This document shows positions 1 through 36,546 of a stretch of 36,546 bases of DNA, piece by piece (the stretch's first letter is position 1; every line of letters begins with the position of its first letter). The DNA is from a bacterium (lineage in GTDB: Bacteria; Patescibacteriota; Saccharimonadia; Saccharimonadales; SZUA-47): NCBI GenBank assembly GCA_030427125.1, contig JAUHXF010000009.1:1-36546 (forward strand), read 5' to 3'. A program made the position numbers and the translations under genes. The notes under the pieces are model-generated. The model worked only from the letters and a program-made list of their open reading frames with translations, did not search any database and was not told the DNA's origin.

Positions 1-45
1 CAGATTAGGGTAACAACTGACGCATCTTTTATCGAAAGGGTACAA

Positions 46-1122
46 GTGGGCGCAAAGCAAAACGTTATTGAAATAAACGGCAAAAAATACGACGCAGCAA
101 CAGGAAAGCAACTCAGCTCTCCGGGCAATACGATGCAACAAGGCGGGTCTATTGATGGCTTTGCACGCCGAAAACCTGCAAAACCAACGACTGTAGCTTC
201 AGTAACAAAGCCAAAGCCAGCTACGCCACGTACACAACCAGCTCATGCGACGAAGGCCGCCCAGAAATCACGCACACTAATGCGTTCTGCAGTCAAGAAA
301 CCGACACCAGCGCCAAAAAAACAAGCACCTCAAAATAAGCAAGAGCTCGGCAGCACAAACGCTCGTCATCATGCAGCGCATACTACGAAGAAACACCCAC
401 AAGTACACCGGTATGGAGCCGGAGCAGCTCATACGAAAACGGTCGTCAAGAAAACACAGCCGCTTGAGGTCAAAAAAGCACCAGTACACGCACCGAATGC
501 TTCAGCACACGCCGTTAGTACCGTCCGCACAACAGCTCACGTGAAACCACAGATGAGCGCAGCAGCTCGAATGATTGAAGAGTCGCTTTCTAATGCGACA
601 GCGCATGAAAACCCTCGCGCGAAAGCACCGAAGAAACGGCGCAAGTTATCACATCGTTTTGGTGTTAGTCCACGCGCAATAGCCATAAGCAGTACAGTCC
701 TCGCAGGTGTACTACTCGGTGGATTTTTTACCGTGCAAAACGTACCAAACCTATCGATGCGGGTTGCGGCAACGCGTGCAGGGTTTGACGCGCAGATGCC
801 AGGCTACAATCCCTCAGGTTTTAGTTTTACTGGACCGATCAACTATTCAAGTGGTCGAGTTACTGTCTCGTTTAAGTCAAATACAGATGACCGCCATTAC
901 GATGTTACGCAGACAGCAAGCAACTGGAACAGTGATGCACTGCTCGCAAACTTTCTCCTAGAAGAAGACAAACAGTATCAGACGTATGTAGACCGTGGAC
1001 GGACATTATTCATTTACGACGGATCTAACGCAACATGGGTTGATAATGGTGTCTGGTACCAGGTAGAAGGTCAGTCCGCCATGACGACCGATCAACTCAT
1101 TCGTCTCGCTTCGAGCATGTAA
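46..1122 (+). CDS. Hypothetical membrane protein: basic Ala/Lys/His/Pro-rich N-terminal region, one TM segment, DUF4367-like C-terminal domain
   Basis: 358-aa ORF with GTG start; hydrophobic segment AIAISSTVLAGVLLGGFFTV; C-terminal 'PGYNPSGFSFTGPINYSSGRVTVSF' resembles DUF4367 (by eye). Confidence 0.75.
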   Translation: MGAKQNVIEINGKKYDAATGKQLSSPGNTMQQGGSIDGFARRKPAKPTTVASVTKPKPATPRTQPAHATKAAQKSRTLMRSAVKKPTPAPKKQAPQNKQELGSTNARHHAAHTTKKHPQVHRYGAGAAHTKTVVKKTQPLEVKKAPVHAPNASAHAVSTVRTTAHVKPQMSAAARMIEESLSNATAHENPRAKAPKKRRKLSHRFGVSPRAIAISSTVLAGVLLGGFFTVQNVPNLSMRVAATRAGFDAQMPGYNPSGFSFTGPINYSSGRVTVSFKSNTDDRHYDVTQTASNWNSDALLANFLLEEDKQYQTYVDRGRTLFIYDGSNATWVDNGVWYQVEGQSAMTTDQLIRLASSM

Positions 1123-1131
1123 GGAGCTGCT

Positions 1132-2433
1132 TTGGATGTAGATAAAAAAGTCCGCTTCAACTACGGGCTCATCATCTCGCTTATCATTGTTGCCATCCCT
1201 ATGTTTGCGTGGAAACTTTGGTATCCGTTTACCGGCTTAAGCACGTGGGATTCTTTCTTAATCTCCTTTGCAAAGATTGGCGCCTTTGGTGGCTTCGCCA
1301 TGTTTGCTATGTCACTCATCTTGAGCGGCCGCTACGTGTTTTACGAAAAACTATTCGGTGGTTTGGATAAAATGTACATTGCTCACCGCTTTTTTGGTAC
1401 GGTGAGCGTCATTTTACTGTTTATTCACCCGTTTGCTCTTAGTTTGCTCGTGTCAGGCACGAGCGTCACAGACGCAGCCCTACTCTGGGTTGATGTCCGT
1501 GATATAGCTATTCTGCTCGGTGCGGTTGGGCTGTATGGACTGATTGGGCTTGTTGTGTGGTCTATCGTGACTAAATCCTCATATGAAACCTTTATAAAAG
1601 TCCATCGTATATTGGGCTTGCTGTTTGTCGCTGGGGCAGTTCATGCATTCATGGCAGGGAGCGTGCTTGAGGAGAGTGTCTTTATGCAAGCATATCTGCT
1701 CGTGCTGACCGTCGCCGGCACCGTTACATTCCTCCTGTATTCAGTGCTTGGTGACATCATGCATCGTCCACTTTCGTACCATGTCGCACGCGCACAACGA
1801 CTACCGAATGACATTATTGAAGTAATTCTTAAGCCGCGCGTGCAGACAATGCGATTTTCACCCGGACAATTCGTCTATGTAAGTTTTCCCACGTTCAATA
1901 ATGCGGAGTACCACCCATTCTCAATCGCATCCGGCAGGAATGATGGTGAACTACGCCTCGTTATAAGAAAAGCAGGGGATTTTACCGAAGAACTTGCCAC
2001 ACTAAAAGATAACATCCATGCAAACGTCAAAGGCCCGTATGGTGGCTTCACATTTTTCTCGTCGCGTAACAAGAAGCAGCTATGGATTGCTGGCGGCATC
2101 GGTGTGACACCGTTTCTAAGTGGTGCTCGGTCACTACGACAATCTACTGAAGCAGGAAAGATCGAGATGGTATATGCAAGCGTCGAAAATAACCCATATG
2201 GACTGAAGGAGCTTGAAGAAATCGAGCATAAAAATCCGTCTTTCAACGTCACACACCTGCATCAAGACACCTTTGGTCATATTTCACTAGAGACATTAGA
2301 GCACCAGTTCAAAGACCTGCAGGAGCGCGTCATATACTTGTGTGGACCGCCTCCAATGATTGCCGCCCTCGAAAAAGAAGCTGAGCAGCTCGGACTTAGT
2401 AAAAATCTCCATTTCGAAGCATTTAATTACTAG
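1132..2433 (+). CDS. Ferric reductase-like transmembrane / FAD-NAD(P)-binding oxidoreductase
   Basis: TTG start right after the previous gene; multiple TMs with His, then FAD motif 'FSPGQFVYVSF..EYHPFSIAS' and NAD motif 'WIAGGIGVTPFLS...YLCGPPPMI'. Confidence 0.85.
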   Translation: MDVDKKVRFNYGLIISLIIVAIPMFAWKLWYPFTGLSTWDSFLISFAKIGAFGGFAMFAMSLILSGRYVFYEKLFGGLDKMYIAHRFFGTVSVILLFIHPFALSLLVSGTSVTDAALLWVDVRDIAILLGAVGLYGLIGLVVWSIVTKSSYETFIKVHRILGLLFVAGAVHAFMAGSVLEESVFMQAYLLVLTVAGTVTFLLYSVLGDIMHRPLSYHVARAQRLPNDIIEVILKPRVQTMRFSPGQFVYVSFPTFNNAEYHPFSIASGRNDGELRLVIRKAGDFTEELATLKDNIHANVKGPYGGFTFFSSRNKKQLWIAGGIGVTPFLSGARSLRQSTEAGKIEMVYASVENNPYGLKELEEIEHKNPSFNVTHLHQDTFGHISLETLEHQFKDLQERVIYLCGPPPMIAALEKEAEQLGLSKNLHFEAFNY

Positions 2434-2478
2434 TGCGAGCTTATGGTTATCTGACGCTGGGATGCTACTCTCTATTTT

Positions 2479-3339
2479 ATGAGTAAACCTGGAATATATT
2501 GGAATGGTGAGCCGGCTTCAGCCGAAACACTTTCAGAAGTAGATCGTCTAGCTACTGAATATGCAACCGACGGTGAAATCTCTACTCAACGCGCATGCAG
2601 CCTTGTATTTGGACTGGGCAGTGTTGTACTTGGCAGCAAGATGACTCCAAGAGAAGACATTTGTGATATTCGAGCATTATCTGATGATTGCACCGTTGTT
2701 ACTCTAGATATAGCAGACGATGTGCATGAAACAATTTTCGACTTAGAATTTTATCCGAAAGCAAACGATGGAAATAAATTCAAAATGTACTTTGATAGAA
2801 GCGACGTTTTGCAAGCAGCAGGCATCGCACTCGAGGCTGCAGAAAGCCCATTCTTTCAAATTGAGTTACAGGGGAGTGAAAATCTTCTGTTCCTATTAGA
2901 AGCTATCCGGTCAGATGAACTGGAGGCATTTATCGCTAATAAAATACTGAAAGATCGTTTTGAGGTGTTTGCGACATCTATTCGTGATGCACTGCGAGGC
3001 AATAGAGACTTAGAGTTTATCGAGCAGCGTCGATCAGACGCTATGGATACTGGTAATTTATTGGTTGTACGCAATGACATCACTTTTATTAGAGGGGGTG
3101 AAGTCGATGTTGAAGTTCCAGATAAAATCGAGATTGAATGCGAAATTGATGGAACAGTTATCTTATACTCGAAAACTCAGGAAGGTGGGGTTTTCAGTAC
3201 CTTTGTCGACCCAAACAATCCTGAAATAAACGAGCCAAGCATAGAAGATTTCGAATTAAGAAAAGAACTGGGCGAATACGTCCCGACCGAAACAAATATG
3301 CAGCTCATTCTCGCTGCATTTCGCAGAACAATTAATTAG
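2479..3339 (+). CDS. Hypothetical protein (orphan)
   Basis: 286-aa ORF without competing long frames; no family recognised. Confidence 0.7.
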   Translation: MSKPGIYWNGEPASAETLSEVDRLATEYATDGEISTQRACSLVFGLGSVVLGSKMTPREDICDIRALSDDCTVVTLDIADDVHETIFDLEFYPKANDGNKFKMYFDRSDVLQAAGIALEAAESPFFQIELQGSENLLFLLEAIRSDELEAFIANKILKDRFEVFATSIRDALRGNRDLEFIEQRRSDAMDTGNLLVVRNDITFIRGGEVDVEVPDKIEIECEIDGTVILYSKTQEGGVFSTFVDPNNPEINEPSIEDFELRKELGEYVPTETNMQLILAAFRRTIN

Positions 3340-5000
3340 ACTGCCTGTAGACGACTATTGATGCGTTCTTCGCCCATTATTTGCATGATGGTATAGAGGT
3401 CCGGGGTGCGTGTCTTGCCAGTCAAAGCAACACGGATAATAGTCGCGAAATCGGCGAGGCCACCTTTGAACGATTCTGGTGATTCTTTCAGCGCTTTACG
3501 ATCAAGTGCATAGCCAGCGTTTTCTGCTGCTTTTTTCATGTTTTCAAACCAGGTGTCTTTATCGGAAACATGACTATATGTAGTCATAAAGCTTTGCATC
3601 GCCTCTGTTACATGTTGCTCTGTGATGTCAATTGATTCTTTTTCCTGTTTTGCAAAAATTTCATCATAAAAATACCCAAACTGTGCCGGTACATCGGACC
3701 ATTTTGCTACGTCTTTTCTAGGTTTTTCGCCACTGCGTTCAATCGCAAGGACTTGTTTTGTGTAGTCGGGGTTAGCCATCATGGCGTCGAACAATGCCTT
3801 ATCGTGTAGTTCAGTCCAGGCTAAAACCTCTTTGTTGAACTGCTCTTGTGGCATACGTGCAATTTCGTCCTTGGCGTAATCAGCTACTTTTCGCATATCA
3901 AGTAGCGGCGAGCGTGACGTACGAAGTTTCTCAAGACTAAACGGAAATTCTTCTAGTGGTGCGTCAGGATTCTCACGATACCAATCTTCGAAGTTCGAAT
4001 TAGCCAACCCAAGCAAATACGCTTTGACTGCGCGAAGCGGATACGCTTCTTTCACCCAGAACGCCACATCGGCCTCAGGGTCTTTTCGTTTTGATAACTT
4101 GCGCTTGGTATTGGTTTCAGCATCAAGAATAGATATGACAGGCGTGTGGGCATATTTGAACGGCTTTATGTCAAGCGCCAGTGCGATATCAGCGTGTAGT
4201 GGAGTTGACGGCAGCCACTCTTCGCCACGCGTGACAACTGTAGTCTGCATCAAATAATCATCCACGACATGCGCCAGGTGATAGGTTGGCAAGCCAGACC
4301 CGTCTGATTTAATAAGCGGCACATCGAGATCGTTCTGCGGCAACTCTACCTTACCTTTGATTCGATCGGCAATCGTAACTCGTTTATCATGCGAACCACT
4401 CGATTTAAATCGCAGCACAAAAGGGGTGCCTTTCTCTAACTCTGCCTCAATATCTTCGTCACTTCGGTCTCGCCACAAGGCCCATTCTCCGTAGTACCCA
4501 GGCCGTTGCTTCTTCGCTTTTTGATCTGCGACTGCTGCCTCAAGCTCTTCGGTGTTTGCAAAGCACGGATAGGCTCGATCGCGTGCAATAAGGTCGACCG
4601 CATATGCAAGGTACAGTTCTTTTCGTTCACTCTGAACATATGGCCCATAATCACCTTTGATACTGCCGTCAGCCTGCAAGCCTTCATCGGGAGTCAAACC
4701 AAACGTCTGCAGTTGAGACGCTATGAGCGCTTGCGATCCTTCCATTTCACGTTTTTTATCAGTGTCCTCAATGCGTAGCATGTACACGCCATCTGTCTGA
4801 TGTGCGACACGCTCACACAACTGAGCTGTGAATATTGCGCCAATGTGCACAAACCCAGTTGGTGACGGCGCGAATCGCGTGACTTCTACACCATCAGTCA
4901 GAGTGCGTGGAACATAGCGTGCCTCAACTGCTTCACGAGTAGGTATAGTGACGTTTTCTGTCAAAAGTGAAATGACTTTTTCTTTGATTGATTGCTTCAT
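3336..5000 (-). CDS. gltX: Glutamyl-tRNA synthetase
   Basis: RFAPSPTGFVHIGAI (HIGH motif) and KRKLSKRKD (KMSKS motif); start placed at MKQSIKEK (5000), downstream of the ORF-track start. Confidence 0.93.
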   Translation of the reverse strand: MKQSIKEKVISLLTENVTIPTREAVEARYVPRTLTDGVEVTRFAPSPTGFVHIGAIFTAQLCERVAHQTDGVYMLRIEDTDKKREMEGSQALIASQLQTFGLTPDEGLQADGSIKGDYGPYVQSERKELYLAYAVDLIARDRAYPCFANTEELEAAVADQKAKKQRPGYYGEWALWRDRSDEDIEAELEKGTPFVLRFKSSGSHDKRVTIADRIKGKVELPQNDLDVPLIKSDGSGLPTYHLAHVVDDYLMQTTVVTRGEEWLPSTPLHADIALALDIKPFKYAHTPVISILDAETNTKRKLSKRKDPEADVAFWVKEAYPLRAVKAYLLGLANSNFEDWYRENPDAPLEEFPFSLEKLRTSRSPLLDMRKVADYAKDEIARMPQEQFNKEVLAWTELHDKALFDAMMANPDYTKQVLAIERSGEKPRKDVAKWSDVPAQFGYFYDEIFAKQEKESIDITEQHVTEAMQSFMTTYSHVSDKDTWFENMKKAAENAGYALDRKALKESPESFKGGLADFATIIRVALTGKTRTPDLYTIMQIMGEERINSRLQAV

Positions 5001-5066
5001 CTTGGCAACAGTGTACCATCTCTGTTGTAATTTCATAAGCTACCGCGTACAATAACGACAAGCATT

Positions 5067-6257
5067 ATGGATACACAAAAACCACAAACAGAGGGCGATA
5101 ATTTTGCTCATCCAACAGATGTAACAAAGAAAGACCGATTCGCCGGAATTAAAACATTTCTTAAGAAACGACCACCAAAAAAGCGTTTACTTGTTGTCGG
5201 TGGTGTCGGCCTTGCAGTTCTTCTCGCAGGAAGCACGGCAGCGTTCACCCTTATCAAGGATACGAGCGAACCGACTCCCGTAAGCATTGCGCCTGCGCCT
5301 GAACCAGAGCCAGAACAGAAGTTCTACTCGCAGCTCACCGGACTTGAGACGACTGAAGCGCTATCGAACAAAGTACTTACTGCCGTCATGATTGAGAATA
5401 GTGTTGATGCTCGACCGCAAGCAGGCTTAGAAGAAGCAGGTGTTGTATTTGAAGCGATTGCTGAGGGTGGCATTACCCGGTTTATGGCTGTCTACCAGGA
5501 AACTGAGCCAGAGCGCATTGGACCGATTCGCTCTGCGCGTCCGTATTATGTTGAATGGGCTGCAGGACTCGATGCAGCGTACGCGCATAGCGGTGGGAGC
5601 GGCAAAGCATTGTCACTTATACAGAAACTGGGTGTCATGGACCTCGATCACGGCAAAGAGTCGAGCTATTTTGAAAGGGTCAGCAACCGATTTGCGCCGC
5701 ATAACGTCTATACAGACATGAAGCGACTTGATTCTTTCAAGTCCGATAAAGGATATAAGAAAAGCGATTTCACGCCATTTGCACGTATCCAAGAATCTGA
5801 AGCGGATGAAAAAGAAACTACCATCGATGATGCTGAAGCTGCTGAGACTACTGCGAAAAATAAGAAAGCTACCGAAATAGAGATGGACATATCTAGTCCG
5901 CTGTACAACACGAGCTACACGTATGATGAAGAAAGCAACGCTTACAAACGCAGTATGGCGAGCAGAAAACACGTCGATGAAGTCAGCGGAAAGCAAATCA
6001 CGCCGTCTGTTGTCGTCGCGATGTATACCGACTACAGTATAGATCCAAACGGCATTCACAGCGTCTATAGAACATCAGGAACAGGTACAGCTATTGTGTT
6101 TCAGAATGGCGAAGTAATTGAAGCAAAGTGGTCTAAGAAATCCCAGAAAGAGCCACTGCGACTCCTGACCAAAGATAATGAACCCCTTGAACTCGTTCCG
6201 GGGCAGACGTGGATAACTGCAATACCGAAAGGAAGAGTTTCGTACAGCGCTTCCTAG
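5067..6257 (+). CDS. DUF3048 (YerB-like) domain protein with N-terminal TM
   Basis: TM 'LLVVGGVGLAVLLAGSTAAFTLI' followed by 'TAVMIENSVDARPQAGLEEAGVVFEAIAEGGITRFMAVYQ...IGPIRSARPYYVEWA', typical of DUF3048. Confidence 0.85.
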   Translation: MDTQKPQTEGDNFAHPTDVTKKDRFAGIKTFLKKRPPKKRLLVVGGVGLAVLLAGSTAAFTLIKDTSEPTPVSIAPAPEPEPEQKFYSQLTGLETTEALSNKVLTAVMIENSVDARPQAGLEEAGVVFEAIAEGGITRFMAVYQETEPERIGPIRSARPYYVEWAAGLDAAYAHSGGSGKALSLIQKLGVMDLDHGKESSYFERVSNRFAPHNVYTDMKRLDSFKSDKGYKKSDFTPFARIQESEADEKETTIDDAEAAETTAKNKKATEIEMDISSPLYNTSYTYDEESNAYKRSMASRKHVDEVSGKQITPSVVVAMYTDYSIDPNGIHSVYRTSGTGTAIVFQNGEVIEAKWSKKSQKEPLRLLTKDNEPLELVPGQTWITAIPKGRVSYSAS

Positions 6258-6287
6258 AGATAGCGCTGTAGAACCACGGGGGAGGGC

Positions 6288-7868
6288 ATGGACTACGGAA
6301 AGAAATTCACTGCCAAACTCACACTCATCATTCTGAGCAGTCTCGTCGTGACATCTGGGTTGATTGTCGGGGCATGGGTGTTGTTAGCAGACATATTCGC
6401 TACTGACCGCGGTCTGCAATTACTGAGCTTTGTACTGGTCAGTATTGTCTTGATTGGTCTTATCAGTCTTATTACGTCTCGAATAATCTACAAGCCAGTG
6501 AAAGCCCTATCAGATGCCATCGTTTTCACTGGGCACAAAAGCGGTGGCACCGCACCAAAAACGGACAAGCTTTTCCTCGGTAAAGAACTCATCACATCAC
6601 TGTCAACACAGGTATACGATTTAGCAAGCATGTCTGATGATGCAAGCACGGCAACAACAGCCTCATCTCAGACACAAACATCGAATCAATCCTCGTCACA
6701 AACTACTGCAGATGCTATGAAAGCCGTCACACCAAATGCACTCAATAAAGTCGCTTCACCAATATTTGGTGTAGATAATAAACAGGTTGTTCGTGCTGCC
6801 AACAAGAGTGCTCTCGACTACCTTGGCAAGTCCGAGGAAGAAGTGGTCGGCAAGCCGCTATTCGATGTCGCAAACATGACATTTGATAGTGAAGATACAT
6901 TTGAATCGTGGTTGAAGAAAATGCAAGAGACAGTCGTCAATGGCATCACACGCTGGGAGCGAGTCAGGATAAATGACTTCGAGGGCAAGCCGCTGAAACA
7001 ATTTGACCTTACTGCAAGCTTCAACAAACAAGAAGAAGAAGGCGTGATTGAGACAATGATTGTGTTCTTTGACCGTAGCGAACAGTACGCAAAGGATGAT
7101 CGAGAAATTAGCTTCGTGGCACTCGCGGTACACGAACTACGTACACCGCTCACTATTATGAAGGGGTATATTGAAGTGTTTCAGGATGAAGTTGCACCAA
7201 CATTAAGCCCTGAGATGGTTGGCTTTATGCATAAAATGCAAGCGAGCGCGCAGCAACTCACATCGTTTGTTGGTAACATATTGAACGTTGCTCGTGTCGA
7301 AGATAATCAGCTTACTCTCACCCTGCAGAAACAAGATTGGTCTCAGATCCTAAAAGCTGCTGTCGAGGACCTTGAGCTGCGCGCACAAGTCCACAATATC
7401 CATATTGAGTTGAATGTTGCGGATAACATCCCTCCAGTGGCAGCAGACCGCATTAGCATACATGAAGTCATTAATAACCTCGTCGACAATGCCATCAAAT
7501 ACTCTGGAGATTCCGATAAGATAGTCATTACCTCGACCGTCAATAAAGACGGCATGATTGAAACAAGCGTACAGGACTTCGGTATTGGCATACCCGATTC
7601 AGTTGTTCCTGAACTATTCCAGAAGTTCTACCGAAGCCATAGGAGCAAGGTGCAGGTTAAGGGAACCGGACTTGGGCTATACTTGTGTAAGGCCATGGTG
7701 AACGCTCATGGCGGCAATATTTGGGTCCATACCAAAGAAGGTCAGGGAAGTATTTTTAGCTTCACAATCCAATCATTTGATCAGGCAAACACTGATAACA
7801 CTGGCCAGGACGGCATCGAACGCGGTGCTCATGGCTGGATAAAAAACCACACAATGAACAGGCAGTAA
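6288..7868 (+). CDS. Membrane PAS-domain sensor histidine kinase
   Basis: Two TMs; PAS-like region; H-box 'VALAVHELRTPLTIMKGY', N-box 'VINNLVDNAIKYS', G-boxes 'DFGIGIP', 'KGTGLGLYLCKAMV'. Confidence 0.93.
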   Translation: MDYGKKFTAKLTLIILSSLVVTSGLIVGAWVLLADIFATDRGLQLLSFVLVSIVLIGLISLITSRIIYKPVKALSDAIVFTGHKSGGTAPKTDKLFLGKELITSLSTQVYDLASMSDDASTATTASSQTQTSNQSSSQTTADAMKAVTPNALNKVASPIFGVDNKQVVRAANKSALDYLGKSEEEVVGKPLFDVANMTFDSEDTFESWLKKMQETVVNGITRWERVRINDFEGKPLKQFDLTASFNKQEEEGVIETMIVFFDRSEQYAKDDREISFVALAVHELRTPLTIMKGYIEVFQDEVAPTLSPEMVGFMHKMQASAQQLTSFVGNILNVARVEDNQLTLTLQKQDWSQILKAAVEDLELRAQVHNIHIELNVADNIPPVAADRISIHEVINNLVDNAIKYSGDSDKIVITSTVNKDGMIETSVQDFGIGIPDSVVPELFQKFYRSHRSKVQVKGTGLGLYLCKAMVNAHGGNIWVHTKEGQGSIFSFTIQSFDQANTDNTGQDGIERGAHGWIKNHTMNRQ

Positions 7869-7869
7869 T

Positions 7870-8457
7870 ATGAACGAACCAACCACGCCAACACCACATC
7901 TCGAAAATACACCGCAAAGCGATATGCCACAGACTTCTACCGCACAAATTAGCCAATCAGTGAATCCTGCGTCCTCACAACAGCCAGTGCAGCAGGCAAC
8001 TCAAACACAAGAACCAGCAGCGCAGCCACAACCACAGGAGGTCACTCAGCCGACCACGCCAATAGAGCCAACCAAAGCAGGCGGAAAAACGATACTAATC
8101 GTGGAGGATGAGCGCTTTATCAGTGAGTTGTACACCCGTGCACTTGAGAAAGCAGGGTATAGCGTCTCTACCGCAGGAGATGGCGAACAAGCACTCCAAA
8201 TTGCAACAACGCGAGACTTTGACCTCATATTGCTAGATATCATGCTCCCGACCATGAACGGTGTCGATTTACTATACAAAATGAAAGATCCTGGGTCAGG
8301 CAAACCAGTATCTGCGAAGGTCATCATCACGACCAACATGGACCAAAAGGAAGAGACGAAGGATAAAGTCGAGCAAATGGCCGACGGCTACCTCATCAAA
8401 GCCGAAGTCACGCCAAAAGAGCTTGTCGCCTACGTCAACCAAGTATTCGGTAACTAA
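7870..8457 (+). CDS. Response regulator, receiver domain only, with Pro/Gln/Thr-rich N-terminal extension
   Basis: 'TILIVEDERFISELYTRALEKAGYSVSTAGDGEQAL...DLILLDIMLPTMNGVDLL...KVIITTNMDQ'; starts 2 nt after the kinase gene. Confidence 0.9.
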   Translation: MNEPTTPTPHLENTPQSDMPQTSTAQISQSVNPASSQQPVQQATQTQEPAAQPQPQEVTQPTTPIEPTKAGGKTILIVEDERFISELYTRALEKAGYSVSTAGDGEQALQIATTRDFDLILLDIMLPTMNGVDLLYKMKDPGSGKPVSAKVIITTNMDQKEETKDKVEQMADGYLIKAEVTPKELVAYVNQVFGN

Positions 8458-8507
8458 GCTTAACGAGTTTTGTTTCTAGTCTTTTTGTGGCATATTAATT
8501 GATATAT

Positions 8508-9200
8508 ATGGCGTTTGAAACAAACATAAAGTGGGATGGTCGCAAGTGGACAAGTGGCGCGAAGCAACATCTGCGTCCAGTTATAGAATCGTCTAAAGAG
8601 CTAGCGATCGAATGCATAGGTGCCGAAGGCGTAGAAAGCGGTGGGCCTACAAAGAATCTATTCGTGAGCACATGGGGTAATCCATTTTATAAAGGACAGT
8701 GCACTGGGAGCAGCTCCGTGAGACTTCAGGTCCCTCGGAGTACAGTCGTACACAGAAAGCCTGTTGAGATAAAACCAATTTTAGCACCAATGATAGGACA
8801 TGAGTTAACGCATGCAGTGCGAGCTGAAGAATTTGCAAACACACATATAGCTGAACTGAGCGCAAGTGAAGCATGTGGATTTTTGGCAGATACGATTGTT
8901 GGCAGACGTCTCTTTGGGAGTAGATCTCTAGATTTGCTTTCGTTGGTACCTCATTTAAATGACGATGAGCTTGTTGCATATGTAAACATGTTGCTTGATA
9001 AGGAAATTGGAGAAACACCTTTCCAGGATCTAGATGACGACACTTACGCAGACTGGCTATACCCAGCATCATCCACCGAGCCATATAGACTCGCTGAAAT
9101 AGTGGGCGTTAACGCCGCCGTCAGACTGGTAGACCAATCTGTTCGACTGGGCGATATGGTACGCATGACCCCGGACGAGCTATTTGGGCAAGCAGCCTAG
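8508..9200 (+). CDS. Hypothetical protein with HExxH motif (putative zinc metallopeptidase-like)
   Basis: 'MIGHELTHAVRAEEFANTHIAELSASEACGF'; ATG at 8508 (MAFETN) follows a -10-like TATTAA. Confidence 0.65.
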   Translation: MAFETNIKWDGRKWTSGAKQHLRPVIESSKELAIECIGAEGVESGGPTKNLFVSTWGNPFYKGQCTGSSSVRLQVPRSTVVHRKPVEIKPILAPMIGHELTHAVRAEEFANTHIAELSASEACGFLADTIVGRRLFGSRSLDLLSLVPHLNDDELVAYVNMLLDKEIGETPFQDLDDDTYADWLYPASSTEPYRLAEIVGVNAAVRLVDQSVRLGDMVRMTPDELFGQAA

Positions 9201-9270
9201 ACATCACCTCTGTGTCCTCCGCGCCTAATAGCTGCTACACTCATTAGTATCTTTTTTTAACTCCTTAAGA

Positions 9271-9276
9271 TATAAT
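9271..9276 (+). promoter_or_regulatory. Putative -10 box for the tRNA-Glu transcript
   Basis: Perfect TATAAT about 156 nt upstream of tRNA-Glu; -35 not obvious. Confidence 0.45.
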
Positions 9277-9282
9277 GTTTCG

Positions 9283-9431
9283 AGCAATCATGGCTATAAC
9301 GCCTGTAGCCATAAAGAATTCAAGAGGGGATTCTTGAATTCTAGAGGAAGCGGCTTGATTAGCTCACTAGAATTGTTGGGAAACTTGTTTTGCCAACCAG
9401 TTCGGTGAGACAATCATCACACGCACGACGA
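9283..9431 (+). ncRNA. Structured leader or small RNA candidate upstream of tRNA-Glu
   Basis: Hairpin ATGGCTA..TAGCCAT, then an 11-bp perfect stem AGAATTCAAGA-GGGGAT-TCTTGAATTCT (9315-9342), then GTTGG..CCAAC nested in CTCAC..GTGAG; no ORF. Confidence 0.4.
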
Positions 9432-9506
9432 GGCCCCATCGTCTAACGGTTAGGACATCAGATTCTCAATCTGGCAATACGGGTTCGATTCCCGTTGGGG
9501 TCACCA
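9432..9506 (+). tRNA. tRNA-Glu (CUC anticodon), CCA encoded
   Basis: GGCCCCATCGTCTAACGGTTAGGACATCAGATTCTCAATCTGGCAATACGGGTTCGATTCCCGTTGGGGTCACCA folds as a cloverleaf; anticodon loop TTCTCAA. Confidence 0.95.
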
Positions 9507-9547
9507 ATCAATGAACCGGAGCTTTAGTTCCGGTTTTTTGATTGATG
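9507..9547 (+). terminator. Rho-independent terminator after tRNA-Glu
   Basis: AATCAAT-GAA-CCGGAGC-TTTA-GTTCCGG-TTTTTT-GATTGAT, nested stems with U-run. Confidence 0.75.
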
Positions 9548-9630
9548 GATTTCAGACAGAAATCTCGAACCCGGTCGCGGTTCGCTATTTGGCTTGCCAA
9601 ATATACCCTAGTATTCCCGTTGGGGTCACC

Positions 9631-9668
9631 AACTTGAACACACCAGCCTGTCTGGTGTTTTTAAGTTG
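9631..9668 (+). terminator. Terminator-like hairpin after the second tRNA 3'-end copy
   Basis: AACTT-gaacaCACCAG-cctgt-CTGGTG-TTTTT-AAGTT, same architecture as 9507-9547. Confidence 0.6.
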
Positions 9669-9976
9669 GTAGCTCCATCAGGAGCAGAACCCGAAAGGGT
9701 TCGCTAATCCCCCGGAGTGCTAGCGACCGACGGGCGGATTATACTTTGTATTCCCGTGCAGCTCGCTATTGCCCGGCAAGCTTGCTTGCGATGGCGCAAC
9801 ATACCTCAGTATTCCCGAGAGATTCGCCACACACCCCAGCGGAGCGGGCGTGTGGATTGAATATAACCTAGTATTCCCGTTTGGGGTCACCAGGCTTTTT
9901 AAAGGATAGTAATTTGCAACCATAAGAACCTCTTGGAACTCATTCTGTAAAAAGAAAATAGAAAAATTCTTATGAT

Positions 9977-10004
9977 TTGAATAATTGTGTACCTCTGATA
10001 TATT
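9977..10004 (+). promoter_or_regulatory. Putative sigma70-type promoter driving a leaderless ORF
   Basis: TTGAAT - 16 nt - TATATT, ending 6 nt before the ATG at 10011. Confidence 0.5.
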
Positions 10005-10010
10005 GACTTC

Positions 10011-10334
10011 ATGGAAAGATTTGATTTTGGTGGTTCGACAATTGATGGTTTCGTTATGGATTTCGTCTCTTCAGATGATGATAGTGTGGAATCTGTCGGT
10101 GATGACCCGCATTTTGTTGCGGGATTAGAACTGGGTGAGGAATTGCGCGACGCTTGCCCAACCACTAGGTGCCCGCAAACTACTGGTGTGGTCATGAGAG
10201 TCACGGGCGCCATTGCCGTAAGTATGCGTTGTGCTAATTTTGGATCATCTAGCTGTCTACTTACAGAAAAAGACCCTCTAGAAGTCGGTAAATCGATAGA
10301 CCAACGCTCTTCTGACCTTGGATATACCGAGTAG
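10011..10334 (+). CDS. Small hypothetical Cys-containing protein
   Basis: 107-aa ORF directly after a promoter-like sequence; an antisense ORF (9899-10366) overlaps it. Confidence 0.5.
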   Translation: MERFDFGGSTIDGFVMDFVSSDDDSVESVGDDPHFVAGLELGEELRDACPTTRCPQTTGVVMRVTGAIAVSMRCANFGSSSCLLTEKDPLEVGKSIDQRSSDLGYTE

Positions 10335-10444
10335 CACATTTTGGCACACTCCTCTGTGGTGTGCATGAGCTACATTTCTGGTTGTTGCCAAAATCTTGTG
10401 ATGCTAGACAATTGCCACTTAAAACATAACTGCTTTTATAAGTT

Positions 10445-11122
10445 ATGCCTGTGTGTTGTAATGGATTAATGAAGAAAATTCCAAAACTAAAAAATCTTGA
10501 AGTTGCAGACTCATTTATCCAAGTGAATTTTATCAAGGGATTTTCCTACATTGATACGGCTGGAGAGATTTTAAATCTATACCAAAATGATGAGGGAAAA
10601 ATAACTTATGACATGAACGCACAAAGACTTGTGCTAGCGAATGACAATTTCCCTAACACGTCAATCAGAGAGCTAAAGATTTCTGTCGTAGATCTCTGGG
10701 CTAAGTTTACGAACAAGGATTTAAAAGCAAGTATCGATGATTACGTTACTGAAGCAAAAAAGATATTTAAAGTTACAATGGCTAAAGATGCCAAAAGAAT
10801 TGGAATCAGAAGAAATTACATTTTCGACCCCAAAGAGCAGGTAGCAGACCTCGGGAAACTAATCAAAATTGATTCAAGTGCATCCGTAGAATTAACTACC
10901 ATGAACTTCACCTATAATCACCCGGATGGACTGAAAGGAAATATCAAAACTGAAGTTCTTGTCGACAGTGAAGGCAAACGTGCAATATTATTTGATATCG
11001 ACATTTACAATAGAGGTGATTCAAAACTATCAGCTCTCAAGAAAAATCTAGAGACTATTGAGAAGGCTTTTGAAAGCAAAGATTTACTCTCTTTTGTTAA
11101 CGCTATAATTGAGGAATTGTAG
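10445..11122 (+). CDS. Hypothetical protein, weakly reminiscent of the TIGR04255 family (by eye)
   Basis: 225-aa AT-rich ORF; 'AKRIGIRRNYIFD' segment; stop codon directly abuts the next start. Confidence 0.7.
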   Translation: MPVCCNGLMKKIPKLKNLEVADSFIQVNFIKGFSYIDTAGEILNLYQNDEGKITYDMNAQRLVLANDNFPNTSIRELKISVVDLWAKFTNKDLKASIDDYVTEAKKIFKVTMAKDAKRIGIRRNYIFDPKEQVADLGKLIKIDSSASVELTTMNFTYNHPDGLKGNIKTEVLVDSEGKRAILFDIDIYNRGDSKLSALKKNLETIEKAFESKDLLSFVNAIIEEL

Positions 11123-11581
11123 ATGTCTTCTGAAAAAGAAAAAATTGTTGATCTGGTGAACAACAACCTAAAAGGAGCTTTAATCGGGGTATCGGCCTTT
11201 CTAGCAGTAGTTACACTGTTGTTCTTATACGCCTCTCGAGATCAAGAATTCCCACATGTAACTGTAGTAAGTTCTTACGCAATGCTTACTTTACTGATCG
11301 TATGTGTGATTATTCTAATTGCTTTTTCGATTTACGATAGTCGAGTCGATAGAATAATTGACTTAACAAACACTGAGCGCGATTCAACTGTAAAAAACTA
11401 TTCTAAACTGGTCGATACATTACAAAGTAACCTTGATGCAAGTAGTTCACGTGATGTCGCAAGGTTCAGAGCTGAATCGCAAAACTACACTGATAAAGCA
11501 CCTGAGGACATAAAGGGGTGGACGCCCGTTTCTAGTACAACGGAAAACGATACAACTAATAAAAATATAAGTGTAGACTAA
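11123..11581 (+). CDS. Small two-TM membrane protein with C-terminal coiled-coil-like tail
   Basis: Two hydrophobic segments (ALIGVSAFLAVVTLLFLYA; YAMLTLLIVCVIILIAFSIY); ATG immediately after the upstream TAG (coupled operon). Confidence 0.7.
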   Translation: MSSEKEKIVDLVNNNLKGALIGVSAFLAVVTLLFLYASRDQEFPHVTVVSSYAMLTLLIVCVIILIAFSIYDSRVDRIIDLTNTERDSTVKNYSKLVDTLQSNLDASSSRDVARFRAESQNYTDKAPEDIKGWTPVSSTTENDTTNKNISVD

Positions 11582-11663
11582 ATCAACTAGTGTAAAACTT
11601 ATCCACCTTGAATCTTGTAAGTCTTTCTACTTCATCCAGCAGAAGTGCTAACTTATCTTGAGC

Positions 11664-11821
11664 GGGGTTACCAATCAATGAACCGGAGCTTGCCTCCGGT
11701 TTTTGCATTGATGGATTCCAAACAGAAATCTCGAACCCGGTAGCGGTTCGCTATTCAGTCACACCCCAGCATAGCGGGCGTGTGGATTGGATATGCCCTA
11801 GTATTCCCGTTGGGGTCACCA
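11664..11821 (+). repeat. Right copy of the tRNA-Glu 3'-end/hairpin repeat
   Basis: 11664-11755 matches 9497-9589; 11760-11821 matches 9830-9892; ends in exact ATTCCCGTTGGGGTCACCA (11803-11821). Confidence 0.9.
11681..11705 (+). terminator. Terminator hairpin in the right repeat
   Basis: AACCGGAG-cttgc-CTCCGGTTTTT. Confidence 0.6.
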
Positions 11822-11834
11822 AATTTTTTCAATT

Positions 11835-12128
11835 CTAGACATCATCAGAATATATATGCTCAGTTTCGAACCAAAATACATTCTTAAGTAGATACGTTCC
11901 AGCACCAGCAATAACCGCACCTGTAGCGGTACCTGTAACTTCTATGCCTGTTGCGGCTGCTTGCGCAAATGAGCCTGGTTCTTCGGGCACGATTCTGTCA
12001 GCTACCGAACTACCGGCAAAATTACCTGCAGCACCTCCTATTGCAGTACCAGCCAATACAGTTAATGCTCCAAGCGACCTTTTTAGTAACCCTGGTCTCA
12101 CTTCTACTAAGTTTTCTTGACCGGCCAT
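11835..12128 (-). CDS. Small Gly/Ala-rich (glycine-zipper-like) membrane protein
   Basis: 97 aa; LTVLAGTAIGGAAGNFAGSSVAD and GTATGAVIAGAGTYLL; AAAGGA Shine-Dalgarno upstream of ATG on the minus strand. Confidence 0.65.
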   Translation of the reverse strand: MAGQENLVEVRPGLLKRSLGALTVLAGTAIGGAAGNFAGSSVADRIVPEEPGSFAQAAATGIEVTGTATGAVIAGAGTYLLKNVFWFETEHIYSDDV

Positions 12129-12253
12129 GAAATTGTCCTTTGTTTATATTAAATAATGTATCATATATTATTTCAATTTTGAAGAATAGATAACGTGCTC
12201 CAAGCATTAATTTCAAAAACAACTGTGCAACAGCTTTGACTTCAGATCACAAG

Positions 12254-13735
12254 CTATGAAAGATGCGCTACTTTTTCTCGGATTCTTTGCGCGAAATTAC
12301 CCTGAGCAATATGGTGTTTTTGCATCAATGCCAATAGGGGGAGCTGAGCTGCGCCCATTTCTTGCTGTACATCTCTTTGTGACGGCTCGTTTTTATCGCC
12401 AGGGAGGCCTTTCTCTGGCTTCCATACTTTACCCATTCGAGGAACATCACTCGACAAACCAGCTGCAACGATTAACCCTAGGAGCCCGCTATCATAAACA
12501 ACTCTGTCCATTTGTCCTATTGTTTCTCCATGTTGCGTCAAACCCAAGTCCCAGTCCGTGCGCACACTGCCGCTAGCGCGGGGTACGTCCTGCCAACTGA
12601 CACGAGGGCTGATACGCGCATCACGAATCTGACGGATAGTTCTACTGTCGATAAATACTTTATTGGGTTTGCCATAATATCGTATTTTCGGATTGCTGGT
12701 GTCAATAACTAGCGCATCCGCTTCGTAGTAACCAGAGTAATCAGAAACTGTAGAAATTGCTGCATCATCTAGCTTGCGGTAGTCATAGGGCACATCGCTA
12801 CTAAAGAAACCACTTCTATACCCATAGCTAATGTTAGCTGGACGGCCCTGTCTATCGATAACCTGTTTGTGTGTATGTGTTGGCTCCTTTTTATAATCTA
12901 GTCCGATAATGTGTTGCACGTAAGTATTTCTACCTCCCCAATCTTCAACGATTGCAGGTATCATGTTCTCGTCGCCCGTCATCACCGCCAGCATGTTGCC
13001 CTGTATTAGTCTGCGCTGAGCTTTTGGTAGCTTGGCAAAAGCGCGAAGAACTCTATGATCATTTGGCTCTCGTAAAATCTTCGTCATTGATTCAATTGTT
13101 CGTAGATACTCAGGAGCGTCGTTGAGTTTAAACTTTGCGTTTTTCCGCGCTTCAAAAATTCCAGCGGCCTCATGGATTATGCTCAGTAGGACGCTACCTG
13201 GATCTTTCAGACCGGCTGACTCGAGCATGCGGAATAACTGATTCGTGTTCATGTCATACGCGCCACGAAATCGTTCGTTATCAAAAGGCACTGGCACGGG
13301 AAGGGATGACTCCCATTCGTCGTGATGCTCAATATCGCGTATGTTTCCACCCCACATGTTTTCGTAATGAGAACGTCCAACATCGATAAGAGAGTCTGCG
13401 TGTAGTAAGAATTCATCCCAAGGCCTACCTATTCTTTCATGCATTTTGTATAAATCGCTGTTTGGATCCTTTGCAAGCAACCAGTCGCCTACAATTCCGA
13501 AGTGATACTGTTGACGTTCGCTGGGCGCCACAATATTCAACAAACTGACAAATCCAGCACTATCAAAAGGCTCTACATCCAAATCTACAGAATATTCATG
13601 ACCAGCTTCAGTCTCTGTTGATACCACCTCCATCTGGCAGCCTAACAATCCAGTTTCTTCAAGAGCAGGGTTTACGTCGCCACGAAGCAACTCTGAAGGT
13701 GTAGTTTCAAAGCCAACTTCTTTGGTCGTGTTCAT
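12254..13735 (-). CDS. Hypothetical protein (493 aa, orphan)
   Basis: Long uninterrupted ORF; start placed at MNTTKEVGF (13735) rather than the longer track start; no family recognised. Confidence 0.75.
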   Translation of the reverse strand: MNTTKEVGFETTPSELLRGDVNPALEETGLLGCQMEVVSTETEAGHEYSVDLDVEPFDSAGFVSLLNIVAPSERQQYHFGIVGDWLLAKDPNSDLYKMHERIGRPWDEFLLHADSLIDVGRSHYENMWGGNIRDIEHHDEWESSLPVPVPFDNERFRGAYDMNTNQLFRMLESAGLKDPGSVLLSIIHEAAGIFEARKNAKFKLNDAPEYLRTIESMTKILREPNDHRVLRAFAKLPKAQRRLIQGNMLAVMTGDENMIPAIVEDWGGRNTYVQHIIGLDYKKEPTHTHKQVIDRQGRPANISYGYRSGFFSSDVPYDYRKLDDAAISTVSDYSGYYEADALVIDTSNPKIRYYGKPNKVFIDSRTIRQIRDARISPRVSWQDVPRASGSVRTDWDLGLTQHGETIGQMDRVVYDSGLLGLIVAAGLSSDVPRMGKVWKPEKGLPGDKNEPSQRDVQQEMGAAQLPLLALMQKHHIAQGNFAQRIREKVAHLS

Positions 13736-13861
13736 AGAACAGTAGTATGCATGCAAATATTTAGTCCGGCAAGCAATAGCTTTTTCAGCACGACCTCTCA
13801 ATGCTCATGCTTGCAATCTAAACTGCAGAAGAATATAAATAATCTGAACAAAAGGAGCAAA

Positions 13862-14512
13862 ATGGCAAATTTTCCTACTACATTTACAGACTCACCAGAA
13901 ATACTACGCGGTGGAATTGGCGTGCGAGGTGACAGGTCCTTGCAGAGACTCGAAGAAAGAGGGCTCTATGTAGCAGCAGGTCTTTCAGAATACTATGCCG
14001 GTGCAGTAGGAGTAATGGGATCACAGCCTCACATTCGAGAATATTGCCCAAAAGACGCAACAAACAAAAGATTCGGAACATTAACATCCATTGAAGAATG
14101 GCTGCAGAAAGGTGGCGGCAGAGGCATGTTCTTGCTTCTCGAAGGAGCCGTCAGGGGAGCAACACTCGCAGGATACTCCTGGACTGGGCCGGGACCATGT
14201 GATGAACTACCCGACCACCCAATCACATCAGCGTACAGAATTGGTGAGAGAGCACAAGGAAAAAGACTCAGTGGTGATTTCGTGCAAGTAGTTGTGTCGG
14301 CTACCAACGCTCTGTATGCTCCGAACGAAGGCATTGGACTTGAAACTTGGCAAAGCAACAAAGCAGCTAGTCTTTATCCGAAGATTGGATTTGAACTAGT
14401 CACACAAGCGCCTGAACCAGAAATGAGACCCAGCCTACGTGAAGACGCAGTAGATGGCAAAGTAGAAGATCTTAGGCTCTATATGGGCTACCCGGGCGAC
14501 TTACTAGCATAA
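13862..14512 (+). CDS. GNAT-like acetyltransferase (putative)
   Basis: 'GIGLETWQSNKAASLYPKIGFELV' resembles the GNAT C-terminal motif; AAAGGAG SD before ATG at 13862. Confidence 0.6.
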   Translation: MANFPTTFTDSPEILRGGIGVRGDRSLQRLEERGLYVAAGLSEYYAGAVGVMGSQPHIREYCPKDATNKRFGTLTSIEEWLQKGGGRGMFLLLEGAVRGATLAGYSWTGPGPCDELPDHPITSAYRIGERAQGKRLSGDFVQVVVSATNALYAPNEGIGLETWQSNKAASLYPKIGFELVTQAPEPEMRPSLREDAVDGKVEDLRLYMGYPGDLLA

Positions 14513-14681
14513 ACCCCGAAACATTGCGTAAACACAACATCACTCAGCGACCTAGTTAGGCCAGCTACAGAAAACCTCACACCCGCACCAAAACTCTTGC
14601 TTCCCGGAATTCGTTCTGGGGGAATTGCTCATGCTTGCAATCGTGCAAGAAGACACGAATAATATCTTCAGGAGAAATAAC

Positions 14682-15194
14682 ATGGCAAGCGATAAACTAA
14701 TCCTCACTGGATTCATGGGAGTAGGCAAGACAACTGTAGGACCTAAGGTAGCAGAGGCTTTGCTGGTCGATTATTACGACACCGATGAGTGGATGAAGAC
14801 TGAGTCTGGGATAGATGTCCCTGCATTGGTCAGAACCGATATGGCAGCCTTCCGTGAACTAGAGGCAAAAGCACTACTGCAACTGCTTGAGATGGAGCCA
14901 GCGGTCATATCAACTGGAGGAGGCATCGTTAGCACCGAGATAGGCAGAGAAGTATTACATGGAGCTCTTGCACCTATTGTGTGGATGAGAGCACCATTCG
15001 ATGACCTCGCTCATAGAGTCGCTGCAGACACAGGAAACGACCGACCATTGTTTGAAGACCCAGAAAAAGCGCGCGAACTTTATCACGAAAGACTGGAGTG
15101 GTACGGCCAAACTTCTGATTATTTTGTGAACGCGCTGCAGCCCGTAAACAATGTAGTAGATGACATTGTGCATATAGCGAGGATAGCTAGTTAA
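14682..15194 (+). CDS. aroK: Shikimate kinase-like P-loop kinase
   Basis: 'LILTGFMGVGKTTVGPKVAEALLVDYYDTDEWMK' (Walker A + DxD), 'FRELEAKAL', 'VISTGGGIV', 'DRPLF' match AroK; SD CAGGAG before ATG at 14682. Confidence 0.85.
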   Translation: MASDKLILTGFMGVGKTTVGPKVAEALLVDYYDTDEWMKTESGIDVPALVRTDMAAFRELEAKALLQLLEMEPAVISTGGGIVSTEIGREVLHGALAPIVWMRAPFDDLAHRVAADTGNDRPLFEDPEKARELYHERLEWYGQTSDYFVNALQPVNNVVDDIVHIARIAS

Positions 15195-15228
15195 GCTCGC
15201 TATCGAGGACTGTGCAGGATAAGCTCAC

Positions 15229-15575
15229 ATGGCATACGAAGTAAAAATCAATACACTCAGCGATGATGCGCACTGTGATGTGGAGTTTGAAATTTCGCCA
15301 CCAATTCGCTTCTAACAGAAAAAGCAAGACAAGACTTCGGTGTACACGTACTGCACCTCGTGAACAGGCGAGCACACCCAGCAGTAGATGTGAACGATGA
15401 AAGGCTGTTTGGGCTGACGCACGATTCAGCAGACGGATCTGCAACACACGGCTATGCAAGGCTACCAGAACTGCGTTACGGCATGGGCAAAGAGATTTTC
15501 ACACAAGCGTTATTTACCGCTCTCAACGGGACAATTCCTCCGCTCTACCCAGACGGCACAGCTATTTGGGAATAG
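15229..15575 (+). pseudogene. Frame-disrupted small ORF (two frames, about 114 aa if joined)
   Basis: MAYEVKINTLSDDAHCDVEFEISPP stops at 15315; the adjacent frame reads NSLLTEKARQDFGVHVLHLVNRRAHPAVDV... to 15575, consistent with a 1-nt deletion near 15303. Confidence 0.5.
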
Positions 15576-16538
15576 CTACTGGTCTGATTCGTCTTCGATT
15601 TCGTGACCGATGGTCTCCTCGATCATGTCTTCAAGAGTCACAATGCCAGCGACCTTGTCTTCTTTCTCAACAACGAGCAGGTGACGTTTCGCGCCGATAA
15701 AAATACGAAACATAGTGTCCAAGGCAGTCATAGAGCCAACCGTTTTTGTACGATACGTCTTGAGCTCATTCAGACTATGCGGTCGTTCTGAGAAATCTAT
15801 GTCTACCAAGTCCTTAACCATGAGGTAGCGCTTAATGTGCGTCCTGGATGTATTCATTATTGGAATACGCGAGTAAGTCGCATTCTTAATCTCTTCTATC
15901 TTTTTCTGATCGATAACATCATTTTCGTAAAGAAAGTAGGTCTTCTTGATGGGCGTCATGATGTTTTTGACCCGCTTCTCACTGAGCTGAATCGCGTTCT
16001 GCACGATTTCTACCTCGTCCTCATCAAGCTCGCTATCGCCAGTCAAGTGATCCGCAACAAGCAGGCTCAATTCATTACGTGTATGTAATACTGCTTCGTT
16101 TGAGCCGACAAGCCGGTCTAATAACAATGCTAGGGTCTTCGTGAGCGGGTATGCAACATACGTGAATAATTTAATCGTCGGTGCAAAAAATGAAACAGCA
16201 CGCATCGAACGTTTTACGGCGATTGCTTGAGGTGTAATCTCGGCGAACACCACAAGTAAAATCGTGCTAATTAATACCGCCGCAAAACCATTCAATGCAC
16301 TACCAAGCAAGATAGATGCGCTCGATGCGAAAGCGACGTTTGCGAGCAAAATCCCCGACAAGTAAAAATGCACATTTCGACGTATAGCTAGAGCACGCTT
16401 AGCACCTTTTTCTTTGAGCTTTGCCTTGCGACGTAATTCGTCGGGGTTAAGCGATAATAAAGCAACGTTCAAACCTGAACATATCGCTGAAAAAATTATA
16501 AGTATTGTTGCGAGTAAAAATACCAAAACGGGATCCAT
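15576..16538 (-). CDS. CNNM/CorC-type DUF21 + CBS domain membrane protein
   Basis: DUF21-like TMs 'VFLLATILIIFSAICSGLNVALLSLNPDEL', 'VFAEITPQAIAVK', CBS 'IMTPIKKTYFL', 'VTLEDMIEETIGHEI'. Confidence 0.9.
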   Translation of the reverse strand: MDPVLVFLLATILIIFSAICSGLNVALLSLNPDELRRKAKLKEKGAKRALAIRRNVHFYLSGILLANVAFASSASILLGSALNGFAAVLISTILLVVFAEITPQAIAVKRSMRAVSFFAPTIKLFTYVAYPLTKTLALLLDRLVGSNEAVLHTRNELSLLVADHLTGDSELDEDEVEIVQNAIQLSEKRVKNIMTPIKKTYFLYENDVIDQKKIEEIKNATYSRIPIMNTSRTHIKRYLMVKDLVDIDFSERPHSLNELKTYRTKTVGSMTALDTMFRIFIGAKRHLLVVEKEDKVAGIVTLEDMIEETIGHEIEDESDQ

Positions 16539-16623
16539 TCGAATACAGTATACAGCCTCTGTTTGAATTTAGCATAAGAAGTTCTAGCTATACGCTGTTA
16601 TTCACGATATACTACTCTCTGTA

Positions 16624-17868
16624 ATGGGCTTATTCAGTCGAAAAGACTCGGGTGGGAAGACTGCTGAAGTTGCCAGTTCGCTCGCCAGCGAGAAACAAAA
16701 ATCTGACATCATCGTGAATAGTATCGATGATGCGGTCATCATGGTTGATGACCAGAACGTTGTGCATGTCTTTAACCCTGGTGCGAGCAAGCTCACCGGC
16801 TGGACTGCGACAGAAGCAGAGAATCTAGACTATCGCTCGCTTATTAAATTCGTGGACGAGAAAAATCAGCTCAAAGGCGATGAGCTCAATCCATTTTTCA
16901 TGGTACTCGGCAGCGGTAGACCATACCGCGACGGAAATGCGATACTGCAAAAGAAAGACAACAGCACCGTTTCGGTAGATATCGCCGTTACGCCACTTCT
17001 CAACAAAGAAAAACAAGTAACCGGTGCCGTGGCTATCCTTCGTGATGTCCAAGCGCAACGACAGCAAGAAAAGCAGCGCGCAGACTTCATCAGTACTGCA
17101 AGCCATGAAATGCGTACGCCAGTGGCAGCTATTGAAGGATACCTCGCACTCGCACTGAACGATCGCGTATCAAAAGTTGACGCTAATGCACGATCATATC
17201 TCGAAAAAGCGCACGCATCGACACAGCACTTGGGTAAATTATTCCAGGACCTTCTCACCAGTGCGAAAGCCGAGGATGGACGACTGACCTCGCATCCAGT
17301 TGTCGTCGAATTCGGTGATTTTGTCGAAAAACTCGTCGAAGACCTTAAGTTCACCGCCGAGAAGAAAGGATTGCTACTGGAGCTACTCATGGGTTCACAA
17401 CACAGAACCTCGGGGGGTTCTAGTAGCGCGGTTGACGTAAGCCAGAAGGTAGTCAAGCCGCTTCTTTATGTGAACGTAGACCCTGACAGAATCCGTGAAG
17501 TGATCACAAACCTCTTTGATAATGCAGTCAAATACACTGAATCGGGTCGCATATCCATCGGGGTAACTGGCGATAAAGACATCGTACAGTTCCATATTTC
17601 TGACACCGGACCAGGTATACCAAAATCTGACATCGTACATTTATTCCAAAAGTTTTATCGAGTAGATAATTCATCTACACGTACCATTGGCGGAACCGGT
17701 CTGGGCTTGTTTATTAGCCGGAAGATTGTTGAACTCTACAATGGTCGCATATGGGTGGAGAGCGAAGAAGGCAAAGGAAGTACATTCTATATCAACTTGC
17801 CGCGAGTTGACGGCTCTAAAGCGCAAAAGATGCTTCAAGAACAAGCTCAAAATTCGACAGGGTTATAA
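16624..17868 (+). CDS. PAS-domain histidine kinase (no obvious TM)
   Basis: PAS 'SIDDAVIMVDDQNVVHVFNPGASKLTGW'; H-box 'STASHEMRTPVAAIEGYLAL'; 'VITNLFDNAVKYT', 'DTGPGIP', 'GGTGLGLFISRKIV'. Confidence 0.93.
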   Translation: MGLFSRKDSGGKTAEVASSLASEKQKSDIIVNSIDDAVIMVDDQNVVHVFNPGASKLTGWTATEAENLDYRSLIKFVDEKNQLKGDELNPFFMVLGSGRPYRDGNAILQKKDNSTVSVDIAVTPLLNKEKQVTGAVAILRDVQAQRQQEKQRADFISTASHEMRTPVAAIEGYLALALNDRVSKVDANARSYLEKAHASTQHLGKLFQDLLTSAKAEDGRLTSHPVVVEFGDFVEKLVEDLKFTAEKKGLLLELLMGSQHRTSGGSSSAVDVSQKVVKPLLYVNVDPDRIREVITNLFDNAVKYTESGRISIGVTGDKDIVQFHISDTGPGIPKSDIVHLFQKFYRVDNSSTRTIGGTGLGLFISRKIVELYNGRIWVESEEGKGSTFYINLPRVDGSKAQKMLQEQAQNSTGL

Positions 17869-17940
17869 ACATATGGAAAATAGTGTAAAATGAAGAAAAT
17901 AGGCATAAGCTCGATCATAAAAGGGGTGAAATAAGAAGTT

Positions 17941-18987
17941 ATGGCAAAAATAATGCTCGTCGAAGATGACAACAACCTACGTGAGATCTACGAGGCGCGT
18001 CTTGCTGCAGAAGGTTACGACATTGTGTCCGCACGTGATGGCGAAGAAGCACTCACCGTCGCAATGAAAGAAAAACCAGACCTGATCATCTCCGATGTTA
18101 TGATGCCAAAAATCAGCGGTTTCGACATGCTCGATATTCTCCGTACGACCGAAGAGACTAAAAACGCCAAAGTCATCATGATGACAGCTCTATCACAAGC
18201 AGAAGATAAAGAACGAGCAGAAAAGCTCGGGGCAGATCGCTACCTTGTTAAATCTCAAGTAACACTCGAGGATGTCGCCCAGGTTGCACGAGACGTTTTG
18301 GATGGAAAATCCGAAGAAGCCACTCCAGCTCCTGCTGCAGTCGAAGCACCAGCCGAGACTTCAGACTCGTCATCAGAAAACGAAGCAACCGACGAGAGTT
18401 CAGACGAAGGAACACCTATTGTAACTGCAGCCCCAGCAACACCAACGCCAGATCCAGTCACTCCAACCCCTAATCCTGCTCCAGTCCCAGAACCAACTGC
18501 GACGCCAGCTGAACCAGCGGCAACGACACCGGCTCCTGATCCAACACCTGTACCCGCACCGGAACCAGCTCAGACAACGCCAGCAGCAGACCCCGTTGCA
18601 CAAAGTGCTCAAACTGAGGAACAGGTTATTGCACAGCAAATAAAAGACAGCTTAAATATTGGTAAATCAGCAGAAGAACCAGCTCAGACAACGCTAGCAG
18701 CAGCTCAAACACCCGAGGAAACTCCAGCATCTGAAGCACCAGTACCAGTCACTCCACCAGCAGGAAAAAAGACCATTGAACCAATTAATGATTTGAACGC
18801 GCCAGGACCCGACCTCAACGCAATGGCGGCCAAAGAAGAAGCAGCAGCTCAGGCAGACCAAGCGGTCCCACAACCAGCTACAAACGAAGTTATATCACCA
18901 AATCAAACCACCCCTACGCCACCTCCAGAACCTGAAACGCCTCCAGCACCTGGAACAAGTGTTGACCCGAATAGTATTGCACTCTAG
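17941..18987 (+). CDS. Receiver-only response regulator with a long Pro/Ala/Thr/Glu-rich C-terminal tail
   Basis: 'KIMLVEDDNNLREIYEARLAAEGYDIVSARDGEEAL...DLIISDVMMPKISGFDML...VIMMTALS'; about 225 aa low-complexity tail, no output domain. Confidence 0.9.
   Translation: MAKIMLVEDDNNLREIYEARLAAEGYDIVSARDGEEALTVAMKEKPDLIISDVMMPKISGFDMLDILRTTEETKNAKVIMMTALSQAEDKERAEKLGADRYLVKSQVTLEDVAQVARDVLDGKSEEATPAPAAVEAPAETSDSSSENEATDESSDEGTPIVTAAPATPTPDPVTPTPNPAPVPEPTATPAEPAATTPAPDPTPVPAPEPAQTTPAADPVAQSAQTEEQVIAQQIKDSLNIGKSAEEPAQTTLAAAQTPEETPASEAPVPVTPPAGKKTIEPINDLNAPGPDLNAMAAKEEAAAQADQAVPQPATNEVISPNQTTPTPPPEPETPPAPGTSVDPNSIAL
18562..18703 (+). repeat. Intragenic 28-nt direct repeat pair
   Basis: GAACCAGCTCAGACAACGC(C/T)AGCAGCAG at 18562-18589 and 18676-18703. 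Confidence 0.85.
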
Positions 18988-19019
18988 AACAGATAGCACG
19001 TATACTCTACGTAAGTTCT

Positions 19020-19679
19020 ATGAGATTAAATCGGTACATTGCTCAGTACACCGACTTATCGCGTCGTAAAGCCGACGCGCTTATTCAAGCTGGCCTCGTT
19101 ATTGTCAATCGTCAAGTTGCACACCCAGGCCTCAATGTAACAAACAAAGACACCGTGCTTGTTGATGGCAAGAAAGTTGTACCAGTTCAAAAAATACCAA
19201 GTACAGTATTGCTCCACAAGCCAGTCGGTTATGTCTGTAGCAAGGACGGACAAGGAAGCCCGACAGTATACGAACTGCTCCCGAAAGGCATGCAAAATCT
19301 CAATATCGCTGGTAGATTAGACAAAGACAGCTCAGGGCTTGTCGTGCTGACTGATGATGGACAGCTACTACAAGAATTAACTCACCCGAGCAACGATAAA
19401 GAAAAAATATACCACGTAAAACTCAACAAACCACTAGCCGACGGCATGATTGCTAAGCTAGCCCAAGGTGTAGATATCGCCGATAACCGACTCAGCAAGC
19501 TCATGGTAACCCCACAAGACAACGATGAGTATGAGGTCAGCATTCAAGAGGGAAGGAATCGTCAGATACGTCGGAGCTTCGAGGCTATTGGTTACAAAGT
19601 GAAGCAGCTACATCGTATCCAGCTTGGAGGCTACTTGCTAGAAGGCCTTGCGCCAAAACAGTACAAGCAGACAGATTGA
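19020..19679 (+). CDS. Pseudouridine synthase, RsuA/RluB/RluE type
   Basis: S4 domain 'MRLNRYIAQYTDLSRRKADALIQAGLVIVN'; 'NIAGRLDKDSSGLVVLTDDG'; 'EGRNRQIRRSFEAIGYKVKQLHRI'. Confidence 0.92.
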   Translation: MRLNRYIAQYTDLSRRKADALIQAGLVIVNRQVAHPGLNVTNKDTVLVDGKKVVPVQKIPSTVLLHKPVGYVCSKDGQGSPTVYELLPKGMQNLNIAGRLDKDSSGLVVLTDDGQLLQELTHPSNDKEKIYHVKLNKPLADGMIAKLAQGVDIADNRLSKLMVTPQDNDEYEVSIQEGRNRQIRRSFEAIGYKVKQLHRIQLGGYLLEGLAPKQYKQTD

Positions 19680-19737
19680 TTAAGTATTTATTAGTATAAT
19701 ATGGACCTTTCGTACATTTTATGCTATAATTATTTTC

Positions 19738-20541
19738 ATGCTTGAGGTACTACCTGATACTTTCCCGGATTTCTATGCTGCTTTGCAGGAAGAAGGACGA
19801 CTGCTTGATGAAGGGGACTACTACCCAAACACTACGATAGTTCAAGATTTTGGTGAACTTATCGAACCGTCATTCGAGGGAGAAAGCATGACAAACGCTA
19901 CTAATCGATTAGTGCGCAAACTTCATGAGCTAGCCCCATTCTACGAACAAGATCAATCGAATACACGAGAAGTGTTGCGTGGCGAGACTCGAGCCCTCAA
20001 TTGCCTTGGTAGGACATCTTTAGCTCATGCATTCTATTCCGAAAACCCTGATTTCTATCCCACTATTGGATGGACAAACATCCGCGGGAATCATCACTTC
20101 TTTAATTCTGTTCTAGACATGCCTACAGGGAGAGTACTAATCCTTGATAGCTCTTTAGGGGCGCCATACGACGAAAAATCAGATCAAAACTATACGTTCT
20201 ATGGTGCAGTTGAGTCATTTTCTCGAACTGAAAACATGACATTGAGTAATAAAAGTATCTTCGGACCACTGTTTGAAAGAACAATGGAGGTTACGAGAGA
20301 ACTGTTCATAGACCAGCTTGATACAAAAATGAAACAAGACTTTTCACTGGTAACGATTACCGAGACACGAGACGACGCCGAAATGACGAGGAAAATAGTT
20401 GCTCCTGCGGAAGAAGCTCCAGGAATCGAAAATGCAACAATTGTGGCAGGGGTTGAGCTTATCATACTTGGTGATGAAGAATCGTGTAGACTTGTCGACT
20501 CTATATGCGAAGCTAAAGAAACACAAACTGCAGCGGCATAA
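19738..20541 (+). CDS. Hypothetical protein with Cys-His-Asp arrangement (transglutaminase/papain-like candidate)
   Basis: 'LNCLGRTSLAHAFY ... GNHHFFNSVLDMPTGRVLILDSS'; TATAAT at 19725-19730 ends 7 nt before the ATG. Confidence 0.65.
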   Translation: MLEVLPDTFPDFYAALQEEGRLLDEGDYYPNTTIVQDFGELIEPSFEGESMTNATNRLVRKLHELAPFYEQDQSNTREVLRGETRALNCLGRTSLAHAFYSENPDFYPTIGWTNIRGNHHFFNSVLDMPTGRVLILDSSLGAPYDEKSDQNYTFYGAVESFSRTENMTLSNKSIFGPLFERTMEVTRELFIDQLDTKMKQDFSLVTITETRDDAEMTRKIVAPAEEAPGIENATIVAGVELIILGDEESCRLVDSICEAKETQTAAA

Positions 20542-20586
20542 TATCGCTTTTGTTTAACATATAAATACGTTATATACTATTCGCTT

Positions 20587-21174
20587 ATGTCGACCTCTGT
20601 AATAACACTACCAGCAGTCCAAGCATTCATTGACATGCACATTGCTGAATTTGAGCCACAGCCGTTTTCCCGGTCAGCCCATGAAACTGCCAATGACCTT
20701 GGGTACCATGTCCTTGAAAGTATGGAAGGTGCGTTAAACGATCGAGACCCGACGAGAACTGAAAAAGACTCATTTGGCCTTGGTATATTATCCACACTTC
20801 CTGTGCGCTGTGCTGAAGTGTTCCGAGGAGATTCTATAGACGATTTCTTACAGGCTTTCTCTGACAGTAGGACGTTCGAACATACGCTCAAACTGTTTGC
20901 ACGCGATAAAAGTAATCTCACACTTCAGACCGAAAATGCCTACGGGCTCCCGTTTGAGTACATGACTCGTGGTGTCATCTATAAACCCTTGCTGCATGTA
21001 GAGCAAGATGGTGCATTCTTCAGCCTGCACCTTGATGACATCGACCGCCTCAGAAGAGAAGGCGTCAGGGGAAACTGTCCATACGTGGGGTTAATGCACG
21101 ACACAACTATAGCGTTCGCACATAAACTCGCAGATTTAGGCGTAGTAGAGAAGCTACTAGCAGAACAGGTATAA
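20587..21174 (+). CDS. Hypothetical protein (orphan)
   Basis: 195-aa ORF; TATACT at 20573-20578, 8 nt before ATG. Confidence 0.65.
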   Translation: MSTSVITLPAVQAFIDMHIAEFEPQPFSRSAHETANDLGYHVLESMEGALNDRDPTRTEKDSFGLGILSTLPVRCAEVFRGDSIDDFLQAFSDSRTFEHTLKLFARDKSNLTLQTENAYGLPFEYMTRGVIYKPLLHVEQDGAFFSLHLDDIDRLRREGVRGNCPYVGLMHDTTIAFAHKLADLGVVEKLLAEQV

Positions 21175-21183
21175 TACAGCTAT

Positions 21184-22551
21184 ATGGCAAAGACAAAAGT
21201 ACCTATCGTAGCAATTGTCGGACGAGCAAACGTTGGCAAATCAAGCCTGTTTAACGCTATTCTAGGCCGTCGTGAGGCAATTGTAGCTAATGAGCCAGGA
21301 ACAACACGTGACAGCATCACAGCCAAGGCAGAACTTGATTCAGGCAAGCAGTTCTGGCTGGTTGATACAGCTGGCCTGAAAGACGCTGCAGATGCGTTCG
21401 AGCTAACTATCCAAGATCAGATTGCAGAAGCAACGCATTCCGCTGACATCATCCTTGTCACGGTTGACGGCACAACTATCGTGACAGAAGAAGACCGACG
21501 TGTTGCGAAGATGGCCTTTAAGTCCGGAAAGCATATTGTTCTGCTCGTCAATAAAGCAGACAAGGCAAAGCAGCCGCAAATCGACGCCTACGAAAAACTT
21601 GGCATTAAACCTCTTATCGCAACGTCTGCAACGCAAAAAAGAGGCTTCGACGAGCTAGAGCAAGTGCTCGATGAACTCCTGCCAGCGGCCAGCATCAGAG
21701 AAGCAGATGACCGAGTACGTATTGCACTGCTTGGCCGACCAAATGTCGGCAAATCGAGTCTGTACAACGCGCTCGCCAAGAAACAACAAGCGATAGTCGC
21801 AGACCGTGCTGGCACAACCAGAGATGTAAACCGCACTATTATCAAATACCAGGGCAGAGAACTCGAGCTACTTGATACGGCAGGCATTAGAAGAAGCGGC
21901 AAAATTGAGAAAGGCATTGAGCAGTTTAGCGTATTGCGAAGCTTGCAAGCGATAGAACAGGCAGATATCTGTTTCTTGCTCATAGACGCCAATGAGCTTA
22001 GCGTTGCACTCGACCAGAAAATAGCTGGCATGATCAAGGAAGCAGGCAAAGGTCTCGTGCTCGTCGTCAGCAAATGGGACAGTGTTGAGAAGGACGCCTA
22101 TACACGCGATGATGTCGCGCGAGGTATTGCACATGAGTTCAACTTCGTCCCATGGGCACCGCTTATATTCACCAGCAGTGTGGATGGCAAGAACGTCACG
22201 AAACTATTTGACCTCACGCTTGAAATCATGGAACGACGAGCACAACAGCACACGACGAGAGAGCTCAATGCATGGCTCAAAAAAGTGCTCGACCACCATC
22301 CACCGGCAGGGCTCAAAAACAGACAGCCGAAGCTACGCTACATGGTCCAAGAAGATTGGAATCCAATCCCATCGTTCAAGATATTCGGCGCACATACAAA
22401 GTACTTGCACTGGAGCTATAAGCGACATATGGACCGCATGCTCCGCGAAGAGTGGGACTATGTCGGCACCCCTGTACAGCTATGGTTCATCGATCGCGAT
22501 GTCGAAAAGGCACGGGATGCCAAATTCGGTGGCCGCAAGAAGCAATCATAG
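21184..22551 (+). CDS. der: GTPase Der (EngA), tandem GTPase domains
   Basis: Two G-domains: 'VGRANVGKSSLFNAILGRREAIV' + 'DTAGLKD' and 'LGRPNVGKSSLYNAL' + 'DTAGIRR', KH-like C-terminus. Confidence 0.97.
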   Translation: MAKTKVPIVAIVGRANVGKSSLFNAILGRREAIVANEPGTTRDSITAKAELDSGKQFWLVDTAGLKDAADAFELTIQDQIAEATHSADIILVTVDGTTIVTEEDRRVAKMAFKSGKHIVLLVNKADKAKQPQIDAYEKLGIKPLIATSATQKRGFDELEQVLDELLPAASIREADDRVRIALLGRPNVGKSSLYNALAKKQQAIVADRAGTTRDVNRTIIKYQGRELELLDTAGIRRSGKIEKGIEQFSVLRSLQAIEQADICFLLIDANELSVALDQKIAGMIKEAGKGLVLVVSKWDSVEKDAYTRDDVARGIAHEFNFVPWAPLIFTSSVDGKNVTKLFDLTLEIMERRAQQHTTRELNAWLKKVLDHHPPAGLKNRQPKLRYMVQEDWNPIPSFKIFGAHTKYLHWSYKRHMDRMLREEWDYVGTPVQLWFIDRDVEKARDAKFGGRKKQS

Positions 22552-22619
22552 AGATTTTTCTAATGATAAACTTGTATACCATCTAGCTTGCAGATTATTT
22601 TTCTGCTATCTTCAAACTA

Positions 22620-23582
22620 ATGTTCACACCAGACAAGACACTTGATACACGTCCACGGCTGCATGCGACTACCCCAACAGTATACGAAGCACTGGAGGTA
22701 GCACGAACACTGCCTTTTGAGCTTGTTGACCCTGAGGAACAACTACATTCTCTATCTAGGCTCAATAGTATGGCTGAGAACGCGATTGGTTCTGTATGCA
22801 TGACTGATGCTGGCTACTCATATTACGCACAACCTCATGGTGGCCTCAAGCGACACGAAGTAAGCACTGCAACTTTCGACAGTCATTATTACGGTAAATT
22901 TTCGGGCTTTCACGGCATCCCACTAGACCCAGAGGCCGACACTGAATCGACAGACGTTATTTCTGACTCAACCCAACTTGCTGTCAAAATGTTCATGGGC
23001 GAAGGGGCGGTATCAACCGAATTTACTGATATCACTTACCAACTAAACGCATTCTTTCCTGTCAGCATTATCCGTAGCATTGATGTCGACTCTGAACTCG
23101 CCATCATGTTTAGTTCAGCAGAGAAACTAGAGGGCACAGTAAACAAAGAAGACGTCTTCGAGCAGCTAATTGAAACGATGCAAAAAGTACGTGAGGCATT
23201 AAAGGGGCTATCCGTTTACAATCCTCTGCAAGTCATCGATGTTGAACCGTGGGACTACGACCATCCAACAGATATAAGTCTCGGTGATTACCGACACTTA
23301 CATGTTGGTGTACTGACAGATCGAGCAATAATATGTAATGATTCAGAAGAAGACGAGCCTACGCTTACACCTGCGAGTGACTTTTCGTTCCAGGGCTACT
23401 ATGTTGGCGTCGTAGGGTTTGAAGGCAAGAAAGGGCACTACAAACCACATTTTGCATTTGAACTTTCGCAGACAAGCGACGAATCTGTGTTGGAAACAGT
23501 TCAATACGAAAGATGTATGCCGATAGTCTACGTGCCTATTTCAGATCACGTACGGCTTGATGTCGAAATTGCTGATGAATAA
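22620..23582 (+). CDS. Hypothetical protein (orphan)
   Basis: 320-aa ORF, no family recognised. Confidence 0.65.
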   Translation: MFTPDKTLDTRPRLHATTPTVYEALEVARTLPFELVDPEEQLHSLSRLNSMAENAIGSVCMTDAGYSYYAQPHGGLKRHEVSTATFDSHYYGKFSGFHGIPLDPEADTESTDVISDSTQLAVKMFMGEGAVSTEFTDITYQLNAFFPVSIIRSIDVDSELAIMFSSAEKLEGTVNKEDVFEQLIETMQKVREALKGLSVYNPLQVIDVEPWDYDHPTDISLGDYRHLHVGVLTDRAIICNDSEEDEPTLTPASDFSFQGYYVGVVGFEGKKGHYKPHFAFELSQTSDESVLETVQYERCMPIVYVPISDHVRLDVEIADE

Positions 23583-23605
23583 CAGACATACGCTACACTA
23601 TCTAC

Positions 23606-24241
23606 ATGGGTTTATTCGATAGACAAAAAACCAATTACACCATGCATGCCCCCCTATATTCACTTGGGAACTCTAAAACGCTGCTTGTCATTGGCCTCGG
23701 TAACATCGGCAGCGAGTACCATAGAACACGTCACAATATTGGTTTTGCGGCAGTAGACCGCTACAAAGAGAGCCATGATTTCAGCGACTGGGTCGAAAAA
23801 AAAGACATGCAATGCTATCAAGCAACCGGTCAGGTTGGAGATACACGTGTCGTTCTCGCCAAGCCAACAACCTTCATGAACAACAGTGGTGAGGCAGCGC
23901 AAAAACTGCAACAATTCTACAAAATCGCTAATGAAGATACCCTCATAGTCTACGATGATCTCGATGTGGAGTTTGGCTCAATTCGCACCCGCGGCAATGG
24001 CGGGGCAGCAGGCCATAATGGCATCAAATCACTTCTGACGCACGTGAAAGACGGTTTTGGCCGTATTCGTATAGGCATCGGACCGAAAACACACGCAAAA
24101 ATGGACTCTGCCGACTTTGTACTGCAGAAATTCTCAGAAAATCAGGAAAAAGACATACCAAAAATTCTTCGCGAAGTTTCAGCCCTCATTGACGAGCGAA
24201 GTGCCGGACCGCTTACCGACACAACAATGAATGTTCTTTAG
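23606..24241 (+). CDS. pth: Peptidyl-tRNA hydrolase
   Basis: 'LLVIGLGNIGSEYHRTRHNIGFAAVD', 'LAKPTTFMNNSGEA', 'DDLDVEFGSIRTRGNGGAAGHNGIKSL'. Confidence 0.95.
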   Translation: MGLFDRQKTNYTMHAPLYSLGNSKTLLVIGLGNIGSEYHRTRHNIGFAAVDRYKESHDFSDWVEKKDMQCYQATGQVGDTRVVLAKPTTFMNNSGEAAQKLQQFYKIANEDTLIVYDDLDVEFGSIRTRGNGGAAGHNGIKSLLTHVKDGFGRIRIGIGPKTHAKMDSADFVLQKFSENQEKDIPKILREVSALIDERSAGPLTDTTMNVL

Positions 24242-24777
24242 CGAAGCTTTTCAAATTTACCATTGAGAAGCTTATAAATAGTTGAGGAAGAACCCGAAAT
24301 TGAGCCCCCATCAACGTAAAACGAAACTGCGTCACCGAAAATATCCTTTGCCTCATCTATAGTCGTCACCGTCGGTTCTCCAGGTCGGTTGGCACTTGTT
24401 GTCGCAAGCGGTCCCGTCTCTTTAAGTAACTCTACTAACTCCTGCTTATCTGGGATCCTAACTGCAAGCGAATAAAGACCCATGTGCAGATAGTTTAATT
24501 CGTCGGGTGCAGGGAGTACGATACTGACTGGACCCGGCCAATAACTAGCCGCTTTTTCCAGTCCTTTTGCATCAAACCCGAGAGTTTCAAGCTGCTGAAT
24601 TGAAGCGGCAATCAACGTTCCAGGCTTATTCTCGCGCCCCTTAACCTCATACAATCGCTTAACTGCTCTAGGAGACGCCGCAGATGCTACAAGACCGTAT
24701 ACGGTGTCTGTAGGCATGCAGACCACCTCTTCTCGTAGAACTGCATCCAGAATCTCTGATTTATGCAGCCGCACCAT
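24238..24777 (-). CDS. tsaC: Threonylcarbamoyl-AMP synthase family protein (TsaC/YrdC/YciO)
   Basis: 'VVCMPTDTVYGLVASAASPRAVKRLYEVKGRENKPGTLI', 'ATTSANRPGEPT'; start placed at MVRLHKSE (24777). Confidence 0.85.
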   Translation of the reverse strand: MVRLHKSEILDAVLREEVVCMPTDTVYGLVASAASPRAVKRLYEVKGRENKPGTLIAASIQQLETLGFDAKGLEKAASYWPGPVSIVLPAPDELNYLHMGLYSLAVRIPDKQELVELLKETGPLATTSANRPGEPTVTTIDEAKDIFGDAVSFYVDGGSISGSSSTIYKLLNGKFEKLR

Positions 24778-25513
24778 AAACTCGTTCGTGTAGCTCTTCT
24801 GCTCGATGTTTCTGCAAATCATGCTCAGCCTGAAGAGCAGCAACGTCTCTTTTACCGTAACGCTTTGGCTCACCAATCGCTACAGCTACTCTTGGTCGCT
24901 TACCAGTTTTGATAAGTCTTTTCAGATCGTTCTCTGTACCACTAATACCAATCATTACAACGGGTGCATCAGTAGCTGCTGCCAAACGAAGTGCTCCGCT
25001 TTTAACCTGATCGCTGCGTCTAGAACCCGTAGGAAAAATACCCTGATCTTTTTCTTCCACCTCTAAGACATAGGCAGCATTGGCCCTTACGCTTTTCCAC
25101 CAGGCCATATTCACATTTTCATCACGAGCTGTTGGATAGGCGCCAAGATGACGATTGAGCCATCCGCCCGCCTGCATGAGCGTACCTTTTAAGGCTGACC
25201 CTTCTGGGTCATAGAAATTTTCAGGTTTAGAAATCATTCTAATAGGCTTGCGACCACTAGCTAACGCTATTGACGACATAACTGGTATATCAGAGATCCC
25301 GTCATGCGTACCCGCCTGGATGACTGGCTCAGGGATTGCACCATATGCCGCTAGCTCATCAGGATCAACATAGCAGTGTGCTATTAGTAACCCACATGCA
25401 GCGGTGACGATTCGTGTGAGCCGCTCATGGTGCTTAAATTCATTATTAAAAAGGTCTTCAGGGCTTCGATCTAAATACCCTTGTACTGGTGGAAACGGTT
25501 CGTGCTCTTTCAT
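24761..25513 (-). CDS. PlsC-like acyltransferase (putative)
   Basis: 'GTHDGISDIPV' (NHxxxxD-like, with T for N), 'IFPTGSRRSDQVKSGALRLAAATDAPVVMIGISGTE' (FPEGTRS/GALRLA-like). Confidence 0.65.
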   Translation of the reverse strand: MKEHEPFPPVQGYLDRSPEDLFNNEFKHHERLTRIVTAACGLLIAHCYVDPDELAAYGAIPEPVIQAGTHDGISDIPVMSSIALASGRKPIRMISKPENFYDPEGSALKGTLMQAGGWLNRHLGAYPTARDENVNMAWWKSVRANAAYVLEVEEKDQGIFPTGSRRSDQVKSGALRLAAATDAPVVMIGISGTENDLKRLIKTGKRPRVAVAIGEPKRYGKRDVAALQAEHDLQKHRAEELHERVYGAAA

Positions 25514-25559
25514 GTGTAATAACTGTATGCCTCTTATAGGCTACAGGCAAGCATTACAG

Positions 25560-25975
25560 GTATAAAAATGACCCCATAAATGTAAAGAACCTATAGAGGT
25601 GAGAATATCTTGCAGATATTCGCAAGGCCGGAGTGTCGGCGCGTATTAACGCCCGACATGAGGCGTGGGGACGGCTGATTTGGCTCCTGGCCAAGCAAGA
25701 CCGTGCCGATAAACCCCCGTAAATATAAAGAACCTATAGAGGGGGTGGGCACCGCTATAGGTTCATTACACCCTTCAACCCACCTTGAAGGCCTTTTGAT
25801 GTTGCCTCGCAGAAAACACCAACCCAACCAAAGGTTTGTCCGTCACATCGCCCAAGCTCAACTACAACGAGAGGGGAGTGCGGGGTTAAAGGGACTAAGC
25901 GTTTTACAGCCTAGCAAAGCTAGAAAGAATAGGCGTGGAGGGTAACAACGTCTATAGCAGCTGTAAAACAGTAAA
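25560..25975 (+). ncRNA. Large structured non-coding RNA candidate, family unassigned (strand tentative)
   Basis: Stems: GAATATC..GATATTC; TGTCGG..CCGACA; TTTGGC-TCCT-GGCCAA; CCTTCAA..TTGAAGG (25772-25791); GAACCTATAG (25587, 25730) vs CTATAGGTTC (25755-25764); GTTTTACAGC (25901) vs GCTGTAAAAC (25960). Confidence 0.5.
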
Positions 25976-26117
25976 TTCCATCAGTATTTGATGATAGAAT
26001 TTAGGGGTAAAAGGTACGTAATGCATCTATTTGATGCTTACAAGTTGTAATTTTAGCAAAAATGTTACGTAAAGTCAATACTAATTTACTTTATTGCTGT
26101 TTTTGCAAGTATATACT

Positions 26118-26972
26118 ATGAAAAAGCTTACGGTTACAGATACCCTTCAGAGACGGCTCTCTCGGTTATCGAATCCTCCTGCAGAACTCCTTTATAAAGG
26201 AGACGACCCACACATACTCTTACAATGTCCAGTAGTAGCAATAGTCGGCACCCGTAAACCAACACCTTATGGCAAAACAGTAACCAAACAATTAGCAGAG
26301 GAGCTTGCCAGGGCAGGGGTTGTCGTTATTAGCGGCAATGCAATGGGGGTTGATGTCCTGGCTCAAAAAGCCGCACTCGATGCAGGCGGTAAAGTCATCG
26401 CTGTGCTACCGAGCGGACTTGATAAGCCGTATCCAGCTGCAAACAAGGCTATAGTAGAGAAGATTCTTGAGAACGGCGGAGCGCTCATTAGTGAATATCC
26501 AGCAGGCCATAGCCCAACTCGCTATGACTTCCTGCACCGAAATAGGCTTATTGCAGCACTTGCAGACATGGTGGTCATCCCAGAGGCCGCAAAGAAATCT
26601 GGCAGCCTCAATACAGCTAAACACGCAAAAGAAGCTGGGGTGCCTATCGGTGTTGTACCCGGTAACATTACCAGCCATATGAGCTCCGGTACGAATGCAT
26701 TACTAAGTCAGGGTGTTCATGCTATCAGGAATGCAGAAGATGCACTAGCTATACTCGGGATTGACACGACAAAACAAACCAGCCTTGATCTAGTCGGTGA
26801 CAATGAAACGCAGACAGCGATTCTCAATATAATTAAAAATGGCGTTGTAGATCCAAGTGATATTCAGAGCACCTTGCAGCTTTCCGCCGTAGATTACCAC
26901 ATGGCCATAACAATGCTTGAGGTAAATAAACGGATACTAATCACCGATTCTGGCACAATCCAGCTGAAATAA
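26118..26972 (+). CDS. dprA: DNA processing protein DprA/Smf
   Basis: 'VAIVGTRKPTPYGKTVTKQLAEELARAGVVVISGNAMGVDVLAQKAAL', 'LHRNRLIAALADMVVIPEAAKKSGSLNTAKHA'; start at MKKLTV. Confidence 0.93.
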   Translation: MKKLTVTDTLQRRLSRLSNPPAELLYKGDDPHILLQCPVVAIVGTRKPTPYGKTVTKQLAEELARAGVVVISGNAMGVDVLAQKAALDAGGKVIAVLPSGLDKPYPAANKAIVEKILENGGALISEYPAGHSPTRYDFLHRNRLIAALADMVVIPEAAKKSGSLNTAKHAKEAGVPIGVVPGNITSHMSSGTNALLSQGVHAIRNAEDALAILGIDTTKQTSLDLVGDNETQTAILNIIKNGVVDPSDIQSTLQLSAVDYHMAITMLEVNKRILITDSGTIQLK

Positions 26973-27072
26973 TTTTGCTTTTTTAGGTTTGCTGCGTTAC
27001 AGTACCGGCTCGTAATAAAATACACGCATTTATATATATGTCTGCTAGGCTGTATATAAACACAACCAATTT

Positions 27073-29379
27073 ATGGCAAAGAATTTAGTAATCGTCGAGA
27101 GCCCAGCAAAAGCAAAGACAATCGAGAAATATCTCGGTACTGACTTTAAAGTTATGTCTAGCATTGGGCATGTACGCTCAATCGCTAAAAAACCAAAAGG
27201 CGGCAAAGAACCAATCGATGTAGATAATGGATTCAAGACAACATATGAAATCGACTCAGATAAGAAAAAGGTGGTTTCAGAGCTCAAAAAAGCCGCAAAA
27301 GCAGCAAACGAAGTTTGGCTCGCAACTGATGAAGACCGCGAAGGTGAAGCTATCGCGTGGCACTTATGCGAAGCCCTCGGGCTCGATATAAAGAATACAA
27401 AGCGTATTGTATTCCACGAAATTACAAAAGGTGCCATCGAAGAAGCCATCAAAAACCCTCGAACCGTTGATATGAAGCTCGTCGAAGCACAACAAGCACG
27501 CCAAATCCTCGATCGTATTGTTGGCTTTGAGCTATCTCCAGTCGTCTGGAAGAAAGTACCAGGTGGAAAGTCAGCAGGGCGCGTCCAGTCTCCTGCAGTC
27601 CGGCTCCTCGTAGAACGAGAGCGTGAAATTGAAAGTTTCGAGGGCTCATTTCAGTTCAAAGTCACTGCCATATTCACGACAGATAAAGGTGAGCTGAAAG
27701 CTGACCTTAGTGAACGGTTTGACACTGAAGATGACGCTAAATCATTCCTCGAATCACTCATAAACGCATCCTTCACCATTTCTGACATCGCAGTAACCCC
27801 CGGGACACGTAACCCAAGTCCACCATTCACTACAAGTACACTCCAACAAGACGCGAACTCGAAGCTCGGTTTTGGCTCAAAAGCCACTATGGCAAGCGCT
27901 CAGCGGCTATACCAAAACGGTCATATCACCTACATGCGAACAGATTCATTCAATCTATCGAAACAATATCTCGCGACCAGCGCAGCATTTATCGAAAAAG
28001 CATTTGGTAAGAAATATCTCCACGTGCGAGCTTATACGACGAAAAACGCCAGCGCACAAGAAGCGCATGAGGCCATACGCCCAACTAATCCATCTAAAGA
28101 AGTTGTCACGAATGACGAATATGACCAAAAGTTGTACAACCTTATTCGCTCTCGCACACTTGCTAGTCAGATGGCTCCAGCAAAAATCGAGCGAACAGCA
28201 GTGACAATTGCAATTTCGAGCGATACACGAACCTTCAGCGCAAAGGGTGAAGTGATCTTGTTTGATGGATTTCTTAGTGTTTACGGCGGAAGCAAGAAAG
28301 ATCCTGATGTGCTACCCCCACTTCATGCAGACCAATCACTGAATATATCAACGGCAAGCGCGCGACAGACGTTTGCGCGTCCACCAGCGCGCTATACAGA
28401 CGGAAGTCTTGTAAAAAAACTCGAAGAGCTTGGCATTGGGCGTCCGAGCACCTATGCCACCATTATTGACACGGTACAGGCTCGTGGATATGCCGAAAAA
28501 GGTCAGTCTGAAGGTGAACCAAGGGAAGTTATCGAACTAACCCTAGACGGCGGATCAGTCACACGCAACGTTGACAGCGAAAAATCAGGGTCAGATAAGG
28601 GCAAACTTGTGCCGACGCCAACAGGCAAGGTTATCAGTGATTTCTTAACCAACCATTTCGAGCAGATTGTAGATTACGGGTTCACTGCAGAGGTTGAGGA
28701 GCACTTTGACGATATTGCTGATAGTAAACTTGACCGCAATAAAATGCTTGAGGAGTTCTACAAGCCGTTTCATGAGCTTATTGAGGGTTCAGATGATATA
28801 GATCGTTCTGCCGTCTCTCAAGCTCGTGAGATCGGTGTTGACCCGAAATCAGGACTGCCAATCATTACACGCTTCGGACGATTCGGTCCCATGCTCCAAA
28901 TGGGCGAAGCAAAAGACGACGAGAAGCCACGCTTTGCGCCGCTACCAAAAGGCACCAAGATGGAGACGGTCACCCTTGAGCAAGCTCTTGAGATGTTCAA
29001 GCTACCTCGCCTCGTTGGGCAGACTAAAGACGGCAAGGACATTAAAGCTAACATCGGCCGTTTTGGCCCGTATGTTCAAGTAGAGAAGCAGTTTTTTCCG
29101 ATTAAACCGCATGACCCTATGACGATTGAGCTAGAAGAAGCACGAAAAATTATCGATGAGATTAGTGAAAAACGAAAACCAATTGCAGAGTTTAAAGGTG
29201 GAGACGTGCAAATACTAAATGGCCCATACGGACCGTATATCAAGGATATAAAAGAGAAGAAAAACGCTCGTATACCGAAAGACCGTGATCCGAAGACGAT
29301 AACTGAGGATGAGGCGCTAAAAATGCTCGCTGATGCACCCGCCAAAAAGCGTCGACCAACCAAGAAAAAGAAGAAGTAA
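27073..29379 (+). CDS. topA: DNA topoisomerase I
   Basis: 'LVIVESPAKAKTIEKYLG', 'ATDEDREGEAIAWHL', 'YMRTDS', 'GIGRPSTYATIIDT'; C-terminal repeats 'GRFGPMLQMG', 'GRFGPYVQVE', 'GPYGPYIKD' and Lys-rich tail. Confidence 0.97.
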   Translation: MAKNLVIVESPAKAKTIEKYLGTDFKVMSSIGHVRSIAKKPKGGKEPIDVDNGFKTTYEIDSDKKKVVSELKKAAKAANEVWLATDEDREGEAIAWHLCEALGLDIKNTKRIVFHEITKGAIEEAIKNPRTVDMKLVEAQQARQILDRIVGFELSPVVWKKVPGGKSAGRVQSPAVRLLVEREREIESFEGSFQFKVTAIFTTDKGELKADLSERFDTEDDAKSFLESLINASFTISDIAVTPGTRNPSPPFTTSTLQQDANSKLGFGSKATMASAQRLYQNGHITYMRTDSFNLSKQYLATSAAFIEKAFGKKYLHVRAYTTKNASAQEAHEAIRPTNPSKEVVTNDEYDQKLYNLIRSRTLASQMAPAKIERTAVTIAISSDTRTFSAKGEVILFDGFLSVYGGSKKDPDVLPPLHADQSLNISTASARQTFARPPARYTDGSLVKKLEELGIGRPSTYATIIDTVQARGYAEKGQSEGEPREVIELTLDGGSVTRNVDSEKSGSDKGKLVPTPTGKVISDFLTNHFEQIVDYGFTAEVEEHFDDIADSKLDRNKMLEEFYKPFHELIEGSDDIDRSAVSQAREIGVDPKSGLPIITRFGRFGPMLQMGEAKDDEKPRFAPLPKGTKMETVTLEQALEMFKLPRLVGQTKDGKDIKANIGRFGPYVQVEKQFFPIKPHDPMTIELEEARKIIDEISEKRKPIAEFKGGDVQILNGPYGPYIKDIKEKKNARIPKDRDPKTITEDEALKMLADAPAKKRRPTKKKKK

Positions 29380-29515
29380 GTTACATAAATTGTAATAAAT
29401 ATCACCTTTCCACAAGTTCACAAGGGTAGAGTAATGTTACGTAGTAATATTGACATACATATTCTGTGCAAATAAGTCGAATTTTTGGTAAAATAAATAT
29501 ATAATAAAACATTTG

Positions 29516-29544
29516 TTGACTTTGATAAACTTTTGTTTTAAAAT
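29516..29544 (+). promoter_or_regulatory. Canonical sigma70-type promoter
   Basis: TTGACT - 17 nt - TAAAAT upstream of the gene at 29573. Confidence 0.65.
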
Positions 29545-29572
29545 ATTACTTAAATGAAAGTAGGTAAGAGTA

Positions 29573-30619
29573 ATGGCTGATACAGCTACCCCTGTAAAAA
29601 CATTAGCGGTGGAAAAAGTTGTAGGAGACATTCTAGCGACTATTGATCGAGAACGTGAACGAGAAATTATTTCACGTCGCTATGGCCTTTACGACCGAAA
29701 AGAAACTCTTGAGCAGATTGGCGAACTTCTCGGTATTACCAGAGAGCGCGTACGACAACTTGAAAAAGCGGTTGTGACGAAGATGAAGGCTCAAGCGCAA
29801 GATTTACCACATGCAGCAGAGGTAGAGCAGGTGATCGGTGGACTTCTCTCTGAAGCGGGCGATATTGCCAAGATTAAGAGCCTCACTGAAGAAATTGTTG
29901 GCGAGAACGCGAGCAAGATAGATGTATCTCGAGTATCTTTCCTTGTCAGACTAGCACCGAACCTAACGCACATCGACGAGAACGATCATTTCCATAATGC
30001 AGGAGCGCTCGCAAGCGAATATTCCGAGAAGTCAGCAAAAGAGCAGGTGAAGAATGTTATCGATGCAATAAAGAAGATAGGTTCACCGGTCTCAATTGAG
30101 GAGGTTGCTGGCGCCATGGGACACCCTGATGCAAAGAAAGTTGAAGCCCTTGCCTCAATAAGCAAAAACCTTGCGACACTGAATGGTCGATGGGGACTTA
30201 TCAAGTGGCCAATGGTGAATCCGAAGAACATTCGCGACAAAATCTACGTCATTCTTTACGAACACGAAGAACCTATGCATTTTGATGATATTGCTGCAGC
30301 GATTTCGAAGTCTGATTTCAAACGTAAAGACGTCACGACACAAGCTATTCACAACGAACTTATCAAGGACAAACGATTCATTCTTGTTGGTCGCGGGCTC
30401 TACGCGCTCAAGGAATGGGGCTTCAAAAAAGGAACTGTCGCAGACGTTATTACTGAAGTACTGAAGAAAGCAGGTGAACCCCTTCACCGTGATGAAATCG
30501 TCAAGCGAGTATTAAAGAAACGCTTTGTAAAAGAAACGACTATCCTCCTTAACCTCCAGGGCAAGCCACAGTTCAAGCGAACTGCCAAAGCTACCTATAC
30601 CCTCGCAGAAGAAGCCTAG
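29573..30619 (+). CDS. Sigma70 region-4-like HTH fused to HARE-HTH (RpoE/delta-like) domain
   Basis: N-term 'REREREIISRRYGLYDRKETLEQIGELLGITRERVRQLEKAVVTKMK' (sigma4); C-term 'MHFDDIAAAI...GRGLYALKEWG' and 'LHRDEIVKRVLKKRFV' winged-helix-like repeats. Confidence 0.85.
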   Translation: MADTATPVKTLAVEKVVGDILATIDREREREIISRRYGLYDRKETLEQIGELLGITRERVRQLEKAVVTKMKAQAQDLPHAAEVEQVIGGLLSEAGDIAKIKSLTEEIVGENASKIDVSRVSFLVRLAPNLTHIDENDHFHNAGALASEYSEKSAKEQVKNVIDAIKKIGSPVSIEEVAGAMGHPDAKKVEALASISKNLATLNGRWGLIKWPMVNPKNIRDKIYVILYEHEEPMHFDDIAAAISKSDFKRKDVTTQAIHNELIKDKRFILVGRGLYALKEWGFKKGTVADVITEVLKKAGEPLHRDEIVKRVLKKRFVKETTILLNLQGKPQFKRTAKATYTLAEEA

Positions 30620-30667
30620 AACACACGGGCCGGGTATTAGTTCTAACAGTAGCAGCTGAGAAAAGCC

Positions 30668-31426
30668 ATGATTGAGTCCATCGAACACCTCGGCCCACCG
30701 CCAACATTCACAGAGTTTTGTGACACGTTTACTCCAGATATTTATATCGATGAAGATTTTCTTGAAAAGAGGCGGCAGCAAACCGGTTGTACTGTCTTTG
30801 TTAACATACCAGCTTTAAACCAGCTCGCATACGCGGTTAATCCATATGGCTTTCAAAGAGACGGCGACCAACCTTTGACTATTGCCGTAGGTGAATCACC
30901 CCCGAATAAGAAGGGTTACGTCCACTATGGAAGATACGAAAAAAAGCACAATACAGTTCATACGTATAGCAACGACTCGCTGTTCAACCTACTAGGTACG
31001 ACCCCACAACCTTACGCACCACAGATACGATTAGAAGTAGAGCTACGGGAAATGCACACAACACTAATACACGAACTTCGGCATGCAGCAGAAAGAAATA
31101 ATACAAGAAGCCCTCTTAAGAAAAGAATTTGTGAATCTGCACATTACGGCAAGACACTACTCCCCGTGTATACCGGCGGAAGCGCTGTGACTGCCTTAGT
31201 GACGAGCCTCGCACTCGAACACCAACCCGTTCTTCAAGATGCTTCACAACATTATGCAACGAGATTACTACTACCTGTGGCTGCTGGCTTAGTCGTAGGT
31301 GGTAAATTATTTGAGAGGGAGAGACACAGAAGGTACCTTCGGCTGCCTGAAGAGGTACGAGCTAGAACAGGCGAACGGGCAGCGAACATGCTAAGACCCG
31401 CTTTTTATTTCAGTACTGAAGATTAA
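30668..31426 (+). CDS. Hypothetical protein with HExxH motif and possible TM segment
   Basis: 'TTLIHELRHAAERNN' (HELRH), hydrophobic 'LLLPVAAGLVVGGKLF'. Confidence 0.65.
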   Translation: MIESIEHLGPPPTFTEFCDTFTPDIYIDEDFLEKRRQQTGCTVFVNIPALNQLAYAVNPYGFQRDGDQPLTIAVGESPPNKKGYVHYGRYEKKHNTVHTYSNDSLFNLLGTTPQPYAPQIRLEVELREMHTTLIHELRHAAERNNTRSPLKKRICESAHYGKTLLPVYTGGSAVTALVTSLALEHQPVLQDASQHYATRLLLPVAAGLVVGGKLFERERHRRYLRLPEEVRARTGERAANMLRPAFYFSTED

Positions 31427-31571
31427 TTAGACTTCTACACTATTGAGTCCAATTAATAATGTAACGCTAACTGAACGTTTTGCGAACATTGAATAGCTGA
31501 GCATTTATATACAAACACGTTTCATCAAAGCTTTAAATGTGTAGATAGCGGAATAAAGGGCAGCGGGGATT

Positions 31572-31703
31572 GTGAGAATCAAAAACAAAAACAAAGCACG
31601 TGTGATTAAGAAAAAATATAGTGATGATCAAGCCAGCAGAGGACAGAATCCGAACATAGACTTGATGTCGCACAATGTATATTTTACGACTCGATATACT
31701 TAA
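31572..31703 (+). CDS. Possible small basic protein (43 aa, GTG start)
   Basis: VRIKNKNKARVIKKKYSDDQASRGQNPNIDLMSHNVYFTTRYT*, in a 646-nt intergenic gap; too short to be confident. Confidence 0.2.
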   Translation: MRIKNKNKARVIKKKYSDDQASRGQNPNIDLMSHNVYFTTRYT

Positions 31704-32072
31704 TTATAGTTGATTCAGCATACCTCTTCTAACGGGGGAGTTTTTAGCATTTACCCATACTAAGCGCTGAATGACTCTCTGCTCGAGTCGTTTCATATAC
31801 TTGCTGTTCTTTATCCTGACTGCTTTATGGTTCCACAATATAGCTCTAGTGTGTGGCAATAAAAACAACCACAATAGTTATCCACACACGTCTCCGTGAA
31901 ATGTTTGCTTTTTCACGTTTTGTATATGTAATATACTTTTCTCCCCTGTTACTCCCCTATTTTACTTGCAATTATTTGCATTTTGTTAATTTGTATAGTT
32001 TTATATGTTTTTTTGTATAAATATGAACATTTTACGAACTACTACTGGGGTGAGGTAGGGTACGAAGAGGGC

Positions 32073-32999
32073 TTATCGCACGAACACTCTACCTTCTACG
32101 CGTACATCTATATAACGAGTAGGCATATCATTGTCTTCCGTGAGCTGTTTCAGCGTTGCTACGAGGGCACCTACCTGCTCTCTCGCATCCCGCTCAGGAG
32201 TTATGCGGGCATAGTAGCCAGTATCAATAAAACGCACCTGCATCTCACGACGCACGACATCAAATAATATTGATTGTACAGTAGGCCTGTACTCCCCTGA
32301 TCCATCAAACTCAGATAACATAGTCGTGACAAGCTCTGTTTCAACTGAGGTTAGTAGCTGACTTCCTTGCTCAAACGTCGGCGATTCAAGCAGCTGTAGT
32401 GTTGGGACATCCATCAGCATATTCAATTGACTACTTTCCCCTGAAAGCTGGATAAAATTCCCCTGCTCTCCAACAATACCAATCAACTCGCCTTTTGCAT
32501 CTACAAGCCGAAGTAATGGAGCCGTGAAACTTACGTTAACGTGTAATTCTCTGCCTGCAAGCGGGACGACCGCTACGACATCGCTCATTTCCGGATATTT
32601 CGCCTGCACGTCACGTTCAAAAGAAGTCGAACGAAATGTCAGCTTGCTCTTATTCAGAAAGCTGCTGTTAAATATATCATCTATGCCTTGTTTGTACTCT
32701 TCTGCAGTGCGATACGCATTATTCTGGTCGTCTAAGCGCGTTGCTACGGAAGACATGGTCGTGTTCAAGAAAAGAAGAACTAAGATTGCTATAAATATCA
32801 ACTTCTGAGGCAAGTTAGCTCTAACACGTGCTAGTCGACGAGAAAAGGTGCTTTCTTTCTCCGTTTGTATGCGTTTCGTGCGCTTAGCTGGGGTTTCAAC
32901 AGAATCAGCATTGTAGTAGCGCATGATTGGTGCGGAGCGCACTGTTTCGCTATTTTTCGGTGTTCTTCTACCTTTACTCTTTCTTCTGAAAAAAGCCAC
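32073..32999 (-). CDS. ftsQ: FtsQ/DivIB-like cell division protein (divergent)
   Basis: Basic N-term, one TM (LIFIAILVLLFLNTTM), extracytoplasmic domain; adjacent to murG-ftsW-ftsI. Confidence 0.6.
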   Translation of the reverse strand: MAFFRRKSKGRRTPKNSETVRSAPIMRYYNADSVETPAKRTKRIQTEKESTFSRRLARVRANLPQKLIFIAILVLLFLNTTMSSVATRLDDQNNAYRTAEEYKQGIDDIFNSSFLNKSKLTFRSTSFERDVQAKYPEMSDVVAVVPLAGRELHVNVSFTAPLLRLVDAKGELIGIVGEQGNFIQLSGESSQLNMLMDVPTLQLLESPTFEQGSQLLTSVETELVTTMLSEFDGSGEYRPTVQSILFDVVRREMQVRFIDTGYYARITPERDAREQVGALVATLKQLTEDNDMPTRYIDVRVEGRVFVR

Positions 33000-34171
33000 T
33001 ACTGGCCTCCCCCGACTGCATCGAGATGCTGCATTATTTTCTGTGCTGCATCTGAAATTGTTACAGTTTGCAATCTATGTCCGAGCCGGCCCCTCTTCTG
33101 ACTATCTGCCAGAAGCACTGAAACAACTTCTGTAAAATGAGATGCAAAGTCTTCTTCACGAATCATTTGCACTGCGTTTTCTTCAAGAAGTGCACTGGCA
33201 TTTTTCAATTGATGACCACCTGCAAGCAGCGGATTTGGGACAATTACACATGCTTTTCCTTGGACGCCAAATTCTGTAAGCGCTGTCATGCTTGCGCGGG
33301 TCACTATGACATCAGCTGCGGCGCTGTATTGCTCCATTTTATGCGTGAATGGCTCAATGATAAATCGAGCTTTAATGTCATCCGACAGCGCTTCGTATTG
33401 CTTCTGTACAGTATCAAATGTCTTATTGCCAGCAAGAAGCAGCATATGAATATTGTTCTGAGAAAGTAACTCACTGGCAGACCGCAACACCCCGTCATTA
33501 ATGTTCTGCGCTCCTAAACCGCCACCAGTTATCAAAACGAATTGAGCGTCTATTGGAATATGCAGCTCTTTCTTAGCCTCTGATTGTGCTTTGCTGTCGA
33601 CAGGCGCAAAAGCTTGTTTCACCGGTATGCCGACTTGGACTGTTTTAGACTGATCATACTCAGGGTAAAATTGTGGCGGCAGCGCGGTTAAGTGCTCCAG
33701 CGCATCTTTTGCGATAACACGGTGGGCTAGACTCACCATGGCATCAGAATCATGCGTTATATATGGTATTTTACGTAGTTTTGCTGCATAACCGACGTTA
33801 GCGCACACATACCCACCTTTCATGAATATGACGCGTGGCCGTAGTTGACCAAGTAACCGCCAAGCTTGCACGACTCCCCATAAAAATCGAAATAAATCAC
33901 GAAAATTGAGTAGATTTGTTTTAAAATCCAACAACTTTGTAACCATGGAGTGTGTATGATAGCGTCGAAATTTACCCGCCGACACTTCATATACAGCATC
34001 AATGACTTCCGCCTGACGCGTAACATCATTGAGTGGATCATTGCGATGGCCTATATGTGCAATCCGACGGTCTGGGTGCGCATACTTAAGTGCTTCTGAA
34101 ACCGATACGAGCGGTGTTATATGGCCGCCTGAACCACCACCAACAACCACTACATCAACTTTATGACTCAT
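32999..34171 (-). CDS. murG: UDP-GlcNAc transferase MurG
   Basis: 'VVVVGGGSGGHITPLVSVSEAL', 'MKGGYVCANVGYAA', 'GGGLGAQNIN', 'ASMTALTEFGVQGKACVIVPNPLLAGGHQLKNA'; start MSHKVDV overlaps ftsW by 4 nt. Confidence 0.93.
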   Translation of the reverse strand: MSHKVDVVVVGGGSGGHITPLVSVSEALKYAHPDRRIAHIGHRNDPLNDVTRQAEVIDAVYEVSAGKFRRYHTHSMVTKLLDFKTNLLNFRDLFRFLWGVVQAWRLLGQLRPRVIFMKGGYVCANVGYAAKLRKIPYITHDSDAMVSLAHRVIAKDALEHLTALPPQFYPEYDQSKTVQVGIPVKQAFAPVDSKAQSEAKKELHIPIDAQFVLITGGGLGAQNINDGVLRSASELLSQNNIHMLLLAGNKTFDTVQKQYEALSDDIKARFIIEPFTHKMEQYSAAADVIVTRASMTALTEFGVQGKACVIVPNPLLAGGHQLKNASALLEENAVQMIREEDFASHFTEVVSVLLADSQKRGRLGHRLQTVTISDAAQKIMQHLDAVGGGQ

Positions 34172-35409
34172 CGCTTTTTCTCGTTCATTGTAACTCGCCT
34201 TGCACCATTCATGACGTTTAGATCTGTATAGCGTGATATATGGAACACGATACCCATCGCAATCATTACAAATATAATACTTGTTCCGCCGTAGCTTACA
34301 AATGGGAGTGTTATTCCTTTTAGCGGCAATAATCCGAGCATCGCACCAACGTTTATAATCATTTGAATACTGAGCCACACGAGTACGCCAGTAACGAGCA
34401 ATCTTGCGTATTCAGTTGGTGCAGCTTGCCCAATCTTTGCAATACGTGAAAATAACGCTACAAATAAGCCAATAACGACACTTGTACCGACAAAGCCAAA
34501 CTTCTCTGCCGTAATAGCAAAAATAGAGTCATTAGCAGGCTCAGGCAAATAGCCATATGCTTGCACGCTGCGCCCAACCCCTTTACCCACAATACCGCCG
34601 GAGCCAACTGTAATGAGTGCCTGACACGCTTGATAGCCTTCTGCTTGACAATCCGCCGTTGGGTTTAAAAACGTCTGCACTCTGTCACGACGATACGGAC
34701 TCGATGCGATCGCCAAAACACTTACTGCCGCGACGACAATCAGCACTAAGCCTAATTTTTTTAATGGTAAACCAGCAACAAAGGCCATAACGCCAATAAT
34801 GGCCATCATGACAGCTGCAGAGCCAAGATCACTTTGCAGTCCGGCAACAACAATAATGACAGCACCTACCAATAATCCGAGTGTTCTGAGTGTGTCTGTT
34901 GAGCCCATTTGTTTATCAAGTCGTTTTTGGGCAAGAAAAGCCGCGAGCCATAGAACTATTGCTAGTTTTATCAGCTCTGCTGCTTGAAAGGAAAAACCAC
35001 CAATCTGAATCCAGCGATGGGCACCATTGATTTCATCACCTATAAAGCGTACTGCTATGGCCATAAATGCAGCAAACGCAATGATATATGGTTGGAATTT
35101 CTGCCAATATGACAATGGTGTGTACGCTGCCAGTAAAAATGCAACGATGCCGAGAGCTATTGCTGTCAGCTGCTTTGTTGAGTAAAAGTCTTGGGCTAAA
35201 TCCGTTCCTAATGTTAAGCCAGGCCCAATTGCATACACAACAATAGCTCCAATTGCTAATAATGAGCCAATTAACACAAGTAACACGTAATCAGGCTTAT
35301 GCCGCCTACCAATGTCTTGTTGTGGAATTGGTCCTCGCGCCTGACGGTCTCCCCTCCTAGGGGCAAAAGACGTCCGACGACTTCCGTATGTAGACCTGTT
35401 TATATTCAT
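34168..35409 (-). CDS. ftsW: SEDS-family peptidoglycan glycosyltransferase FtsW
   Basis: Multi-TM; 'GDEINGAHRWIQIGGFSFQAAELIKLAIVLWLA', 'ITAEKFGFVGT', 'GLLPLKGITLPFVSYGGTS'. Confidence 0.94.
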   Translation of the reverse strand: MNINRSTYGSRRTSFAPRRGDRQARGPIPQQDIGRRHKPDYVLLVLIGSLLAIGAIVVYAIGPGLTLGTDLAQDFYSTKQLTAIALGIVAFLLAAYTPLSYWQKFQPYIIAFAAFMAIAVRFIGDEINGAHRWIQIGGFSFQAAELIKLAIVLWLAAFLAQKRLDKQMGSTDTLRTLGLLVGAVIIVVAGLQSDLGSAAVMMAIIGVMAFVAGLPLKKLGLVLIVVAAVSVLAIASSPYRRDRVQTFLNPTADCQAEGYQACQALITVGSGGIVGKGVGRSVQAYGYLPEPANDSIFAITAEKFGFVGTSVVIGLFVALFSRIAKIGQAAPTEYARLLVTGVLVWLSIQMIINVGAMLGLLPLKGITLPFVSYGGTSIIFVMIAMGIVFHISRYTDLNVMNGARRVTMNEKKR

Positions 35410-35445
35410 GTTTGTTTGTTGTGTTAGTACAGATACAGTATACCA

Positions 35446-36546
35446 CTACTCACTCTTACGAGAGATGGTGAAGTTGTCAATCAACATATTGGAGAGGTCA
35501 GCAAAAATTGGGCGGCCACCAATCGAACCAGCGTAGCCTGGTGCTTGCGGCTCATTTACTCGCACCACGATTACGTAATCAGGCTCATCACCGCCGACAA
35601 ATCCGACATACGTACCGTTGTACCTGTCTTCATAATAACCACCTGCTGGATTCGCAATTTCCGCTGTTCCTGTTTTACCACCGATGTTATAACCTGCGCG
35701 CACTGCAGCAGGATTATTGTTATTCACGACGTTCTGCATGAGTTTACGGAGTTCAGCAGATGCCTCATTACTAACGACATCATTACGGCGAATAACCGGG
35801 CCATTCTTCTGTAACTGTTCTTCTTCATCAAAAGTTCCTGATACTAATGTAGGCTGGTAATACGTGCCACCATTCACTGCAGATGCAACTGCTGCAACCA
35901 TCTGTAGCGGCGTAGCTGTCATACCTTGACCGAAGCTCGTGTTTGCAAATTTAATATTTAATCCAAAACCTTCGTTCGGGTCTGGGATGATTCCTTGAGC
36001 TTCTGTGCCTTCATCCAGTGGCGGACCTTGCTCAATACCTGTTCGTGAACCAAGCTGATAATGATCAACCATATACGAGTGCCAAACCTGCCTTCCCTGC
36101 TCGTTCAGCTCTCCCCCGCCCATCTGTTTTAGCAGCCACGTCGCGCCGGTATTTAGTGACAAACGCAAAATATCAGCCAAGCTACGTGTACCAGCTCCGC
36201 TAGACTCGACTACATTTTCAACACGTGCACCGTCTATTGTTATAAATCCTGGATCAAAATACGTTTGACCAGGCTTTACGGAGCCCGTGTCTAGTGCGGC
36301 TGCTGTCGTCAACGTCTTCATGATTGAGCCAGGCTCAAGCGGTGAACTCACTGCTGCGTTCTGGTACAACTCAGGATCTTCCACTTCAGTAAACTTGGCT
36401 GGGTCATAGCTTGGATAATTAGCCATTGCCTTCACTGCACCCGACTTAGGATCAATAATAATAGCGCTTCCAGATTCACTTTTTGCACGCTTCAGACCTC
36501 GCTCAAGAATTTCTTCTAATTGACGTTGCATCGACACATCAATCGT
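35446..36546 (-). CDS. ftsI: FtsI/PBP2-type transpeptidase (partial, runs off the window)
   Basis: SIMK (SxxK), SLN, KTGT motifs: 'EPGSIMKTLTTAAALD', 'LSLNTGATWLLKQMG', 'GGKTGTAEI'; open frame continues past 36546. Confidence 0.92.
   Translation of the reverse strand, partial: TIDVSMQRQLEEILERGLKRAKSESGSAIIIDPKSGAVKAMANYPSYDPAKFTEVEDPELYQNAAVSSPLEPGSIMKTLTTAAALDTGSVKPGQTYFDPGFITIDGARVENVVESSGAGTRSLADILRLSLNTGATWLLKQMGGGELNEQGRQVWHSYMVDHYQLGSRTGIEQGPPLDEGTEAQGIIPDPNEGFGLNIKFANTSFGQGMTATPLQMVAAVASAVNGGTYYQPTLVSGTFDEEEQLQKNGPVIRRNDVVSNEASAELRKLMQNVVNNNNPAAVRAGYNIGGKTGTAEIANPAGGYYEDRYNGTYVGFVGGDEPDYVIVVRVNEPQAPGYAGSIGGRPIFADLSNMLIDNFTISRKSE

Follow-up and report, generated by a model that had tools for sequence, protein, structure and literature searches.

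The window, that is, the whole stretch of 36,546 nucleotides analysed here, carries a tRNA-Glu(CTC) gene that is followed directly by four units ending in the core TATTCCCG (Table 1). The original prediction was correct in stating that the tail of this gene recurs downstream both exactly and with one extra T, and that the core starts at positions 9612, 9749, 9810 and 9872. Specifically, two of the four units carry the tail down to CCA and the other two stop at ATTCCCG, while the terminator of unit 1 is also present after tRNA-Glu(TTC) in the same genome. A fifth unit, related to unit 1 and overlooked in the original prediction, sits beyond a segment with three open reading frames (ORFs) and is preceded by a degenerate tail at 11665-11673. 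Two further features had escaped notice: the 5' half of the T-arm is present in inverted orientation in each full unit, and the two halves of the tRNA T-arm correspond to TTCG and ATTCCCG. A unit therefore reads as a T-arm that a hairpin has split open at the loop and that is preceded by the inverted copy of its 5' half. Moreover, at positions 9565-9584 of the window and at three other loci (L087, L097, and L046), loose strands of partial tRNA copies adjoin their own reverse complement, placed before or after them, and thereby close a new hairpin.

Table 1. Features at and downstream of the tRNA-Glu gene, in window positions.
Feature	Position	Strand	Description
tRNA-Glu(CTC)	9432..9506	+	intact, CCA encoded; single call by both ARAGORN and Rfam
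tRNA-Glu tail	9488..9506	+	tRNA positions 58-76, ATTCCCGTTGGGGTCACCA; recurs downstream
Unit 1	9507..9631	+	terminator-like hairpin, inverted T-arm copy, short hairpin, ATACCCTAGT, full tail copy
Inverted copy of T-arm 5' half	9565..9573	-	TCGAACCCG, in unit 1
Unit 1 palindrome	9588..9601	no strand	TTTGGC-TT-GCCAAA
Tail copy 1	9613..9631	+	exact
Unit 2	9632..9756	+	terminator-like hairpin, GAACCCGAAAGGGTTCG hairpin, type-1 module, truncated tail ATTCCCG
Type-1 module	9698..9745	+	inside unit 2; model R2, 56.5 bits
Unit 3	9757..9817	+	61 nt; type-1-like module (9760-9805) and ATTCCCG; R2 27.9 bits
Unit 4	9818..9892	+	type-1b hairpin (CACACCCC..GGGCGTGTG), AACCTAGT, tail copy with one extra T (9873-9892)
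Gene-bearing segment	9893..11673	+	~1.8 kb; ORFs 10011-10334, 10445-11122, 11123-11581
Cassette-end motif	11645..11673	+	GTGCTAACTTATCTT-N5-GGGTTACCA, common to two gene cassettes of the congener
Unit 5	11674..11821	+	second copy of unit-1 terminator, inverted T-arm, type-1b hairpin, exact tail copy (11803-11821)
ORF (M at 13862)	13751..14512	+	75% identity to a gene from a congener cassette at tRNA-Glu

The first two ORFs of the gene-bearing segment belong to no family and the third has a weak PycTM-like membrane match; defence and function libraries give nothing firm for the cargo ORFs of the window, and no integrase gene was found in the segment. The end GTGCKAAMTTATYTT-N5-GGGTYACCA is common to three gene segments across the genome of the window (G000) and a congener (G001). 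At the same tRNA-Glu, the congener carries a row of gene cassettes, each ending in GGGTCACCA, and two cassette proteins of 243 and 216 aa gave no family match. The locus therefore varies between relatives, and the invariant array that the original prediction had set against its own interpretation was not what was found. The cassettes at L019:6418-8468 of the congener share not only the end motif but also their start (ATGCTTGCA), which is promoter-like.

The tRNA-Glu array is one case of a wider phenomenon. Among the 60 tRNA loci of the window's genome and the congener, scanned for matches of at least 15/19, a downstream sense copy of the gene's own 3' tail is present at 16, two of which are neighbouring tRNA-Ser genes, leaving 14/60. 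The same scan yields 0/60 on the antisense strand, 0/60 upstream, and 1.1% for the tails of other tRNAs; the repeats are not due to chance. These copies follow tRNA-Phe, Met, Gln, Val, Pro, Arg, Thr, Glu(TTC), and Lys, and in many loci they match the adjacent tRNA at 19/19 positions. Many units extend the tail copy to CCA, and the better-defined break lies in the T-loop (GGT / CGAxTCC), so that a crossover located exactly at ATTCCCG, as had been proposed, is not borne out.

The hairpin modules form two covarying families, type 1, to which those of the window belong, and the larger type 2. Type 2 (model R1, three hairpins over 96 positions) was initially recognised in seven loci, where 16/31 pairs are compensated, and matches 71/150 genomes of the order with up to 27 copies per genome. 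Type 1 (model R2, which includes the module of unit 2) matches 11/150, R2 having been built from a single subtype. The conserved flanks and changing palindrome described in the original prediction are real: the alignment of 28 type-1 hairpins has 92.8% of its cells paired and a covariation of 0.453, against 0.111 when shuffled and at most 0.069 when slid, and that of 105 type-2 sequences reaches 97.3% and 0.533, against 0.155 and at most 0.084; fitting to the models inflates the paired percentages, and the slid and shuffled controls still stay far below. The array is real and functionally shaped. An exact 27-base type-2 pattern occurs in 33 stretches of a species-wide genome collection, all in records of Saccharibacteria, other Patescibacteria, or unnamed bacteria. 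Rfam recognises only the tRNA in the window and tRNAs or sub-threshold matches at the other loci, with nothing credible at a loose cut-off; two module patterns find no match in viral_contigs, plasmids return tRNA matches only, and searches of open-licence papers found such elements described nowhere in Saccharibacteria. The modules seem to represent a family of miniature mobile elements that has not been described before.

The type-2 modules are associated with tRNA genes in a fixed orientation. In a high-scoring set of 101, from which weaker modules could differ, a same-strand tRNA lies within 900 nt of 91 (10 have none that near). The tRNA ends at most 95 nt upstream in 50 of the 101 (median gap 77 nt), starts at most 95 nt downstream in 26 (median 40 nt), and lies farther off, within 900 nt, in 16 more. 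An opposite-strand tRNA is nearer in 0 of the 101, the best 30 type-2 loci have a same-strand tRNA in 30/30, and most type-1 loci share the same layout. The motif is thus not scattered independently of tRNAs, and the generic genome-wide repeat that had been considered is ruled out by the location of the matches. The modules break a partial tRNA copy, in most cases within the T-loop, and an intact tRNA remains alongside. In the upstream form, the module cuts a 5' partial tRNA at the T-loop, or sometimes at the D or anticodon arm, and is followed by the intact tRNA with its own promoter; in most cases of the downstream form, a terminator-like hairpin separates the tRNA from the module.

Syntenic empty and filled sites demonstrate insertion. 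A 104-bp insert at tRNA-Thr(TGT) is present in the congener and missing from the window's genome, with orthologous genes on both sides, while a 173-bp insert at tRNA-Val(GAC), again between orthologous flanks, is present in the window's genome and missing from the congener. Across genomes, mean module identity is ~0.66-0.67 at the same tRNA or at different ones, and the nearest relatives, reaching 94-95% identity, are found in other families; module sequence follows neither genome nor tRNA, which argues for mobility. At tRNA-Lys(CTT) of the window's genome (L034), the tail copy and the inverted T-arm copy match the tRNA-Lys of the congener rather than the adjacent gene, which suggests that the latter changed after the insertion, and the unit looks like a scar and not like a part that needs to match its tRNA. 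The original interpretation is partly supported by these data, and specifically in its view of repeated insertion at a tRNA hotspot and of an array of modules with structure-conserved stems.

With a probability of roughly 0.55, the array represents miniature mobile elements that target tRNAs and have attC-like folded sites, stacked at a tRNA-Glu hotspot. Within a partial tRNA copy, a hairpin module would occupy the T-loop between GGT and CGAxTCC, and insertion would duplicate part of the tRNA, either the 3' tail with the terminator (the downstream form, as in the window) or the promoter with the 5' part (the upstream form). As this part would be present twice, one intact tRNA would always be left and the broken part displaced. 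Repeated rounds at one tRNA would give rise to an array of tails, and some of those at tRNA-Glu would have brought in small genes. The element may move as folded single-stranded DNA, because covariation is almost devoid of G.U and fixed one-sided bulges or wobbles would mark one strand, and recombination at the T-arm would be performed by a recombinase supplied in trans, with the host Xer as leading candidate. Several observations count against the mobile-element reading: the upstream-form duplicate includes the local promoter, so that it arose by local copying and was not brought along with the element; a simple att model leaves no room for the inverted T-arm copy; and 4/101 modules lie in a non-tRNA locus.

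Alternatively, the units may be a functional RNA, conserved in structure and made with or beside tRNAs as a tRNA decoy or for trailer control, in which the tRNA pieces are part of the function. The strong structure conservation, the fixed sense orientation, and the inverted T-arm copies, which could pair with the tRNA, are in line with this explanation, but it is unlikely in view of the composition of the stems, in which G.U is far rarer than in tRNA stems. Non-Watson-Crick cells of the modules comprise 42 G.T versus 87 other, compared with 149 versus 12 in the tRNA stems at these loci (Fisher 3e-28), and, with one fixed wobble set aside, wobbles account for 1.4% of type-2 pairs versus 5.6-8% in those tRNA stems. 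As covariation is almost purely Watson-Crick, selection on folded DNA is favoured over selection on RNA; G.T exceeds A.C about 2:1 in the modules, so that RNA-level constraint is possible in part, and neutral decay after insertion could be the source of some of the mismatches. The terminator-like hairpin that precedes most downstream modules, the presence or absence of units between congeners, the tRNA-Lys unit that no longer matches its own tRNA, and the independence of module sequence from locus also speak against a functional RNA. The stems are asymmetric in a conserved manner, with a fixed one-sided bulge in type-1 hairpins and a fixed G.T in type 2, features that would let an enzyme discriminate between strands.

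It is likewise improbable that the units are ordinary scars of tRNA-targeting genomic islands, namely attR remnants left by a tyrosine integrase, with the hairpins as the integrase arm region. Such islands share with the locus the direct repeat of the tRNA 3' end and the intact tRNA, would explain the tail repeats and gene cassettes at tRNA-Glu, and have a counterpart in the additive islands of Methylopumilus fGI-2, in which the last 20 bp of tRNA-Lys recurs before a variable gene region (PMC10872708). Hairpin modules are, however, not described there, and those islands are gene-rich and confined to one tRNA. Moreover, the integrase gene expected within an island is absent from the element, the same module occurs at many tRNA species, the upstream-form copies have a duplicated promoter, and structure is conserved far past an att core. 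In most genomes of the order, Xer is the one tyrosine recombinase, and few PF00589 genes other than Xer occur in the family; the only one in the window's genome is XerA/C/D-like (133 bits with the integron model versus a cut-off of 265) and lies on another contig. No dedicated integrase or transposase linked to the modules was found, which also counts against the mobile-element reading. A dedicated tyrosine integrase was not found either, the family genomes having mostly a single Xer and lacking an island integrase.

A model without any mobile element, in which tRNA pieces undergo slipped or unequal duplication and the hairpins grow through palindrome correction, is hardly probable. The module at tRNA-Phe of the congener is bracketed by an exact 50-bp repeat of the promoter and tRNA positions 1-25, a duplication that must be local since it includes the promoter, and this tandem copy, the identical tandem modules in G086, and the free strands capped by their own complements are all compatible with slippage; local duplication cannot, however, generate modules up to 94-95% alike at unrelated tRNAs in different families. 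Mobilisation of REP-like elements by a Y1 (RAYT) transposase is very improbable and largely rejected: RAYT genes, present in 46/150 genomes of the order, including that of the window, are commoner with type-2 modules than without (35/71 versus 11/79; Fisher 3e-6, kinship uncorrected), but they are flanked by perfect palindromes of their own that are unlike the modules, a convincing R1 module was found at 0 of 12 Y1 loci scanned, and neither the congener (99% complete, 16 modules) nor the single-contig genome G046 (18 modules, one Xer) has a Y1 match. The single host Xer is, by exclusion, the leading though tentative candidate recombinase for the proposed mobile elements.

Tycheposons are cargo elements that measure 4-200 kb and come with their own linked tyrosine recombinase (PMC10872708). 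The window resembles them in having a full tRNA at one end together with partial tRNA copies; however, its units span ~60-190 bp and are mostly without genes, the gene segment is ~1.8 kb, and the only tyrosine recombinase of the genome is the unlinked Xer, so that the tycheposon-type arrangement suggested at first is not borne out and membership fails on size and linked recombinase. Integron attC sites measure 57-142 nt and rely on extrahelical bases to choose the strand (PMC2727003). Similarly, the modules are hairpin sites of ~60-110 nt between two short conserved half-boxes, with a variable top and one-sided unpaired bases, and they are stacked serially with small orphan genes. Conversely, their boxes are GGTTCG / ATTCC of the T-arm rather than RYYYAAC/GTTRRRY, no IntI is present, and they spread over many tRNAs with most units devoid of a gene, which rules out integron membership. 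In a bolder and rather doubtful version, any tRNA T-arm would serve as a docking site equivalent to attI, the T-arm/hairpin modules as folded single-stranded cassette sites equivalent to attC, and the capture of genes and modules would be run by the only Xer of the host. Such a use of host Xer on single-stranded folded DNA, as proposed for the modules, is described for CTX phage, which is integrated through its folded attP (PMC3089051); there, the target is dif and the whole phage genome is inserted. Most likely, the array works like an integron cassette array or an Xer-exploiting element, and on the tests made it is a member of neither.

Other repeats show partial resemblance. At E. coli tyrT, 178-bp repeats (rtT RNA) lie in tandem after the tRNA gene, each opening with the final 19 bp of that tRNA; they differ from the modules in their single locus, their repeat sequence, and the absence of an order-wide family. 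Rickettsia palindromic elements and REP/BIME repeats are short, palindromic, and mobile, occur in tens of copies, and can enter genes, but they are not tied to tRNA T-loops, and the REPs of the genomes studied here are a separate, RAYT-linked set. To our knowledge, few mobile elements are known in the reduced genomes of Saccharibacteria. If true, an order-wide family of structured elements nearly confined to tRNA genes would account for tRNA hotspots and the gene cassettes located there, would document naturally occurring insertions into essential genes, and might illustrate how a tRNA arm and a housekeeping Xer can give rise to folded recombination sites like those of integrons.

Lastly, some loci deserve separate mention. 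The RAYT-type Y1 transposase gene of the window's genome (contig C34, L217:736-1362, minus strand) is flanked by perfect palindromes. In G094 (L127:619-1433), a RAYT gene faces a tRNA-Gly that has a type-2 module in the D-arm of its upstream partial copy, and a long inverted repeat of the T-arm lies between the two genes. The four type-2 modules of the non-tRNA locus, a repeated one (L170:719-1082 and L177:651-746, in genomes G003 and G004), are embedded in a repeat of the form AGAGGGTGAG..module..GGGCACCGCTTGGGATGTC, which has no Rfam match and is possibly an undescribed structured RNA gene also struck by the elements.
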